Assembly: GCA_904419075.1 (NCBI GenBank)
Contig: CAJFQM010000005.1
Span: 62,001 to 126,000, forward strand
Length of the DNA: 64,000 nt
From: an uncultured Clostridia bacterium
GTDB lineage: Bacteria > Bacillota > Clostridia > Christensenellales > Borkfalkiaceae
Direction: 5' to 3'
How positions within the stretch are numbered: position 1 is the stretch's first letter; each line of letters opens with the position of its first letter. The position numbers were made by a program, and so were the translations under genes. The notes beneath the pieces were generated by a model, which did no database searches, was not told the DNA's origin, and worked only from the letters and a program-made list of their open reading frames with translations. Positions 1 through 64,000 of this stretch are shown one piece after another.

Positions 1-2694
1 GATTATAATTCAGGCGCTTATCAGAACGGCGGCGGGTATCGTGCCGGAGAAAATTATCCTACGAACGGAGCGTATCGACAGAATTCTTTCCGCCCCGAGC
101 AAACCTCTTCGACGGGAACGAACGGAACGGGAAACGCATTTTCTCCGTTCGGGATTTTTAATAACGGAAATTCGTCCGTGCGGGAAGAAAGAAAGGACGG
201 ATACCGTGAATATCAGCAGAGCAAAGAGTATTTATTCGGAGGAACACCTGCCGAAATTTATCGCAAAAATTTAATTTTTGACAGCAATGCGAACGTCAAT
301 AAGCGTCCTCCCGTAGACCCCAATCAGCCGACCGTATACGACAGCACTTTTGCCGATTCTTATTCCGCGGCATACGCCGATGCCGTGAACGGCGGTGAGG
401 AACCCGCTCGGCCCGCAAAGATTCTCACGGACAACACACGCGGGCAGGACTTGTATACGCCTCGGACACTCAGGGACAGCGACGGGGAGACGGGATTCGG
501 AAATGTAGCTTCCTCTCCTTCGTCCGTTTCGCCCGTGGAGCCTATACAACCGGCGGAGCCCTTCCGTACAGAACAGGTTCCCGTATATCGTCCGGAATCC
601 ATACAGCCGATGCAGACGCCGAACGTACATATTTCCGACCCTCGGTCGGAGACGTCCGAAAATTCGGAACCGTATTTCGATACGGCGTCGGGGGGTGTTT
701 CGAGAGAGGAAAGGGGGGAAAAAACCGAGATTGTTCCGCCCGAAGAACCCAAATCGGAAACTTCCGGAACCCGTCCGGGATTTTTCGATATTTTTTCTCC
801 GTCAAATCCCAATATTTACGGCAGGCGTGACGAAGAAGAAACGCCGCCCGCCGATGAGCCGAAGCCGACGAACGGCAGAGACGGCTTCGGACGAGACTTT
901 TCCGACAGGAATTCTTCCCGCGGTCTGTTGGATTCGGAAGAACCCGACGTGCGCGGCGGAGAGCGTTCCGTTTTTGAGTCCGGAAGAGAGGACGACGAAC
1001 TTCCCGCCGCTGACAGAAAAGATATTTTCGACGAAGAGGAGGAAGAAGATCCGTATACGCTTCGATCGGATTTTTCAGACAGCAGAAGGGGAAACATTTC
1101 CGAAGAACCTTCCGACAGACTTTCCTCGCGCGACAGGAGCGATCCGTTTGTTTCCGACCGACGGGAACAGACATTTGAAGAACCTCCTCGTCCCGTTCCG
1201 CCGCCTGTACCGAAACCTCGGGTGCATAAGCCTTATCAGCCGGCTCCGTTGGATTATTTCGATTGCAGAGACGTAGAACCCGATTCCAATGCGGAGGAAG
1301 TGGAAAACAACAAAATGACGATTTTGGAGACGTTGGACGCCTTCAAAGTGACGGACGCAACCATCGCTTCCGTCACTTACGGCCCGACCGTCACGCGCTA
1401 TAATGTAGTTATTCCCCGCAACATTTCAGCAAAGAAGGTCGTTGCTTTGGATCAGGAAATCGCCATGAGCCTCTATGCGAGCAAAGGGGTAAATATTTAC
1501 CCGAACTTTGAGGACGGTGCGGTGAGTATCGAAGTCCCCAATAAAAATCGTCAGTACGTTCAGCTCGGCTGTATGCTGACGGGAGACGGATTTGTGAAGT
1601 CCAAGCCCACCTCGTTGGTGTTTGCGATGGGAAAGGACGTCGGCAATCGTAAGATTTACGGCGATATCTGTAAAATGACGCACCTGCTCGTAGCGGGCGC
1701 TTCCGGTTCGGGTAAGAGCGTATTTCTCAGAAGCCTTATCATCAGTCTCATTTACAAATATTCTCCCGACGATCTCCGACTCATTCTAATAGACCCTAAA
1801 AAGACGGAATTCGTCATTTATGACCATTTGCCTCATCTGATGATCAATGAAATTATCACGGATATCAATAAAGTGATTCAAAGTCTCAACTGGGCGATAG
1901 GGGAAATGAACCGCAGATATGGCCTTTTCGAACAAAAGAGCCGTTCGGGAACGTACGTCGTCAATATTGACGAGTATAACGCAAATTTACAGCCGGGAGA
2001 GGAAAAGCTGGCGAAAATCGTCATTATCGTGGACGAGTTGGCCGATTTGATGCTGGCTGCAAAGAAGGAAGTGGAAGACAGAATTCAAAACCTCACGCAG
2101 AAATCCCGCGCCGCGGGAATTCATTTGATCCTTGCGACGCAACGTCCCTCCGCGGACGTCATCACCGGCGTCATCAAGGGAAATCTGCCTACGCGAATCG
2201 CGTTTTCCGTGGCCGCGGAAGTGGATTCGAGGGTCATTCTCGACGCTTCGGGCGCGCAGAAACTTTTGGGAAACGGCGACCTGCTCTATATTATGGCGGG
2301 AATGAATGCTCCTACCCGTGTGCAGGGTGCTTCCATTTCCTCCGAGGATGCCCAAAAGGTCATCAATTACATTAAAGCGAACAACGAAGCGGAATACGAC
2401 GAAAACGTTTCTGCCTTTATCAACAACACAAAAGCTCAGAGCGACGACGGAGACGGAGGAAGCGACGACGAGGGAATCGAAGAAGTATACATCGAGGCCC
2501 TTCGGTTTATTATCCAGAGCGGCAGCGCTTCTATCTCCATGATCCAGCGCAAATGTTCCGTGGGCTATAATAAGGCCGGAAAAATTATCGAATGGATGGA
2601 GGACATGGGCTATATCTCCGCATTTGACGGAGCAAAGGCGAGAAAGGTTCTCATTACCAAAGAGGAGTTTGAAAGTAAATACGGTCCCCTTTGA
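1..2694 (+). CDS. ftsK: DNA translocase FtsK/SpoIIIE, 5' end outside window
   Basis: ATP-driven DNA pump that moves chromosome ends through the division or sporulation septum. Frame 1 is open from the first base, so the gene begins upstream and the N-terminal membrane segments are not visible; 897 residues are seen. The first ~420 residues are a low-complexity Pro/Glu/Arg/Ser linker. The motor follows: Walker A GASGSGKSV (about 1699-1725), Walker B IIVDELADLM (about 2023-2052) and the conserved ATQRPSADVITG stretch. A C-terminal gamma winged helix for recognising polar DNA motifs spans about 2490-2670. The GTG at 178 is not a credible start because the same linker composition continues upstream of it. 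The long linker is typical of clostridial FtsK. It could be the sporulation-specific paralogue, which the visible part cannot decide. Confidence 0.93.
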   Translation, partial: DYNSGAYQNGGGYRAGENYPTNGAYRQNSFRPEQTSSTGTNGTGNAFSPFGIFNNGNSSVREERKDGYREYQQSKEYLFGGTPAEIYRKNLIFDSNANVNKRPPVDPNQPTVYDSTFADSYSAAYADAVNGGEEPARPAKILTDNTRGQDLYTPRTLRDSDGETGFGNVASSPSSVSPVEPIQPAEPFRTEQVPVYRPESIQPMQTPNVHISDPRSETSENSEPYFDTASGGVSREERGEKTEIVPPEEPKSETSGTRPGFFDIFSPSNPNIYGRRDEEETPPADEPKPTNGRDGFGRDFSDRNSSRGLLDSEEPDVRGGERSVFESGREDDELPAADRKDIFDEEEEEDPYTLRSDFSDSRRGNISEEPSDRLSSRDRSDPFVSDRREQTFEEPPRPVPPPVPKPRVHKPYQPAPLDYFDCRDVEPDSNAEEVENNKMTILETLDAFKVTDATIASVTYGPTVTRYNVVIPRNISAKKVVALDQEIAMSLYASKGVNIYPNFEDGAVSIEVPNKNRQYVQLGCMLTGDGFVKSKPTSLVFAMGKDVGNRKIYGDICKMTHLLVAGASGSGKSVFLRSLIISLIYKYSPDDLRLILIDPKKTEFVIYDHLPHLMINEIITDINKVIQSLNWAIGEMNRRYGLFEQKSRSGTYVVNIDEYNANLQPGEEKLAKIVIIVDELADLMLAAKKEVEDRIQNLTQKSRAAGIHLILATQRPSADVITGVIKGNLPTRIAFSVAAEVDSRVILDASGAQKLLGNGDLLYIMAGMNAPTRVQGASISSEDAQKVINYIKANNEAEYDENVSAFINNTKAQSDDGDGGSDDEGIEEVYIEALRFIIQSGSASISMIQRKCSVGYNKAGKIIEWMEDMGYISAFDGAKARKVLITKEEFESKYGPL

Positions 2695-2727
2695 TAAAAA
2701 ATTTTCAAAAATTTTATAAAACAGGCG

Positions 2728-2756
2728 TACGTATGTCATATTTATTGTGATATAAT
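2728..2756 (+). promoter_or_regulatory. extended -10 promoter for rimO operon
   Basis: TATAAT at 2751-2756 is preceded by TGA, giving an extended -10. The -35 region is poor. It lies 28 bp before rimO and would start the rimO-pgsA-cinA-recA-nadE unit. RBS AAGGAAGG is at 2765-2772. Confidence 0.5.
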
Positions 2757-2784
2757 AGAGTTGTAAGGAAGGATAAGCCAAAGA

Positions 2785-4119
2785 ATGTTGGAAAATAAAC
2801 TATTCGGAGTCATTTCGCTCGGCTGCGATAAAAACCGGGTGGACAGCGAGAAGCTCATCGGACTTTTGAAAGAGCGGAAGTGCGCATTGACGGACGATTT
2901 GTCGGAGGCGCAGATCGTGATCGTCAACACGTGCGCGTTTCTCGAATCGGCGCGGAAAGAATCGATCGAGACGATTTTAGAATGTGCAGGTTATAAAAAG
3001 AGCGGAAAGTTGGAAAAAATAGTAGTGACGGGCTGTCTGCCGCAAAAATTTATCGGAGAACTTTTCGATCCGCTTACCGAAGCGGACGTGTTTTTAGGCA
3101 TTCGGGATTACGACAAAATTTTTGAGGCGCTCGAAAAATCTTATGAGAGAAACGAGAGAGAAAATTATGTGGGCAAGGGGAACGACGGTTTCCGTTTCGG
3201 GCGGGTGCTCACTACCGAGCCGCATTATGCTTACCTCAAAATTGCCGACGGCTGCTATAATCATTGTACCTACTGCCTCATTCCGAAAATCCGCGGCCGA
3301 TATGTCTCCTATCCCATGGAAGATCTTTTGAAGGAGGCGGAGGAGCTCGGAGACGTTTCCGAACTTATCGTCGTCGCGCAGGATACGACGCGGTACGGAG
3401 AAGATTTATACGGGGAAAATCGTTTCGTAAATCTGCTTTCGGAACTTTCAAAGCTCGATAATATCCGTAAAATACGGCTGTTATATTGTTATCCGGACGT
3501 CATCGGAGAGGAATTGATTGCGGAAATCCGCGATAACGACAAGATCCTCAAATATATCGATATTCCTCTGCAACATTCGGAAAACAGAATTTTAAAACTC
3601 ATGAACCGCAAAGGCGGTCGGGAAAGTTATTTGGCGCTTTTGAAGAAATTGCACGAAGAAATTCCTCAAATCGCCGTTCGTTCCACGTTTATTTCGGGGT
3701 TTCCCGGAGAGACGGAGGAGGAATTTGAGGGCATGAAAACATTTTTGAGGGAAGCGAAATTCGCAAACTGCGGATTTTTTGCCTATTCCCGCGAACCGGA
3801 TACCGCTGCCGCCCGAATGAGCGGACAGATTCATCCTTCCACGAAGCGCCGCCGCGTGAGGGAATTATATGAGGTGCAAAGGGAAATTTCGGAAAAATTT
3901 CTCTCCTCTTTTGTGGGAAAGTCCCTCGAAGTGCTCTGCGACGGAATCGATTACGATAAAAATTGCTTTGTCGGCCGCGCGTATTTCAGCGCGCCCGAAA
4001 TAGACGGCAAAGTGTATTTCAACGCGCGGGAAGCCTCACAGGGCGAAACTTATCAGATAAAAATAAACAGGGCGGACAGTTACGACCTGTACGGTGAAAC
4101 GGAGGACTATCGTTTATGA
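2785..4119 (+). CDS. rimO: ribosomal protein S12 methylthiotransferase RimO
   Basis: Radical-SAM enzyme that adds a methylthio group to the conserved Asp of ribosomal protein S12. 444 residues, normal for the family. The N-terminal UPF0004 domain carries the auxiliary-cluster cysteines, starting with SLGCDKNRVDSE at residues ~11-22. The radical-SAM motif CYNHCTYC is followed by LIPKIRGRY, the RimO signature (MiaB reads differently here). A C-terminal TRAM domain follows at about 375-440. The ATG has AAGGAAGG upstream. The stop overlaps the pgsA start by 4 bp (ATGA), suggesting translational coupling. The ftsK-rimO-pgsA-cinA-recA order is a common Firmicutes arrangement. Confidence 0.95.
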   Translation: MLENKLFGVISLGCDKNRVDSEKLIGLLKERKCALTDDLSEAQIVIVNTCAFLESARKESIETILECAGYKKSGKLEKIVVTGCLPQKFIGELFDPLTEADVFLGIRDYDKIFEALEKSYERNERENYVGKGNDGFRFGRVLTTEPHYAYLKIADGCYNHCTYCLIPKIRGRYVSYPMEDLLKEAEELGDVSELIVVAQDTTRYGEDLYGENRFVNLLSELSKLDNIRKIRLLYCYPDVIGEELIAEIRDNDKILKYIDIPLQHSENRILKLMNRKGGRESYLALLKKLHEEIPQIAVRSTFISGFPGETEEEFEGMKTFLREAKFANCGFFAYSREPDTAAARMSGQIHPSTKRRRVRELYEVQREISEKFLSSFVGKSLEVLCDGIDYDKNCFVGRAYFSAPEIDGKVYFNAREASQGETYQIKINRADSYDLYGETEDYRL

Positions 4120-4706
4120 ATTTACCGAATAAAATATCCGTCGTGAGAATTTGCATGATTCCCGTTTTCGTGCTTTTCTTTTTCCTCGACGTTATTCCTT
4201 TCAATCATATCATCGCGGCGGTAATTTTTGCGCTCGCGGCACTCACGGACGCGCTCGACGGACATATTGCCCGTTCGAGAAATCTCGTGACCAATCTCGG
4301 AAAATTTCTCGATCCCATCGCAGATAAAGTATTGGTCGCCACCGCTTTTATCCTTATGTTGACCGAATACAGCATTTTCGGGCTTTGGGGAAGCTGGATT
4401 TATATCGCCGCATCGGTTTGCATCTGCGTCATTCTCGCACGGGAACTCATCATCAGCGCGTTCCGTCAGATCGCGGCCAGCGCGGGAATCGTGCTTGCGG
4501 CGGAAAAGCTGGGAAAATATAAGACGACTTTCCAAGACGGCTGCGTGTTTTTTCTCCTCCTTTCTGTCGATTTTTCCGGTACCGCGGGACAGGTCATCAA
4601 CATGATAGGACTCGTCCTGTTCGCGGTTGCGACGGTGCTCACGATCTGGTCGGGAATTTCTTACGTGGTCAAGAATAAAGCGGTTCTTAAAGATACCGCG
4701 AATTAA
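4116..4706 (+). CDS. pgsA: CDP-diacylglycerol--glycerol-3-phosphate 3-phosphatidyltransferase
   Basis: Integral membrane enzyme of phospholipid synthesis that makes phosphatidylglycerophosphate from CDP-diacylglycerol and glycerol-3-phosphate. 196 residues with several hydrophobic helices. The CDP-alcohol phosphotransferase signature is complete: D-x2-D-G-x2-A-R in LTDALDGHIAR, then G-x3-D-x3-D in GKFLDPIADKV (residues ~41-70). It starts inside the rimO stop codon. Placement next to cinA and recA matches pgsA in other Firmicutes. Cardiolipin synthase belongs to the same superfamily, but length and context favour PgsA. Confidence 0.93.
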   Translation: MNLPNKISVVRICMIPVFVLFFFLDVIPFNHIIAAVIFALAALTDALDGHIARSRNLVTNLGKFLDPIADKVLVATAFILMLTEYSIFGLWGSWIYIAASVCICVILARELIISAFRQIAASAGIVLAAEKLGKYKTTFQDGCVFFLLLSVDFSGTAGQVINMIGLVLFAVATVLTIWSGISYVVKNKAVLKDTAN

Positions 4707-4766
4707 AACAATGCGCATGCGTATTTTTACCAAAGCGGAACGTCGCGGACGGGAGGAAAATCGGTC

Positions 4767-5870
4767 ATGAAAACGGCGGGTATCGTTCTGAGAAATTTTA
4801 AAAACGGACTTTCCGAGCTGGATTTTTCTTCTTCCGACGCATTTTTGAAAGCGGGATATCCTTTTGAGGAAGTGCGCCTTCTTTCCCGCAAAGATCGGGA
4901 AACGTTTTTGAAAGCGGCGGAAGAGCTTGCGGCCGAATCGGAAAATCTTGTCGTGATAGCAGAAAAAAGTCTTTTACCGTCTGCGCGGGAATGGCTGTCG
5001 GAAAAATTCAATACAAATTTTTTGCAAGGTACGCTTTCGGGAGCCGGACTGTTTGAAAAGGAAAATGGCTCTTTGTTTCTCGTCTCTCCGGACGACGGAG
5101 AATCGGGCGCGGAATATGTCAGAAACATTTGTGTTCCTTTTTTGGAAAAAAAGTATTCCACCCGCTTCGACCGTATCGTTCTCCGCGCCGTAGGAGCGGA
5201 AAATGAACGTATCAAAGAGCTTTTGCGAGAAGCGCTCCGTATGAGCGGGGACAAGTTGACGTATAATGATAAAGAGAGGTACGGCGAAAGCGTGGTGGAA
5301 ATTCTCTATGACTCGTCTGCCCCGAAAATGCTCGCGGACGGCGTGTTGAGACTGTTTGCGGAAGGTTTGGGGGACGCGGTTTATGCATTGGACGATACGC
5401 CGTTGGAAAAGAGACTCGTTCAGCTTCTCAAACTTCGGGGAAAGAAAATCAGCGTCGCCGAATCGTTTACGGGCGGAGGCGTCGGAAGGCGGATCGTGTC
5501 CGTCCCGGGGGCGAGCGAAGTATATTTTGAAGGTTTGAACACGTATGACGAAAGGGCAAAAATCAAGCGTCTCGGTGTTTCCGAATATACGCTTAGAACG
5601 GTCGGAGCCGTCTCTGACGAAACGGCTTACGAAATGGCTGCGGGTTTGATCGCGTCGGGAGACTGCGACATTTCCATCGCGACGACGGGACTGGCGGGGC
5701 CGAAATCCGACCGCACGGAATTGCCCGTGGGACTGGCATACATCGCGATCGGTCTCAAAGAAAAGGTATACGTTTATCGTTACCGCTTTGAAGGGACGAG
5801 AGAGGAAATTACCGAAACGGCCATCAATTACGCGCTTTTTTTGGCCTATCGGCAATTGAAAAATTTATAA
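4767..5870 (+). CDS. cinA: CinA family protein with eroded N-terminal domain
   Basis: Canonical CinA has an N-terminal molybdopterin-binding-like (COG1058) domain, active on ADP-ribose in some members, and a C-terminal nicotinamide-nucleotide amidohydrolase domain (PncC) that recycles NMN. Here 367 residues are seen versus roughly 410 in family members. The C-terminal domain from ~residue 213 is clear: VAESFTGGGVGRRIVSVPGA, then ATTGLAGP and ELPVGLAYIAIG. The usual SCTGG reads SFTGG. The N-terminal half keeps the length and order of a CinA fold but lacks recognisable GTELLLGQ and GGLGPT motifs. RBS GGGAGG lies at 4750-4755. The context, pgsA-cinA-recA, is classical. Amidohydrolase activity is plausible; activity of the N-terminal domain is doubtful. 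Confidence 0.85.
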   Translation: MKTAGIVLRNFKNGLSELDFSSSDAFLKAGYPFEEVRLLSRKDRETFLKAAEELAAESENLVVIAEKSLLPSAREWLSEKFNTNFLQGTLSGAGLFEKENGSLFLVSPDDGESGAEYVRNICVPFLEKKYSTRFDRIVLRAVGAENERIKELLREALRMSGDKLTYNDKERYGESVVEILYDSSAPKMLADGVLRLFAEGLGDAVYALDDTPLEKRLVQLLKLRGKKISVAESFTGGGVGRRIVSVPGASEVYFEGLNTYDERAKIKRLGVSEYTLRTVGAVSDETAYEMAAGLIASGDCDISIATTGLAGPKSDRTELPVGLAYIAIGLKEKVYVYRYRFEGTREEITETAINYALFLAYRQLKNL

Positions 5871-5904
5871 AATTTCGTAAAAAAGATACAGGAGTAAATT
5901 TATA

Positions 5905-6972
5905 ATGAGTAACGAAAAAAACAGCGAAAAGAGCAAGGTAAACAGCGAAAAAATGAAAGCGCTCGACGCCGTGCTTTTGCAGATTGAAAAGCAGTACGGG
6001 AAGGGGTCGATCATGCGCCTCGGCGACGAAGCCGGCAAAACGGAAATCGAAGTCATTCCCACGGGCTGTCTCACGCTCGATTTGGCACTCGGAATCGGCG
6101 GTATGCCGCGGGGCAGAATCATCGAGATTTACGGTCCCGAATCCTCGGGCAAGACGACGGTCGCGCTCCATGCAATTGCGGAGGCGCAGAAAATGGGCGG
6201 CGTTGCGGCGTTTATCGATGCGGAGCATGCGCTCGACCCCGTCTACGCGAAAAAGCTGGGGGTCAACCTCGAAGATTTGTACGTCTCCCAGCCGGATACC
6301 GGCGAACAGGCTCTCGACATTACCGACGCGCTGGTCAGGAGTTCCGCGGTGGATATCATCGTCATCGACTCGGTGGCGGCGTTGACGCCGAAGGCGGAAA
6401 TCGAAGGCGATATGGGAGATAGTCATGTCGGGCTTCAAGCGCGGCTCATGTCTCAGGCTTTGAGAAAATTGACGGCAATCGTCAATAAATCGCATACCTG
6501 CGTCATTTTTATCAATCAGCTCAGAGAAAAAGTAGGCGTCATGTTCGGAAATCCCGAAACGACCCCCGGCGGCAAAGCACTGAAATTCTATGCGAGCATC
6601 CGCATCGACGTCAGAAGAATGGATTCGCTCAAAGACGGGGACGGAATCATGGGGAACCGTACGAAGGCGAAAATCGTCAAAAATAAGCTGGCTCCTCCTT
6701 TCAAACAGGCGGAATTCGATATTGTTTTCGGAGAAGGAATTTCTCAGCAGGGGTGTATCATCGATATGGGCGTTCAATACGATATCATTACGAAGAGCGG
6801 TGCATGGTTCAGCTATAACGGAAATAAAGTGGCTCAGGGCAAGGAGAAAATGCGCCAGTATCTGAAAGATAATCCCGAAGTGCAGGCGGAAATCGAAGCA
6901 AAAATCCGTGAAGCGGCGAAGGGCGGCACAGAAGAAGCGGAAACACCCGCAGAGGAAAACAAAGAAGAGTAA
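5905..6972 (+). CDS. recA: recombinase RecA
   Basis: Forms filaments on single-stranded DNA, drives strand exchange in homologous recombination and promotes LexA self-cleavage in the SOS response. 355 residues, normal. Visible motifs include Walker [10 protein letters not shown], the MAW region with [10 protein letters not shown], Walker [13 protein letters not shown], loop L2 around [20 protein letters not shown], and an acidic C-terminal tail rich in Glu. RBS ACAGGAG sits 9 bases before the ATG. There is no intein. It lies 34 bp after cinA and 27 bp before nadE, in one apparent transcription unit. I saw no obvious LexA/DinR box just upstream. Confidence 0.98.
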
Positions 6973-6999
6973 ACCGTCGGAAAAACGAAAGGAAAATTC

Positions 7000-8922
7000 A
7001 TGAAATACGGTTTTGTCAAAGTCGCGGCGGTAAGTCCGGAGCTGAAAGTCGCGGACGTAAAATTCAATACGTTGAAAATCGAAGAAGAAATTGCAAGGCA
7101 GACGAAGGAAGGGACGGAAATTCTCGTCTTTCCCGAACTCTGCCTTTGCGGCTATACGTGCGGGGATTTGTTTTTACAGCCCCTTCTTTCGGAGTCTTGC
7201 AGAAGAGCGCTGAAAGAGCTTTCGCTGTTTACGCGCGGGATTTCCATGCTGATTTTCGTGGGACTGCCCATGGATTACATGGGAAAGTTATATAACTGCG
7301 CTGCGGCGCTCTGTAACGGAAGAGTACTCGGCATCGTTCCCAAGACGCACATTCCCAATTATTCGGAATTTTATGAGCAAAGGTATTTTTCTCCCGCGCC
7401 GAACGGGAACATTCCCGATTATCGGCTCTGGGAAGAGGAATGCACGACGTTCGGACCTAAGCAGATTTTTGCCGACGAAAAAAATCCCGAAGTAAAAGTG
7501 GCCTGTGAAATCTGTGAGGATTTATGGGTAGGTATGCCGCCCTCCGTTTATGCGGCTTCGGCCGGCGCGACGATCATCGTCAATCTTTCCGCATCAGACG
7601 AGACGATCGGGAAGGCGGATTATCGGAGAATGCTCGTCAAATCACAGTCGGGAAAGAATGTTTGCGCGTATGTCTATTCGGATGCGGGAACGGGCGAATC
7701 GACTACGGACATGGTTTTCGCCGGGCATAATCTGATTGCGGAAAACGCTTCCGTATTGTCGGAAAGTCTCCCTTTTTCAAAGGGAAGAGCGACGGCGGAA
7801 ATCGACGCTTCTTTCCTCGCGGCGGAACGCAGAAAACTGACGACCTTCACGGGCGCGGAAACGCCGTCGGATTTTATCGTAACAATGGCGGAATTTTGCG
7901 GGGACGGGGATCTGACTTTGCGAAAAGTTTCTAAAACGCCGTTTGTTCCGCAGGAGAACATACAACTCGGAGAGCGTGCGGAACTTATTTTATCCATACA
8001 GGCGCAGGGCTTGGCCCGCAGACTTTCTCATACGGGCGCAAAGACCGCGGTCATCGGAATTTCCGGCGGACTCGATTCTTCCCTTGCGCTTCTCGTTGCC
8101 GCACGGGCGTTTGAAATTCTCGGCAGAGATAAAAAGAATATTGTCGCCGTTACGATGCCCGGGTTCGGAACGACGGGAAAGACGTTTGACAATTCCCTGA
8201 AATTGATCGAATGTACGGGGGCAAGCGGGCGGACAATCAATATTTCCGAGAGCGTTTTGAAGCATTTTGAAGATATCGGCCACGACAGAAAAGTGTTGGA
8301 CGTGACGTACGAAAACGCCCAGGCGCGTATGCGTACCATGATTCTCATGGACATCGCAAACAAGACGGGAGGACTCGTTGTCGGAACAGGGGATTTGAGC
8401 GAACTCGCCCTCGGTTGGTGTACTTATAACGGGGATCATATGTCCATGTATGCCGTCAATTCCTCCGTACCCAAGACCTTGGTAAAACATCTTGTCCGAT
8501 ACGAAGGAATGCGAAAGGGCGGAGAACTTCAAAAAGTACTCGAAGCGATTCTTGCCACGGAAATTTCTCCGGAACTTCTTCCTCCCGATAAGGAAGGAAA
8601 GATTGCGCAAAAGACAGAGGATATTATCGGACCTTACGAGTTGCACGACTTCTATCTCTACCATGCAATCCGTTTGGGAGAAACGCCGAAAAAAGTATAT
8701 TATCTTGCCAAATATGCGTTCGGGAAGACCTATGACGAAAAAACGCTGTTAAAATGGCTGAAAAATTTTTACAGGCGGTTTTTCTCTCAGCAATTCAAAC
8801 GTTCCTGTATCCCCGACGGCGCGAAAATCGGCTCCGTCACGCTTTCTCCCCGCGGAGATTGGCGTATGCCTTCGGACGCTTCGGCAGAGCTTTGGCTGGA
8901 AGAATTGGACACGATACGTTGA
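7000..8922 (+). CDS. nadE: glutamine-dependent NAD(+) synthetase
   Basis: Last step of NAD synthesis: amidation of nicotinic-acid adenine dinucleotide using ammonia released from glutamine. 640 residues in two domains. The N-terminal nitrilase-type glutaminase has Glu in FPELCLCGY, Lys in PKTHIPNY and Cys in VACEICEDLW. The C-terminal synthetase has the ATP-pyrophosphatase loop GISGGLDSSLALL at ~350 and GTGDLSELALGW. Length matches the long glutamine-dependent type rather than the short ammonia-dependent one. RBS AAAGGA precedes the ATG. Its position between recA and rny is not the usual gene order. A strong terminator follows. Confidence 0.96.
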   Translation: MKYGFVKVAAVSPELKVADVKFNTLKIEEEIARQTKEGTEILVFPELCLCGYTCGDLFLQPLLSESCRRALKELSLFTRGISMLIFVGLPMDYMGKLYNCAAALCNGRVLGIVPKTHIPNYSEFYEQRYFSPAPNGNIPDYRLWEEECTTFGPKQIFADEKNPEVKVACEICEDLWVGMPPSVYAASAGATIIVNLSASDETIGKADYRRMLVKSQSGKNVCAYVYSDAGTGESTTDMVFAGHNLIAENASVLSESLPFSKGRATAEIDASFLAAERRKLTTFTGAETPSDFIVTMAEFCGDGDLTLRKVSKTPFVPQENIQLGERAELILSIQAQGLARRLSHTGAKTAVIGISGGLDSSLALLVAARAFEILGRDKKNIVAVTMPGFGTTGKTFDNSLKLIECTGASGRTINISESVLKHFEDIGHDRKVLDVTYENAQARMRTMILMDIANKTGGLVVGTGDLSELALGWCTYNGDHMSMYAVNSSVPKTLVKHLVRYEGMRKGGELQKVLEAILATEISPELLPPDKEGKIAQKTEDIIGPYELHDFYLYHAIRLGETPKKVYYLAKYAFGKTYDEKTLLKWLKNFYRRFFSQQFKRSCIPDGAKIGSVTLSPRGDWRMPSDASAELWLEELDTIR

Positions 8923-8940
8923 AGATTTCCGAGAAAGAAA

Positions 8941-8975
8941 AAGCGGAAGGAAAATGTTCCTTCTGCTTTTTTTAT
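8941..8975 (+). terminator. intrinsic terminator after nadE
   Basis: A 12-bp stem (8941-8952 with 8957-8968, one G-U pair) with loop AATG and a T tract to 8973 ends the rimO-nadE transcription unit. Confidence 0.9.
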
Positions 8976-9032
8976 AAAAAACAAAAAATTCAAATAATTT
9001 CACATTCGAAGTGATAAATTTGACCCAAACAA

Positions 9033-9061
9033 TTGACTTTTTCGCGAATATATTGTAAAAT
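9033..9061 (+). promoter_or_regulatory. sigma-A promoter for rny
   Basis: TTGACT (9033-9038), 17-bp spacer, TAAAAT (9056-9061). This leaves about a 95-nt 5' UTR before rny, long enough for regulation, though I recognise no known leader in it. Confidence 0.8.
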
Positions 9062-9163
9062 AAAAACAGATAGAAAAATAATGACGGCGGAAGTGGAAAT
9101 TTCCGCGAAATTTATTCGTTTATCGATAAATCTATACTAAATTTTAACCGCAGGAGGCACAAA

Positions 9164-10786
9164 ATGAACTATGTCAATTTGAGCGTCCTGTTTCTCTCCG
9201 TATCCACGGGTGTATTTATCGGCGCGCTGGTCGCTGCAATAGTGGTATTTGCCGCAGCGGGCGCTTTTGTAGGTTATACAATCTATAAGAAAAATACCGA
9301 AAAGAAAGTCGGCGAAGCGGGCGAACGCGTCCGCAAGATTATCGGCGATGCTGAGGCGGAGGCGGGCCAGATCAAGGCCGATGCGCAGGCGGAAAGTAAG
9401 CGTGCTTTGAAAGAGGCGCTGCTTGAAGCGAAGGAACAGGACTTAAAATTAAGAAACGAATTTGAACGCGAAACCAAAGAGAAGAAGGCCGAAATCCAGA
9501 AAATGGAACAGCGTATCACGCAGAAAGAGGATGCGCTCGATAAAAAGACCGAGGCTTTGGAACAGCAAAAAAGCAACCTTCTCAAAAAGGAAGAAGAGAT
9601 TCAGAAATTACAGGAAAAAATCAGTTCCCAGCATGAGCTCATGGTGCAGGAACTCGAAAAGGTCGCACAGCTCACCCGCGAGGAGGCCAAGCGTCTTTTG
9701 ACGGAGGAAATCCTCGATTCTACCCGCCACGACGTCGCCGTGCAGGTGCGCAATATGGAACAGCAGGCCAAGGACGAGGCGGACATCAACGCAAAGAAAA
9801 TTATCGCGCTGGCCATTCAGAAATGTGCGGCGGATCAGGCTTCAGAGTTGACGGTCTCCGTCGTTCCGCTTCCCAACGATGATATGAAAGCGCGCATTAT
9901 CGGCCGAGAGGGGAGAAATATCCGTGCGCTCGAAAATGCTACGGGCATAGAGCTCATTATCGACGATACGCCCGAGGTTGTCATACTTTCCGGGTTTGAC
10001 CCCGTGCGCAGAGAAATTGCAAAAATTTCGTTGGAACGGCTGATTGCCGACGGCAGAATCCATCCTGCGAGAATCGAAGAGACGGTGGAAAAGGTCTCTA
10101 AGGAAATTGATCTGCAAATTAAAGAAGCGGGAGAAGCCGCCGTGTTCGAGCAAGGAATTTTCGGGCTTCATCCCGAACTGATCAAGCTCATCGGCCGTTT
10201 GAAATTCAGAACCAGCTATGGTCAAAACGTCTATAAACATTCCATGGAAGTAGCTACTTTGGCGGGGCAGATGGCCGCAGAACTCGGCCTTGACGTCAAT
10301 TTTGCTAAACGTGCGGGACTTCTTCACGATATCGGAAAAGCGGTCGATCAGGAACAGGAAGGCACGCATATCCAAATCGGTGCGGACCTCGCAAAGAAAT
10401 ACAAGGAAAATGCGAATATCGTCAATGCCATTATGGCGCATCACGGCGACGTGGAGCCCAAGACGATAGAAGCTGTTCTCATTCAGGCAGCCGACGCGAT
10501 TTCCGGGGCTCGTCCCGGAGCCAGAAGGGAGACGGGTACCAATTACGTCAAGAGACTGGAAAAGCTCGAAGAAATCGCCTCCGGCTTTGCGGGCGTGGAA
10601 AAGAGCTATGCGATTCAGGCGGGAAGAGAAATCCGCGTCATGGTCAAACCCGAACAAGTGGATGACGCTCAGGCGCTTTTCCTTGCAAAAGATATCGCGA
10701 AAAAGATCGAGACCGAGCTCGAATATCCTGGACAAATCAAAGTGAACGTCATTCGTGAATTCCGCAGCGTGGAATATGCGAAGTGA
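9164..10786 (+). CDS. rny: ribonuclease Y
   Basis: Membrane-anchored endoribonuclease that starts mRNA decay in many Gram-positives. 540 residues, slightly above the usual ~520. Order: N-terminal transmembrane helix (residues ~10-42), a long charged coiled coil (~45-210), a KH RNA-binding domain with the GREGRNIR loop (~245-251), and an HD metal-dependent phosphodiesterase domain with LLHDIGKA (~387-394) and AHHGDVE. The conserved ARPGARRET follows. RBS AGGAGG is just upstream of the ATG. It is probably monocistronic, with its own promoter and a hairpin after it. The window also encodes RNase J, the usual decay partner. Confidence 0.97.
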
Positions 10787-10829
10787 CAAAAATATTTGGA
10801 ATCATTAAAAAGGAAACAGAAATATGTAG

Positions 10830-10880
10830 AAATTCCCTTTCCGTAAATGCAAAGAAAAGAGCATGCGGAAAGGGAATTTT
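10830..10880 (+). terminator. long hairpin between rny and the alpha-galactosidase gene
   Basis: A 14-bp inverted repeat (10830-10843 and 10866-10879) with an inner ATGC/GCAT pairing. The T tract is only four bases, so termination may be partial. It ends 22 bases before the next start codon and could also act as an operator or attenuator for the galactosidase gene. Confidence 0.6.
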
Positions 10881-10901
10881 ACTTCTCGGAGGGGAAATAT
10901 C

Positions 10902-13049
10902 ATGATTATCGAACAGGGAGAATATCTCCATTTACAAGGCAAAAATATCTCGTATATTCTTCGGATACACGAAGCGGGATATCTTTTACACCATTATTTT
11001 GGAAAAAAACTGAGACCGAACGATTATACCTCATATCCTGCGTGGCATCGTTCCTTTTACACCTACAATTCCGACAAAGTATTTTTGGAGGGCGAGTGCC
11101 AGGAATATCCCACCTTCGGCTATATCGACTTGAAACTTCCCGCTTTGAAAGCGTCCGAAAAGGGAAAAACGGCGATTTTTTCGTTCAAATATAAGCGCCA
11201 CGAAATCAAGGAGGGAAAACCCGATTTGCCCGGACTCCCTTCCTCCAAGGCCAACGGTGCAAACTGTCAGACTCTCGTCGTCGTATTGTCCGACGAGGCA
11301 TACGGGATTGAGGCCGAACTTTCCTATACCGTATTCGACGATTCCGATATTATCGCGCGCAGCGTAAAAATTATTAACGCAGGCAAAGATATGCTCAGGC
11401 TGGAAAAAGTATTTTCCTGTTCTTTGGATGTTGCGGGAAAAACCGCTTCGGAAACGGATCTTGTCTTTTTGGGCGGAACGTATGGGGAGGAACGGAAAAT
11501 CAAGCGCCGCTCTCTTTGTCAGGGAATTTCCGAAATCGGAAGTATGACGGGCGAAAGCAGTCATTATCTCAATCCGTTTATAGCGCTTTGCGACAGATCC
11601 GCAGACAGAAATAAGGGCGACGTTTCGGGCTTCATGCTGGTGTATAGCGGAAATCACCGTTTTCAGGTGAATGTGGATTCTTACGATAAAATTCGGGTGA
11701 TGTGCGGAATCCACGACGGGGATTTCGCTTGGGATTTGCAACCGGGAGAAAGTTTTGTTTCGCCCGAATGTCTTTTAGGCTTTTCCGAAGAGGGATTGAA
11801 CGGAATAGGGCATTGTTACCACGATTTTCTCAACGGACATATTTTGCCGCAAAGATTTATGGATGTTCCCCGTCCCGTCTTGATCAATAGCTGGGAAAGC
11901 ACGTATTTTGACTTTGACGAGCAGAAATTATTGAATATTGCAAAACACGCGAAAGAGGCGGGGATAGAACTGTTTGTCCTCGACGACGGCTGGTTCGGTA
12001 AGCGTAACGACGATACATGCTCTTTGGGGGACTGGTCTCCCAATTTGGAAAAATTGCCCGACGGAGTGGAAGGATTGGCGAAAAAGGTCAATGCGCTCGG
12101 AATGAAATTCGGTATCTGGGTAGAACCGGAAATGATAAGTCCCCGCAGCGATCTCGCCGAAAAGAATCCGGACTTTGCGATTTCCTGTGCCCGCCGCGAA
12201 CCTGCTTTATCCCGAAATCAGCAGGTGCTCGATCTCACAAATCCCGAAGTAGTCGCTTTTGTGAAAGACTTCCTCGATAAATTGCTTTCTTCCGCGGATA
12301 TTTCTTATATTAAATGGGATATGAACCGCCCGCTTTCCGAGGTTCCGGAGCCAGGATTCGTCCATCGATACTATCTCGGCCTTTACGATATCCTCGGATT
12401 TATAACCGAAAAATATCCTCACGTGTTATTTGAAGGCTGTTCGGGGGGAGGCGGCCGTTTTGATGCGGGAATGCTCTGTTACTCTCCTCAGATATGGGCA
12501 AGTGACGATTCCGACGCCATAGAACGACTTCAAATTCAGGAGGGAACCGCGCTTTGTTATCCGCTCAGCACGATCGGAGCGCATGTCACAATATGTCCGA
12601 ATCATCAGGTGGGACGCATAACGCCGCTTTCCACCCGCGCGAATATTGCTACGTTCGGAACATTCGGCTACGAACTCGATGTCGCCCGACTTTCCGATGC
12701 GGAAAAAGGAGAAATAAAAAAACAAATCGAGCGTTATCACCGTTTGGAAATGCTCGTTCGCAAAGGAGATTTTTCCGTCTTGCGTTCTGTGTATGACGGG
12801 GGACTGACTGCCTGGCAGGTCACTTCGAAAGACAAGAGTCATGTGCTTGTACTCGTTGTCAGAGCATTTACGTCTTTTAATATGCCGCGTCCTGAAATTC
12901 GGCTCAAAGACCTTGAAGCTGATTTTCTCTATACGGATACGGAGACGGGTAAAAAATATTATGGAGACGAATTGATGTATAAAGGCTTTTTGGCCGAACC
13001 GGAATATAGAGATTTTTCCTCTCTTTTAATAGAATTTATACGGAAATAA
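10902..13049 (+). CDS. alpha-galactosidase, glycoside hydrolase family 36
   Basis: Releases terminal alpha-galactose from raffinose-type oligosaccharides. 715 residues, the size of large GH36 enzymes. Layout: N-terminal beta-sandwich (~1-320), then the catalytic barrel. The nucleophile Asp is in KWDMNRPL (~residue 473), the substrate-binding loop is CSGGGGRFDAGML, and the general acid Asp is in WASDDSDA (~residue 535). LDDGWFGKRNDD matches the family. There is no signal peptide, so it acts in the cytoplasm. I chose this ATG over one 13 codons upstream because GGAGGGG sits 8 bases before it and the upstream ATG lies inside the hairpin. No sugar transporter or regulator is adjacent. Confidence 0.93.
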   Translation: MIIEQGEYLHLQGKNISYILRIHEAGYLLHHYFGKKLRPNDYTSYPAWHRSFYTYNSDKVFLEGECQEYPTFGYIDLKLPALKASEKGKTAIFSFKYKRHEIKEGKPDLPGLPSSKANGANCQTLVVVLSDEAYGIEAELSYTVFDDSDIIARSVKIINAGKDMLRLEKVFSCSLDVAGKTASETDLVFLGGTYGEERKIKRRSLCQGISEIGSMTGESSHYLNPFIALCDRSADRNKGDVSGFMLVYSGNHRFQVNVDSYDKIRVMCGIHDGDFAWDLQPGESFVSPECLLGFSEEGLNGIGHCYHDFLNGHILPQRFMDVPRPVLINSWESTYFDFDEQKLLNIAKHAKEAGIELFVLDDGWFGKRNDDTCSLGDWSPNLEKLPDGVEGLAKKVNALGMKFGIWVEPEMISPRSDLAEKNPDFAISCARREPALSRNQQVLDLTNPEVVAFVKDFLDKLLSSADISYIKWDMNRPLSEVPEPGFVHRYYLGLYDILGFITEKYPHVLFEGCSGGGGRFDAGMLCYSPQIWASDDSDAIERLQIQEGTALCYPLSTIGAHVTICPNHQVGRITPLSTRANIATFGTFGYELDVARLSDAEKGEIKKQIERYHRLEMLVRKGDFSVLRSVYDGGLTAWQVTSKDKSHVLVLVVRAFTSFNMPRPEIRLKDLEADFLYTDTETGKKYYGDELMYKGFLAEPEYRDFSSLLIEFIRK

Positions 13050-13056
13050 ATTCTCC

Positions 13057-13082
13057 GCCACCCGCCTTTTACGGCGGGTGGC
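13057..13082. terminator. strong GC hairpin after the GH36 gene
   Basis: A perfect 10-bp stem GCCACCCGCC/GGCGGGTGGC with a 6-base loop, seven bases after the stop. No T tract follows at once, so it may work as an RNA 3'-end stabiliser rather than a canonical terminator. Confidence 0.6.
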
Positions 13083-13166
13083 GCCTGATAAAATTTTCTT
13101 TAAAATGAAGGAATTCGGTTTTGGAAAAATTTTTGCGGGAATTTTCAAAAAATACCCTTTTTCGAC

Positions 13167-13195
13167 TTGACAATAACGGCGTTTTTAACTATAAT
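13167..13195 (+). promoter_or_regulatory. perfect consensus sigma-A promoter for tRNA-Thr
   Basis: TTGACA (13167-13172), 17-bp spacer, TATAAT (13190-13195): both hexamers and the spacing are exact consensus. Transcription would start near 13202, giving a ~64-nt 5' leader before the mature tRNA. Confidence 0.92.
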
Positions 13196-13210
13196 AACGT
13201 AGTAACTCAA

Positions 13211-13254
13211 TCGGGGTTAGGCAGGTACTGAATATGAGAGCGCGTTGCCCCCGA
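13211..13254 (+). other. hairpin in the pre-tRNA 5' leader
   Basis: TCGGGG (13211-13216) can pair with CCCCGA (13249-13254), and an inner GGCA/TGCC pairing is possible. It lies between the promoter and tRNA-Thr, so it would be removed by RNase P. It could be only a folded leader. Confidence 0.4.
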
Positions 13255-13265
13255 AGAAGTCTTTT

Positions 13266-13341
<76 letters not shown>

Positions 13342-13349
13342 TGGTCAGC

Positions 13350-13381
13350 GGAGCGACGTGTCGTCACGTCGTTCCTTTTTT
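13350..13381 (+). terminator. intrinsic terminator after tRNA-Thr
   Basis: Stem GGAGCGACGTG/CACGTCGTTCC with loop TCGT and six Ts. It ends just 23 bases before the M42 peptidase start, so that gene relies on read-through or an unrecognised promoter. Confidence 0.9.
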
Positions 13382-13403
13382 CGTTTCTGAAAGGAGTTTG
13401 CAG

Positions 13404-14441
13404 ATGAAAGCGGAGAATTATAAGAGTTTTATTCTTTCCACGCTGAAAGAAATTATGTCCGTAGACAGTCCCACGGGGTTTTCTGCGGCTATCAATCAAA
13501 AATTGACGGAAATACTTTCGTCGCTCGGCTATGCGGCGAAAGAATCGAATAAGCGGCTGATAAAAGTTTCCGTTCCCGGTAACGATCGGAAGAAAAAGGT
13601 TGCCGTATCCGCGCACGTCGATACGTTGGGAGCTCTCGTCCGAAGCATTTCGGCCGACGGAAAAATCCGCTTTACCCGTTTGGGCGGTCCCGTTCTTCCT
13701 ACTTTTGACGGGGAATATTGCCGCATTTATGCGGACGGGGGAAGAGTGTATACGGGTACATTTTTATCCAATTCTTGTTCCTGTCATGTCTATAGAGACG
13801 CGGGAACTTTGGAGCGTAACGAAAATACGATGTATGTACGTCTCGACGAAGAAGTCAATTCCGCTTCGGACGTAAAGTCGCTCGGTATCCGCACGGGAAG
13901 TCTGATCGCGCTCGATCCAAAAACCACGGTGACGGAAAGCGGGTTTATCAAATCGAGATTTCTCGACGATAAGGCGGGGAGCACCTGCCTTTTGACGGTA
14001 TTGGCCGCTATGAAGCAAGAGGGAAAAACGCCCGCCTGCGATGTCGATTTCTATTTTACCAACTATGAAGAGGTCGGTCACGGTGCGGCTACCGTCGGCG
14101 GAGATGCCGCAGAGCTTTTGGCGGTAGATATGGGGTGTGTCGGAGCGGATCTCGAATGTAAAGAAACGCAGGTTTCGATATGCGTCAAAGACGGTCACGG
14201 GCCTTACGACTATGAAATGGTGGAACGGTTGATTGCGCTTGCAAAAGAAAGAAAAATCGACTATGCGGCGGACGTCTATCCCTATTACGGATCGGATGTC
14301 GGAGCGGCGTGGAGTGCGGGCGCGGACGTCAAAGGCGGACTGATCGGTCCCGGTGTACATGCTTCTCACGGCATGGAGCGCACGCATATCAAAGGGCTTT
14401 ATGCGACGATAGATCTTTTGTTTGCCTATCTCGGTCTTTGA
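13404..14441 (+). CDS. M42 family metallopeptidase
   Basis: Cobalt/zinc aminopeptidase of the glutamyl aminopeptidase/FrvX type, cytosolic, finishing peptide breakdown. 345 residues, the family size. Metal-binding and catalytic landmarks: SAHVDTLG (His and Asp), RFLDDKAG (bridging Asp), the catalytic Glu in NYEEVGHG, AVDMGCVG, and a His near the end in HASHGMERTH. The ATG has AAAGGAG seven bases before it. Reading further upstream in frame would run through tRNA-Thr, so a longer start is rejected. It begins a run of close genes (M42, Nudix, aroK, panE-like, DUF445). Confidence 0.93.
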   Translation: MKAENYKSFILSTLKEIMSVDSPTGFSAAINQKLTEILSSLGYAAKESNKRLIKVSVPGNDRKKKVAVSAHVDTLGALVRSISADGKIRFTRLGGPVLPTFDGEYCRIYADGGRVYTGTFLSNSCSCHVYRDAGTLERNENTMYVRLDEEVNSASDVKSLGIRTGSLIALDPKTTVTESGFIKSRFLDDKAGSTCLLTVLAAMKQEGKTPACDVDFYFTNYEEVGHGAATVGGDAAELLAVDMGCVGADLECKETQVSICVKDGHGPYDYEMVERLIALAKERKIDYAADVYPYYGSDVGAAWSAGADVKGGLIGPGVHASHGMERTHIKGLYATIDLLFAYLGL

Positions 14442-14453
14442 GGAAAACGATTT

Positions 14454-14855
14454 ATGAAAAAACACGTGAAAGTCGCGGCGGGGCTCGTATTTGAAAAGGG
14501 ACGGATTTTTGCGACGAAGAGAGGGGAGAGCCCTTATTCCTATCTTGCTCATAAGTATGAGTTTCCGGGCGGAAAAATCGAACCCGGAGAAAGCGGCCCT
14601 GATACCGTGAAACGCGAGTTGAAAGAAGAGCTTTCTCTCGATGTGAAGGTCGGCGGCCTGTTTGCGGCGACGACTTTCGAATATCCCGATTTTATCGTGA
14701 CGCTCTCCGTCTACGAATGCGAAATGTTGTCCGATTTTGTCCTCAACGAGCATGAAAGTTATGCTTGGCTTGCGCCGTCCGAGCTCAATCCCGAGGAATG
14801 GGCGCCTGCCGATGCGGACATGATAGAAACGCTGAAACGGGTGTTCGGAGAATAG
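14454..14855 (+). CDS. Nudix hydrolase, MutT-like
   Basis: Probable nucleoside-triphosphate pyrophosphohydrolase that cleans up oxidised nucleotides such as 8-oxo-dGTP. 133 residues, typical of MutT. The Nudix box runs GGKIEPGES...RELKEELSL at about residues 40-62; the canonical Gly near its end is Ser. The early AAGLVFEKGRIFATKRGE strand and the late YAWLAPSEL loop also match MutT. It begins 12 bases after the M42 stop. It lacks the HIT or PGAM domains found fused in some homologues. Substrate specificity cannot be read from sequence. Confidence 0.9.
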   Translation: MKKHVKVAAGLVFEKGRIFATKRGESPYSYLAHKYEFPGGKIEPGESGPDTVKRELKEELSLDVKVGGLFAATTFEYPDFIVTLSVYECEMLSDFVLNEHESYAWLAPSELNPEEWAPADADMIETLKRVFGE

Positions 14856-14881
14856 GGGAAACAATATTCAAGGGACTATTT

Positions 14882-15379
14882 ATGGATAATATCATTTTGA
14901 TAGGAATGCCTGCGGTCGGAAAGAGTACCGTTGGCGTATTGCTGGCAAAGGCGGTCGGTTACGGATTTGTCGACAGCGATCTGGTCATTCAGTCGCGCGA
15001 AGGACGGCTTTTGAGCCGTATCATCGCGGAAGAGGGAATCGATCGTTTCCTCGAAATAGAAGGAAAGATCAATGCGGAATTATGCGTAGACAGGTGCGTC
15101 ATCGCAACGGGCGGGAGCGTGATTTATAACGAAAAAGCGATGCGTCATCTCAAAGAAATAGGACGGATCGTCTATTTGAAAATTTCCCTCGAAGAGCTTG
15201 AACGTCGCCTTTCCGATTTGACGGGGCGCGGGGTTGCGATTCGGGAGGGATATACGTTGAAAGACTTATACGACGAGCGGGCTCCCCTGTACGAGAAATA
15301 TGCCGACGTGACCGCCGATCTCGACGGAAAGGATATTTCTGCGGCCCTCAATGAGATTTTGGAGGCTTTGGTTTCATGA
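14882..15379 (+). CDS. aroK: shikimate kinase
   Basis: Phosphorylates shikimate at the 3-OH in the chorismate pathway. 165 residues. Walker A GMPAVGKST is at residues 8-16, the shikimate-binding DSD at ~32-34, and ATGGSV at ~79-84, where most enzymes have GGG. The start is the ATG that opens MDNIILIGMPAVGKST; the RBS (AAGGGA) is weak. The stop overlaps the next gene by 4 bp. No other aromatic-pathway genes are near, so it sits apart from the aro cluster. Confidence 0.9.
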   Translation: MDNIILIGMPAVGKSTVGVLLAKAVGYGFVDSDLVIQSREGRLLSRIIAEEGIDRFLEIEGKINAELCVDRCVIATGGSVIYNEKAMRHLKEIGRIVYLKISLEELERRLSDLTGRGVAIREGYTLKDLYDERAPLYEKYADVTADLDGKDISAALNEILEALVS

Positions 15380-16416
15380 GAATTGCTGTGTACGGTGCGG
15401 GCGCGATGGGAACGGTACTCGGCGCGCTTTTGGCTCGGTCGGGGGCGGACGTCGATTTGATCAGCCGGAACCGCCCGCATATCGAGGCGATGAAGGAACG
15501 CGGAGCTCGCCTGTATTGGAAAACGGAGGAGCGCGAGACAAAGCAGCAGGTTTGCGCGCTTTTACCCGAAGAAATGAAAGGGAAATACGACGTTGTATTT
15601 CTGATGACCAAACAGAGAGAAAACCGACAGATTGCCGCCTTTTTGAAAGATTATCTTTCGGCCGAAGGAATCGTCTGCACCGCACAGAACGGATTTCCCG
15701 AAGAATCGGTCGCGGAAGTTTTGGGCGCGGAGAAAACCTACGGCGCCGTCGCGGCCTGGGGCGCCAATTTTATCGGGGAAGGAAAAGTGGAAGTTACTTC
15801 CGCGCCCGAAGCGATGTCGGTGGAAATCGGAAGCTATTCGGGCGGGGGGGAAAAACTCGATTCGCTGGAAAAACTTCTCAGACCGATCGGAGAGATTGTC
15901 AAAAATCCCGATTTCGTGAAAAGGACGGAAAACCTCGTCGGCAGCCGATGGAGTAAACTTTCGATAAACGCTGCCTTTTCCGGGCTTTCCGTGCTCACGG
16001 GATTAACGTTCGGGGAACTCGCCCGAAGAAGGAAATCCAAAAGAATCGCATTGGGAATTTTAAGAGAGTGTTTTGCGGTTGCGGCAGCCGCGGGGGTAAA
16101 ATTGGAAAAGCTGCAAGGCCACGATATGGAAAAATTGCTCGGCGGCAGCGGATTTTTTGCGAGACTCCGTGCGGCCTTTCTGCTTCCGATTGCCATGAAG
16201 AAACACGCGAAACTGCGTTCGGGAATGCTGAGAGACGTTCAAAGCGGCAGAAAGTGCGAAATCGATTACATCGACGGCGCCGTGAGCCGCTGCGGAGACA
16301 AATACAGCGTGGACACGCCCCTTTGCGACAAGGTGACGGAAATCGTCCACGGAATAGAAAACGGACTTTACGAAACCACTTACGGGAACGTCGATTTCTT
16401 CGACGGACAATATTGA
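15376..16416 (+). CDS. panE: 2-dehydropantoate 2-reductase family protein
   Basis: NADPH-dependent reductase that makes pantoate from ketopantoate for coenzyme A. 346 residues, slightly longer than the ~300 usual. The N-terminal Rossmann domain has AVYGAGAMGTVLGALLA (residues ~4-20) with SRNR for the NADPH phosphate, and the conserved Lys is likely in LMTKQRE (~residue 78). The C-terminal helical ApbA_C domain includes SRWSKLSINAAFSG. It overlaps aroK by 4 bp. ApbA/PanE paralogues with other ketoacid substrates are common, so the pantothenate role is probable, not certain. Confidence 0.8.
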   Translation: MRIAVYGAGAMGTVLGALLARSGADVDLISRNRPHIEAMKERGARLYWKTEERETKQQVCALLPEEMKGKYDVVFLMTKQRENRQIAAFLKDYLSAEGIVCTAQNGFPEESVAEVLGAEKTYGAVAAWGANFIGEGKVEVTSAPEAMSVEIGSYSGGGEKLDSLEKLLRPIGEIVKNPDFVKRTENLVGSRWSKLSINAAFSGLSVLTGLTFGELARRRKSKRIALGILRECFAVAAAAGVKLEKLQGHDMEKLLGGSGFFARLRAAFLLPIAMKKHAKLRSGMLRDVQSGRKCEIDYIDGAVSRCGDKYSVDTPLCDKVTEIVHGIENGLYETTYGNVDFFDGQY

Positions 16417-16418
16417 AA

Positions 16419-17315
16419 ATGGATATTTTTCTGCATTATATCTTGCCGCCTTTGGTCGGCGCGCTGATCGGTTATATTACAAATTGGATAGCCGTAAAAA
16501 TGCTTTTTCGGCCTCTTTATCCGAAATATCTCGGAAAATGGAGACTTCCCTTTACTCCGGGAATTATCCCCCGCCGAAAGGACGCTTTGGCGAAAGCGAT
16601 CGGGCGGGCCGTGGGCGAAGAATTGCTGACGAAAGAAGATATTCAAAGAGCTTTCTTGGGTGAGGAAAAACGTTCCGCGCTGATAAAAAAGTGGGCGGAC
16701 GTTTTGGAGAACTTCTCCGGGCAGGATATACGCGCTTTATCGGAAAAGTCCTTTTCTAAGAACGTATTCGACGAAAAACGCGAGGCTTTGGCAAAAAAAT
16801 TGTCTTTGAAAGCCGCTTCTGCGCTTTCGGAAATGAAGATAGGCGAGACGGTTGCGGAGCTCGCGGGAGACGCGGTTCTCGAAAAGATAAAAAGTTCTCC
16901 GCTCGGCATGTTCGTGGGGGAAGGCATGGTTCGTTCCGTCGCGGGAACGCTCGCCGACAAAGTAGACGAATATATCGAGTTGCACGGTCAGAAAAAATTA
17001 TTTCCTTTCGTGGACGATCAACTGACGGTGCTTTCCGAAACTCCTACGGGGAAAATTGCGGAAACTGTCGGATTTACCCGCTCCGACGCCGAAAAAATCA
17101 TCGGAAAATTGTACGATGAAGCATTGCTTCCCGCCATAGGAGAGGCCTCGGCCGCTTTTGACGTCTCGGCGGAGGTAGAAAAGAAAATTTCTTCGATGGA
17201 CGTGAAAGAATTGGAAAAACTTTGTCTGTCCGTCATGAAAAAGGAACTCAACGCCATTACTTGGCTGGGCGGGCTGATCGGTTTTGTGCTCGGCCTTGTC
17301 AATATATTTCTTTGA
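16419..17315 (+). CDS. DUF445 family membrane protein
   Basis: 298 residues, function unknown. The family signature is at the N-terminus: a hydrophobic helix with GALIGYITNWIAVKMLFRP, then FTPGIIPRRKDALAKAIGRAVGEELLT. A long charged helical middle follows, then a second hydrophobic segment at the C-terminus with WLGGLIGFVLGLVNIFL. Both ends are therefore probably in the membrane with a helical domain between them, as in YheB-like proteins. It starts two bases after the panE-like stop. I rejected a longer in-frame reading that overlaps the upstream gene by 350 bases. Confidence 0.85.
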   Translation: MDIFLHYILPPLVGALIGYITNWIAVKMLFRPLYPKYLGKWRLPFTPGIIPRRKDALAKAIGRAVGEELLTKEDIQRAFLGEEKRSALIKKWADVLENFSGQDIRALSEKSFSKNVFDEKREALAKKLSLKAASALSEMKIGETVAELAGDAVLEKIKSSPLGMFVGEGMVRSVAGTLADKVDEYIELHGQKKLFPFVDDQLTVLSETPTGKIAETVGFTRSDAEKIIGKLYDEALLPAIGEASAAFDVSAEVEKKISSMDVKELEKLCLSVMKKELNAITWLGGLIGFVLGLVNIFL

Positions 17316-17342
17316 AAATAAAATCATAACGGAAGGTAAAAC

Positions 17343-18983
17343 ATGGATCTGAACAAACTTGCGGATATTCTCATTCCCGACGAAAATGCAAAAACGCCGG
17401 ATTATTACGAAAAACTCTATCCCGAAAGAGCGCTTCCGAAAGGCGCGGAAGTAACCCGTTTGGCGCCCAGTCCGACGGGCTTCATGCACCTCGGAAATCT
17501 GTACGTCGCCATCGCGAACGAACGTATAGCGCACCAGAGCGGCGGCGTATTTTATCTCCGAATCGAAGATACCGACGAAAAGAGAAAAGTGGAAGGCGCG
17601 GTGGAGGTGATACACTCGTCTTTGAAATATTTCGGTATCGAATTTGACGAAGGGGCAGATCTTTCGGGCGATTACGGGCCGTATTATCAGCGTCGGCGTG
17701 CAGAAATTTATCACGCTTACGCAAAAGAGCTGATCAGAAAAGGTCTCGCTTATCCTTGCTTCTGCACGGAGGAGGATCTGGAAAAAACGCGGGAGTATCA
17801 GACGGAAAATAAACTGCTTCCCGGGTATTACGGCGAATTTGCAAAGTGCCGAAACCTTACGGAAGAGGAAATTTATGCCAACCTTGCGGCGGGCAAGCCC
17901 TATGTGATCCGTTTGAAATCACAGGGGGACGTCGAGAAAAAGTCCGTTTTCCACGATGCCGTGAAAGGGGATATCACCGTGACGGAAAATAATCAGGACG
18001 TCGTCATTCTGAAATCGGACGGAATTCCTACCTACCATTTTGCTCACGCGATCGATGACCACTTCATGCGCACTACATTGGTAATTCGTGGCGAAGAATG
18101 GCTTTCGTCCCTGCCCATTCACATCGAACTTTTTAAGGTGCTCGGGTTCCGTCTGCCGAAATACGGGCACAATTGTTCCATTCAGAAAATGGACGGGGAT
18201 ACGAGACGCAAACTTTCCAAACGAAAGGATCCCGAAGCCTCCCTTACCTTCTATCGGGAACAGGGATACCATCCCTTGGCGGTCAAAACGTATATGATGA
18301 CGCTCCTCAATTCCAATTTTGAGGAATGGATGTTAAAATTCCCCGGCAAACCGTTGGAAGAGTTCAAGTATTCCATCGGAAAAATGGGCAAGAGCGGCGC
18401 CCTGTTCGATATTCTCAAACTCAACGACATTTCCAAATTAGTTCTTTCGGGACTTTCCGAGGAAGAAATGTTCGATTTTCTGAAAGGTTGGGCCGATACC
18501 TACGGTTCCGAAGCGGAAAGAGGATATTTTTCGGATAAAGAATATATGCTCAAAGTTCTTGCTCTCTGTATGGGAACGGGAGGCAAGAAACGTCGCAAGG
18601 ATTTTATTTTTGCGAAACAGGCCGTCGGTATGATTTCATATTTCTTCGATTCTTCGTTCGCGCCCGAATATTCCTATCGTTTCGACACGGCTCTCGTCAA
18701 AACGATTTTGAAGGATTTCAGCGACGTTTATTCCTATGAGGACGACGCGTCGACATGGTTTGAGAAGGTCAAGGAGGTCGCTTCCAAAAACGGCTTTGCG
18801 GCGGATATGAAGGCTTATAAACAAGATCCTTCGGCTTATCTGGGAAATGTATCGGATGTGGCGGAAATGCTCCGTATCGCAACGACGGGGCTCTCGAATA
18901 CGCCCGATCTTTGGACGATTATGCGTATTTTAGGAGCCGAGCGCACCGCTGCCCGCCTCGCTTCGGCGATGGAAGCTCTTTAA
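17343..18983 (+). CDS. gltX: glutamyl-tRNA synthetase
   Basis: Class I synthetase that charges tRNA-Glu and, if non-discriminating, also tRNA-Gln. 546 residues, about 60 longer than typical bacterial GltX. The catalytic Rossmann fold has the HIGH-type motif in PSPTGFMHLGN (~residues 42-52) and the KMSKS-type motif in RKLSKRKDPEAS (~283-294). An N-terminal segment of ~40 residues precedes the catalytic core, a form I recall from clostridial enzymes. The anticodon-binding helical domain follows. ATG with GGAAGG upstream. A terminator after it faces the convergent dap operon. Confidence 0.95.
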   Translation: MDLNKLADILIPDENAKTPDYYEKLYPERALPKGAEVTRLAPSPTGFMHLGNLYVAIANERIAHQSGGVFYLRIEDTDEKRKVEGAVEVIHSSLKYFGIEFDEGADLSGDYGPYYQRRRAEIYHAYAKELIRKGLAYPCFCTEEDLEKTREYQTENKLLPGYYGEFAKCRNLTEEEIYANLAAGKPYVIRLKSQGDVEKKSVFHDAVKGDITVTENNQDVVILKSDGIPTYHFAHAIDDHFMRTTLVIRGEEWLSSLPIHIELFKVLGFRLPKYGHNCSIQKMDGDTRRKLSKRKDPEASLTFYREQGYHPLAVKTYMMTLLNSNFEEWMLKFPGKPLEEFKYSIGKMGKSGALFDILKLNDISKLVLSGLSEEEMFDFLKGWADTYGSEAERGYFSDKEYMLKVLALCMGTGGKKRRKDFIFAKQAVGMISYFFDSSFAPEYSYRFDTALVKTILKDFSDVYSYEDDASTWFEKVKEVASKNGFAADMKAYKQDPSAYLGNVSDVAEMLRIATTGLSNTPDLWTIMRILGAERTAARLASAMEAL

Positions 18984-19010
18984 CTTGACGTGTTATAAAA
19001 AAGCAAATAG

Positions 19011-19044
19011 AAAAGCGGCCTTCGAAAGGGGAGGTCGCTTTTTT
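19011..19044 (+). terminator. intrinsic terminator after gltX
   Basis: Stem AAAGCGGCC/GGTCGCTTT with a 12-base loop and a run of Ts to 19044. Confidence 0.88.
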
Positions 19045-19051
19045 GTTTTGC

Positions 19052-19080
19052 AAAACGGCCGCGTCTCAATGGCGCGGCCG
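19052..19080 (-). terminator. intrinsic terminator after dapB
   Basis: CGGCCGCG/CGCGGCCG stem (19056-19063 with 19073-19080) followed on the minus strand by TTTT. It is back to back with the gltX terminator, insulating the convergent operons. Confidence 0.8.
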
Positions 19081-19086
19081 TCGGTA

Positions 19087-19839
19087 TTATGAATTTAACA
19101 GATTTTGCATGTCGTATTTTCCGGGCGCTTTTCCTGCAAGAAATTTCGCCGCGCGGATTGCTCCCGCTGCAAAAACCCGTTTGCTGCGAGCGCTGTGCGA
19201 AATGGTAAGAATTTCGTCCTCACCCGCGAACATCACTTCATGCTCGCCGACGATAGTTCCGCCGCGAACCGCATGAATTCCGATTTCTTCCCGCGTCCGC
19301 GCACCGACGATTCCGCTGCGTCCTTCGACGTATTTTTTCTTGCCGTCGAATACTTCGTTGATGCTGTCGGCCAGCATCAAGGCAGTGCCGGAGGGAGCGT
19401 CCTTTTTCAGATTGTGATGACGTTCCACGATTTCCACGTCGAACGCTTCGCCCAAAACTTCTGCCGCCGCTTTACAGAGCGCCTGCATCAGATTGATTCC
19501 GAGCGAGAGATTTGCCGTTTTGAAAATTGCCACGCGAGCGGAATATTCATCGACGAGCGCGAGTTCTTTCTCGCTGAATCCCGTACACGCGAGGACGATG
19601 CCCGCGCCTTTTTCCTCGGCGAATTTCAGGCGGTCTTCGAGTGCTTCCGGAGAGGAAAAGTCGATGATGACATCGACGGATTCCTTTACTTCCGAGAACG
19701 TTTTATAAACGGGAACGGAAAGCTGTTTAGGATAGAAGTCCACGCCGCAAACGGCTTTGGCTTCGGGATCGTTTTCTAAAAGGGAAAGGACGTTTCCGCC
19801 CATTTTCCCCGAAATGCCGCAAATGAGAATGTTCGTCAT
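19087..19839 (-). CDS. dapB: 4-hydroxy-tetrahydrodipicolinate reductase
   Basis: NAD(P)H-dependent reductase in diaminopimelate/lysine synthesis, acting just after DapA. 250 residues. The N-terminal nucleotide fold has LICGISGKMGG (residues ~5-15). The substrate-binding motif VERHHNLKKDAPSGTA (~135-150) holds the conserved His pair and Lys. The start overlaps the dapA stop by 4 bp, so translation is probably coupled. It is the last gene of the riboswitch-controlled asd-dapA-dapB operon. In spore formers this branch also feeds dipicolinate. Confidence 0.96.
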   Translation of the reverse strand: MTNILICGISGKMGGNVLSLLENDPEAKAVCGVDFYPKQLSVPVYKTFSEVKESVDVIIDFSSPEALEDRLKFAEEKGAGIVLACTGFSEKELALVDEYSARVAIFKTANLSLGINLMQALCKAAAEVLGEAFDVEIVERHHNLKKDAPSGTALMLADSINEVFDGKKKYVEGRSGIVGARTREEIGIHAVRGGTIVGEHEVMFAGEDEILTISHSARSKRVFAAGAIRAAKFLAGKAPGKYDMQNLLNS

Positions 19840-20729
19840 GCTTTTATCTCCAAACCGTAATCCGCCATGGCTTTGCGGAGTTTTTCTTTATTGTTCGGCT
19901 CTATTTCCGATAAGGGCGCGCGGGGCATTCCCGCGTCGAAGCCCAAGAGATTCATGGCCGCTTTTGCGGGAATAGGATTGACTTCGAGGAAACAAGCCTG
20001 CGAGAGCGGCAGAAGTTTATCCTGGAGTGCGCATGCTTCCTCCGTTCTTCCCTCCTTGATGAGGGTGTAGAGTTTTTTGACATCGGCGGGCACCACGTTG
20101 GAAAGCACCGAGATGACACCGTTGCCGCCGACGGCCAAAATGGGAAAGTTGAGCGCGTCTTCGCCCGAGTATAAGTCGCATTTCCCGCGGATAGAGCGAA
20201 AGGTTTCCATGGTTTGGCTCATGTTTCCGCCCGCGTCTTTGATTCCCGCCATATTGGGGATTTCCGCGATTCGCGCCATCGTCGCGGGCTGAATATTCAC
20301 GCCCGTGCGGGAGGGAACATTGTAGGCGATCACGGGAATTTTTACCGCTTCGCAGATGCTCTTATAATAGGCGTAAAGTCCGTTTTGCGTACATTTGTTG
20401 TAATAGGGGGTGACGGCAAGAAGTCCGTCTGCGCCGATAGCCTCCGCTTGTTTTGCCGCAGATACGGCATGTTCGGTGCAGTTGCTTCCGCAGCCGAAGA
20501 CGATTTTGATTCGTCCTTTCGCCTTTTTCACGGAGTATTCCATTACGGAAACTTTTTCTTCCTCCGTCATCGTCGCGGGTTCCCCGGTAGTGCCGAGAAT
20601 GACCAGCATATCCGTGCCGGCCGTAATCTGGCGTTCTATCATTTCCCCGAAAGTGTTAAAATTCACTCCGCCGTCCGCCCCGAAGGGGGTGATCATCGCA
20701 GTGGCGGTGCCGCTGAAAAATCCTGTCAT
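19836..20729 (-). CDS. dapA: 4-hydroxy-tetrahydrodipicolinate synthase
   Basis: Condenses pyruvate with aspartate semialdehyde, the committed step towards diaminopimelate and lysine. 297 residues, a TIM barrel. Visible landmarks: GTTGEPATMTEEEK (~46-59, normally GTTGES, the pyruvate-site Thr-Thr), the Tyr in VIAYNVPSRTG (~134-144), and the Schiff-base Lys in GIKDAGGN (~162-169). RBS GGGAGA is upstream. The gap to asd is 60 bp with no promoter evident, so it is co-transcribed. Confidence 0.96.
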   Translation of the reverse strand: MTGFFSGTATAMITPFGADGGVNFNTFGEMIERQITAGTDMLVILGTTGEPATMTEEEKVSVMEYSVKKAKGRIKIVFGCGSNCTEHAVSAAKQAEAIGADGLLAVTPYYNKCTQNGLYAYYKSICEAVKIPVIAYNVPSRTGVNIQPATMARIAEIPNMAGIKDAGGNMSQTMETFRSIRGKCDLYSGEDALNFPILAVGGNGVISVLSNVVPADVKKLYTLIKEGRTEEACALQDKLLPLSQACFLEVNPIPAKAAMNLLGFDAGMPRAPLSEIEPNNKEKLRKAMADYGLEIKA

Positions 20730-20789
20730 AATATACTATATTCTCCCTAAACCCCGTTTTAGTTACTTTTTTTAGAGGTTATTTTTCAT

Positions 20790-21869
20790 TTAATCGAAAT
20801 ATCCCTTGGCTGCCAACAGCTCCGCAAGAAGCACCGCGCCTCCCGCCGCGCCCCGCAGCGTGTTGTGGGAAAGTCCTACGAATTTATAATCGAATACCGT
20901 ATCTTCGCGCAGGCGGCCCGCCGATATCGTCATGCCGCCTCCCTCCATGCGGTCGGATTTCGTCTGCGGACGCGCGTCCTCTTCGAAATAACGGATGAAT
21001 CTTTCGGGGGCGGAGGGGAGTTTGAGCGCCTGCGGCTCTCCGCTGTAAGTCGCCCACGCTTCGAGTATTTCTTCTTTGGAGGGCTTTTTTTCAAAGGAGA
21101 CGAATACGGCCGCCATATGCCCGTCGGAAACGGGTACTCTGAGACATTGTGCCGTAATTACGGGACCGTTTGCGGAAACGATTTCCTTTCCTTCGATGTG
21201 TCCCCAGATTTTTAAGGGTTCCTTTTCGCTTTTTTCCTCTTCGCCGCCGATATAGGGGATTACGTTATCGATGATTTCCGGCATGGTAGCAAATGTTTTT
21301 CCCGCTCCGGAAATAGCCTGATAAGTACATACGGCCGCCGATTTTATATGAAATTTTTTCAACGGGTGCAGAAGGGGAACATAGGACTGCAAAGAACAGT
21401 TGGACTTGACGGCGATAAAGCCTTTCTTTGTTCCGAGACGCTCCTTTTGCGCAGAGATGATTTCGAGGTGCTCCGGATTGATTTCGGGAATCACCATAGG
21501 TACGTCCAGGGTGAAGCGGTGCGCGGAATTATTGGAAACTACGGGAATTTCCCGCTTCGCATAGTTCTCTTCGAGCACTTTTATCTTGGCTTTATCCATA
21601 TTGACGGCACAAAAGACGAAATCGACTTTTTCCGCTATGGCATCCAAGTCCTTTTCCGCGTCGAAAACGGTCATGGAAATATATTTTTCGGGAACGGGAC
21701 GGTCGAACGCCCATTTTTCCTTGACGGCTTCCCCGTAAGTTTTTCCGGCAGAACGACCGGACGCTGCCAAAGCCGTAACTTTGAACAGAGGGTGATTTTC
21801 GAGCAGGAGGAGGAATCGCTGTCCCACCATTCCCGTAGCGCCGATGACGCCTGCATTATATTGTTTCAT
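20790..21869 (-). CDS. asd: aspartate-semialdehyde dehydrogenase
   Basis: Reduces aspartyl phosphate to aspartate semialdehyde, the branch point for lysine/DAP, threonine and methionine. 359 residues, the longer archaeal/fungal-like class. NADP fold GVIGATGMVGQRF is at residues ~6-18; the catalytic Cys is in KSNCSLQSY (~153-161). HMAAVFVSF and the conserved ending LLAELLAAKGYFD match. The start is the ATG after AAGGAG; an in-frame TTG 30 codons upstream is rejected because it lies between the riboswitch and its terminator. First gene of the operon. Confidence 0.96.
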   Translation of the reverse strand: MKQYNAGVIGATGMVGQRFLLLLENHPLFKVTALAASGRSAGKTYGEAVKEKWAFDRPVPEKYISMTVFDAEKDLDAIAEKVDFVFCAVNMDKAKIKVLEENYAKREIPVVSNNSAHRFTLDVPMVIPEINPEHLEIISAQKERLGTKKGFIAVKSNCSLQSYVPLLHPLKKFHIKSAAVCTYQAISGAGKTFATMPEIIDNVIPYIGGEEEKSEKEPLKIWGHIEGKEIVSANGPVITAQCLRVPVSDGHMAAVFVSFEKKPSKEEILEAWATYSGEPQALKLPSAPERFIRYFEEDARPQTKSDRMEGGGMTISAGRLREDTVFDYKFVGLSHNTLRGAAGGAVLLAELLAAKGYFD

Positions 21870-21908
21870 AAAAATCTCCTTGGAATGTTTGAATAAAGAG
21901 AGGAACAA

Positions 21909-21932
21909 CAAAAAAGACGGCACAGGCCGTCT
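21909..21932 (-). terminator. riboswitch expression-platform terminator
   Basis: AGACGGC/GCCGTCT with a 4-base loop, followed on the minus strand by TTTTTT. It lies between the lysine aptamer and asd, as expected when lysine binding favours termination. Confidence 0.88.
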
Positions 21933-21969
21933 CGCGTTCGCAACATAGGGAACCCTCAAAGGGATTCGG

Positions 21970-22150
21970 TAAATAGCGCTTCACGGACGGTGACAGTCAT
22001 GCGGGTATTCTCCCGTATGCCCAACGCGGAAGGAAGGCACCGCGTTTCGGCGGAGATACCCTTTCCAGTCCGCCGTATGCTCTTCGGCCGCAAAATCTTC
22101 CGTATTTTGCTTTACGGCGGAGTACTCTTGTTCTTCCGCTCCTCTATTTA
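21970..22150 (-). promoter_or_regulatory. lysine riboswitch (L box) controlling asd-dapA-dapB
   Basis: The closing helix P1 pairs TAAATAG (22150-22144) with CTATTTA (21976-21970). Between them, in order on the minus strand, are the family's conserved blocks: AGAGGAGC near the 5' end, AAGAGTA, GAAAGGG followed by CTCCGCCGAA, then GGGC and GCATGACTGTCA. The size (181 nt) is right. Position, five-way layout and downstream terminator all fit a transcriptional OFF switch. A covariance-model hit to the lysine family would settle it. Confidence 0.92.
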
Positions 22151-22158
22151 ACGGTTTT

Positions 22159-22187
22159 ATTCTAACACAAGCCACGGGAAATGTCAA
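22159..22187 (-). promoter_or_regulatory. sigma-A promoter for the lysine operon
   Basis: On the minus strand TTGACA (22187-22182), 17-bp spacer, TAGAAT (22164-22159), placing the start just ahead of P1 of the riboswitch. Confidence 0.9.
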
Positions 22188-22236
22188 AGATTTTTGCCCG
22201 ATTGAAAATTTTATTTGAAATTTTTCCGAATTTTCC

Positions 22237-22265
22237 TTGAAATAATCATAAATTTGTAGTACAAT
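22237..22265 (+). promoter_or_regulatory. sigma-A promoter for the membrane-protein gene
   Basis: TTGAAA (22237-22242), 17-bp spacer, TACAAT (22260-22265), 46 bp before the start codon. It is divergent from the lysine operon promoter. Confidence 0.75.
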
Positions 22266-22310
22266 AAATAAGCAGGTTTTCTGATAATTAATTTTTTTGG
22301 AGTTTTATAC

Positions 22311-23606
22311 ATGGCACAGGAAAAGAAAGGGCTGATCGCCCGAATGCTCGAGGGCAAGGAAAAAAGCGAGGAGTATGCGAGAAGTACTCTCCCTACGAAT
22401 CGCTGGCAGCTCTTTTGGGATATTTTCAAGGGCAATTTCGGCAAAATTTTTAAGGTCAATTTACTTATTCTGATTTTCTTCATTCCCATCATTGCGATTT
22501 TTATCTTTCGTTTTGTCATGGATCAGAGTAACGGCATTACCTATCCGTTCGGGTCGAATCTCACCGTAGGTTATCCGGCTCAGCCGAGCATCGTGGGCTT
22601 TTCGGAAATGCTGCTCATGCAGACGGATGCGATCATGTACGGAGCCATCGCCGTCGCTTCTTTCATCGCGGCGGTAGGGCTTTCGGGCGGAATGTACGTT
22701 ATCCGCAATATGGTTTGGACCGAGGGGATTTTTGTCGCGAACGACTTTTGGCGCGGCGTCAAATTGAACTTTTGGAATGCGCTCCAAGCGGCTTTGTTCT
22801 TCTCCCTCATCATGCTTCTTTGTAAGTCGCTCATAAATATGACCGAGCTTTCGATCGCCACTCAGTCTTTGAGCAAAGGACAACGGGTTTGGTTCCGTAT
22901 TTCCGAAGCATTCAGCGGAATCATTATGGCGCTTGCCGCAATGATGTCCCTTTGGATGATTGCGCTCGGCGTAAACTATAAGCAGGGCGTTTGGACGCTC
23001 ATTAAAAATTCTTTCCTCATGACGATAGGCATGTTGCCGCAGTCATTGTTTTTCGGCGTGCTTGCGCTTCTTCCGTTCGGACTCTTTTTAATCGGCGGCG
23101 GTATTTTTACACTGATTGCGGGGATGCTTCTCATTCTGTTTGCTTTCGCGTATGCCTTGCTCGTGTGGCTTGATTTCGCGCAGTGGGCATTCGACAAATT
23201 CATCAATCCCAATATCAAAGGAGCGAAAGTCGGCAGAGGAATTTACAATAAAGACGGGACAAGCGCCTTGGTGGGTGGAGAAAGCGAAGCGGCTCTTCAA
23301 TATAAACGTGCTATTTTGGCCGCCGGAAAATCCAAATTGGTTTCCCGCCCGATCAAACCGATCGATGACTCGTTGCAGGTATACGAACTTCCGCAGTCCT
23401 TCACGCGGGAGGACTTACAACGCCTTAGAGAGAGCAAACAAAATATTGCAGAGGATACCGAAGCCTACGAGCAGGAGCATAAGAACGACAAGAGATACGT
23501 AGACTATAATAAACAGTTCGAGGAACGGGAAAAGGCTTTGCAGGAAGAAACGGACAAAAAGGGCAGGAAGAAAAAGAGAAAACCGCCCAAGATGCTCGGA
23601 GAATAA
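22311..23606 (+). CDS. polytopic membrane protein, YesL/DUF624-like
   Basis: 431 residues, function unknown. About six hydrophobic helices lie between residues ~45 and ~295, starting with FKVNLLILIFFIPIIAIFIF and including an Ala/Gly-rich pair around residue 115-140. The segment GMYVIRNMVWTEGIFVANDFW and the early NRWQLFWDIFKGNF resemble the YesL/DUF624 layout. A ~125-residue charged cytoplasmic tail follows, ending in a Lys/Arg cluster. It has its own promoter and a terminator-like hairpin after it. YesL proteins often sit with sugar transporters, but none is here. Family assignment is by resemblance only. Confidence 0.65.
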   Translation: MAQEKKGLIARMLEGKEKSEEYARSTLPTNRWQLFWDIFKGNFGKIFKVNLLILIFFIPIIAIFIFRFVMDQSNGITYPFGSNLTVGYPAQPSIVGFSEMLLMQTDAIMYGAIAVASFIAAVGLSGGMYVIRNMVWTEGIFVANDFWRGVKLNFWNALQAALFFSLIMLLCKSLINMTELSIATQSLSKGQRVWFRISEAFSGIIMALAAMMSLWMIALGVNYKQGVWTLIKNSFLMTIGMLPQSLFFGVLALLPFGLFLIGGGIFTLIAGMLLILFAFAYALLVWLDFAQWAFDKFINPNIKGAKVGRGIYNKDGTSALVGGESEAALQYKRAILAAGKSKLVSRPIKPIDDSLQVYELPQSFTREDLQRLRESKQNIAEDTEAYEQEHKNDKRYVDYNKQFEEREKALQEETDKKGRKKKRKPPKMLGE

Positions 23607-23616
23607 TTCCAGGACT

Positions 23617-23650
23617 CAGCCGGATATATCTATCCGGCTGGGCTTGTTTT
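23617..23650 (+). terminator. terminator after the membrane-protein gene
   Basis: Perfect 10-bp stem CAGCCGGATA/TATCCGGCTG with loop TATC, then GGCTTGTTTT. The T-rich part starts late, so termination may be incomplete. Confidence 0.7.
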
Positions 23651-23664
23651 AAGGAGAAGAAGAT

Positions 23665-24399
23665 ATGGAACGGGAAGCGGCTTATGCAGGGCTTGCCGAT
23701 TGGTTCGAATATCTCAACGACGACTGCGGCTATGAAAAGTGGTCGCAGTATTTAATTACGCAGCTCAGTGCATTTCCGTTGAGGAGCGGGCTGGATATCG
23801 GCTGTGGGGGCGGATGGTTCACGCGAGCTTTCCATCGCGCAGGCTATGCGATGACGGGGTTGGATATTTCTCCCGAAATGTTGAACTTCGCCGTGCGGCG
23901 TTCCCGGCAGGAGGGAGTGAATATTCGATATTTGCAGGGAGATATAGCAAGGTTCAAGACGCCGGAAAAATTCGATTTTGCGACGGCCGTCAATGATTGC
24001 GTCAATTATATTCCCAAAGAAAAACTCAAAAAAGCGTTTGGAAACGTCCGTTCCGCGTTAAATAAAAAGGGGATATTTCTTTTCGATATCAGTTCTCCGC
24101 GCAAATTTCGCGAAAAGATTGCAAATACTGTTTGCGCGGACGATCGGGAAGATGTCGTTTATCTTTCTTTTAACACTCTTGAAGGAGACAGAGTAACGAT
24201 GGACGTCACTCTGTTCGTTCGGCGCGGCGACGGCGCGTTTTCCCGTCGGGACGAAAAGCACATTCAATATATTTACGAGGAGGAAGAAATCGTTTCCGCG
24301 CTGTGCGCTTGCGGGTTTACGGTTCTAAAAACGGAAGGTCATCTCGGAGAAGATAAAACTTTGAGCGACCGACTCGTTTTTTTGGCACAGCGGAACTGA
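23665..24399 (+). CDS. class I SAM-dependent methyltransferase
   Basis: 244 residues. The SAM-binding motif I is LDIGCGGGWFTRAF (residues ~40-53), the acidic motif II loop is TGLDISPEML, and FDFATAVNDCVNYI is motif IV/post-II. LFDISSPRKFREKI matches small-molecule methyltransferases of the Methyltransf_25/11 group often found near hsp33-type genes in clostridia. The substrate is unknown. RBS AAGGAG precedes the ATG, and hslO begins 12 bases after the stop, so they are probably co-transcribed. Confidence 0.85.
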   Translation: MEREAAYAGLADWFEYLNDDCGYEKWSQYLITQLSAFPLRSGLDIGCGGGWFTRAFHRAGYAMTGLDISPEMLNFAVRRSRQEGVNIRYLQGDIARFKTPEKFDFATAVNDCVNYIPKEKLKKAFGNVRSALNKKGIFLFDISSPRKFREKIANTVCADDREDVVYLSFNTLEGDRVTMDVTLFVRRGDGAFSRRDEKHIQYIYEEEEIVSALCACGFTVLKTEGHLGEDKTLSDRLVFLAQRN

Positions 24400-24411
24400 G
24401 AAAATGAGAAT

Positions 24412-25239
24412 ATGGAGAACGTTTTAAGGACACTCATTCGTGACGAGCAGGTTTCCTTGACTTTGATAGAGGCGACCAAACTTGTGTCGGAAGCCGTCCG
24501 ACTGCATCATTTGACTCCTTCCTCGTCGATAATTTTAGGAAAGGCATTGGCGGCAGCGACTTTTATGAGTGCCTGTCTGAAAGAGGAGACCGGAGAAATA
24601 TCGGTAACCGTCAGGGGCGATTTCGGTTCTCTGTGCGTTTCGGGAAATCGCAAATTATATATTCGGGGGTATATTGACTCCGCTGAAAATTGGAAATCGT
24701 GCGGTTTCGGAAATAAAGGTACGTTTACGGTTGTGCGCGACGACGGTTACAGCCGCCCGTTTGTGGGGACGTGCGCTCTTCCCGAAAGCGGGGACGCGGA
24801 CGGCGCATTCGAGGAATATTATCGAATCAGCGAGCAGCTTCCTACTTTTATCGCGACGGTCGTCGAAATGTCGGAAGAGGGGAAATGTACGTTTGCTTCC
24901 GCGGCCGTTTTGCAACCGCTGCCGTTTGCGGACGAAAAGACGATACGGGAGCTTCCAAAGGGAAAAGAGCTCGAAAAGATTGCCGAAGAGATAAAAGCGA
25001 TCGGAATCAAAAAAGTCGCGGAATCTTATTTTTCGGCAAAATCGGCGGGATTGGAGCTGCGGGAAGCGGCATATAAATGTAATTGTTCGAGAGAGTATTT
25101 GAAAGGAGTTTTGGTTTCCCTCGGAAAAGAAGAGCTGGAAAAAATTTTACGGGAAGAGGGTGAAATAAAGGTACATTGTCATTATTGCAATAGGGATTAC
25201 CGCTTTACGGGGAAAGACGTAAAAGAGATGTTTCCGTAA
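24412..25239 (+). CDS. hslO: redox-regulated chaperone Hsp33
   Basis: Cytosolic holdase activated by oxidation and unfolding. 275 residues, short of the ~290 usual. The zinc centre is intact: CNC in YKCNCSREYLKG (~residues 222-226) and CHYC near the C-terminus (~residues 258-261), giving the CxC-x(n)-CxxC pattern. The N-terminal domain has VSEAVRLHHLTPSSSIILGKALAAA and SVTVRGDFG. It sits between a methyltransferase and a TPR gene on one strand. The RBS is weak (GAGAA). Confidence 0.95.
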   Translation: MENVLRTLIRDEQVSLTLIEATKLVSEAVRLHHLTPSSSIILGKALAAATFMSACLKEETGEISVTVRGDFGSLCVSGNRKLYIRGYIDSAENWKSCGFGNKGTFTVVRDDGYSRPFVGTCALPESGDADGAFEEYYRISEQLPTFIATVVEMSEEGKCTFASAAVLQPLPFADEKTIRELPKGKELEKIAEEIKAIGIKKVAESYFSAKSAGLELREAAYKCNCSREYLKGVLVSLGKEELEKILREEGEIKVHCHYCNRDYRFTGKDVKEMFP

Positions 25240-25272
25240 CGGGTCGGTTCGGAAACAAGGAAAGGAGTTTGC

Positions 25273-26952
25273 ATGACGGAACGGAAGGTGTTGAAAATAG
25301 ATTTCAGCAGGAATCGCCTGCGCGAAAGAGCCGAAAAATATTACGACGAAGGGAATTATCTCTCCGCCCTCCGTTTCACGTACAAGGAAATGTCTTTATA
25401 CGGCGGAAACGGGGAAACTTATATGATGCTCTCCGATATCTATGAAAACATGGAACTTTATTCTTCCGCGGTGAATTGCTGGTTCCGCTTTATGGATAAC
25501 TGTACGGGAGATGATTTGCCCGATATTTATGAGGGGCTCGCGGTCAATTACCTGAATATGGGAAACGAAGCACAGTCGGCTTTTTATTATAATAAACTCA
25601 TCGACGCGGACGATACCCTTACGGACGAAAATAAAGCGGAAATAGCCGAGACGTTCGCTCGGGATAAACGGAGCAATTTCCGTTTTGTGTATCCGCCGCG
25701 CTTTGCGGACTATTCGGGAGAGACGGAAGCGGGAGCCCGTGCTCTGAAAAACGGGGACTGTAAACGCGCGATCTCTGTTCTGTCCAAAGTGGAAAAGGGC
25801 TCGCCCGATTACGAACGTGCTCGGGAAATTCAGGCGGTAGCATATCTCCTTTCCGGACATGCGAAGGAAGCGGAAAGAATCTGTCTCGCTCTCATCGACG
25901 AAAATCAAGGAAACGTTCAGGCGCTGGCCACGCTCGCGGCGGTATATACCGAACAGGGAAAACACGAAGAGAGCAAAGCGGTGGCATTCCGACTTTGCGG
26001 GCTGAAAAATCTTACGCCGGAAGAGCAGTATAAGGTGGCCACGGTCTGCTGCGAAAATAATCTTCACGAACAGGCTTTGCAGCAATTCCTCGCTTTGGAA
26101 AAAGAAATTCCCTATGACGGGAATATGCTTTATTTCAAGAGCGTGGCGGCCTATAAGAGCGGGAAAACGGACCTTGCGATTTCCGCGCTGGAAACGCTCT
26201 GTACCATTTATCCCGATGCCGCCGTGGCGGAATACTATTTGAAAGCGATTCGCCGCCGTCGGGAAAATCCCGAAACGGAGCCGGAACCGGAAATGACTTA
26301 TTTTTATAAGATTCCGCAGGCGGAACGGGCGAAACGTTGTCGGGCGCTCTTAAAAATCGGAAAATATCCGCGCGCGGAAGCGGAATTGTTCGGAGCGCTC
26401 GCTTTGAAAGAGGGCTATTTCCGGTGGTGTTTCGACGAGATGGACGGGATGGAGCACGATTTGCAGTATCTTGCCATCGTTACGGCGGAACACGCCCGCG
26501 CGGACGGATTTCTCCGCGATATGCTTCTCGACTGTGAGGTGTCGGACGTCCTCAAAATAGAAGCGCTGCGCCTCTTATATTCGAGAAATGAAGATAACAC
26601 TTTCGGCGTGGTCGTCTGCAACATTTATAGGGATTTGCATCTCGGACGGATAAAAATCGGCAAGAGAAAACACAAACGGTTTGTAGAAGCTCATGCAAAG
26701 GTAGCTTCCAAGTTTACGATCATCAACGACGTTTACGGCGATAAAGTCAAAGCGATGACGGAATACGTCTATCGGGTTTTTGTTAAGAAAGATTGCTGGG
26801 AACTTGCGGAAAGTTCCGACGATCTCGCATGCGCGATTTATTTGCTCAGCGGACTCAAAGAAGTAGGGAAAGATGCAAAGACCGCTTCGCCCGCGTTTGA
26901 CGCGCATTCGGAGAACGTGGACCGAATTATGGCAGCGGTTTTATCGAAATAA
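25273..26952 (+). CDS. tetratricopeptide-repeat protein
   Basis: 559 residues with several degenerate TPR-like helix pairs, for example around ALRFTYKEMSLYGGNGETY (~30-50), NGDCKRAISVLSKVEKGSP (~158-176), LATLAAVYTEQGKHEESKAV and LYFKSVAAYKSGKTDLAISAL (~285-305). No signal peptide, membrane segment or enzyme motif is visible, so it is a cytosolic interaction scaffold of unknown partners. The last third (~340-559) has no obvious repeats. RBS AAAGGAG precedes the ATG. The next gene also looks like a helical-repeat protein, and the two may work together. I do not recognise a specific family. Confidence 0.75.
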   Translation: MTERKVLKIDFSRNRLRERAEKYYDEGNYLSALRFTYKEMSLYGGNGETYMMLSDIYENMELYSSAVNCWFRFMDNCTGDDLPDIYEGLAVNYLNMGNEAQSAFYYNKLIDADDTLTDENKAEIAETFARDKRSNFRFVYPPRFADYSGETEAGARALKNGDCKRAISVLSKVEKGSPDYERAREIQAVAYLLSGHAKEAERICLALIDENQGNVQALATLAAVYTEQGKHEESKAVAFRLCGLKNLTPEEQYKVATVCCENNLHEQALQQFLALEKEIPYDGNMLYFKSVAAYKSGKTDLAISALETLCTIYPDAAVAEYYLKAIRRRRENPETEPEPEMTYFYKIPQAERAKRCRALLKIGKYPRAEAELFGALALKEGYFRWCFDEMDGMEHDLQYLAIVTAEHARADGFLRDMLLDCEVSDVLKIEALRLLYSRNEDNTFGVVVCNIYRDLHLGRIKIGKRKHKRFVEAHAKVASKFTIINDVYGDKVKAMTEYVYRVFVKKDCWELAESSDDLACAIYLLSGLKEVGKDAKTASPAFDAHSENVDRIMAAVLSK

Positions 26953-27038
26953 CGTTGATGAGGCGTGATCCCGCCTCGGAATATTCCCTCGCGGCGGAAA
27001 AATGCGGCCGAAAGCACGAAACAATAAGGAGAAAACAA

Positions 27039-27875
27039 ATGAAACTGATAGATTTTGACGGATTGTTCGATGAAAAACTTTCGCAGTATATCGAGGAGAA
27101 CAAAGGAAAATATACGGAAAAACAGTGGGAGAATATCATTCCCAGACTCTATAAAAAATTTGGCGATACGTACGTGGCAAAAGTGAAATCCACGCCCAAG
27201 CAGTACTATGCGAAAATGACGGACGGAGAACTTGCCGAAACGCTCGGGGAACATCTGAAACAAAAAGTTCCCGTACCGGATTTTCTCTGTTCGGAAATAG
27301 AGAGCCGTAATTGTGCGGAGGTCCTTTTGCCGCTCTTGAAGAGCGATGACGGAGAAACGGTCTCTTACGCTCTCAATCTCGCGGGAATATCGGAGGGAGT
27401 CTTTTCGGTATGTTTCGATATTTTGACGCAGAATAAATTTGACGAGGATATTCGGGATGCCGCCGCCGATAAACTTAAAGAAAATGCTGACGCCGTGTCG
27501 TCGGACGCGTTGCGTTTCTATCGGGAAGGGCGTGCCGCGGAGTATATGCTTGAAATCCTTTCAAAAGTCACAAAACGGAACGAAGAGATTTTTGAAATCC
27601 TTTTGAATGAATTTCTTTCGGATGCGGAACGTGTTCCCGTTCGCGCTGGATATCTCGCCTCTTACGGAGACGAACGCGCTCTTCCGTATCTCATGAAGAA
27701 GATAGAGGACAGAACGATCGGTTTCGTCGAATTTCAGGAACTTAAATACGCCATCGAGGCGTTGGGCGGAGAATACAATGAACCGAGAGATTTTTCGGAC
27801 GACAAAGATTATCGTACGATAGAGGAAGCCTCTTTGAAAGAAGGCTTTTCGGGCGGAGGTTTTCCGCTCAGTTGA
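27039..27875 (+). CDS. hypothetical helical, possibly HEAT-like repeat protein
   Basis: 278 residues, not recognised. Apart from a lysine-rich N-terminal segment (~15-60), it is built of paired amphipathic helices such as VLLPLLKSDDGETVSYALNL (~98-117), ILTQNKFDEDIRDAAADKLK and RALPYLMKKIEDRTIGFVEF, the spacing seen in HEAT/ARM-type repeats. The last residues are a flexible Gly/Ser tail. There are no catalytic motifs. The ATG is chosen because AAGGAG lies just upstream; an earlier in-frame start overlaps a hairpin (GAGGCG/CGCCTC at 26960-26977). It follows the TPR gene on the same strand. Confidence 0.65.
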   Translation: MKLIDFDGLFDEKLSQYIEENKGKYTEKQWENIIPRLYKKFGDTYVAKVKSTPKQYYAKMTDGELAETLGEHLKQKVPVPDFLCSEIESRNCAEVLLPLLKSDDGETVSYALNLAGISEGVFSVCFDILTQNKFDEDIRDAAADKLKENADAVSSDALRFYREGRAAEYMLEILSKVTKRNEEIFEILLNEFLSDAERVPVRAGYLASYGDERALPYLMKKIEDRTIGFVEFQELKYAIEALGGEYNEPRDFSDDKDYRTIEEASLKEGFSGGGFPLS

Positions 27876-27915
27876 TTCCCTTTCGGGAGAAAATGCAAAA
27901 AACGCAGATTTGCTT

Positions 27916-27943
27916 CATAAAATGACCCATCCCCGCATATATT
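27916..27943 (+). promoter_or_regulatory. putative sigma-E sporulation promoter for spoIVA
   Basis: ATA (27917-27919) and CATATATT (27936-27943) are separated by 16 bp, matching the Bacillus sigma-E pattern (ATA in -35, CATA-type -10). spoIVA is a known sigma-E gene in B. subtilis. The start would fall at about 27950. Confidence 0.5.
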
Positions 27944-27974
27944 AAACCGTAACGTTTGAATGCGGGGATTTTTT
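27929..27974 (+). terminator. intrinsic terminator upstream of spoIVA, overlapping its promoter
   Basis: ATCCCCGCAT (27929-27938) pairs with ATGCGGGGAT (27960-27969), followed by TTTTT. The 21-base loop contains the expected spoIVA start site, so transcripts from the upstream genes are terminated while spoIVA mRNA, starting in the loop, cannot form the hairpin. Confidence 0.8.
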
Positions 27975-28019
27975 GCGGGGAAAACGCAGATAGCCGCAGA
28001 AACCACGTTGGAGGTCGGT

Positions 28020-29489
28020 ATGGAAAATTACAGCGTTTACGAAGATATTGCAAGCCGCACGAACGGCGATATTTACATCGGCGTGGTAGGCCCGGTGCGC
28101 ACGGGTAAATCTACCTTTATAAAGAGGTTTATGGAACAGCTCGTCATTCCTTCCGCCGACGAATCCCGCCGCGCGATAATGACGGACGAACTTCCCCAAT
28201 CGGCCGCCGGACGCACGGTCATGACGACGGAACCTAAATTTGTCCCCGCTCAGGCCGCGAGAATTTCCGTTCGGGAGGGAGCGGAAGCCTCCGTCCGTTT
28301 GGTGGACTGCGTGGGATTTGCCGTAGAGGGCGCGGGCGGATTTGAAGAGGACGGGGCGCCCAGACTCATCAAAACGCCTTGGAGCGAACAGGCCATGCCG
28401 TTTGAAAAAGCGGCTAAATTAGGCACGGAAAAAGTCATTCGGGAACATTCCACCATCGGAATCCTCATGACGACGGACGGGAGCATAACGGATATTCCGA
28501 GGTCAGCTTATATTTCCGCGGAAGAACATGCGGCCGCGGAACTCAAACAGATCGGGAAACCGTTTGTTATTCTTCTCAATTGCCGCCAGCCGGAAACGCA
28601 GGGGGATCTGCGTGCCTCTTTGGAGGAAAAATACGGGGTTCCCGTCATAGCCGTCAATGCCGAAGCGCTGGGAGAGGACGAGATCATGCAGATTATGCAG
28701 AAAGTTCTTTTCGAATTTCCCGTGGTCGGGATCGACGTCAGAATTCCCAAATGGATACAGTATCTGCCGGAAACCAGCAAGACCGTTTCGGCAATTTTGG
28801 CAAAACTCAAAAAAGTCGCGCCCTCATTGGTGCGCATGAGAGATTGTCTTTTGCTTGAAAATCTCTTCTGCGAGGAAGATAAATTTCTCAATCCCGACAA
28901 CATTTCCATGGAACTGGGCAAGGGACGGGCGGAAATCCGCATTGAAGCGAAAGAAGGGCTCTTTTACGAGGTACTCAGCGAAGAATGCGGGGAAAATATC
29001 TCCGACGATTTCTGCCTGATGCGCTATGTAAAATCTCTTGCGGAAGCGAAGCGCAATTACGACAAAATCAAGGAGGCGTTCGCGGACGCGGAAGAAAACG
29101 GCTACGGTATGGTGGCGCCCTGTGCGGAAGATATGACGCTCGAACAGCCGAAACTCATTCATAAAGGATCCGGATACGGGGTGAATTTCAAAGCGAGCGC
29201 CGCAAGCTATCATATATTGAAAGTAGAGGTGACGGGAGAGGTCAATCCCATTATCGGAACCCAGCAACAGGGCGAAGAATTTGTCAGAGACATTCTCGCC
29301 GATTACGAGGATCATACGGATAAAGTCTGGAATACAAATATTTTCGGCAAGACGCTTCGTGAACTCGTATCGGAAGAACTGTCGGAAAAAATAGACGCAA
29401 TGCCGCCCGATATCCGCAAGAAGATGCGCCGTACAATCACCCGGATCGTCAATGAAGGCAGGGGCGGGGTAATCTGTATTTTACTCTGA
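28020..29489 (+). CDS. spoIVA: stage IV sporulation protein A
   Basis: ATPase that polymerises on the forespore surface and forms the base of the spore coat. 489 residues, close to the B. subtilis protein (492). Walker A GPVRTGKST falls at residues 24-32, the same place as in Bacillus. VRLVDCVGFAVEGA is the Walker B/switch region, TTDGSITDIPR matches the sensor threonine region, and the end GRGGVICILL is the conserved hydrophobic C-terminus needed for anchoring. GGAGG lies 5 bases before the ATG. A sigma-E-like promoter precedes it. This is the strongest sign that the organism makes endospores. Confidence 0.97.
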   Translation: MENYSVYEDIASRTNGDIYIGVVGPVRTGKSTFIKRFMEQLVIPSADESRRAIMTDELPQSAAGRTVMTTEPKFVPAQAARISVREGAEASVRLVDCVGFAVEGAGGFEEDGAPRLIKTPWSEQAMPFEKAAKLGTEKVIREHSTIGILMTTDGSITDIPRSAYISAEEHAAAELKQIGKPFVILLNCRQPETQGDLRASLEEKYGVPVIAVNAEALGEDEIMQIMQKVLFEFPVVGIDVRIPKWIQYLPETSKTVSAILAKLKKVAPSLVRMRDCLLLENLFCEEDKFLNPDNISMELGKGRAEIRIEAKEGLFYEVLSEECGENISDDFCLMRYVKSLAEAKRNYDKIKEAFADAEENGYGMVAPCAEDMTLEQPKLIHKGSGYGVNFKASAASYHILKVEVTGEVNPIIGTQQQGEEFVRDILADYEDHTDKVWNTNIFGKTLRELVSEELSEKIDAMPPDIRKKMRRTITRIVNEGRGGVICILL

Positions 29490-29560
29490 AATAACCGGAA
29501 TAAAAAACGGAAAACGGGGGCATACTTTTTTCAAATTCTTTTTTTGGGAGAACCCTTATC

Positions 29561-29731
29561 ATGAGTAAATCATCAAAAAACAGAAAAGAAAAAGTACCTA
29601 AAATGACGGAAGAGCAGTATGCGGAATACGTCATGGCTCTGAAAGACGAAACGCCGGTAAAGGGCTATCGGGATCTCGCGGAGGGAAAGCATGATTCGCC
29701 TCACCTCGATGCCGAACGCCACGAAAGATAA
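29561..29731 (+). CDS. small hypothetical protein, 56 aa
   Basis: Very hydrophilic, with an N-terminal Ser/Lys/Arg cluster (MSKSSKNRKEKVPKM), a central helix TEEQYAEYVMALKDE and a His/Glu-rich tail. RBS GGGAG lies 10 bases before the ATG, and a terminator follows 24 bp after the stop. It is 71 bp downstream of spoIVA, so it may be transcribed with it during sporulation. Basic, soluble proteins of this size are common among spore-core or coat proteins, but nothing specific is recognised here and that idea is inference. Confidence 0.6.
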   Translation: MSKSSKNRKEKVPKMTEEQYAEYVMALKDETPVKGYRDLAEGKHDSPHLDAERHER

Positions 29732-29755
29732 CAAAATCCGCACACAAACAACAGA

Positions 29756-29795
29756 AAGAGCGCATCGAAGGAAAACCTCGATTGCGCTCTTTTCC
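29756..29795 (+). terminator. intrinsic terminator after spoIVA and the 56-aa gene
   Basis: Stem 29756-29768 with 29778-29791 (one bulged T) followed by TTTT. Confidence 0.85.
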
Positions 29796-29910
29796 TCTTG
29801 CGGTACCATGGGCGGGAATAATAAAGGGAATTATTTTTCCGTTCAAACGCTCCGTTTGTAACTTTCTGGCAAATTTTTATGCTTTCTGACGAGATTTTTT
29901 CTCAAAACCC

Positions 29911-29939
29911 TTGACCGCGGGAATTAGATGTGCTATAAT
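29911..29939 (+). promoter_or_regulatory. strong sigma-A promoter, target unclear
   Basis: TTGACC (29911-29916), 17-bp spacer, TATAAT (29934-29939) with an extended -10 TGC. It is 330 bp upstream of the repeat-protein gene, so it gives either a very long leader or an RNA of its own. Confidence 0.85.
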
Positions 29940-30175
29940 AAAAAGCGTAAATAAAGAGGATGCGGCATCGGTGCGTTTTCGTCTTTGCGTTTTTCTTGGC
30001 GCGGGACATGGCTCGTTTGTCTTTGTCGAGAAAGAATTTCTTTCAATGATTTATTTTCACCGGCCGTAAAAAATTTTCTTTCGTATATTTTCATAAAGTT
30101 TCTTTCGCGATATTCTGACGGAAAAGACTTTTATGAAAAAAATTAAAAAAACGGAAAATATTTTCGTGAAGGGTA

Positions 30176-30204
30176 TTTACTTTTCGACGAAAATGGTGTA
30201 AAAT
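30176..30204 (+). promoter_or_regulatory. sigma-A promoter for the repeat-protein gene
   Basis: TTTACT (30176-30181), 17-bp spacer, TAAAAT (30199-30204), 65 bp before the start codon. Confidence 0.75.
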
Positions 30205-30269
30205 TATAAACGTTAGTAGCTTATCCGATTTTTATATTCGCAAGCGAACAAGAAAAATTGAGGTGTAAT

Positions 30270-33200
30270 ATGACGGATTACGGTAACAACAATCAGAAAC
30301 AAGCTCCTTATGCTTATGCAAACGTACCGCCTCGGGGGAACGAAACGGCTCTGATGATAGAGGGGCTGTATAACGGTCTCACCTACGATTTGCAAAAGAT
30401 GAAAAAAGAGCTGATGAACGAGCTCAAATATACGGCTATGCAATCCAGCTCCGTATACCAGTCTATTCAGAAAGAGACTGCTTCCGCTACGGAGACGAAT
30501 GCACAGACCGCGCAGTCTATGGTTCGGGAACTGAAATACGGTTATCAGCAGAACCAAATGATTTATGAGTCTTTATCTGCGATTTTGACGGAAGACGTGC
30601 TCACCAAGCTGGATACGGTGGAAGGCAAAGTCGAACTTCTCGAACAAATCGATAAAGCTCTCGCGGAAATTAAGGAGAAGCTCGAAGAACTCGCCGCCCG
30701 TCCTGAACCCGATTATGAGGCTATCGCGGAGTCGATAAAGGAAAAAGTTATCGAAGCGGTTCCCGCGGCGGAAGAAATCGATTACGATAAGATTACGGAA
30801 TCCGTTTCCGAAAAGACGGAATCGAGTTTCGCTTCGCACAATAAAGAAATTCTCGATGCCGTAGCCGCGATTCCCGTTGCGGAAAATATCGACTATACGC
30901 GCATTGTGGAAGAGGTCAGCGACAAAGTCATGGAGAAATTCCGTGAAGCGCAGCCTAAGGCTGCGGCCGAAGAGACGGTTGCCGCCGCTGCGCCTGCGGA
31001 GATCGATTACGACAGGATTATTTACGGAGCCGCCGAAAAAGTCGTCGAGTCGTTGCCTTATCCCGATAAAGTAGATTATGCACGTATCGACGAAAGTTTT
31101 CTGAAAGCAGCCGATGGTGCCAAGGCTCCGGCGGTAGATGAGGAAGCTCTTGCCGCAAACGTTGCCGCGGCCGTATTGAAGGCCGTTTCCGAAATGGATA
31201 CGGATGCTTTGGCGGAAGCGGTGGCGGCAAAGGTTTCTATCCCTGCGGCGGAAGAAATCGACTACGATCGTTTATCCGATATGATTATCGCGAAAATGCC
31301 TGCTCCCGCGGAACCCGAACCTATCGATTACGACTTGCTCGCCGAAACGATTATTTCTAAAATGCCCGTTCCCGAGGCTGTCGATTACGATAAACTCGCC
31401 GATGCTGTCATTGCGAGAATGCCGGAGGCAATCGACTACGAAAAAATTTCGGAGACGGTGGCGGAAAAAGCACCCGCGCCCGAGGTTATCGACTATGCAG
31501 TTATGGCACAGAGCGTCGCCGAAAGGCTTCCCGTTGCGGAAGCGATCGACTATGATCGTTTGTCCGACGCCATAGTTGCGAAAATTCCCGCTCCCGCAGA
31601 ACCCGAGGCAATCGATTATGACAGGGTATATCAGGCAGCAAAAGCCGCAGAAGTTCTTCCCGATCCCGTCGATTACGACAGAATCGCGGAACTCGTGGAA
31701 ACAAAGATGCCCGATTTTGCCAATTTCGATATAGACGGTTTGGCAACGAAGATTGCGGAGAAAGTGGTTGTTCCCGATTACGATGTCCTTGTGGACGAGG
31801 AAGGTCGGAAAGAGATCGCACAAGGTGTTGTGGATTCTTTGGATTACGAACTTCTTTCCGAAAAAGTCGCAGAAAAGGTGGTCGTTCCCGTTGCGGAAGT
31901 TCCCGAGCCCGAAACAATCGATTACGAGCTCCTTTCCGATAAAGTGGCGGAAAAAGTGGTCGTTCCCGAAGTTACGCTTCCCGAACCCGAGGCAATCGAC
32001 TATGAAATGTTGTCTGACAAAGTCGCGGAAAAGGTTGTTCTGCCCGATGTGGAAATTCCGGAACCCGAGACCATCGACTATGAATTGCTTTCCGAAAAGC
32101 TGGCGGAGAAGATCGTCATTCCTCAGCCCGAAGTTCCTACATACGATGTGGTCGTCGATGCGGACGGCGCGAAATCCATTGCCGATTGCGTAGCCGCGGC
32201 TATCGATCTTGATTCTGTCTCCGAAAAAATTGCAGAAAAGGTTGTTGTTCCCGAAGTTGCGATTCCGGAACCCGAGGCAATCGATTATGAACTGCTTTCC
32301 GAAAAAGTAGCCGAAAAGATCGTCGTGCCCCAGCCTGAGAAGACGGAAATCGATTATGAGACTCTTTCCAAAGAAGTTGCGGAGAAAGTCGAGGTTCCCG
32401 CGTTGGAAGTTTTGGTGGACGAAGAGGGTGCGGGAAAAATAGCCGATGCCGTCGTTGAAAAGATTCGCACTTGTTGTCCTGCGGCGAAAGCGGAAGAAAG
32501 CGTTTGCGAAGTTGCGGAAGAAGAAAACGGTATAGTCGCGGAGGAGGCTCAGGAAGAAGCCGAATCCGAGACGGCGGAAGAAATAAAGCCTGTGGAGGAC
32601 GAGGCCGCCGAAGTTCCGCAAACGGATGAAATCTCTGAAGAATCGCTTTCCGCTCAGGAAGAAGCGGTCGAGGCTCAGTCTGTCGAAGAAGTTCCCGAGG
32701 AAAAGACGGAGGAAATGACGGATAAAGCCGAGGAAGAAGCGGCAGTTGCCGATGCGGCAACCGAAGCCGAGGCCGTCACCGAACCGGAGGAAGCAGAGTC
32801 CGAAAATGAAGCGGAATCCGAAGCGGATGAGGCTTCCGAAAAAGCCGAAGAACCGGTAGCGACGGAAATTGCCGTTGCCGATGCGGAGATCAATTCGTAT
32901 GACGAGGTAGAAAATAATCTTGTCGATGCGGACACGGGTTTAGTGATTCGCTTAAAGAGAAGTTTCACGGCAAAGATGAAACAGAGCGAGGAGAACGTAA
33001 AGGAATTTTACAGCAGAATCAAAAACGAATTGACCTCTTATAAGAGACTGAATTCCAATTTGAGCTGGCATGGCGACAGATTTAATTTCGGACGCGAGAC
33101 GGTGGCGAAGTTGAATATCTGCGGCAAGACGCTTTGCTTCTATCTTGCGCTTGATCCTACAAATCCCGATTATAAGACGACCGTTTACCATCAGAAAGAC

Positions 33201-33443
33201 GTAAGTTCTCAAAAGGCTTATGAAAATACGCCGTTTATGGTAAAAGTAAAGAGCGATGCAGGAGTCAAAAAGGCATTGCGTTTGGTCGGCTTCCTTGCGG
33301 AAAAGCTCGGTACGGATAAACGCGAGAATTTTGAACCCGTGGATTATGTTCAGGAATTTGAACATGAGTCTACTAAACAGCTGTTGGAGAAAGGACTCAT
33401 TAAAGTTACAAAAGAAAAGAAAGTTGTGTTAGATTTCAATTAA
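30270..33443 (+). CDS. large DY-repeat protein with conserved C-terminal domain, unknown function
   Basis: 1057 residues, no signal peptide or membrane segment, hence cytoplasmic. Residues ~1-145 are helical, probably coiled coil. Residues ~145-735 carry about twenty imperfect units built on [I/V]DY[D/E]xL[S/A]-x3-[A]EK-x-[V]-x-P, 20-27 residues long and most regular near DNA 31840-32340. Three units are replaced by a different block (VLVDEEG...IA..V). Residues ~740-875 are extremely Glu/Ala-rich. The last ~175 residues form a distinct compact domain (EFYSRIKNELTSYKRLNS, GKTLCFYLALDP) that I recall in uncharacterised clostridial proteins. The ATG has GAGGTG five bases before it. The protein is strongly acidic. 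It could be a scaffold; no function is claimed. Confidence 0.85.
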   Translation: MTDYGNNNQKQAPYAYANVPPRGNETALMIEGLYNGLTYDLQKMKKELMNELKYTAMQSSSVYQSIQKETASATETNAQTAQSMVRELKYGYQQNQMIYESLSAILTEDVLTKLDTVEGKVELLEQIDKALAEIKEKLEELAARPEPDYEAIAESIKEKVIEAVPAAEEIDYDKITESVSEKTESSFASHNKEILDAVAAIPVAENIDYTRIVEEVSDKVMEKFREAQPKAAAEETVAAAAPAEIDYDRIIYGAAEKVVESLPYPDKVDYARIDESFLKAADGAKAPAVDEEALAANVAAAVLKAVSEMDTDALAEAVAAKVSIPAAEEIDYDRLSDMIIAKMPAPAEPEPIDYDLLAETIISKMPVPEAVDYDKLADAVIARMPEAIDYEKISETVAEKAPAPEVIDYAVMAQSVAERLPVAEAIDYDRLSDAIVAKIPAPAEPEAIDYDRVYQAAKAAEVLPDPVDYDRIAELVETKMPDFANFDIDGLATKIAEKVVVPDYDVLVDEEGRKEIAQGVVDSLDYELLSEKVAEKVVVPVAEVPEPETIDYELLSDKVAEKVVVPEVTLPEPEAIDYEMLSDKVAEKVVLPDVEIPEPETIDYELLSEKLAEKIVIPQPEVPTYDVVVDADGAKSIADCVAAAIDLDSVSEKIAEKVVVPEVAIPEPEAIDYELLSEKVAEKIVVPQPEKTEIDYETLSKEVAEKVEVPALEVLVDEEGAGKIADAVVEKIRTCCPAAKAEESVCEVAEEENGIVAEEAQEEAESETAEEIKPVEDEAAEVPQTDEISEESLSAQEEAVEAQSVEEVPEEKTEEMTDKAEEEAAVADAATEAEAVTEPEEAESENEAESEADEASEKAEEPVATEIAVADAEINSYDEVENNLVDADTGLVIRLKRSFTAKMKQSEENVKEFYSRIKNELTSYKRLNSNLSWHGDRFNFGRETVAKLNICGKTLCFYLALDPTNPDYKTTVYHQKDVSSQKAYENTPFMVKVKSDAGVKKALRLVGFLAEKLGTDKRENFEPVDYVQEFEHESTKQLLEKGLIKVTKEKKVVLDFN
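30700..32470 (+). repeat. coding tandem repeats, DY units
   Basis: Imperfect in-frame repeats of about 60-80 bp. Units near 31915-32110 are almost identical in protein (26 residues each) but differ at silent sites, suggesting selection on the protein rather than recent duplication. The earlier units are more degenerate and shorter. Confidence 0.85.
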
Positions 33444-33481
33444 TCGCTGTTAAACGAAATCATACATAAGAATAGGAAAGG

Positions 33482-33512
33482 GAGAGCTGATAATGAAATA
33501 TTTTCGGCTCTC
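33482..33512 (+). terminator. possible weak terminator or attenuator before rnj
   Basis: GAGAGC (33482-33487) pairs with GCTCTC (33507-33512) around an inner GAAA/TTTC stem; only TATTT follows. A second hairpin, AAAGGAC/GTCCTTT (33522-33540), abuts the RNase J ribosome-binding site and might modulate it. Confidence 0.4.
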
Positions 33513-33559
33513 TATTTCGTGAAAGGACAAACAGTCCTTTAAGGAGAAAGTTATAGAAA

Positions 33560-35557
33560 GTGGACATTAAAGAAAAAGACAGAACTCCGAGAAAGCGTCC
33601 GTCGGCCGAAAAGACCGACGGCGGTTCGGGGAGCGAAACGAAGAGGCGGTTCGCAAAGAACAGAACCAATATCCGTTCCGCGGGAAGCGGGGCGGGTACT
33701 TCCATGCAGGCAACTTCCTTGCCGAGACGGCGAGAGAATACGACGGACAAAGAATCGTCGGTGACAGCTCGGAGACAAGCGTCCGTAAAAAAGACTTTTT
33801 ACAATATTCCGCGCGATGCCGCGATGCTTCGTAAGCCTGCTTTTGAAAATTCAGAGGAGTTTCCCGTTTTGGCAGAAAAAAGAGGCCGCGGACTAAAAAA
33901 GAAGAGAGCGGTCAAAATTCTTTTTCTCGGCGGCGTAGGGGAAATCGGGAAAAACATGACGGCCATAGAATATGGCGGAGATATCGTCATTATCGACGCG
34001 GGGCTTACTTTTCCCAATAACGAGGATATGCCGGGTATCGATCTCGTGGTTCCCGACATTACCTATCTCGTTCAGAATAAAGACAAAGTAAAGGGAATTC
34101 TTTTAACGCACGGTCATGAAGATCATATCGGCGGCATTCCTTATCTTTTGAAAGAACTCAATCCCGGAACGCCCGTCTACGGCACAAAACTGACGTTGAT
34201 GCTTGCGGACAATAAAATTCAGGAGCATCGTATTCAGAATGTCACCGAACGGGTAGTGCAGCCGGGGGACAGGATTAAATTAGGCGTTTTTGAAGTAGAA
34301 TTCATCAATGTCAATCATTCTATTTCCGGCGCGGTCGCTTTGGCTATCCGCACGCCTTGCGGACTTATTTATCACAGCGGAGATTTCAAAATCGATTTGA
34401 CCCCGGTCGCGGGAAAACCTATCGACCTCGAAAGAATTTCCGAGCTCGGACGGGAGGGAGTGCTTCTCTATATGGGGGAATCGACGAATATCGAACGTCC
34501 CGGCTATACGATGAGCGAAACCGTCGTGGGAACGACGCTCGACCATCTCTTTTCCGAAAATATGAACCGCAGACTGATTATAGCGACGTTTGCTTCCAAC
34601 GTGCATCGTTTGCAGCAAATTATCGATCTGGCCGTAAAGTATCGCCGTAAAGTGGCTCTTTCGGGACGGAGCATGTTCAAGGTCGTGGATGCCGCGGTAA
34701 AGATCGGCGAACTGAAAATCCCCGAAGGGGTTCTTATCGATATCGAAAAGAATAAAAACCTGTTCGACGGCGAGCTCGTCATCGTTTCCACGGGTACGCA
34801 GGGCGAGCCGATGAGCGCGCTTACCCGCATGGCTTCGGGAGATTTCAATAAAGTGACGATCGGCAATAACGATACGATCATTATTTCCGCCACGCCTATT
34901 CCGGGGAACGAGAAAATGGTATATCGCGTCATCAATAACCTTTATAAAAAGGGTGCCAACGTCATTTACGAAAGTCTCGAAAAAATTCATGTTTCGGGTC
35001 ACGCCTGTCAGGAAGAACACAAAATTTTGCATAATTTGCTCAATCCGAAATTTTTTATTCCCGTACACGGAGAATACAGACACTTGAAGCGCCATGCTCT
35101 GTTGGCGCAGGAATTGGGGATGCCGGAACGGAACATTCTCATTACGGAAATCGGAAATTGCGTAGAATTGACGGAAGACACGATAAAATTGGGCGAGAAT
35201 TTCCCCGCGGGAACCCGTTTGATCGACGGAGAAGGATTCGAGGACTACGGAACCAGCGAGGTGATGAAGGATCGTCTGAGAATGTCGGCCGAAGGTATTT
35301 TCATGGTCACTTTGGCTGTGACGGGAAACTACGTCATCAACGACCCGATTATCGAAAGCCGCGGCTACGTCTTTGCGGGGAACAGGGATTCTGACAAGGA
35401 AATAAAATCCGTCGTTCAGAAAGCGGTTGAGCAATACGATTACGAAAACGGAACCAAGGAAGAACTTGCCGCCACGGTAAAAAAGGCCTTAAAAAATTAT
35501 ATTTTCAAAAAGACCAAACAATCTCCGTTGATTGTTCCCGTCATTTTTGAGGTGTAA
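33560..35557 (+). CDS. rnj: ribonuclease J with long basic N-terminal extension
   Basis: Metallo-beta-lactamase-fold 5'-3' exoribonuclease and endonuclease for mRNA decay and rRNA maturation. 665 residues versus ~555 in B. subtilis RNase J1. The core starts near residue 117 (VKILFLGGVGEIGKN); the zinc motif HGHEDHIGG begins at residue 184, with GHACQEEH and the C-terminal HGEYRHLK following. The first ~115 residues are Lys/Arg/Ser/Thr-rich, apparently disordered and without homology I recognise. The start codon is GTG with AAGGAG 13 bases upstream, a loose spacing; a later start inside the extension is possible. Confidence 0.93.
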   Translation: MDIKEKDRTPRKRPSAEKTDGGSGSETKRRFAKNRTNIRSAGSGAGTSMQATSLPRRRENTTDKESSVTARRQASVKKTFYNIPRDAAMLRKPAFENSEEFPVLAEKRGRGLKKKRAVKILFLGGVGEIGKNMTAIEYGGDIVIIDAGLTFPNNEDMPGIDLVVPDITYLVQNKDKVKGILLTHGHEDHIGGIPYLLKELNPGTPVYGTKLTLMLADNKIQEHRIQNVTERVVQPGDRIKLGVFEVEFINVNHSISGAVALAIRTPCGLIYHSGDFKIDLTPVAGKPIDLERISELGREGVLLYMGESTNIERPGYTMSETVVGTTLDHLFSENMNRRLIIATFASNVHRLQQIIDLAVKYRRKVALSGRSMFKVVDAAVKIGELKIPEGVLIDIEKNKNLFDGELVIVSTGTQGEPMSALTRMASGDFNKVTIGNNDTIIISATPIPGNEKMVYRVINNLYKKGANVIYESLEKIHVSGHACQEEHKILHNLLNPKFFIPVHGEYRHLKRHALLAQELGMPERNILITEIGNCVELTEDTIKLGENFPAGTRLIDGEGFEDYGTSEVMKDRLRMSAEGIFMVTLAVTGNYVINDPIIESRGYVFAGNRDSDKEIKSVVQKAVEQYDYENGTKEELAATVKKALKNYIFKKTKQSPLIVPVIFEV

Positions 35558-35587
35558 ATCGGGAGCGGCGCAAAAAATATCGAAAAA

Positions 35588-36232
35588 ATGAAATATGCGT
35601 CATCTCTTTTAAAACTGAATATCGACGAACGGATAAGATGTCTCCGCAAGGAGGCTCTTTCCCGCGGAATTCCCGTCGCGGAGGACGAAACTTTAAATTA
35701 TCTTTTGCTAATGATTTCCGCAGTTCGTCCGAAGCGTATTCTCGAAATCGGAACGGCGGTGGGGCTTTCTTCGGCGGCGATGCTGCTGCAATGTCCGACT
35801 GCGAAAGTGGTTACGATTGAAGTGGAAGAGGAGCGCTATCTCGAAGCGAAGAAAAATTTTGAGAATTTGGGACTTTCCGAACGCGCCACCTGTTATCTCG
35901 GCGACGCAGGGGAAATCCTTACCATGATGGACGGCTGTTTCGATTTTATATTTTTAGACGGTCCCAAAGCGCAGTATGAGAAGTATTTGTTCGATTTGAA
36001 ACGATTAATGCATAACGGCAGCGTGCTCTTTGCCGACGATGTTCTTCTATACGGCTGGGTGAGCGGAGAAGAACCTACTCCCTTAAAAAGACGGTCCATC
36101 GTGGAAAAAATTCGCGGATACCTTTCCGCCGTTTCTGCGGATAAGGATTTTATCACATCCGTATTGAATATCGGCGACGGAGTAGCGGTATCGGTTTTGA
36201 CGAAGGAAGACAGTAAAAAGGACGGCGAATGA
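35588..36232 (+). CDS. trmR: tRNA 5-hydroxyuridine methyltransferase TrmR-like (YrrM)
   Basis: O-methyltransferase fold, 214 residues. The SAM motif ILEIGTAVGLSSAAML (~50-65), VVTIEVEEERYLEAKKN, and the metal-binding FIFLDGPKAQY (~119-129) with FADDVLLYGWV are those of the COMT-like family. In B. subtilis the yrrM-yrrN-yrrO operon pairs this enzyme with U32 proteins: TrhP-type proteins hydroxylate wobble U34 and TrmR methylates it to mo5U. The same pairing occurs here (the next gene overlaps by 4 bp), which is the main reason for this call over a generic O-methyltransferase. No good RBS is evident. Confidence 0.82.
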   Translation: MKYASSLLKLNIDERIRCLRKEALSRGIPVAEDETLNYLLLMISAVRPKRILEIGTAVGLSSAAMLLQCPTAKVVTIEVEEERYLEAKKNFENLGLSERATCYLGDAGEILTMMDGCFDFIFLDGPKAQYEKYLFDLKRLMHNGSVLFADDVLLYGWVSGEEPTPLKRRSIVEKIRGYLSAVSADKDFITSVLNIGDGVAVSVLTKEDSKKDGE

Positions 36233-37446
36233 AAACGGAACTTCTGGCTCCCGCGGGAAGCTATTCAAAATTGGAAACGGCTCTGCATTTTGGTGCGGAT
36301 GCCGTCTATATCGGAGGAAAGGCGTTCTCTTTAAGGACCTTTGCGGATAATTTTACGGAGAAGGAGCTTTGCTCGGCCGTTGATTTGGCGCACCGATACG
36401 GAAAAAAGATTTACGTTGCGGCAAACGTATTTGCCCGCAACGGGGATTTTGAAAATCTGAAAGACTATTTTCGATTTCTGAAAGATATCGGAACGGATGC
36501 CGCGATTGTCAGCGATCCCGGCGTAATTTATGTCGCGAAAGAGTCGGCGCCCGAACTCCCGCTTCACCTTTCCACGCAGGCGAATACCGTCAATAAATAT
36601 GCCGTTCGTTTTTGGAAAGAACAGGGGATTTCCCGCATTATCCTCGCTCGGGAACTTTCCGTTTCCGAAATTTCGGAAATTCGGGATTTGGTCCCCGATA
36701 TTCAGTTGGAGGCTTTCGTACACGGCGCGATGTGTATATCATATAGCGGCAGATGCCTCTTGTCCGACTATTTGGACGGAAGGTCTTCCAATCGCGGCGC
36801 CTGCGTGCAGGCCTGTCGCTGGAAATACGAAATCCGGGCCTTGAATCCATCCGACGGCGAAACGGGCTGGCTGCCTGTCGAAGAGGACGAAAAAGGGACG
36901 TATATTCTCAACAGTAAGGATTTGAATATGCTTTTGAGACTTTCCGAGCTGGAACGAGCGGGAGTGAATTCCTTCAAAATCGAAGGCCGAATGAAGAGTG
37001 AATATTATTTGGCCACGGTTATCAACGCTTATCGGCGCGCGTTGGATTCGGGTGCGTCACGGGAGATCGAACAGGAACTTTGCAACGTGGCGCATAGAGA
37101 TTATACACAGGCTTACGCTTCCGGTAAGAATTCTTTTACCGTCGGTTATACCAACAGTCAGACCAAAGGCGATTATACGTATATCGCAAATGTCATAGAT
37201 TCCGAAAACGGATTTGTGATCGCTGAAATGCGCAATCGCTTTCGGGCGGGAGATGTTCTCGAAGTTCTTTCTCCCGACGGGAATTTCAAGAAAACTTTCG
37301 TCGCGGAAAATATTTTCGATTCTTCGGGGCAAAAGACGGACGACGCAAAGCTCGTTCGGGAATTTTACCGAATCGAATGTCCTTTCGCGTTGAAAAAAGG
37401 AGACTTATTGAGGCGGAAAAATTCCGCGGAGGAGTCGAAAAAATAG
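36229..37446 (+). CDS. trhP: peptidase U32 family protein, TrhP-like tRNA hydroxylation protein
   Basis: 405 residues with the U32 signature: LLAPAGSYSKLETALHFGAD (residues ~3-22), AVYIGGKAFSLR, and the cysteine cluster in MCISYSGRCLLSDYL and RGACVQACRWKY (~170-200), which binds an iron-sulfur cluster in relatives. FKIEGRMKSEYYLATVINAYR is also typical. Overlap with the TrmR-like gene supports a role in 5-hydroxyuridine formation at tRNA position 34, using prephenate-derived chemistry in known systems. Collagenase-type annotations for this family are historical. Only one U32 copy is here, against two in B. subtilis. Confidence 0.85.
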   Translation: MKTELLAPAGSYSKLETALHFGADAVYIGGKAFSLRTFADNFTEKELCSAVDLAHRYGKKIYVAANVFARNGDFENLKDYFRFLKDIGTDAAIVSDPGVIYVAKESAPELPLHLSTQANTVNKYAVRFWKEQGISRIILARELSVSEISEIRDLVPDIQLEAFVHGAMCISYSGRCLLSDYLDGRSSNRGACVQACRWKYEIRALNPSDGETGWLPVEEDEKGTYILNSKDLNMLLRLSELERAGVNSFKIEGRMKSEYYLATVINAYRRALDSGASREIEQELCNVAHRDYTQAYASGKNSFTVGYTNSQTKGDYTYIANVIDSENGFVIAEMRNRFRAGDVLEVLSPDGNFKKTFVAENIFDSSGQKTDDAKLVREFYRIECPFALKKGDLLRRKNSAEESKK

Positions 37447-37450
37447 ATTG

Positions 37451-37484
37451 AAACCCTTTCGGAATTTTTCCGAAAGGGTTTTTT
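37451..37484 (+). terminator. intrinsic terminator after trhP
   Basis: A 14-bp stem (37451-37464 with 37468-37481), loop TTT, T tract to 37484. It ends the rnj-trmR-trhP stretch. Confidence 0.93.
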
Positions 37485-37514
37485 CAGATTTCTTGAAAAA
37501 GTGGCTGCCTGCAT

Positions 37515-37543
37515 TTGACTATACGGGTAAAAAAAGGTATAAT
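37515..37543 (+). promoter_or_regulatory. sigma-A promoter for the asparaginase unit
   Basis: TTGACT (37515-37520), 17-bp spacer, TATAAT (37538-37543), 41 bp before the start codon. Confidence 0.9.
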
Positions 37544-37584
37544 AATAGCATAAAAATTGTCTCAGAAGGGCAAAACAGTCGTAT

Positions 37585-38577
37585 ATGAAAAAAATTCTTA
37601 TGATAGCGACGGGCGGAACCATCGCGTCCAAACCCACCTCGGACGGTCTGGCGCCGGGGATGGATTCTTCGGGACTTTTGAGTTATGTGCCCGAAATAAA
37701 GAAATTCTGCGATGTGGATTCCGTGCAGATTTTCAATATCGACAGTACCAACATTACACCCGAACATTGGCTGAAAATCGCGGCGACGATTCGGGAAAAT
37801 TATGAACGTTACGACGGTTTCGTCGTGTGTCACGGTACGGATACCATGGCATACACCGCCGCCGTTCTTTCCTATATGGTTCAGCATTCTCCCAAGCCCA
37901 TTGTGTTGACGGGTTCTCAAAAGCCTATCGATAAAGAGGATACCGATGCGAGAATCAACCTCAGAGACAGTTTTCTTTACGCTTCGTCGGGTAAGGCTTC
38001 CGACGTCGTCATCGTCTTTCAGGGAAAGGTAATTGCGGGGACGAGAGCAAAAAAAATCCGCACGAAAAGTTTCAACGCTTTCGACAGCGTGGATTTTCCC
38101 GAACTCGCGCGGATCCGCGACGGAAAAATTATTTCGTATATCGCTGCACCGAAACGGGAAACGGCGGAATTTTATTCCTCCCTCAACAGGCGTGTGGGAC
38201 TCATCAGCTTAACGCCCGGAATGGACAGCGCCATTCTCGACGTATATTTCAAATATAACGACGCGGTAGTGCTTTCGGGTTACGGAACGGGCGGAATTCC
38301 CGAGGGAGAGTATTACGGCTTTTATGACGTAATAGAAAAATGGGAAAACAAGGGCAAGACTTTGGTCGTTACCACGCAGGTACAAAGCGAGGGAAGCGAT
38401 ATGAGTATTTATCGAGTAGGAAGGGGCTTGAAAGAGCGCTTTTCTCTGCTCGAAAGCTATGATATGACCTACGAAAGCATTCTCGCAAAACTGATGTGGA
38501 TTTTGGGCGAGACGAAAAATCCCGAGAAAATTCGGGAAATGTTTTATAAAAGCATCAATTACGATTTAATCGTTTGA
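37585..38577 (+). CDS. ansA: L-asparaginase, type I
   Basis: Hydrolyses asparagine to aspartate and ammonia. 330 residues, no signal peptide, so the cytoplasmic (type I) form. The first catalytic Thr is in IATGGTIASKP (residues ~7-17); the second triad is in CHGTDTMAYTAAV (~80-92) with the Lys in GSQKPI. YGTGGIPEG near residue 235 is the conserved C-domain loop. RBS AGAAGGG is rather far upstream. It opens a unit with an M3 oligopeptidase and an M29 aminopeptidase, which points to use of peptides and amino acids as nutrients. Confidence 0.94.
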   Translation: MKKILMIATGGTIASKPTSDGLAPGMDSSGLLSYVPEIKKFCDVDSVQIFNIDSTNITPEHWLKIAATIRENYERYDGFVVCHGTDTMAYTAAVLSYMVQHSPKPIVLTGSQKPIDKEDTDARINLRDSFLYASSGKASDVVIVFQGKVIAGTRAKKIRTKSFNAFDSVDFPELARIRDGKIISYIAAPKRETAEFYSSLNRRVGLISLTPGMDSAILDVYFKYNDAVVLSGYGTGGIPEGEYYGFYDVIEKWENKGKTLVVTTQVQSEGSDMSIYRVGRGLKERFSLLESYDMTYESILAKLMWILGETKNPEKIREMFYKSINYDLIV

Positions 38578-38596
38578 TGGGGAAAAGGAGGCAACC

Positions 38597-40303
38597 ATGG
38601 AAGATTTCGGCACTTTCGGCGAGCTCAAATACGAGCGGCCCGATTTCGACGCACTGAAAGCGTTTTATACCGCTTTGAACGAACGGGTAAGAAACGCAAA
38701 AACGTACGAGGAAGTAAAGATCTGCATGCGGGAAGAGGAGGAATATTCCGCGCATGTTTCCACAATGTATACGATAGCGAGCATTCGGCATACGGTGGAT
38801 ACTTCGGACAAATTTTACGAAGAAGAGGACAAATATCTCAATACGCAGTATCCCGAAGCCATGCCGTATATGCAGGCGTTCAGTCTCGCGCTTTTGAGCA
38901 GCCCCTTCAAATCGGAAATCGATAAAGAATACGGGGAATTTTTCCTGAAAAATATCAAGTTGGGCGTGGATAGTTTCTCGGAAAAAAATATTAAGCTCAT
39001 GCAGGAAGAAAACGAGCTCGTAGACCGTTATCAGCGCATTATGGCCGCGTGCAAAATTCCCTTTGAGGGGGAAGAATGTAATTTGTACGGGATTCAGAAA
39101 TATTTTTCTTCTCCCGACAGGAATATCAGAAAAGCGGCATGGAAAAAATACTCCGAGTTTTTCGCCTCTCACGAAAAGGAAATGGGCGAAATTTTCGATA
39201 AGCTCGTAAAAATCCGCAATCAGATGGGACGGAATATGGGATTTTCCGATTTCGTTCCGTTGGGATACATGCAGCAGGGACGTCTCGATTACGATGAAAA
39301 GGACGTGGCCTCTTTCCGTAAACAGGTGGAAAAAGTGCTCGTGCCGTTCTGCGAAAAATTATATAAAGCGCAGGCGAAGCGAATCGGCGTGGATAAAATC
39401 AGATGCTATGACGAAGAATTCCTCTTTGAGGACGGAAACGCCGTCCCCGTAGGCAATCGTCCCTATCTCGTAGAACAGGCAAAAACGATGTATCACGAAA
39501 TGAGCAAAGAGACGGGCGAATTTATCGATTTTATGCTCGAACACCAGCTCATGGATCTCGATAATAAGCCGAATAAGGCCTCGACGGGATATATGACCTC
39601 CTTGGCCGATTATAAAGCTCCGTTCGTATTCTCCTGCTTCAACGGCACGACGGGCGACGTGGACGTGCTCACGCATGAAATGGGGCATGCGTTCGCGGGG
39701 TATATGGCGATGCGTACGCAGCCTTTAATGGCCCAATGGAGCGAATCGACGGATATAGCGGAAATCCATTCCATGTCTATGGAGCAATTCGCCTATCCGT
39801 ATGCGGAGTTATTCTTCGGAGACAAAGCGGAAAAATATCGTTTCCAGCATTTGCAGGAGGCGCTCACGTTCGTGCCGTTCGGCGTGGCGGTGGATGAATT
39901 TCAGCATATCGTCTATAAAAATCCTGATCTGACGCCCGAACAGAGGACGGCGGAATGGAAAAAACTCGAAAAAAAATATATGCCTTGGAGAGACTACGAC
40001 GGGGACGAATTTTTCGGAAAAGGCGGTTGGTGGTATCATAAAATTCACATTTTCCACTATCCTTTCTATTATATCAATTATACGCTTACGACGATGGGAG
40101 CGATGGAATTTAAGAAGAAAATGGCGGAGAATAAAGAATCCTGCTGGAACGATTATATGACGCTCTGCCGTGTCGGCGGCTCGCTCGGGTATCTCGATAC
40201 GCTTCGGGCTGCAAATCTGTCTGTTCCCTTTGAAGCGGGAAGCGTGGAAAAAGCGACGGGATATGCGATGAAGATTCTCGAAAAACAAATGCAAAAGGAG
40301 TAA
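38597..40303 (+). CDS. M3 family oligoendopeptidase (PepF/thimet type)
   Basis: Cytosolic zinc endopeptidase that cuts short peptides. 568 residues, within the family range. The zinc motif HEMGH lies at ~residue 359 in LTHEMGHAFAGYMAMR, and the third ligand Glu is in ESTDIAEIHSMSMEQF downstream. The C-terminal half has the substrate-binding FHYPFYYINYTLTTMGAMEF. RBS AAAGGAGG is ideal. It lies between asparaginase and M29 aminopeptidase with gaps of 19 and 3 bp, so the three are almost surely co-transcribed. Confidence 0.95.
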   Translation: MEDFGTFGELKYERPDFDALKAFYTALNERVRNAKTYEEVKICMREEEEYSAHVSTMYTIASIRHTVDTSDKFYEEEDKYLNTQYPEAMPYMQAFSLALLSSPFKSEIDKEYGEFFLKNIKLGVDSFSEKNIKLMQEENELVDRYQRIMAACKIPFEGEECNLYGIQKYFSSPDRNIRKAAWKKYSEFFASHEKEMGEIFDKLVKIRNQMGRNMGFSDFVPLGYMQQGRLDYDEKDVASFRKQVEKVLVPFCEKLYKAQAKRIGVDKIRCYDEEFLFEDGNAVPVGNRPYLVEQAKTMYHEMSKETGEFIDFMLEHQLMDLDNKPNKASTGYMTSLADYKAPFVFSCFNGTTGDVDVLTHEMGHAFAGYMAMRTQPLMAQWSESTDIAEIHSMSMEQFAYPYAELFFGDKAEKYRFQHLQEALTFVPFGVAVDEFQHIVYKNPDLTPEQRTAEWKKLEKKYMPWRDYDGDEFFGKGGWWYHKIHIFHYPFYYINYTLTTMGAMEFKKKMAENKESCWNDYMTLCRVGGSLGYLDTLRAANLSVPFEAGSVEKATGYAMKILEKQMQKE

Positions 40304-40306
40304 AAC

Positions 40307-41533
40307 ATGCGGACTTCACAACTTAAAAAATATGCAAAATTATTGGCAAGGACAGGCTTGAACGTAAAAAAAGGACAGTCCGTATTCATTCAGGCCGGAC
40401 TCGATCAGCCTGAATTCGTTGCGATGGTCGTAGAAGAATGTTATAAGGCCGGAGCCAAGGCGGTCTATGTAGAGTGGAGTTATCAGCCCGTCGCAAAGCT
40501 CAATGCGACGTATAAGAGCCTTGAAACGCTTTCGACGCTCACGCCTTGGGAAAAAGCAAAATGGGAATATAAGGCGGAGGATCTTTCCTGTCGTTTGTTT
40601 ATCGATTCGGAAGATCCGGACGGAATGAGCGGCATCGATCAGGAAAAAATGAGCGCCGCTCGCCGTGCGCAGTATCCCCAGCTCAAACCTTTCCGCGAAG
40701 CGATCGAAAATAGACATCAATGGTGCATTGCGGCGGTTCCCGGCAAAGCATGGGCAAAAAAAGTTTTTCCCGACCTGCCCGAAAAGAAAGCCGTCGAAAA
40801 GATGTGGAAAGTCATTCTCTATACGGCTCGCGCGGACGGAAAAAATCCGATAAAGGCATGGAAAGAACATAATGCCGATCTCGAAAGCCGTTGTGCGTAT
40901 CTGAATAATTTGGGGCTTAAATATCTCGAATACAAGAGCGCTAACGGTACCGATTTTAAGGTAGAGCTCAATGAAGACGGTATTTTCTGCGGCGGAGACG
41001 AAAAGACTTTGAAGGGACGGGTATTCAATCCGAATATTCCCAGCGAGGAAGTATTTACTTCTCCCAAAGCAGGGGCTGCGGAAGGGATTGTCTACGCGAC
41101 GAAACCGCTCTCGTATCAGGGCGAACTCATCGAAAATTTCTCTGTGCGCTTCCAAGGCGGAAAAGTAGTCGAAGTCAAAGCCGAAAAGGGAGAAGAACTG
41201 TTGAAGCAGATGGTTTCGATGGACGAAGGCGCGGGAATGCTCGGCGAGTGCGCGTTGATTCCTTTCGACTCTCCCATCAATAATTCCGGGGTATTGTTCT
41301 ATAATACGTTGTTTGACGAGAATGCGAGTTGTCATCTGGCGCTCGGGCACGGATTTAACGAATGTCTGAAAGGATATGAAAATTACACGAACGATCAGTG
41401 TAAGGAACGCGGAATCAACGACAGCATGATTCACGTCGATTTCATGATCGGAGCAAAAGATATGTCGATCGTCGGAATTACGAAAACGGGCGAGAGAGTA
41501 CAAATTTTCAGAGACGGAAATTGGGCCTTCTGA
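40307..41533 (+). CDS. M29 family aminopeptidase
   Basis: Metallo-aminopeptidase of the AmpS/aminopeptidase T type, releasing N-terminal residues from peptides. 408 residues. The N-terminal fold reads KKYAKLLARTGLNVKKGQ and FVAMVVEECYKAGAKAVYVEW. Metal ligands are expected in NIPSEEVFTSP (Glu near ~245), DEGAGMLGECALI (~305-317), HLALGHGF (~345-352) and MIHVDFMIG. It starts 3 bases after the M3 peptidase and ends the unit. No terminator hairpin is obvious after it. Confidence 0.95.
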   Translation: MRTSQLKKYAKLLARTGLNVKKGQSVFIQAGLDQPEFVAMVVEECYKAGAKAVYVEWSYQPVAKLNATYKSLETLSTLTPWEKAKWEYKAEDLSCRLFIDSEDPDGMSGIDQEKMSAARRAQYPQLKPFREAIENRHQWCIAAVPGKAWAKKVFPDLPEKKAVEKMWKVILYTARADGKNPIKAWKEHNADLESRCAYLNNLGLKYLEYKSANGTDFKVELNEDGIFCGGDEKTLKGRVFNPNIPSEEVFTSPKAGAAEGIVYATKPLSYQGELIENFSVRFQGGKVVEVKAEKGEELLKQMVSMDEGAGMLGECALIPFDSPINNSGVLFYNTLFDENASCHLALGHGFNECLKGYENYTNDQCKERGINDSMIHVDFMIGAKDMSIVGITKTGERVQIFRDGNWAF

Positions 41534-41569
41534 ACAAGTTTTTTTCTCCGTGTGGAGCCGAACGTGTGT

Positions 41570-41598
41570 TTGAAAATTGTATTTCGGCGTTATATATA
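41570..41598 (+). promoter_or_regulatory. promoter for the CobW locus, with overlapping inverted repeat
   Basis: TTGAAA (41570-41575), 17-bp spacer, TATATA (41593-41598). GTTATA (41589-41594) and TATAAC (41605-41610) form an inverted repeat across the -10 and start site, a possible operator. It does not match the Zur box pattern I know. Confidence 0.5.
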
Positions 41599-41626
41599 AA
41601 GGAGTATAACTTTAAGAGGTGTTTTT

Positions 41627-42760
41627 ATGACGAAAATAGATATATTTTCCGGCTTTTTAGGAGCGGGTAAAACCACTCTCATCAAAAAATTGATAAAGGA
41701 AGCCTACACGGGCGAACAAATCGTACTGATTGAAAACGAATTCGGCGAAATCGGTATCGACGGCGGATTTTTGCAGGACGCCGGAATAAAAATTACGGAA
41801 ATGAATTCCGGTTGTATCTGTTGTTCGCTGGTCGGGGATTTCTCCGAAGCGCTCAAAAAAGTCGAAGCGGAATATCATCCCGACAGGATTGTGATCGAAC
41901 CTTCCGGAGTCGGAAAACTCAGTGACGTGATCAAAGCTGTTTCCAATGCGAAGTTGGAAGGCGCCGTTCTCAATGCATTCTGCACCGTCGTCGACGCGGG
42001 AAAATGTAAGATGTATATGAAAAATTTCGGCGAATTTTTCAACGATCAGGTGGAAAATGCCGCCTGCATCGTCCTTTCTCATACGGACGGAATATCCGAG
42101 GAAAAACTCGCCTCCTGCGTCGAACTGCTTCGCGAAAAAAATTCTTCCGCGACGTTTGTCACCGCATCCTGGAAACAACTTGACGGAAAGACTATTCTTG
42201 CCGCCATGGAAAAGAAGGACTCTTTGGAGGCAGAACTCAAACGCCTTGCGGTCGAGTATGAAAAAGAGCAAGAGGTTGGCGGGGAACACCACGAACATCA
42301 CCATGCCGACGAGGAATGCTGTCATCACGAACATCATCACGACGACGAGGAATGCTGTCATCACGAACATCATCACGACGACGAGGAATGCTGTCATCAC
42401 GAACATGACCACGATGACGGGGAATGCTGCCATCACGGACATCACCACGATGACGGGGAATGCTGTCACCACGGACATCATCACGCCGACGAGGTATTTA
42501 CAAGTTGGGGCTTGGAAACGACGCATAAGTTTACGAAAGAAGAATTGGAAACGGCGCTTTCTGTGCTCGGAAACGAGGCCGAATACGGTACGGTGCTTCG
42601 TGCAAAGGGAATCGTCGAAGGGGCAGAAGGCTGGCTCCATTTCGACTATGTTCCGGGAGAGCCGGACGTTCGGACAGGCAGTGCGGGGGTAACGGGCAGA
42701 CTTTGCGTTATCGGCTGCAAAATCAATGAAGAAGCTCTCAAAAAATTATTTAAGGCATAA
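41627..42760 (+). CDS. G3E (CobW-type) GTPase metallochaperone with Cys/His tandem repeat
   Basis: GTP-dependent metal-delivery protein, probably for zinc, by analogy with YciC/ZNG-type proteins. 377 residues. Walker A FLGAGKTTL (~9-17), ENEFGEIGIDG switch region, the metal motif GCICC (~64-68), EPSGVGK, and a C-terminal CobW_C domain (~300-377). Between ~221 and 289 a low-complexity insert holds five and a half copies of a 12-residue unit HHEHHHDDEECC: 29 His and 10 Cys. His-rich loops are common in this family; the repeated Cys pair is unusual. The next gene starts 10 bp after it. ATG with GAGGTG upstream. Confidence 0.88.
   Translation: MTKIDIFSGFLGAGKTTLIKKLIKEAYTGEQIVLIENEFGEIGIDGGFLQDAGIKITEMNSGCICCSLVGDFSEALKKVEAEYHPDRIVIEPSGVGKLSDVIKAVSNAKLEGAVLNAFCTVVDAGKCKMYMKNFGEFFNDQVENAACIVLSHTDGISEEKLASCVELLREKNSSATFVTASWKQLDGKTILAAMEKKDSLEAELKRLAVEYEKEQEVGGEHHEHHHADEECCHHEHHHDDEECCHHEHHHDDEECCHHEHDHDDGECCHHGHHHDDGECCHHGHHHADEVFTSWGLETTHKFTKEELETALSVLGNEAEYGTVLRAKGIVEGAEGWLHFDYVPGEPDVRTGSAGVTGRLCVIGCKINEEALKKLFKA
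42287..42493 (+). repeat. 36-bp in-frame tandem repeat in the CobW gene
   Basis: Five full units plus a partial one, each coding HH-x-HHH-(D/A)D-(E/G)-E-CC. Adjacent units 2 and 3 are almost identical at DNA level, so copy number may vary between strains. There are no spacers, so it is not a CRISPR. Confidence 0.93.
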
Positions 42761-42769
42761 GGAATTCAT

Positions 42770-43729
42770 ATGAAAAAAAAGCTTCCGCCCGAAACTCCCG
42801 TATATCTATTTTTGGGATTTTTGGAATCGGGCAAAACGAAATTCATTCAGGAAACTTTGGAAGACGAAAGGTTTGATACGGGCGAGCGGACTTTGTTGCT
42901 CGTGACGGAAGAAGGGGAGGAAGAATATGACCCTTCTCGTTTTGCCGTCAAGAATGTCACCGTAGTCACTTTGGATAAGAAAGAGGAATTCAACGAAGAA
43001 AACCTTACCCGATTGCAGGAGAGTTGTAAGGCTAAGCGGGTATTAGTGGAATATAACGGCATGTGGCTCCTGGACGAGTTTTATAAAGCTATGCCGGAAG
43101 GTTGGATGATCAATCAGGTCATGACGTTTATCGATTCAAAAACCTTTCTTTCCTATAATGCAAATATGCGCCAGCTTATGTTCGATAAGATACAGAACAC
43201 GCAGATGGTCGTATTCAATCGTTTGCCCGAAGAGCAGGATAAAATGGAGTTCCATAAACTCGTGCGCGCCATTACCCGTAGGGCGGATATCGTTTACGAG
43301 CACATGGACGGGAAAGCGGAATACGACGATATCGAGGATCCGCTTCCTTTCGACGTAAAAGCACCGGTTATCGACATAGAGGACAGGGATTACGCCTTTT
43401 TCTATCGCGATTTGTCCGAGAACATGGAGGATTATATCGGGAAAACGGTAAAATTCAAAGGAATGGTTGCGACGGATAAACGGCTTCCGCCCGATAATAT
43501 CGTCATCGGCCGTCATATCATGACCTGCTGCGAAGCGGATATTCAATACAGCGGGCTCGCGTGTATTCTGCCTCAGGCGATGGAGCTGAAAACCCGTGAC
43601 TGGCTGGAAATCACGGCGAAAATAGAAATGCAGGAACATACGATTTATCGGGGAAAAGGACCTGTGCTTCTTGCCAAAAAAGCCGAGCGTTGCGCGCCTC
43701 CCGAGGAACAACTCGCTACATTTTATTGA
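42770..43729 (+). CDS. P-loop GTPase-like domain fused to a DUF1980/YcgQ-like domain
   Basis: 319 residues. An N-terminal CobW-like nucleotide domain has Walker A GFLESGKT (residues 16-23), but the GxCxCC metal motif of true G3E proteins is absent, and the switch and Asp motifs are altered (VEYNGMW). From ~residue 210 a second domain resembles the C-terminal part of YcgQ/DUF1980 proteins: IGKTVKFKGMV, then TCCEADIQYSGLA with a vicinal Cys pair at ~253-254. In B. subtilis ycgR-ycgQ (permease and DUF1980) are linked to zinc starvation along with a CobW protein. Here the domain is joined to a GTPase-like one next to a His/Cys-rich CobW, with no permease nearby. Confidence 0.72.
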   Translation: MKKKLPPETPVYLFLGFLESGKTKFIQETLEDERFDTGERTLLLVTEEGEEEYDPSRFAVKNVTVVTLDKKEEFNEENLTRLQESCKAKRVLVEYNGMWLLDEFYKAMPEGWMINQVMTFIDSKTFLSYNANMRQLMFDKIQNTQMVVFNRLPEEQDKMEFHKLVRAITRRADIVYEHMDGKAEYDDIEDPLPFDVKAPVIDIEDRDYAFFYRDLSENMEDYIGKTVKFKGMVATDKRLPPDNIVIGRHIMTCCEADIQYSGLACILPQAMELKTRDWLEITAKIEMQEHTIYRGKGPVLLAKKAERCAPPEEQLATFY

Positions 43730-43741
43730 ATAGCAAATAAA

Positions 43742-43772
43742 AAAGAAACGGTTTTTATACCGTTTCTTTTTT
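43742..43772 (+). terminator. intrinsic terminator after the CobW locus
   Basis: AAAGAAACGG/CCGTTTCTTT stem with an 8-base loop and seven Ts. Confidence 0.92.
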
Positions 43773-43782
43773 TATAAAACTA

Positions 43783-43811
43783 TTGACAATCAGGAAAATA
43801 CTTTGTATAAT
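43783..43811 (+). promoter_or_regulatory. perfect consensus sigma-A promoter for the small membrane proteins
   Basis: TTGACA (43783-43788), 17-bp spacer, TATAAT (43806-43811). A run of eight Gs at 43835-43842 follows in the RBS region. Confidence 0.92.
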
Positions 43812-43848
43812 ATAATTACTTAAAAAATAAAAGAGGGGGGGGATATGT

Positions 43849-44004
43849 ATGCAAAAAGTAAAACTGTCCAAAGACGCTCTTGCGGCAAGAATTGTCTTTG
43901 TTATCGGGTTAATGATAATTGTCGGCTTGATGGTAACCTTTATTGTAGTTTTGATTATGCAGACTTTTTTCCCTCGGCTTCTCAAGAAACTTGTAGCTGT
44001 ATGA
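43849..44004 (+). CDS. small single-span membrane protein, 51 aa
   Basis: MQKVKLSKDALAARIV opens a short basic N-terminus, then one hydrophobic helix of ~24 residues (about 14-39, Ile/Val/Leu/Met-rich), then a basic tail PRLLKKLVAV. It starts at the second of two closely spaced ATGs (43845 and 43849); this frame gives a clean membrane protein ending in ATGA, which overlaps the next start codon. The SD is part of the G8 tract. No family is recognised. A perfect promoter and a terminator bracket the pair, supporting reality despite the size. Confidence 0.7.
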   Translation: MQKVKLSKDALAARIVFVIGLMIIVGLMVTFIVVLIMQTFFPRLLKKLVAV

Positions 44005-44234
44005 GTCCGTCGGCCAAGATTTTTTTCTTTTTATTAATTTTCGGACCATTTGTGACTTTATTCGCCTGTTTGTTTTTTCTTATCGCTTGGGCAATTTTAT
44101 ATGCTCCCGATCTCATGACAGAACCGGAGGGAGCAAAAATTTTGAAAAGGCGTAGAAAAGTTTATCTTTCCTTCACCATCATTTTTGCTCTGTTGGCTAT
44201 CGGAACAATACTGTTTTTTGCTCTGTGGCCATAA
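44001..44234 (+). CDS. small two-span membrane protein, 77 aa
   Basis: Two hydrophobic helices (~5-31 and ~53-75) are joined by a charged loop with DLMTEPEGAKILKRRRKVY. The start codon overlaps the stop of the 51-aa gene (ATGA), so translation is likely coupled. The frame is open back to 43845, but the upstream part codes an implausible Cys/Asn-rich peptide and overlaps the 51-aa gene, so I reject the longer form. No family is recognised. A pair of tiny membrane proteins could be an accessory complex; this is speculation. Confidence 0.7.
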   Translation: MSPSAKIFFFLLIFGPFVTLFACLFFLIAWAILYAPDLMTEPEGAKILKRRRKVYLSFTIIFALLAIGTILFFALWP

Positions 44235-44245
44235 TAGGATGATAC

Positions 44246-44276
44246 AAAAAACGAACCGCAACAGCGGTTCGTTTTT
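44246..44276. terminator. bidirectional terminator between small-protein pair and leuS
   Basis: ACGAACCGC/GCGGTTCGT stem with loop AACA, flanked by A-run and T-run on both sides, serves the plus-strand pair and minus-strand leuS. Confidence 0.93.
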
Positions 44277-44286
44277 CATACAGACG

Positions 44287-46725
44287 TCAGCCGACGATAA
44301 TATTAACTAACCGATTGGGAACGACGATACATTTTTTAATCGTTTTTCCTTCGAGTAGAGGAGCGATTTCGGGGGAAGCACATACGGCGGCTTGAATTTC
44401 CTCATTGGAAAGTCCTTTGGCAATCATCATCTTCGCGCGGATTTTACTGTTGATTTGTATGGCGTATTCCGTTTCGTCCTTGACGAGAGCGCTTTCGTCT
44501 GCGACGGGATAGGCTTCCTCAAATACAGAGTTCTTATGTCCCGTAATCTCCCAAAGTTCTTCGGTGAAATGGGGGGCAAAGGGTGCAAGCAGGCGAAGGA
44601 AATCGTCCACGCACGCTTTGAAGAATTTTATATTCCTCTCTGCACCGAGAGCCTCGTATTTTTGAAGGGCATTCAGGTATTCCATCAGTCTCGCAACGGA
44701 GGTATTAAAGGAAAAGGCCTCCAAATCCCGAGTGATATTTTTGGCCGCGTAATTGCGGATATAATTCAATTCTTTTTCCGCGGCCGTGTTTGCTTCTATG
44801 TTATTGTTTTCGGTTTCTGCCGCTTTTCTTACCAGGCGTTCGATTCTGTCGGCAAATTTTGCGATGGACTTGATGCCGTCGTCATTCCAGGGTCCGCCTT
44901 CCGTATAACTGAAACCGAACATGAGGTAGAGACGGAATACGTCGGATCCGTACTCTTCGATATATTTATCCGGAGAAACGACGTTTCCTTTGGATTTTGA
45001 CATGCGATTTCCGTCAGGGCCGAGAATGACTCCCTGATGAACCAGTCGTTTGAAAGGCTCGCTGAAATCGAGATACCCCATATCCCTGAGCGCCTTGGTG
45101 ATAAAGCGGGCATAGAGAAGATGCATGCAGGCATGCTCCGCACCGCCGACATACACGTCTACGGGCAACATTTTATCGACGATTTCCTTTGAGAAAGGCT
45201 GTTTGTCGTTATGCGCGTCGGGATAGCGGAGATAATACCAGCTCGAACAAACGAAAGTGTCCAAAGTGTCGGGATCGCGGCGAGCTTTTCCGCCGCAGAC
45301 GGGGCAGGTACAATTCATAAATTTTTCGTTCGCTGCGAGGGGGGATTTCCCGGTAGGCCGAAATTCCACGTCGTAGGGAAGTTTTACGGGCAAATCTTTC
45401 TCGGGGACGGGAACCACGCCGCATTTTTCGCAATGAATCATGGGAATGGGCGCGCCCCAGTATCTTTGGCGGGATACCGACCAATCGCGCAGGCGGTAAT
45501 TTACTTTTTTACAGCCCTTTCCGAGCTTGCTGAGATAAATGGCGACGGCGTTTCGGGCTTCATCGCCGGACAGTCCGTCGAACTCGCCGCTGTTCACGAG
45601 AATGCCGTCCTCGCAGAAGGGGAGCACCGTTTCGCCGCCCTTCTTTTGGATGACCTGCGTAACAGGGAGGTTATATTTTTCCGCAAACGCGTAATCGCGT
45701 TCGTCGTGCGCGGGAACGGCCATGACGGCACCCGTTCCGTAGGAATAGAGTACATAATCCGCAAGGTATACGGGCAGTTGTTTCCCCGTGAGCGGGTGTG
45801 TTGCAAAGGCTCCCGTAAATACGCCCGTCTTTTCACGTGCCGTGGAGAGTCTGTCTATATCGTTCGCCTCGGAGGCGTATTGCACGTACTTGTCAATCTC
45901 TGCGGCGCGCTCGGGATGAGCGGCTTTGAATTTTTTCACGAGGGGATGTTCGGGGGCGAGCACGACGTAATCGACGCCGAACAACGTATCGGGACGGGTC
46001 GTAAATACCGTGATGACGTCTCCCGTTTCACAATCGAAGTTAATTTCACAGCCGGTGGATTTTCCGATCCAGTTTTTTTGCATGAGCTTGGTCTTTTCCG
46101 GCCAGTCCAACCCGTCGAGATCTTTCAAAAGCTCCTCGGCGTAATCGGTGATTTTCAAAAACCACTGCGTCATATCCTTTCTGGAAACCACGGCTCCGCA
46201 GCGTTCGCATTTTCCGTCCACAACCTGCTCGTTTGCGAGGACGGTTTCGCAGGAGGGGCACCAATTTACGAGCGCTTCCTTCCGATAGGCGAGTCCTTTT
46301 TTATAGAGCTGCAAAAACAGCCACTGCGTCCATTTATAATAGTCTTCTTCGCAGGTTTTGACTTCCGCGGACCAATCGAACATCGCGCCCATGTTCCGAA
46401 GCTGCTGTTCCATTGTGGCGATATTTTTTTCCGTGGAGTCTTTGGGATGAATCCCCGTCTTTAAGGCATAGTTTTCCGCGGGGAGTCCGAAGGCGTCGAA
46501 GCCGATCGGCTGAAATACTTCATATCCCTGCATTTTTTTGAATCGGGCATAGGAATCGGTCGGACCGTAGTTATACCAATGCCCGACGTGCAGTTTTGCA
46601 CCGGAAGGATAGGAAAACATTTCGAGGACATACCATTTTTTGTCCGCATTCTTTTTATTGAAATTGTTCTGTTTGGATTTTTCCCATCTTGCCTGCCATT
46701 TGCTTTCCACCGACTTCATGTCCAT
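44287..46725 (-). CDS. leuS: leucyl-tRNA synthetase
   Basis: Class I synthetase for tRNA-Leu, with editing. 812 residues, normal for bacteria. The HIGH-type motif is in [15 protein letters not shown] (~38-52), the KMSKS loop in [17 protein letters not shown] (~575-591), and the CP1 editing domain lies between ~220 and 400 with [10 protein letters not shown] zinc-type module ([18 protein letters not shown]) is present. RBS GGAGG precedes the ATG. The leader is only ~55 nt, so there is no T-box, unlike thrS in this window. It is monocistronic. Confidence 0.98.
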
Positions 46726-46786
46726 AGTAAGACGACCTCCGAAACCGCGGTATGCCCGCGCCTTAAAAATGCTTTACTTTCGTTAT

Positions 46787-46815
46787 ATTATAGCTTTTTT
46801 TTCCTTTCAAGTCAA
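46787..46815 (-). promoter_or_regulatory. sigma-A promoter for leuS
   Basis: On the minus strand TTGACT (46815-46810), 17-bp spacer, TATAAT (46792-46787). On the plus strand the same bases give TATTAT-type -10s, so a divergent start for the YtxC-like gene may overlap it. Confidence 0.9.
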
Positions 46816-46899
46816 GCAAATAAACGGAACGGGAGATTTCTGCATAGAAATTTTACGGCAAGAATAAATAATTCCGTTTCCGCGGCATACAATAATGTT

Positions 46900-47601
46900 G
46901 TGGAAAAAATAACGGTCACTCAAAGCGGCGCTCAAAGCCCTTATATGTCTTACCTTTACGGCAAAGTAACGGATAAGTTTTCTTTTCTTCCCACCGACTG
47001 CGGACTGGAAACGGACGGCGACAGGACGACTCTCGTCTTCCGTTCGGAAAGAAAGTACTGCCCGTACATCCGCAATTATACGGAGGAAAATATTGCGGAC
47101 GTCATCGCGGTCGGATATAAATATCAGTATTTTTCAAAAAATCTTTTTTTGCCGCTCCTGTCGGCGGAAGAAAAGGATATATTGATCACCGCTCTGGTCG
47201 CGGCGGACCTTCCCGAGGACAGAGAATATATCAAAAAACAAATCCGCGGCTTTGAGGAGTACTGTATCGACGGCATGTTCAATTTCCGGCTTCACGACCT
47301 CAAAACCCGTTGGCGGGGAATTGCGGAGTATATTCCCTCGGAATTCACGTCGGTTTCGCTCGAAAGTTTTCTGGATTTCCTCATCGGAGAAAATAACGGA
47401 AAAGTATTTTTGAAAGAGGGAAAACTGTATGACGAAGATTATCGCATCCTGAGCCGCAGTTCCTTGATCGGCGGCCGAGCGAATCCGATTCGGGAAATTC
47501 TTTTGAGCGGCGCGGATAACATTTACTGTTTCGGTTCACCCGATAAATCCACGAAAGAATTTCTTAAAAAATATTACGGGGAAAAGGTGGTTTTCTGCTG
47601 A
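46900..47601 (+). CDS. putative sporulation protein, YtxC-like
   Basis: About 233 residues from a GTG start. The start is uncertain: the frame is open further upstream, no ATG occurs in the first part, and no clear Shine-Dalgarno is seen. ENIADVIAVGYKYQYFSKNL, the charged FNFRLHDLKTRWRGIAEYI region (~125-145), a domain around SLESFLDFLIGENNGKVFL, and the end SGADNIYCFGSP...KKYYGEKVVFC resemble the YtxC family, whose members end in a similar UDP-like beta-alpha-beta tail followed by Cys. YtxC is annotated as a putative sporulation protein and its function is unknown. The next feature is the T-box of thrS. Confidence 0.55.
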   Translation: MEKITVTQSGAQSPYMSYLYGKVTDKFSFLPTDCGLETDGDRTTLVFRSERKYCPYIRNYTEENIADVIAVGYKYQYFSKNLFLPLLSAEEKDILITALVAADLPEDREYIKKQIRGFEEYCIDGMFNFRLHDLKTRWRGIAEYIPSEFTSVSLESFLDFLIGENNGKVFLKEGKLYDEDYRILSRSSLIGGRANPIREILLSGADNIYCFGSPDKSTKEFLKKYYGEKVVFC

Positions 47602-47607
47602 AAACGG

Positions 47608-47636
47608 TTGACAAACTTTTTTCAAACGGTTAAAAT
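47608..47636 (+). promoter_or_regulatory. sigma-A promoter for the thrS leader
   Basis: TTGACA (47608-47613), 17-bp spacer, TAAAAT (47631-47636). The -35 lies 7 bases after the preceding stop codon. Confidence 0.9.
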
Positions 47637-47644
47637 ATATCGTG

Positions 47645-47855
47645 TAAAGACAAGTAGCATTGCTTTTCGGATTTTCAGAGAGTCCGCCCCTCGGCTGTAA
47701 GGCGGGCAATTCGGGACAAAGGCGAAACCACTTTATGTTCGTGACAAGATTGAAAAAAGCGGTCAAATTGTATTTGGCAATTAAGGTGGAACCGCGCAAA
47801 CGAAAAGTATTGCGTCCTTAAACTCTCGGAATTTTCAGAGTTTGAGGATTTTTTT
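47645..47855 (+). promoter_or_regulatory. T-box leader, threonine specific, of thrS
   Basis: The hallmark T-box sequence AAGGTGGAACCGCG is at 47783-47796, followed by a terminator TCCTTAAACTCT/AGAGTTTGAGGA (47815-47848) and seven Ts. Upstream is the Stem I region with GAAACCAC, where ACC (47727-47729) is the likely specifier, a Thr codon read by the tRNA-Thr(GGT) at 13266. Uncharged tRNA-Thr would bind and favour the antiterminator. Confidence 0.93.
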
Positions 47856-47901
47856 ATACAAAAAATAAAGAAGGATAATTGAAGTACGGAGGAATCAGTT
47901 T

Positions 47902-49809
47902 ATGAACATCATTCTCAAAAACGGCGAAAGCATGCAGCTTGAAGACGGCGCCACCTGTATGCAGGCCGCCTCGGCGATTTCCGAGGGATTGGCGAGAAAC
48001 GCGGTATGCGCAAAGGTGAACGGGGAGGCGGTAGACCTTTCTCACGTTCTCAAAGAGGGGGATTCGCTGGAAATCGTGACGCTTAAAGACAAGGAAGGAC
48101 TGCACGTCTATCGTCATACCTGTGCGCACGTTTTGGCACAGGCGCTCAAAACCATTTATCCCACCTGCAAGCTCGCGATAGGTCCCGTCATCGAGAACGG
48201 ATTCTATTACGACATCGATTTCGTCACGCCCATTACAAAGGAAGACCTCGCAAAAATCGAAGCGGAGATGCAGAAGATCATCAAGAGCAATCTTCCCGTC
48301 GAACGTTTTGTTCTTCCGAGGGAAGAAGCGCTCAAACTCATGGAGGGTTACGACGAAAAATATAAGGTGGAACTCATCGAAGATTTGCCCGAAGGAGAAA
48401 CGATTTCTTTCTATAAACAAGGCAATTTTACCGACCTTTGCCGCGGTCCGCACCTTCCTTCCACCGGAAAAATCAAGGCGTTCAAGCTCATCAATATCGC
48501 GGGCGCCTATTGGAGAGGGGACGAACACAATAAAATGCTCACCCGTATTTACGGTACGGCTTTCGCGAAAAAGGACGAAATGGAAGCCTATTTCCACATG
48601 CTCGAAGAAGCAAAAAAGCGCGACCATACCAAGCTCGGAAAAGAGCTCAAACTTTTCACGCTCCTCAACGAAGGAAAGGGCTTTCCCTTTTTCCTGCCGC
48701 ACGGCATGATTCTGAAAAACGCGCTCGTCGAATATTGGAGACAGATTCACGACCGCGAGGGGTATGTAGAAGTGTCCACGCCCATTATGCTCAGCCGTTC
48801 CCTTTGGGAAACTTCGGGCCACTGGGATCATTATAAAGAAAATATGTATACCACCAAAGTGGACGAAGAAGATTACGCTATTAAACCCATGAACTGTCCG
48901 GGCGGTATTCTCGTTTACAAGACGGAACCCCGCAGTTATAAGGATTTGCCTATCCGCATGGGCGAATTGGGGATCGTTCACCGTCACGAAAAGTCCGGAC
49001 AGTTGCACGGGCTTTTCCGCGTGCGCTGCTTTACGCAGGACGACGCGCATATTTTTATGATGCCTTCGCAGATTACGAGTGAGATAAAGAACGTCGTAAG
49101 GCTCATCAATGAAGTTTATACGCTCTTCGGATTTAAGTATCACGTGGAACTTTCCACCCGTCCCGAAAACAGTATGGGCAGCGACGAGGATTGGGAGAAT
49201 GCGACCACGGCGCTCCGCCGCGCGCTCGAAGAACTCCATCTCGAATATACCGTAAACGAGGGGGACGGCGCTTTCTACGGCCCTAAAATCGACTTCCACC
49301 TCGAAGATTCCATCGGCAGAACCTGGCAGTGCGGTACCATTCAGCTCGATTTCCAGCTTCCGCAGCGCTTTGAAATGGAGTATGTCGGAGAGGACGGTCA
49401 GAAACATCGTCCCATCATGGTGCATCGCGTCGTATTCGGCTCGATCGAAAGATTTATCGGTATCCTCATCGAACATTATGCCGGAAAATTCCCCGTATGG
49501 CTTTCGCCCGTACAAGTAAAGATTCTGCCTATTACCGAGCGTCAGGAAGAATACGCGAGAGCATTGTATTCGGAAATGAAGGCGAACGGTATCCGGGCGG
49601 AACTCGATTTGAGAAACGAAAAAATCGGATATAAAATCCGCGAAGCGCAAATCGAGAAAGTTCCGTATATGCTTGTCGTGGGCGAAAAGGAAGCGCAGGA
49701 TAAGCTCGTTTCCGTAAGGCGCAGGGACAAAGGCGATACGGGCGCGGTTCCCGCGGAAGAATTTATTTCACAGATAAAAAAGGAAATTGCCGATAAAACG
49801 GCTTTTTGA
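47902..49809 (+). CDS. thrS: threonyl-tRNA synthetase
   Basis: Class II synthetase for tRNA-Thr. 635 residues. Domains in order: TGS (1-60), editing N2 domain with HTCAHVLAQAL (~73-83) and the HxxxH/Cys zinc-type motif (CRGPHLPSTG), catalytic core (~245-530) with motif 2 (FRVRCFTQDDAH) and motif 3 (VHRVVFGSIERF), and the anticodon-binding domain from ~535. RBS CGGAGGA lies upstream of the ATG. It is controlled by the preceding T-box. It is followed by the infC operon with its own promoter. Confidence 0.98.
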   Translation: MNIILKNGESMQLEDGATCMQAASAISEGLARNAVCAKVNGEAVDLSHVLKEGDSLEIVTLKDKEGLHVYRHTCAHVLAQALKTIYPTCKLAIGPVIENGFYYDIDFVTPITKEDLAKIEAEMQKIIKSNLPVERFVLPREEALKLMEGYDEKYKVELIEDLPEGETISFYKQGNFTDLCRGPHLPSTGKIKAFKLINIAGAYWRGDEHNKMLTRIYGTAFAKKDEMEAYFHMLEEAKKRDHTKLGKELKLFTLLNEGKGFPFFLPHGMILKNALVEYWRQIHDREGYVEVSTPIMLSRSLWETSGHWDHYKENMYTTKVDEEDYAIKPMNCPGGILVYKTEPRSYKDLPIRMGELGIVHRHEKSGQLHGLFRVRCFTQDDAHIFMMPSQITSEIKNVVRLINEVYTLFGFKYHVELSTRPENSMGSDEDWENATTALRRALEELHLEYTVNEGDGAFYGPKIDFHLEDSIGRTWQCGTIQLDFQLPQRFEMEYVGEDGQKHRPIMVHRVVFGSIERFIGILIEHYAGKFPVWLSPVQVKILPITERQEEYARALYSEMKANGIRAELDLRNEKIGYKIREAQIEKVPYMLVVGEKEAQDKLVSVRRRDKGDTGAVPAEEFISQIKKEIADKTAF

Positions 49810-49850
49810 CGGGATTTTCCAAATTTTCGGGAATTGTCGCTTAAAAACGC

Positions 49851-49880
49851 TTGACAAGAAAAGCAAATCTATGTTATTCT
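49851..49880 (+). promoter_or_regulatory. sigma-A promoter for infC operon
   Basis: TTGACA (49851-49856), then TATTCT (49875-49880) with an 18-bp spacer (TTATTC with 17). Confidence 0.75.
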
Positions 49881-50026
49881 ATAAAAGCTAAGCAGAAGTG
49901 AACCTTCTCGCCGCGCGGTCGACATATCGGCGCGGCTCGATAATTTCCGAAATCGTCGAATTAGGGATTATTGCGGGTTGCTGATGTTTGGCAACCCGCT
50001 ATTATTTTGACGTGAGGTGTACGACT
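49881..50026 (+). promoter_or_regulatory. L20-type leader/attenuator of infC-rpmI-rplT
   Basis: A ~145-nt leader with AAGCAGAAGTGAACCTTCTC at its start, a GC-rich hairpin (GCCGCGC/GCGCGGC), and a terminator GCGGGTTGC/GCAACCCGC (49973-49999) followed by TATTATTTT. The architecture matches Firmicutes L20 leaders, where excess L20 binds the leader and causes premature termination. The terminator ends about 20 bases before infC. Confidence 0.8.
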
Positions 50027-50536
50027 ATCAAAGAACAGTATCAGTTGAACGGAGATATCCGCGACAGAGAGGTAAGGGTAATCGCTTCCACGGGCGATAT
50101 GCTCGGTATAATGAGTTCGCAGGAAGCTCTGCGGCTTGCGGAAGATGAAAATTTGGATTTGGTGAAAATTTCGCCCAATGCGGTGCCGCCCGTCTGTAAA
50201 ATTATGAATTACGGCAAATTCAAGTTCGAACAGGCGAAGCGGGAAAAAGAAAACCGCAAAAATCAAAAGGTGATGGAAATTAAAGAAATTTATCTTTCCA
50301 TGACCATCGATGTAGGGGATTTGAATGTCAAAGCGAAAAAGGCGCTCGAATTTCTCGAAGACGGAAATAAAGTCAAAGTGTCCATTCGTATGCGCGGCAG
50401 ACAAATGGCTCATTCTTCCATGGGCGTGGAAGTCATGCAGCGTTTCTTCGGACTTTTGAACGGTAAGGCCGTCATGGATAAGGCTCCTTTGACGGAAGGG
50501 AGAAATATTTTAATGATTCTTTCTCCCGCGAAATAA
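50027..50536 (+). CDS. infC: translation initiation factor IF-3, probable AUC start
   Basis: Binds the 30S subunit and checks the start codon and initiator tRNA. 169 residues from an ATC start codon, preceded by GAGGTG at a 7-base spacing; the protein then reads IKEQYQLNGDIRDREVR, the normal IF3 beginning. No in-frame ATG exists near, and the GTG at 50012 lies at the SD itself. A rare AUU/AUC/AUA start is known in infC and lets IF3 limit its own synthesis. The N-domain ends around the KR-rich linker (~70-80); the C-domain with IRMRGRQMAHSSMGVE follows. Confidence 0.92.
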   Translation: MKEQYQLNGDIRDREVRVIASTGDMLGIMSSQEALRLAEDENLDLVKISPNAVPPVCKIMNYGKFKFEQAKREKENRKNQKVMEIKEIYLSMTIDVGDLNVKAKKALEFLEDGNKVKVSIRMRGRQMAHSSMGVEVMQRFFGLLNGKAVMDKAPLTEGRNILMILSPAK

Positions 50537-50610
50537 TTCATAGTGCAGTACCCGTCCGCGAGAGCGGTCGGTACGGATAAAGACAGAAAAAATATTCGGA
50601 GGATAAACAT

Positions 50611-50811
50611 ATGCCTAAACAGAAATCCCACAGCGGAACCAAAAAGCGTTTCTGGCTTACCGGTACAGGCAAAGTCAACAGACCGCACGGCGGCAAAAAC
50701 CATAAAGCGGAAACCAAGAGCAGCAAGAGAAGGAGAACGCTCCGTCAGAGCACTCTCGTTTCTCCCACTCAGGAACATACCGTCAAGAGTATGATGCCGT
50801 ATAAGGACTAA
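50611..50811 (+). CDS. rpmI: 50S ribosomal protein L35
   Basis: Small, highly basic ribosomal protein, 66 residues. [20 protein letters not shown] matches the family (usually KSHRGAAKRF..TGSGK), as does the [17 protein letters not shown] section that is typically LSHIL in relatives. RBS CGGAGGA sits 11 bases upstream. It is the middle gene of infC-rpmI-rplT and shares the leader-based control. It binds 23S rRNA near L20. Confidence 0.97.
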
Positions 50812-50831
50812 GGAAAGAAGGAGAACGAAAA

Positions 50832-51182
50832 ATGCGTATTAAAAGAAGTGTAAACGCGCTCAAAAAGCGCAGAAAGATTTTCAAGCTCTCCAAGGGCTAT
50901 TTCGGAAACAAGAGCAAATCTTACCGTATCGCCAGACAGGCGGTCATGAAGTCCTTGAACTATGCCTATATCGGCAGACGCAGAAGAAAGAGAGATTTCA
51001 GAAAACTGTGGATTGCGAGAATCAATGCAGCGGCGAGAATCAACGGTCTTTCTTACAGCAAACTGATGCACGGTCTTTCCGTCGCAGGCATCAATCTCAA
51101 CAGAAAAGTTCTTGCCGACTTGGCCGTCAACGATGCTCCCGCATTTGCGCAGCTGGCCGAAAAAGCTAAAGCGGCTCTCTGA
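50832..51182 (+). CDS. rplT: 50S ribosomal protein L20
   Basis: Early assembly protein that binds 23S rRNA and, in Firmicutes, represses its own operon through the leader. 116 residues. [25 protein letters not shown] is the basic N-terminal extension that threads into r[22 protein letters not shown] and [11 protein letters not shown] are the conserved globular parts that bind the regulatory RNA. AAGGAG upstream. A strong terminator follows. Confidence 0.98.
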
Positions 51183-51189
51183 TTGACAC

Positions 51190-51222
51190 TAAAAGCCTTT
51201 TAGCTTCTAAAAGGCTTTTTTC
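51190..51222 (+). terminator. intrinsic terminator after rplT
   Basis: AAAAGCCTTTTAG/CTAAAAGGCTTTT stem, loop CTT, T tract to 51221. Confidence 0.92.
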
Positions 51223-51238
51223 GTGCATTGAAGAAAAA

Positions 51239-51985
51239 ATGATACTCACTTCCAAAAACAATCCGTTGATTAAAGAGACGATTTCCTTAAAAGAAAAAAA
51301 ATTCAGAAAGGAAAAGAAATGCTTTCTTGTCGAGGGCGCGAAAATGGCGTCCGAGTGCAGAAAGAGCGGACTCAAAGTCGAGCGGGTATTCGTTTCCGAA
51401 AGCTATCGCGGAGAAGCGGACGATTCTGCAATTCGTGTTTCCGATGAAGTTTTTGCCCGCCTTTCGGACGAAAAGACTCCGCAGGGGATTCTCTGCGTGG
51501 TAAAAATTCCCGAAAAGCCTCTTTGTCCTCCGCGGGAAAGCTGTCTCTTTTTGGACGGAATTTCCGATCCGGGGAACATGGGTGCGATTATACGTACGGC
51601 AAACGCCGCCGGATATAGGGAACTGTATCTTGCGGAGTGTACCGATCCCTATTCTCCCAAGAGCGTCCGCGCGAGCATGAGCGGTATTTTTTTCGTAAAT
51701 CTGTATACGGGAGAGCGAAAAGAAATTTTATCGGCGCTTGCGGGCGTGCCGATTTTGGCGGCCGATATGGACGGAGAAAATATTTTCAGTTTCTCTCCGC
51801 CCGCAAAATATGTTCTTGCAATAGGAAACGAGGCGAACGGAATTTCGGAAGAAGTGTTCAAAGCGGCGGAATATACGCTCAAAATTCCCATGCAGGCCTC
51901 TCAGGAAAGTCTGAATGCGGCCGTGTCTGCGGGAATAGCGATGTATGTTCTGAAACGGGAACAATTTATAAAAAGTAATCGATAG
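51239..51985 (+). CDS. TrmH/SpoU family RNA 2'-O-methyltransferase
   Basis: SPOUT-fold enzyme that methylates ribose 2'-OH in rRNA or tRNA. 248 residues. The N-terminal L30e-like RNA-binding domain (MILTSKNNPLIKETISLKEKKFR ... FLVEGAKM) is followed by the knotted domain with FLDGISDPGNMGAIIRTANA (~99-118, motif 1), AIGNEANGIS (~196-205, motif 2) and KIPMQASQESLNAAVSAGIAM (motif 3). The location after rplT, ahead of other translation genes, is common in Firmicutes (ysgA). The start codon is 18 bases past the rplT terminator. The exact target base is not deducible. Confidence 0.92.
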   Translation: MILTSKNNPLIKETISLKEKKFRKEKKCFLVEGAKMASECRKSGLKVERVFVSESYRGEADDSAIRVSDEVFARLSDEKTPQGILCVVKIPEKPLCPPRESCLFLDGISDPGNMGAIIRTANAAGYRELYLAECTDPYSPKSVRASMSGIFFVNLYTGERKEILSALAGVPILAADMDGENIFSFSPPAKYVLAIGNEANGISEEVFKAAEYTLKIPMQASQESLNAAVSAGIAMYVLKREQFIKSNR

Positions 51986-51996
51986 GAGTTAAATTT

Positions 51997-52794
51997 ATGT
52001 CCGGACATAGCAAATGGCACAATATACAGGCAAAAAAAGGCAAGGCGGACGCCGCAAGGGGAAGAATTTTTACCAAACTCGGCAGAGAAATTGCCGTAGC
52101 GGCGAAGAGCAATCCCAATCCCGCCACGAACAGTAAACTCGCCGACGTCATTGCGAAAGCAAAAGCAGCGAATATGCCTAACGATAACATTATGCGCAGT
52201 ATCAAAAAGGCTGCGGGCGAGATGAGCGGCTCCGATTATAAGGAACTCACTTATGAGGGCTACGGTCCTGCGGGATCTGCGGTCATCATTACGACTTTGA
52301 CCGATAATAATAATCGTACGGCAAGCGACATCCGCGCGGTGATGGGAAAACACGGCGGCTCTATGGGGAACACGGGTTGCGTTTCCTATAATTTCGACAA
52401 TAAAGGGTATATCGTCGTAGAACGGACCGTAGAGCTCGATGAAGATACGATGACCGAATATGCACTGGAAGCAGGGGCGGACGATGTCGTAACGGGAGAA
52501 GACGTATACGAGATTTTTACGACTCCCGAAAATTTTTCGGCCGTCAGAAAATATCTTGAAGATAAAAACGCGGAATTGATGGCAGCCGCTCCCAAGACGC
52601 GCAGGAACGAAGAGGAAGAACCGAAGATTCGTTTCGTGCAGGCAGAAATTGCCATGATTCCTCAAAACAAAATTACGCTTCCCGCGGATAAAGTCAAGAC
52701 TTTTGAAAATATGCTGGAAGCCCTTGAAGACCTCGACGACGTTCAGGACGTTTATCATAATGTAGACCTCCCGGACGACGAAGAGGATGAATAA
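51997..52794 (+). CDS. YebC/PmpR family protein (TACO1-like)
   Basis: 265 residues, slightly longer than the ~240 usual. The N-terminus MSGHSKWHNIQAKKGKADAARGRIFTKL is diagnostic. YEGYGPAGSAVIITTLTDN and MGKHGGSMGNTGCVSYNF follow. The family was called a transcription regulator, but recent work shows that some members help ribosomes translate proline-rich stretches. The last part is acidic (DDVQDVYHNVDLPDDEEDE). RBS ATAGGAG precedes the ATG. It is 11 bp after the SpoU gene. Confidence 0.95.
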   Translation: MSGHSKWHNIQAKKGKADAARGRIFTKLGREIAVAAKSNPNPATNSKLADVIAKAKAANMPNDNIMRSIKKAAGEMSGSDYKELTYEGYGPAGSAVIITTLTDNNNRTASDIRAVMGKHGGSMGNTGCVSYNFDNKGYIVVERTVELDEDTMTEYALEAGADDVVTGEDVYEIFTTPENFSAVRKYLEDKNAELMAAAPKTRRNEEEEPKIRFVQAEIAMIPQNKITLPADKVKTFENMLEALEDLDDVQDVYHNVDLPDDEEDE

Positions 52795-52828
52795 AAAAAT
52801 CGACGCCTTAAAAGCGTCGATTTTTTTT
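52795..52828 (+). terminator. intrinsic terminator after yebC
   Basis: ATCGACGC/GCGTCGAT stem extended by flanking A and T runs, loop CTTAAAA, eight Ts. Confidence 0.93.
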
Positions 52829-52966
52829 CGTCGCAAGAAGAAATATATGAAAAACTTTTTGACGAACAAGATTGTCTTTTATCTATGGCGAAATCTTGTT
52901 TTCATAGAGGAAAACAAACCTCCAGGGAATTTTTGCCGCAATTTGATATAAAGGAGAGGGAAAATT

Positions 52967-53635
52967 TTATTTTGTCAAGTCCCAGTCTATGGGCTGAATT
53001 CCGTTCTGCTCCAAATAGGCATTTGTTTTTGAAAAATGCCGACATCCGAAAAATCCGTTAAATGCGGACAGCGGGGAAGGATGGGGACACTCGAGGATCA
53101 GATGTTTGCTTTGATCGATCAACGGTTTTTTACTGCGGGCATTCCCGCCCCAAAGAATAAAGACGACATGTTCTTTTTTTTCTGAAATTATTTGAATGAT
53201 GCTGTCGGTAAACCATGCCCATCCGCATGCAGAATGAGAATTTGCCCGATGTGCACGCACGGTCAGAGAGGTGTTCATCAAAAGCACACCCTCTTTTGCC
53301 CATTTCGTGAGATCGCCGGATTCGGGAATGTCGCACCCGATATCGGAATGAAGTTCCTTGAAAATATTTTCGAGGGAAGGCGGTTTTTCCACGCCTTCAC
53401 GCACGGAGAAACAAAGTCCGTGCGCCTGTCCCGCATTATGATAAGGATCCTGTCCCAAAAGTACGACTTTTACCTTTTCAAACGGGGTATAACGAAAACA
53501 GTTGAAAAGATCATACATATCCGGATAGACCGTATAATGGTTATATTCGTCTATCAAGAATTTTCGGATTTTCAAATATCGTTCATCTGCGAAAAGAGGG
53601 GCTAAAAGTTCGTTCCAATCGCCTAAATCGACCAT
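52967..53635 (-). CDS. ung: uracil-DNA glycosylase
   Basis: Removes uracil from DNA in base-excision repair. 222 residues. The catalytic water-activating loop GQDPYHNAGQAHGLCFSV (~62-79) holds the catalytic Asp, NTSLTVR the uracil-binding Asn, and the DNA-intercalating loop is HPSPLSAFNGFFGCRHF (~186-202). ATG with AAGGGA upstream. It is downstream of mtnN on the same strand, 32 bp apart, probably co-transcribed. Confidence 0.97.
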   Translation of the reverse strand: MVDLGDWNELLAPLFADERYLKIRKFLIDEYNHYTVYPDMYDLFNCFRYTPFEKVKVVLLGQDPYHNAGQAHGLCFSVREGVEKPPSLENIFKELHSDIGCDIPESGDLTKWAKEGVLLMNTSLTVRAHRANSHSACGWAWFTDSIIQIISEKKEHVVFILWGGNARSKKPLIDQSKHLILECPHPSPLSAFNGFFGCRHFSKTNAYLEQNGIQPIDWDLTK

Positions 53636-53667
53636 AATTTTTTCTTTCCCTTCCTTGTGTTTATTTT

Positions 53668-54324
53668 TTACAGCTCTTCCAACAAAGTCGGAAGGTATGT
53701 TTTCAGATTTTGAAGTGCCTTATTCCGATTTTTCAGATATTGTTCGGTCGTACTTCCGCTGCCTGCAACATCGGAAATTGCTTTGACGGAATACACGGGC
53801 AGTTGAGCCGCATAAGCCGCCTGCACGACAGCCGCTCCCTCCATATCCCGGATATCTGCCTTTAATGTATCAGTAAGAAGCCGATAATCGTCAGGTGAAT
53901 CGTTAAAACGGTCAGCCGTTCCCAAAAATTTCTTTGCTAAGGGCGCCTGGAAAGAGGACAAATTCAGATAATTTTCCTTATATTCGTCCAAGGTACCTAT
54001 TTTGGTACCGTTTAACTGCGTCAGATCAAAATCGAACTGAACGGCCGCTTGGATTTGATATACGCCGCAAAGTTTCGTGGAAGCGTTCAGACCGCCCGCA
54101 ACGCCGAAATTAAATAACTTTTCTGCGTCGAATTTACTGACGAGAAGCTGGGTTCCGAGCGCGGCATTTACTTTTCCGACTCCGCAGACTACGAGGGCGA
54201 CGTCCTTTCCGAAGGCGCGGCCGACATGAACGGTCTTTCCGCTTACGGTGAGGACGCGGAAGGTCTCCATTTCTTCCAATAAAATTTCCGCTTCGCTTTC
54301 CAAAGCGATTACAATTCCGAGCAT
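53668..54324 (-). CDS. mtnN: 5'-methylthioadenosine/S-adenosylhomocysteine nucleosidase
   Basis: Cleaves adenine from methylthioadenosine and SAH, recycling by-products of SAM chemistry. 218 residues, slightly short. LGIVIALESEAEILLEEM is the start (the family's catalytic Glu near residue 12). VVCGVGKVNAALGTQLLV, FNFGVAGGLNA, then DMEGAAVVQAAYA (~160-172, the ribose-binding Glu) and ISDVAGSGS (catalytic Asp ~185) follow. RBS AGGAG upstream. It fits a genome with many SAM enzymes. Confidence 0.92.
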   Translation of the reverse strand: MLGIVIALESEAEILLEEMETFRVLTVSGKTVHVGRAFGKDVALVVCGVGKVNAALGTQLLVSKFDAEKLFNFGVAGGLNASTKLCGVYQIQAAVQFDFDLTQLNGTKIGTLDEYKENYLNLSSFQAPLAKKFLGTADRFNDSPDDYRLLTDTLKADIRDMEGAAVVQAAYAAQLPVYSVKAISDVAGSGSTTEQYLKNRNKALQNLKTYLPTLLEEL

Positions 54325-54385
54325 AATCAGTATTCTCCTTTTCTCATGTAAAATTCCTTTTTTGAGTCCGTATCAATGCGCAACT

Positions 54386-54391
54386 ATTATA
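54386..54391 (-). promoter_or_regulatory. possible -10 for mtnN-ung within a palindrome
   Basis: TATAAT on the minus strand sits in ACTATTATAATAGT (54384-54397), a perfect 14-base palindrome that also presents TATAAT on the plus strand. No good -35 is seen in either direction. Confidence 0.4.
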
Positions 54392-54489
54392 ATAGTGTAA
54401 CAGATTTTGCGAAAATAATCAAACGGTTGAATAGGTTTTTTTGCGAATGTAGATAATAAACCTATGAAATTTCTTCTCGGAGGTAAAAA

Positions 54490-55737
54490 ATGAATCCATT
54501 CAAAGAGAAACCGCAAAAGATTGAAAAAAGTTTCCAAAGCTGGAAAAACGTCCTCGTCAAACCTTACGACAAGCATACGGTAGATCCGTATACTCGTTTA
54601 CGCATCATTTTGATGGACGGTACGGAATTTGAATCCGTGCGTTTCGGTCACAGTTATACACGGAATTGTACGAATAACGATATTCGTCGCGAATTGGCGC
54701 TCATTCGCAGAAGCGAACAGATTCAGCAAAAGAGAATTGCTTCCTTAAAGCCTATGAACGAAAATATTCTCGAACATACTATCGGATATGAGCAGCTGGC
54801 GGTCGATCTGACGGCAAATCTCGCAAAATCGGAAAAGAACGATTACGTGAGACAACAATTAAACTTCGCCCTTTTGGAAGATTTCGATCATTTGTATCGG
54901 TATTCCGATTTAATGGAATTGGAAAAATCGGGCGATCCCGCGCTTCTCGTAGGGGATTATACGGAAATCATGCCAGGCAGGCCCACGGTAGCGGAATATC
55001 GTCATCCTTTCGACGACGTAAAATTCAATATCAACAGTTATCTGAATAATACGCTTACACGACTTCATGTCAATATCATTACCGCCGCGGAACAGCAAAC
55101 GATGAACTATTATATGAACGTCGCCAATCTGTACGTGAGCGATTTGGGCAGAAAATTGTATAATGAAATTGCCATGATCGAGGAACAGCATGTCACGGGA
55201 TACGGCTCTCTCAAAGATTCTTCCTGCACTTGGCTGGAAAATCTCGTCATGAACGAATATACCGAATGCTATCTCTATTATTCCTGTTACGAGGACGAGA
55301 AGGATCCCCGAATCAAAAAAATCTGGGAACAGCATTTTACCGAGGAAATCTCGCATCTGCATAAAGCAGCCGAATTGCTCTTAAAATACGAAGGAAAAGT
55401 ATGGCAGCAGCTCTTTCCCGAAGGCGGAGATTTTCCCGAACTTCTCAAATTCCGCTCCCAGAAAGAATATATCCGGGAAGTGCTTAAAAGCGTGCGCTTG
55501 ACGGCCGTGGAGGAAGGTTTCAGAGAGCTTTCGTCTATGCCGGACAATTTCCGCTATTTCTCCTACAATAAAGGAGTTAACGGAAACTTGGAAAAGGTCG
55601 GGACTCATTCCGTCATCAATCTTGCCATTTCGGAATTCGGAAAGGATTATCGCATAGAGAATAAAGCGCATCCCGTCGAAGCGCTTTCCAAACGTACCAA
55701 GGACAACACGGAAGTGGGCAGGGTAAAGAACGCCTGA
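54490..55737 (+). CDS. ferritin-like protein, probable carboxylate di-metal site, unknown function
   Basis: 415 residues, not a named family to me. It is mostly long helices. Two regions resemble ferritin-like helix pairs with E...ExxH patterns: EIAMIEEQHVTGYGS (~233-247), and YTECYLYYSCYEDEKDPRI (~258-276) followed by HFTEEISHLHKAAELL (~283-298). An N-terminal helical part (~60-150) includes LLEDFDHLYRYSDLME. This suggests a four-helix bundle with a di-iron or manganese centre of the ferritin/rubrerythrin superfamily, here in an unusually large protein. No signal peptide. RBS CGGAGG upstream. It stands alone between mtnN (divergent) and a terminator. Confidence 0.6.
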   Translation: MNPFKEKPQKIEKSFQSWKNVLVKPYDKHTVDPYTRLRIILMDGTEFESVRFGHSYTRNCTNNDIRRELALIRRSEQIQQKRIASLKPMNENILEHTIGYEQLAVDLTANLAKSEKNDYVRQQLNFALLEDFDHLYRYSDLMELEKSGDPALLVGDYTEIMPGRPTVAEYRHPFDDVKFNINSYLNNTLTRLHVNIITAAEQQTMNYYMNVANLYVSDLGRKLYNEIAMIEEQHVTGYGSLKDSSCTWLENLVMNEYTECYLYYSCYEDEKDPRIKKIWEQHFTEEISHLHKAAELLLKYEGKVWQQLFPEGGDFPELLKFRSQKEYIREVLKSVRLTAVEEGFRELSSMPDNFRYFSYNKGVNGNLEKVGTHSVINLAISEFGKDYRIENKAHPVEALSKRTKDNTEVGRVKNA

Positions 55738-55763
55738 TTTTTCGGAAAGTAGTATTTTGAGAT

Positions 55764-55820
55764 TTTAGAGCCGGCCGCCGTTCTCTGACTGAAACGGCGA
55801 ACTGGCTCTAAATATTTTTT
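55764..55820 (+). terminator. intrinsic terminator after the ferritin-like gene
   Basis: Outer stem TTTAGAGCC/GGCTCTAAA (55764-55772 and 55804-55812) plus inner CGCCGTT/AACGGCG, followed by TATTTTTT. Confidence 0.85.
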
Positions 55821-55851
55821 GGATAAGGCTCAATTGGAGCGATAACGTTCA

Positions 55852-55872
55852 GCCGAGATTTAATGCCTCGGC
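55852..55872. other. short hairpin between terminator and antisense promoter
   Basis: GCCGAG (55852-55857) and CTCGGC (55867-55872) with a 9-base loop, no T tract on either side. Role unknown. Confidence 0.35.
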
Positions 55873-55913
55873 AAAGAGAACCGAAAATAACCCGCCGTCG
55901 TGACAGATTTTTC

Positions 55914-55941
55914 TTGACAATTTCGAAAAAGGTGCTATAAT
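55914..55941 (+). promoter_or_regulatory. strong promoter reading antisense into the phosphopantetheinyl transferase gene
   Basis: TTGACA (55914-55919), 16-bp spacer, TATAAT (55936-55941). The -10 overlaps the stop codon region of the minus-strand gene. The next plus-strand gene begins at 56482, so a transcript from here would run antisense through the whole transferase gene. Confidence 0.75.
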
Positions 55942-56453
55942 GAAAGAAACTCGGTATTGTCGCAGCCCTTTTCCCGACAAAGGGTAACGATATGTCCGTC
56001 TTTTTCATAAACGGAAAGGCGCACGGGAAGTTCCAACCCCGAATAAAAAATTTTTCCGCCGATAAAAGAAATTTTTTTCAGATCTGCCGCGAGGGAGCCG
56101 CCCAACCATTTGACGGTACTTTCGATTGCGGTCCAATGACGGAGAAAATCTTCTTTTCCCTTTATTTCTTCCCGCTCGTCGAAAGGAAATCTGGAAAGGA
56201 TGGGGCGATAATCGATTTCCCTTGAAATCCGTTCGGCATCTATTCCTATATTTTCGTCGGAAACGGCAATAAATCGCGTTTCTTTGGTATGCGTGACGGA
56301 AAAAAATAAAGGGGTATTCTCTAAGAAAGGTTTCCCCGTTTCGCTCCTCGAAATTACGGCGTCTCTGATTCGATAGCGCTCGAAAACTATCTTTCGTATC
56401 ATTTGCTCGCTGTCGGAAAATTTTTCGGTTTTCGCAAAAAATACCTTTTCCAT
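55935..56453 (-). CDS. 4'-phosphopantetheinyl transferase, Sfp-type
   Basis: Transfers the phosphopantetheine arm of CoA to carrier proteins. 172 residues, shorter than Sfp (~224), nearer to small ACPS-like single-fold members. The conserved motif 1 Asp/Glu is in IGIDAERI (~73-80), and motif 3 is WTAIESTVKWLGG (~106-118), with the metal ligand Glu and the Lys. FFSVTHTKETRF is the P1 region. The promoter puts the transcription start at or within a base of the ATG, so the mRNA is probably leaderless. The partner carrier protein is not in this window. Confidence 0.85.
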   Translation of the reverse strand: MEKVFFAKTEKFSDSEQMIRKIVFERYRIRDAVISRSETGKPFLENTPLFFSVTHTKETRFIAVSDENIGIDAERISREIDYRPILSRFPFDEREEIKGKEDFLRHWTAIESTVKWLGGSLAADLKKISFIGGKIFYSGLELPVRLSVYEKDGHIVTLCREKGCDNTEFLSL

Positions 56454-56459
56454 AAATTC

Positions 56460-56488
56460 ATTATAACAGGAGTAAAAACAAATGTCAA
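56460..56488 (-). promoter_or_regulatory. perfect consensus promoter for a leaderless phosphopantetheinyl transferase mRNA
   Basis: On the minus strand TTGACA (56488-56483), 17-bp spacer, TATAAT (56465-56460). The expected start, six to seven bases after the -10, coincides with the ATG at 56453. The -35 overlaps the start codon of the divergent gene. Confidence 0.88.
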
Positions 56489-56952
56489 GAGCGGATATTG
56501 CAAAAGAAAATTTTCTTAAAGGATATACATGCGCTCAGGCCGTTTTGCTCGCCTTTTCCGATGTCACGGGCACTGACGAAGAAACGGCGATGAAAATTTC
56601 TCTCCCGTTCGGCGGAGGAATGGGAAGAATGCGTTTCACTTGCGGGGCCGTCAGCGGCATGGTGATGGCACTCGGCCTGATACTTTCCCGTGCAGAGGTC
56701 GATTCGTCAAATAAGAGGGAAGTTTATGCGGCGGTACAGGAACTTGCGGGAAAATTCAAGACGGAAAACGGCAGCGTCGTTTGCGGCGAACTTCTCTCAG
56801 GCGCGCATTTGAAAGTAAGTACGGAAGCCATACCCGAAGAACGGACTGCGGAATATTATAAAAAACGTCCCTGTCCCGATCTCGTATATTCGGCGGCGAA
56901 AATTTTAGAAGAGTATCTCGAAGCGCAAAAAGATACACGTCCTGAAAAATGA
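56482..56952 (+). CDS. C_GCAxxG_C_C family (redox-active, DV_1/RnfB-like) protein
   Basis: 156 residues. The family pattern of Cys and Gly-Cys-Ala is seen: FLKGYTCAQAVLLAF (~12-26, first Cys), GGGMGRMRFTCGAVSGM (~43-60, second Cys in a GxxCGA context), SVVCGELL (~98-105) and RPCPDLVYSAAKILE (~133-147). The domain (PF09719-like) is thought to bind metal or handle redox chemistry; function is unproven. RBS AGGAG precedes the ATG. Its start codon overlaps the -35 of the divergent promoter. No promoter of its own is seen apart from the antisense one 540 bp upstream. Confidence 0.88.
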   Translation: MSRADIAKENFLKGYTCAQAVLLAFSDVTGTDEETAMKISLPFGGGMGRMRFTCGAVSGMVMALGLILSRAEVDSSNKREVYAAVQELAGKFKTENGSVVCGELLSGAHLKVSTEAIPEERTAEYYKKRPCPDLVYSAAKILEEYLEAQKDTRPEK

Positions 56953-56983
56953 ACGGAAAAAGTTTTTTAATGTGGAGGGAAAA

Positions 56984-57379
56984 ATGATTGTGTCGAAGAT
57001 AACGGCCACCGTTTCGGGCAATGTCGAAAAAGTTTGGAAATTCGTGACTTCGGTTGCGGATTACGATAGCTGGCGCAGCGATTTGGACAGAACGGAAATT
57101 TTAAGTCCGCGGCAGTTTGTCGAATACACCAAAGCGGGGTATGCCACCACTTTCACGATTACGTATTGCAGTCCGTTTGAACGCTGGGAATTCGATTTGG
57201 AAAACGACAATCTGAAAGGGCATTGGACGGGAATTTTTGCGCAAAGGGGCGACGAGACGGAAATAGAGTTTACGGAAGCCGTGACAGCCAAAAAGTTCTT
57301 TCTGAAACCGATGATAAAATTTTACCTGAAAAAACAGCAAAAGAAATTTATTTCGGATCTAAAAAAAGCATTGAAATAA
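56984..57379 (+). CDS. SRPBCC (START-like) domain protein
   Basis: 131 residues. ITATVSGNVEKVWKFVTSVADYDSW (~5-29) is the N-terminal strand-helix typical of polyketide cyclase/SRPBCC proteins that form a hydrophobic cavity for a ligand. WEFDLENDNLKGHWTGIF and the C-terminal helix with KPMIKFYLKKQQKKF complete the fold. Ligand and function unknown. The start is the ATG after GGAGGG; a GTG 12 bases earlier is inside the RBS. It lies 31 bp after the C_GCAxxG gene, so probably co-transcribed. Confidence 0.85.
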   Translation: MIVSKITATVSGNVEKVWKFVTSVADYDSWRSDLDRTEILSPRQFVEYTKAGYATTFTITYCSPFERWEFDLENDNLKGHWTGIFAQRGDETEIEFTEAVTAKKFFLKPMIKFYLKKQQKKFISDLKKALK

Positions 57380-57457
57380 GATTTCCCCGACGTCAATTTA
57401 TAAAGCGCAGCTCGTTTTTTCTTAAAGACCAGCTTGACTTTTAAGGCAACAGAACAT

Positions 57458-57487
57458 AAAAAAGCGCGGAATTATCCGCGCTTTTTT
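57458..57487. terminator. bidirectional terminator between SRPBCC gene and ychF
   Basis: AAAGCGCGGA/TCCGCGCTTT stem, loop ATTA, with A and T runs on both sides, serving both convergent genes. Confidence 0.95.
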
Positions 57488-57511
57488 CGTTTGAAATTTT
57501 TTCGTCAAAAA

Positions 57512-58627
57512 TTACTTTGAGCTTTTGGAGACGTTAAAATAATATTCTACGACGTCTCCGTCCTGCATGACGTATTCTTTCCCTTCGGAACGAACCTTTC
57601 CTTTTTCCTTTGCCGCGGCTATGGAACCGAGTTCAACCAGCGTTTCCCAATTGACGACGTCGGCCCGAATAAACCCTTTTTCAAAGTCGGAATGGATTTT
57701 CCCCGCGGCCTGCGGAGCCTTCGTTCCCTTGACGATGGTCCAAGCCCGGGTTTCCTTTTCTCCCGCCGTCAGATAAGAAATGAGCCCCAGGAGCGCATAG
57801 GATTTTTTGATAAGGCGGTCGAGTCCGCTTTCTCCGAGTCCGAATTCTTCCATGAATACGGCTTTGTCGTCGGGATCCATTTGAGAGAGTTCTTCTTCCG
57901 TTTTTGCGCAGATTACCAAAACTTCGCTGTGTTCTTTCGCGGCAAATTTTTTTACCTCGACGACAAAGGGGAGAGAATCCTCGTCTTTGCCCATATCGCT
58001 TTCTTTGATGTTGGCGGCATAGATCACCGGTTTTACGGTAAGCAGGAAAAGATTTTTCAAAAATTCCTCGTCCGCATCCTGTATGGGGAAAGTCCGCGCG
58101 GGTTTTTCCGCTTCGAGGTGTGCGTACAACTTTTCGAGAAAAGCATATTCTTCCGCGGCTTTTTTATCGGCTCCGCCGCGCGCGTTGCTCTTGATTTTTC
58201 CCAGCCTGTTCTGTACGGCTTCCATATCGGAAAGAATAAGTTCGAGATTGATCGTTTCTATGTCCCGAACGGGATCGATGGAATTTTCCACGTGCGTAAT
58301 GTTTGCGTCCTCGAAACAGCGGACGACGTGCACGATAGCATCGACTTCGCGGATATGGGAGAGAAATTTATTGCCGAGCCCCTCTCCGCGGGAAGCACCT
58401 TTTACGAGTCCCGCGATATCGACGAATTCGATGACGGCGGGGGTGACTTTTTTGCTCTGGTAGAGAGCGGCGAGTTTGTCGAGCCGTTCGTCGGGTACGG
58501 CGACGACGCCGACGTTCGGTTCTATCGTACAAAAGGGATAGTTGGCACATTCCGCGCCGGCATGTGTGATTGCGTTGAACAGAGTGGATTTTCCCACGTT
58601 GGGAAGTCCTACGACACCGAGTTTCAT
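57512..58627 (-). CDS. ychF: redox-regulated ATPase YchF (Obg family)
   Basis: Ribosome-associated P-loop protein that prefers ATP. 371 residues. G1 GLPNVGKSTL (residues ~7-16), G3 DIAGLVKGAS, the altered G4 (NxxE-type, in ANIKESDMG around ~206), and a C-terminal TGS domain (~285-371, with ETRAWTIVKGTKAPQAAG and the conserved KEYVMQDGDVVEYYFNV). The start ATG is preceded by AAGGAAA. It is monocistronic and divergent from argS. Confidence 0.97.
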   Translation of the reverse strand: MKLGVVGLPNVGKSTLFNAITHAGAECANYPFCTIEPNVGVVAVPDERLDKLAALYQSKKVTPAVIEFVDIAGLVKGASRGEGLGNKFLSHIREVDAIVHVVRCFEDANITHVENSIDPVRDIETINLELILSDMEAVQNRLGKIKSNARGGADKKAAEEYAFLEKLYAHLEAEKPARTFPIQDADEEFLKNLFLLTVKPVIYAANIKESDMGKDEDSLPFVVEVKKFAAKEHSEVLVICAKTEEELSQMDPDDKAVFMEEFGLGESGLDRLIKKSYALLGLISYLTAGEKETRAWTIVKGTKAPQAAGKIHSDFEKGFIRADVVNWETLVELGSIAAAKEKGKVRSEGKEYVMQDGDVVEYYFNVSKSSK

Positions 58628-58673
58628 AATTTTACAGTTTCCTTAAAAAGTTTTCGTTTGATTTTTCTGCTAT

Positions 58674-58702
58674 ATTATAATATAAAATCGGAAAATAAGC
58701 AA
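58674..58702 (-). promoter_or_regulatory. sigma-A promoter for ychF
   Basis: On the minus strand TTGCTT (58702-58697), 17-bp spacer, TATAAT (58679-58674). Confidence 0.75.
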
Positions 58703-58709
58703 ATTAAAC

Positions 58710-58738
58710 TTGCTCAAAATCGAAAAATATGTTAATAT
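58710..58738 (+). promoter_or_regulatory. sigma-A promoter for argS
   Basis: TTGCTC (58710-58715), 17-bp spacer, TAATAT (58733-58738), back to back with the ychF promoter. Confidence 0.6.
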
Positions 58739-58775
58739 ATCTCTTGTAAAATTTACGGAGAAGGAAAAGAAGGAC

Positions 58776-60461
58776 ATGGATTATAAAAGATACATTTCGG
58801 AGAAACTGAAAATAGAGGGCATGAGCGCCGAGGAGATTTACGGACTCATCGCGCTTCCTCCCACGTCGGACATGGGAGATTACGCTCTTCCCTGTTTCAA
58901 ACTTGCGAAAATACTCCGCAAAAGCCCCGTTGCCATTGCGGAAACGCTCAAAGAGAATTTTCCGATAGACGAAGTAATTTCCGAGGTTTCCGCGGTAAAC
59001 GGATATCTCAATTTCAAAGTCGATAAGACTTCTTTGACCCGTCAGGTACTGGACAGGATTTTTTCGGAAGGAGACGCCTACGGCGCCTCGGACGAAGGAA
59101 AGGGAAAGACGATCTGCATCGATTACTCGTCCATCAATATCGCCAAGCCCTTTCATATCGGCCATCTTTCCACGACCGTATTGGGCGGGGCGCTCTATCG
59201 CATTTTCAATTTCCTCGGCTATAAGGCGATAGGGATCAATCATCTCGGAGACTACGGTACGCAGTTCGGGAAACTCATTTCCGCCTATAAGCGGTGGGGG
59301 GATAGAGATACCGTGGAAAAAGGCGGGATTCGTGCTCTGAACGAGCTGTACGTCCGTTTTCACCGCGAGGCGGAGGCACATCCCGAATACGACGACGAAG
59401 CCCGTGCGTACTTTAAGAAAATCGAACAGGGGGATTCGGAATGTCTGGAACTCTTTCATTGGTTCAAAGAACTCACGCTGAAAGACGTACAGAAAATTTA
59501 TGATTTGCTCGATATTCGTTTCGATTCTTACGCGGGAGAGAGCTTTTATTCGGATAAAATGCAGCCCGTGGTGGACGAACTGAGAGAAAAAGGCTTGCTC
59601 GTGGAGAGCCGCGGGGCGCAGGTCGTCGATCTCGAAGCCTACGGCATGCCGCCCTGTATCATTCTGAAGTCGGACGGTTCCTCCCTGTATGCGACGCGGG
59701 ATATGGCTGCGGCCATTTACCGTAAGAATACCTACAATTTTTATAAATGTCTCTATGTGGTAGCCTATCAGCAGAATCTGCATTTCAAGCAGTTTTTCAA
59801 AGTCCTCGAATTGATGGGGAAGGAATGGGCGAAAGACCTCGTGCACGTCGCCTACGGAATGGTCTCTTTGGAAGAAGGGACGATGTCCACGAGAAAGGGA
59901 AACGTTGTTTTTCTCGAAGACGTCATCCGTAAATGTATCGAAAAAGCATATACGATTGTCGACGAAAAAAATCCCGAGCTGGAAAACAAGCGCGAAGTGG
60001 CGGAAAAGGTCGGCGTCGGCGCCGTAATTTTCGGTGCGCTCTATAACAACAAAATCAAAGATATTGTCTTTTCCTATGACAAAGTATTGAGTTTTGAAGG
60101 CGAAACCAGCGTCTATGTCCAGTATACCTGCGCCAGAGCAAATTCCGTGTTGCAGAAGGGCGGAATTCCCGAACATCGGGAAGTTATCCAACCGGAAGCG
60201 TCGGAATTCGAACTCGTCAAGGCTTTGGCGGCTTTTCCGGAGACGGTAAAGGATGCGGCAGAAAAATACGAGCCGTCCTATATCGCCCGCCTTGCGGTCG
60301 ATATCGCTCAGAAATTCAATAAGTTTTACATCGATTGCAAAATTCTTGCCGCGGAGGATGAAAAGAAAAAGAATTTCCGTCTCTCTTTGACGGCAGCTTG
60401 TCTACAGACTTTGAAAAATGCCTTTTCGCTTCTCGGAATCGGAATTCCCGAAAAAATGTAA
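58776..60461 (+). CDS. argS: arginyl-tRNA synthetase
   Basis: Class I synthetase for tRNA-Arg. 561 residues. N-terminal Add-1 domain (~1-90, MGDYALPCFKLAKILRKSP), the HIGH-type motif in PFHIGHLSTTV (~126-136), the KMSKS equivalent MSTRKGNVV (~371-379), and the DALR anticodon-binding domain with VYVQYTCARANSVL. The start ATG follows AAGGAAAAG; an earlier in-frame start overlaps the promoter and is rejected. A terminator follows. Confidence 0.97.
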   Translation: MDYKRYISEKLKIEGMSAEEIYGLIALPPTSDMGDYALPCFKLAKILRKSPVAIAETLKENFPIDEVISEVSAVNGYLNFKVDKTSLTRQVLDRIFSEGDAYGASDEGKGKTICIDYSSINIAKPFHIGHLSTTVLGGALYRIFNFLGYKAIGINHLGDYGTQFGKLISAYKRWGDRDTVEKGGIRALNELYVRFHREAEAHPEYDDEARAYFKKIEQGDSECLELFHWFKELTLKDVQKIYDLLDIRFDSYAGESFYSDKMQPVVDELREKGLLVESRGAQVVDLEAYGMPPCIILKSDGSSLYATRDMAAAIYRKNTYNFYKCLYVVAYQQNLHFKQFFKVLELMGKEWAKDLVHVAYGMVSLEEGTMSTRKGNVVFLEDVIRKCIEKAYTIVDEKNPELENKREVAEKVGVGAVIFGALYNNKIKDIVFSYDKVLSFEGETSVYVQYTCARANSVLQKGGIPEHREVIQPEASEFELVKALAAFPETVKDAAEKYEPSYIARLAVDIAQKFNKFYIDCKILAAEDEKKKNFRLSLTAACLQTLKNAFSLLGIGIPEKM

Positions 60462-60512
60462 GAAATGGCTTGAAGTTGGAAGTTTGCGTATACAAAAAAT
60501 TTTTATAGAAAG

Positions 60513-60546
60513 CGTTTTCTGGAAGATTTTCGGAGAACGTTTTTTT
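60513..60546 (+). terminator. intrinsic terminator after argS
   Basis: A 12-bp stem with G-U pairs (60513-60524 with 60528-60539), loop GAT, seven Ts. Confidence 0.85.
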
Positions 60547-60637
60547 GTTTTTACAAATTTTTTCAAAAAATTTCGAAAAAGGTATTCCCTTTTGACTTAA
60601 AATATGGTATTATAAAAAAAGTATTGCAGGAGGGGAT

Positions 60638-63046
60638 ATGGGAAAGACGACGGCTTATGAAAATTTAACAGAGATTCTCAACCCGCATAAAGAGGCGGAT
60701 AAGACTTGGTTTCTCGACCTTCTGGACGGGGAAAAACAAAAGATTTATGAGGACGGGCATATTTCCGCCGTAATGAAAATGCTGAAAATTTCGCACATTC
60801 GGGGGCATAAACTCAAAATTTTGGAGGCGAAAGCGGAAATAAAGCGAATCGAGACGGAAGAGGAACATAACGCGGAAAATTATTGCAAAGTCACGGAGCT
60901 TTTGAAAGAAATCGAAACGCATAAAAAAGCGATAGATTCCTTTCGTTGTTTTTTTGACGAGCCATATTTCGCCCGCATGGATTTAACCGATCCGAAAGAG
61001 GGCTATAACAGTTACTATATCGGAAAAAAAGGGGACGTAAAGCTCGAAATTGTCGATTGGCGCGCTCCTTTGGCGAGAAAATATTATCAGAAGAGCCGTA
61101 TTTCCTTTTCCATCAACGAATACGATTATAAGACCGTGCTTCGCCGTGCTCTTCGCACAAAGGACGGAATCGTTCTGGATTTCAAAAACGAATTTCTCTC
61201 CGTACGGGATTACCTGACGGACGAAGAAATCGGCGGACGCGACGAAGAAATTCTTTTCGATCCGTATCTCAGGGAGATCATAAAAAATCGCAAAGAAGAA
61301 CCCGCCATCAAGGATATTATAGAGACGATTCAGGAAAAACAATACGAAATCATCACCTGCCCCGAGCGCAAAAATTTCGTCTTGCAGGGTTGCGCAGGGA
61401 GCGGAAAGACGATGGTCATGCTTCACAGGTTGAGTTATCTCATGTATAATAACGAGGAAATCAAGTCAAGAGACGTGCTCGTGCTTACTCCCAGCGATTC
61501 CTTCAATGCCTTTATAGACGAGCTTGCGACCATTCTCGAACTCGAACGGGTCAAGACGGTGACGATTTATGAATATTTTCTGCAAGTTCTCAAAAACGAA
61601 AACATCGATTTAAGTCAGAAAATCGATACTTCTTCCAAAGAAGAACCCGAATATCTCGCGTATGTCTATTCTCCCGCGTTCGTCGCGGACGTCAAGAAAA
61701 AGTTGGATAAAATTTACGACAGTCTGTACGGCCTTTTTACGGGAGAAGAGTGTCGGGAGTTTATCGCGCGAATCGAAAAGGAGTGTAAGGAACAGCTTTC
61801 TGCCTACGAAACGATCAAAAACGCCTCTCTGCGCGTCCGCCGTGCGGTACTCGGAGAAATTAAGGAACGGAAAGAGGGCGGGCTTTATTATACGAAACCT
61901 TTCCGAGAACTCATGAACTGCATACTCGATATAGACGATTTCTTTTCGGGAACGCTCAAAAGCGAAAACGCAAAGAATCCCAGTTATTTTTATCGTCAGC
62001 TCATGTCTTTCTACAAAAGCGCGGCCTTTACCGTTAAATATGAAGAACAGATCGTCGGCGAATCGATAACTGCTTTGAATGAACTGAAAACTTCTCTCGA
62101 AAAGGAGATAACCGATTTGAAACGCTATCGGCAGAGAATCGGCACTTTGGAAGTATATGTCTATGCCGACAGGATTCAAAAGCGCATGGCGCTGCTTTCG
62201 GAAATCGAAAAAGTTTTGGAAAAAGTAAGATTTATCGGGGAAAACGGAACTGCTTTTTCCGAGTTTTATGATTATCTCCGCGGAGAAAAAAATTTTTCCG
62301 CGCTCGGCACGGGAGAAGATTTCGTGGACGTAATCCGTTTTTTCTATAAGGAAACCGTCAAAAAAACAAAGCTCAAATTCGGCATGAAAAACAGAAGCAT
62401 GTATCCTTCCGACGCGTATGCATTATGTCAGGTATGTTCTCTTCTCGGCAAGACGCTGACGCCGAAATATGCATTTGTGTTCGTGGACGAAGCGCAGGAC
62501 ATTTCCGCGGGGGAATATGAGCTTTTACGTCGCATCAACGACAAGGCTTCCTTCGACGTGTTCGGAGATCTCGAACAGAACGTGACCGCATGGCGGGGCG
62601 TGAGAGACTGGCAAGACACTTTTCCCGATTTTGAAGTTTTTACGCTCAATCAGAATTACCGAAACACCAATCAAATCGTCGATTTTGTCTCTTCCGCGCT
62701 GAAAGTGGATATGCAGTCGATAGGTTTCAACGGTCCCGAAGTACAGCATATCGCTCCGCGGGGGATCAGTGCGTTTTTTCGGGATAAAAGAGGTTTGAAG
62801 GCGGTGATTTGTTCGGAAAAGGATAAGGACGAATACATCCGCAAGGCATACAGCGTCGTTTCGGAAAAAGGCAGAATTTCGCGCACTCGCATCAATCTCA
62901 TGACCGTCTATGAAAGTAAAGGATTGGAATTTACTTCCGTCGCCGTCATTCCCGACAATATGACTCCGAACGAAAAATATATTGCGTATACCCGCGCGTT
63001 AAAAGAACTCGCAATCGTAGATCGGGTGAAAGGCGAAAAAGAATAG
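60638..63046 (+). CDS. helD: HelD-like UvrD-family helicase
   Basis: Superfamily 1 motor that, in Bacillus HelD, removes and recycles stalled RNA polymerase. 802 residues. The N-terminal helical arm (~30-110) is followed by the family-specific PYFARMDL and IVDWRAPLARKYY (~147-159), Walker A QGCAGSGKTMVM (~250-261) inserted after, then DEAQDISAGEYELL (~616-629), a motif with WRGVRDWQDT, and LTVYESKGLEF near the end (motif V). RBS GGAGGGG precedes the ATG. Insertions between ~350 and 540 are longer than in some relatives. Other UvrD/Rep helicases lack the N-terminal arm. Confidence 0.92.
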   Translation: MGKTTAYENLTEILNPHKEADKTWFLDLLDGEKQKIYEDGHISAVMKMLKISHIRGHKLKILEAKAEIKRIETEEEHNAENYCKVTELLKEIETHKKAIDSFRCFFDEPYFARMDLTDPKEGYNSYYIGKKGDVKLEIVDWRAPLARKYYQKSRISFSINEYDYKTVLRRALRTKDGIVLDFKNEFLSVRDYLTDEEIGGRDEEILFDPYLREIIKNRKEEPAIKDIIETIQEKQYEIITCPERKNFVLQGCAGSGKTMVMLHRLSYLMYNNEEIKSRDVLVLTPSDSFNAFIDELATILELERVKTVTIYEYFLQVLKNENIDLSQKIDTSSKEEPEYLAYVYSPAFVADVKKKLDKIYDSLYGLFTGEECREFIARIEKECKEQLSAYETIKNASLRVRRAVLGEIKERKEGGLYYTKPFRELMNCILDIDDFFSGTLKSENAKNPSYFYRQLMSFYKSAAFTVKYEEQIVGESITALNELKTSLEKEITDLKRYRQRIGTLEVYVYADRIQKRMALLSEIEKVLEKVRFIGENGTAFSEFYDYLRGEKNFSALGTGEDFVDVIRFFYKETVKKTKLKFGMKNRSMYPSDAYALCQVCSLLGKTLTPKYAFVFVDEAQDISAGEYELLRRINDKASFDVFGDLEQNVTAWRGVRDWQDTFPDFEVFTLNQNYRNTNQIVDFVSSALKVDMQSIGFNGPEVQHIAPRGISAFFRDKRGLKAVICSEKDKDEYIRKAYSVVSEKGRISRTRINLMTVYESKGLEFTSVAVIPDNMTPNEKYIAYTRALKELAIVDRVKGEKE

Positions 63047-63101
63047 CCGTTAAGGAGAAGTGGTATCGGGAAGAAATCCCGAACAAGAAGGAGATGTTTT
63101 T

Positions 63102-63797
63102 ATGAAAAAGTACAATATTTTTTTAGTGGATGCAGACAATACGATTCTGAATTTTCATGCTTCCTCCGAAGCAGCGTTAAAAAGCGCTTTTGAAAGTTTC
63201 GGGGAAAAATGGAAGGAAGAATACGGCAGAAATTTTACAGATTTCAACGATTCGCTTTGGGAAAAGCTGGAACGGAAAGAAATCACCCGCGAAAGGCTTC
63301 TCGAAGAACGTTTTCCGCTTTGGCTGGAACGACTCGGAAAGGAAAGGATTTCGGGAAAAGAATTCAATACAAGATATATCGACTATCTTTCAAAACATCC
63401 GATTTATATGCCGGGAGCGGAAGAATTTCTCAGAAAGTTGAAAAGTGCCGGGAGAGTATATATCGTAACAAACGGCACATACTTCGTACAGAAATCTCGA
63501 TTCGATATCGCGAAACTTTGGGATTATATTGAAGAGGCTTTCGTTTCCGAAAAAATCGGCTGCGATAAGCCCGGAAAAGCGTATACCGATTATGTCGTGT
63601 CGCATATTCCGGATTTCGATAAATCGCGGGCGATATGGATCGGAGACAGTCTCACCGCGGATATTAAGGCGGCAAACGACGCCGGAATCGAGAGTATATG
63701 GCTGAATCCCGAAGATAAGAGTACGGAAGGCAAAGCGTTTCCCGATTATGAAGCGGATTCCTATGAGGAAATTTTGGAAATTTTGCAAATATATTGA
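63102..63797 (+). CDS. HAD family hydrolase, YjjG-like 5'-nucleotidase
   Basis: 231 residues. HAD motif I is FLVDADNTILNF (residues ~6-17; the usual DxD is DAD), motif II VYIVTNGTYFVQ (~119-130, Thr/Asn), motif III Lys in IGCDKPGKAYTD (~165-176), and motif IV IWIGDSLTADIKAANDAG (~189-206). These match YjjG-type nucleotidases of the HAD subfamily 1 with a helical cap. RBS AAGGAG. A longer in-frame reading upstream is rejected because it lacks a ribosome-binding site. 55 bp after helD, so likely co-transcribed. Confidence 0.85.
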   Translation: MKKYNIFLVDADNTILNFHASSEAALKSAFESFGEKWKEEYGRNFTDFNDSLWEKLERKEITRERLLEERFPLWLERLGKERISGKEFNTRYIDYLSKHPIYMPGAEEFLRKLKSAGRVYIVTNGTYFVQKSRFDIAKLWDYIEEAFVSEKIGCDKPGKAYTDYVVSHIPDFDKSRAIWIGDSLTADIKAANDAGIESIWLNPEDKSTEGKAFPDYEADSYEEILEILQIY

Positions 63798-63826
63798 ATT
63801 TTTTCTTCCTTTTTTCGACAATTTAT

Positions 63827-63855
63827 TTGAAAAAAGCAAAAAAATATGGTATAAT
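63827..63855 (+). promoter_or_regulatory. sigma-A promoter for the topoisomerase-type gene
   Basis: TTGAAA (63827-63832), 17-bp spacer, TATAAT (63850-63855). A short hairpin GGTTTCAAA/TTGAAATCC lies in the leader before the ATG. Confidence 0.85.
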
Positions 63856-63929
63856 TAGACGGAATACAATTTCGTGGTTTCAAATTTTTTGAAATCCCGA
63901 CAAAGAATATTATACGCTTTGAGGAAAAA

Positions 63930-64000
63930 ATGGCAACGGATAACACGAAACAAACTCAAAACCAAGCACATAGTTACAGTGCAAAAAATTTGGAGGTTCT
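63930..64000 (+). CDS. probable DNA topoisomerase IV/gyrase subunit B, 3' end outside window
   Basis: Only 24 residues are in the window. After a short polar lead (MATDNTKQTQNQAHS) the protein reads YSAKNLEVL, which is how many ParE/GyrB proteins begin just before the conserved EGLEAVRKRPGMYIG, expected right after the cut. RBS GAGGAAAA is 5-6 bases upstream, and a good promoter is 75 bases before the start. ParE versus GyrB cannot be told here; the identification rests on a few residues. Confidence 0.5.
   Translation, partial: MATDNTKQTQNQAHSYSAKNLEV

Follow-up and report, generated by a model that had tools for sequence, protein, structure and literature searches.

A DY-repeat protein encoded directly upstream of RNase J in an uncultured Clostridia bacterium is a candidate acidic scaffold

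We analysed a 64,000-nucleotide stretch of DNA from an uncultured Clostridia bacterium (the window) and describe a gene for a 1057-residue DY-repeat protein (30270..33443, + strand) that sits immediately 5' of RNase J in genera g1, g26, and g28 and ends in a C-terminal domain (CTD) that sequence and structure comparisons place as a divergent relative of DUF5655. Our leading and tentative reading, which we rate at somewhat below an even chance, is that the protein may be a non-catalytic, oligomeric, acidic scaffold organising the RNase J made together with it. The initial annotation, made from the letters of the window, had called this gene the window's best candidate for undescribed biology, a judgement that we consider fair. 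No whole-protein match to a characterised family appeared: searches returned only a sub-threshold Importin_rep_5 match in Pfam, sub-threshold matches in NCBIfam, and a single weak match in PHROGs (E 0.0014), and no paper on the protein or its CTD was recognised in the open-access literature.

The gene begins with an ATG at 30270, 3' of a GAGG at 30260-30263, and an alternative program-called TTG start at 30258 overlaps this GAGG site. Upstream, at 29911..29939 (+), TTGACC-17-TATAAT with a TG before the -10 element (11/12 matches plus TG) matches a promoter of the vegetative, sigma-70 type. Of the genus loci, 42 have 120 nt or more of DNA upstream of the DY gene, and 41 of these carry TTGACN-17/18-TGnTATAAT there (37 of the 41 in the TTGACC form); the pattern was found at none of 15 linked loci in other genera. 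The window's genome holds 56 sites of this kind with spacing 17, with TTGACC only at the DY site. Between this promoter and the upstream neighbour spoIVA (27960..29489, +; Pfam SpoIVA domains) lies a small ORF of 56 aa (29561-29731), 3' of which a stem-loop with a T run was seen by eye at about 29765-29800; a stem-loop scan with loops of 3-8 did not list this structure. Elsewhere in the window, a Lysine riboswitch was found at 21966-22154 (-; Rfam, 75.7 bits). High expression of the DY gene was considered and set aside, its codon adaptation being only mildly high (6th, tied with 5th, among 39 chosen window genes).

The protein opens with a long helix predicted by AlphaFold2, a probable coiled coil (residues 24-142; 30339..30695, +), in which Y34, E87, and Q94 are invariant across 40 sequences, in keeping with the helical N-terminal region noted at the outset. 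The repeat region (residues 147-760; 30708..32549, +) has 20 DY-type cores, all within residues 147-694, and the protein has 14 matches to the strict pattern [IV]DY[DE]x[LIV] (mean 0.02 and maximum 2 in 2000 shuffles). Neighbouring cores are 17-26 residues apart in 14 of 19 cases, and a Pro follows 16 of the 20 cores at a distance of 11-18 residues, bearing out the initial description of about twenty DY-centred units ending in a Pro. That description also had units replaced by VDEEG blocks at fairly regular intervals; by pattern count, the blocks are VDEEG at residue 508 (31791..31805, +), VDADG at residue 629 (32154..32168, +), and VDEEG at residue 716 (32415..32429, +), and the spacing is not regular because the two intervals are 121 and 87, while orthologues carry 0 to 4 blocks of this type under a looser pattern. 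The acidic linker (residues 761-880; 32550..32909, +; by composition) is as extreme as described, residues 760-880 having a net charge of -44 (48 D/E vs 4 K/R), and residues 150-760 reach -93; the CTD carries +6. No membrane segment was found in the protein, the highest 19-residue hydropathy mean being 1.24. DY-type repeats are present also in relatives from other genera, and the cores per collected protein range from 0 to 23 by pattern, with some proteins truncated and one apparently complete relative (L046) having none.

Each repeat unit had been taken for a short amphipathic helix, and two lines of evidence agree with this. The helices after the DY cores (18 of 20 tested) have a mean hydrophobic moment of 0.427 vs 0.308 when shuffled, with only 1 of 2000 shuffles as high, and AlphaFold2, run on residues 1-748 with 39 relatives, predicted the 119-residue helix at 24-142 followed by 26 shorter helices (8-28 residues), those of the DY units mostly beginning at the Tyr. 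Mean pLDDT was 64.2 and pTM 0.24; block means were about 60-78 across much of residues 240-530 and mostly 35-51 for the near-identical units at 540-630, the least certain part. Because of the pTM of 0.24, packing between units is not predicted, and the repeats are best described as a predicted beaded chain of separate short helices on flexible linkers. Of the original alternatives "flexible or rod-like," the former thus agrees with the predicted linkers, and the latter is unsupported, given the pLDDT blocks and pTM.

The CTD (residues 881-1057; 32910..33440, +) was modelled by AlphaFold2 as a compact domain, as had been expected (177 residues, 73 sequences, pLDDT 91.8, pTM 0.85). Neither Pfam nor NCBIfam names it: the window CTD matched no Pfam family, and 30 CTD members together matched 17 families at E<=1, DUF5655 in one member only (E 0.074) and DUF1801 in none. 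A CTD profile found no match among PDB sequences. By Foldseek, the leading solved structures are those of YdhG (the frataxin-like DUF1801), YjbR, and DUF419, at weak E-values, the best matches being 2oc6 (E 0.018, probability 0.96, TM 0.32-0.43) and 2fki (E 0.061; TM-scores of the two 0.32-0.52), and among the BFVD viral models a DUF5655 protein ranks first (probability 1.00, E 1.4e-3, model against model; query TM 0.50, 3.0 A over 108 columns). In a class-wide sample of 391 genomes, the CTD profile found matches outside the order in three genomes (E 8e-10 to 6e-9), all three being DUF5655 proteins above the Pfam cut-off, and hhalign aligned the CTD with DUF5655 over 110 columns (probability 98.0, E 2.1e-13). 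These DUF5655 proteins and the hhalign result therefore indicate that the CTD is, on sequence and model comparison, a divergent DUF5655 relative with a possibly YdhG/YjbR-like fold, so the domain is unnamed, as first annotated, but not an orphan. It differs from DUF5655 (PF18899) in falling below the Pfam gathering cut-off, in about 50 further C-terminal residues, and in sitting on scaffolds and membrane proteins, whereas the three DUF5655 proteins from the class-wide sample look soluble and are about 300 residues long, one with a sub-threshold NucS_C match. No paper naming DUF5655 was found in the open-access literature. An IMG/VR viral contig also carries a CTD relative of 42% identity (L271:2001-2438).

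A gene-neighbourhood survey, suggested at the outset, found the linkage to RNase J conserved in three genera. The DY gene of the window and of its genus is followed by RNase J (33560..35557, +; Pfam RNase_J_b_CASP and RNase_J_C), an O-methyltransferase (35588..36232, +; Pfam Methyltransf_3), a U32 protein (36229..37446, +; Pfam Peptidase_U32), and usually an asparaginase. From Pfam family and gene order, the O-methyltransferase is probably TrmR-like and the U32 protein probably TrhP-like, TrhP being a tRNA hydroxylation factor (PMC6599085, in excerpt). The first four genes keep this order in g26 and g28, where the asparaginase is not in view. Both the O-methyltransferase and the U32 gene lie 3' of RNase J in 23 of the 24 loci of one set, the remaining locus (L071) stopping before them, and in all 15 loci of a second set. 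The CTD gene lies 5' of RNase J in 63/63 linked loci, with a gap of 47-426 nt in 62 of them, counts that are not independent because the loci are related. From this arrangement, we infer a DY-RNase J operon. The linkage was absent from the genomes read in g27, g29, and g31 of the same family (G078, G323, G332, and G386) and from four regions read outside the family, and in six genomes of other families (G041, G043, G045, G051, G054, and G059) RNase J and the CTD lie on different contigs. In G332, RNase J is preceded by a gene for a 617-residue coiled-coil-looking protein in which the CTD was undetected (L265:2562-4415) and whose terminal unit resembles a DY repeat by eye, a possible replacement or relative. 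RNase Y is encoded in 51 of 61 genomes, the window's included, so no scaffold is obviously missing, and the idea that the DY protein replaces RNase Y as a scaffold was rejected.

The neighbouring RNase J carries a basic N-terminal extension (33560..33901, +) of 114 aa with a net charge of +15 and the motif GAGTSM. In the 61 of 63 linked loci where it was measurable, the extension always has 49 aa or more and a net charge of +10 or more, with lengths that may be overstated since the first in-frame start codon was taken; 3 of 13 unlinked genomes measured (G078, G054, and G041) also reach both limits. Within the genus, 41 of the 44 extensions contain GT[ASPT][FMV], against a mean of 0.75 and no more than 5 when shuffled; a stricter first pattern matched 31 of 45 and missed the window's GAGTSM. 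Outside the genus, 7 of 17 extensions (L119, L121, L172, L173, L177, L188, and L189) share another motif, A[IV]E[LF]AILNGI. On the other side, the part of the linked DY proteins that precedes the CTD is acidic in all 60 that exceed 400 aa (net charge -244 to -23, median -72.5). A simple co-scaling of the two charges was tried and rejected, the Spearman correlation of +0.31 (59 loci) having the opposite sign.

Beyond these loci, the CTD is a mobile domain. The window CTD as query found a match in 35 of 37 genus genomes (none in G019 and G032), and the CTD profile matched 197 of 396 order genomes in 50 of 142 genera, single genomes having as many as nine matches. No other CTD protein was found in the window's genome at E<=1e-5; L002, considered as a second, was set aside as weak (E 0.083, then 0.0066) and extracellular-looking by eye. 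We collected 132 distinct CTD proteins, their loci picked by similarity rather than as a random sample, 63 at RNase J-linked loci and 69 not linked, with topology judged by eye for a few from hydropathy and flanking charges. All 63 linked proteins have a single CTD, and a hydrophobic segment was scored in 6 of them at no consistent position; membrane segments are predicted in 53 of the 69 non-linked proteins, and 21 of the 69 have two or three CTDs. The initial suggestion of a membrane partner thus gains support, the CTD being often on predicted membrane proteins elsewhere.

Domain fusions were scanned in 60 non-linked CTD proteins (9 of the 69 were omitted for length or truncation). The uL15/L18e family PF00828 occurs in 14 of the 60. 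Seven uL15-like cases viewed in detail (L064, which is outside the 60, L125, L126, L127, L129, L130, and L165) are above the PF00828 cut-off with the uL15-like domain behind the CTD, five of the seven have a predicted membrane segment, and a separate uL15 gene of ordinary size was present in all ten genomes examined. Five collected CTD membrane proteins (L145, L148, L151, L159, and L190) end in a segment of 71-99 residues resembling the N-terminal domain of RicT (PSP1), which, searched against 161 ORFs, matched one of four RicT ORFs (25 bits, E 9e-8) and which hhalign compared with all four at 92.7%. At least 41 of the 60 have neither domain. Other partners are Big_3 (9), DUF2357 (2), and EAL (1), along with sub-threshold signal-peptidase matches; the EAL fusion (L067:1602-3362) has a Pfam E of 2e-20. 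TCTP matches in 3 of 60 (L058, L157, and L168; 28.7-33.7 vs a cut-off of 24.3 bits) were judged spurious because they span only 21-41 residues, the single stretches all fall short by themselves, and better Big_3 matches overlap in L058 and L168.

How might these parts work together? In the scaffold reading, the long N-terminal helix would oligomerise the DY protein, its predicted helices on acidic flexible linkers would form a multivalent chain, and the basic extension of RNase J would bind either this chain or the CTD by means of its charge and a GT[ASP][FM] motif. The CTD, with its predicted fold, would then attach the assembly to RNA, to ribosomes, or to some other shared partner, such that RNase J would be concentrated or placed. 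Linkage, promoter, the acidic and basic charges, the motif, and the uL15-like and RicT-N-like fusions count for this reading, and a scaffold with a partner-binding CTD, as first annotated, is consistent with our findings; the earlier hint of an RNA partner, drawn from RNase J, likewise gains from the three-genus linkage, the basic extension, and the fusions. The scaffold reading is weakened because the charges do not co-scale, basic extensions occur unlinked, RNase Y is present, linkage is patchy, at least 41 of 60 CTD proteins have neither fusion, spoIVA adjoins 16 of 63 loci, and the promoter was not found at 15 linked loci of other genera. As with the RNase E tail, a flexible multivalent region tied to an RNase, and with RNase Y and the H. 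pylori RNase J-RhpA system, the DY protein would bring a (here predicted) flexible multivalent region to an RNase; unlike them, it is a separate, apparently non-catalytic, acidic gene product whose proposed tie to the RNase comes from gene order and charge. In H. pylori, the RNase J degradosome is at the membrane (PMC7492731, in excerpt), and in B. subtilis RicT and RNase Y form a stable complex (PMC10470536, in excerpt). A bolder and doubtful extension is an order-wide RNA-turnover system in which DUF5655-like docking domains sit on membrane anchors, some fused to uL15 or RicT, and a family-specific DY scaffold phase-separates and captures RNase J through the basic tail and GT[ASP][FM].

Several other readings draw on the same observations. 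The DY protein and the CTD-bearing membrane proteins may, through this domain, share one cytosolic partner, the DY protein being a multivalent organiser at the cell envelope and RNase J incidental; the predicted membrane segments, the multiple CTDs, and Big_3 in 9 of 60 fit this, but it leaves the RNase J neighbourhood and the uL15-like and RicT-N-like fusions unexplained, and the window's genome has this single CTD protein at E<=1e-5, so we hold it unlikely. A spore-coat or forespore scaffold acting with SpoIVA is less probable again, and less likely than the RNase J scaffold. SpoVID/SipL-type coat scaffolds are acidic proteins encoded near spoIVA that have a LysM domain, and the DY protein resembles them in being acidic and, in some loci, encoded near spoIVA. 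Those neighbours speak for this role: spoIVA shares the retrieved sequence with 16 of the 63 linked genes, many stretches being cut short, is close upstream by coordinates also in G014, G015, and G028, occurs in 329 of 396 order genomes, and in G218 adjoins a CTD-uL15 protein (L180, L126). However, no LysM match was found in the DY protein (Pfam, E<=0.01), the promoter is of sigma-70 type, and other genus genomes have spoIVA on a separate contig with RNase J still adjoining. The role is further weakened because four CTD-positive family genomes (G260, G313, G332, and G341; 96-97% complete) have no spoIVA match, one of which (G260, L175, 96% complete) has the gene beside RNase J, assembly gaps being possible.

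About as improbable as the coat role is a tether in which the CTD binds ribosomes or RNA, the protein parks ribosomes, and RNase J is merely co-regulated. The uL15-like and RicT-N-like fusions agree with it, as do the mildly basic CTDs (median net +4 linked, +7 others) and the report that the RicT complex and RNase Y start rRNA decay of mature ribosomes in B. subtilis (PMC13230545, in excerpt), but an RNA-binding signature was not identified in the CTD, which has no PDB sequence match, and none of the open-access papers searched names DUF5655. Least probable, and by our estimate very improbable, is that the protein is acidic and of low complexity, weakly selected and for the most part free of constraint, and that only the CTD matters. 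The variable number of DY cores, the low-confidence linkers, and the units at 540-630 would suit such a protein, yet three features speak against it: repeat helices amphipathic beyond shuffles, repeats that are found again in other genera, and invariant residues in the N-terminal helix.

Taken together, roughly every second genome sampled from the order has the CTD, with up to nine matches each, and yet the domain is nameless in Pfam and NCBIfam. Its fusions and the RNase J neighbourhood in three genera offer a testable guess on the role of acidic repeat scaffolds, and, if the RNase J scaffold reading is true, the DY protein would represent a separate-gene way of organising an RNase J-based degradosome.
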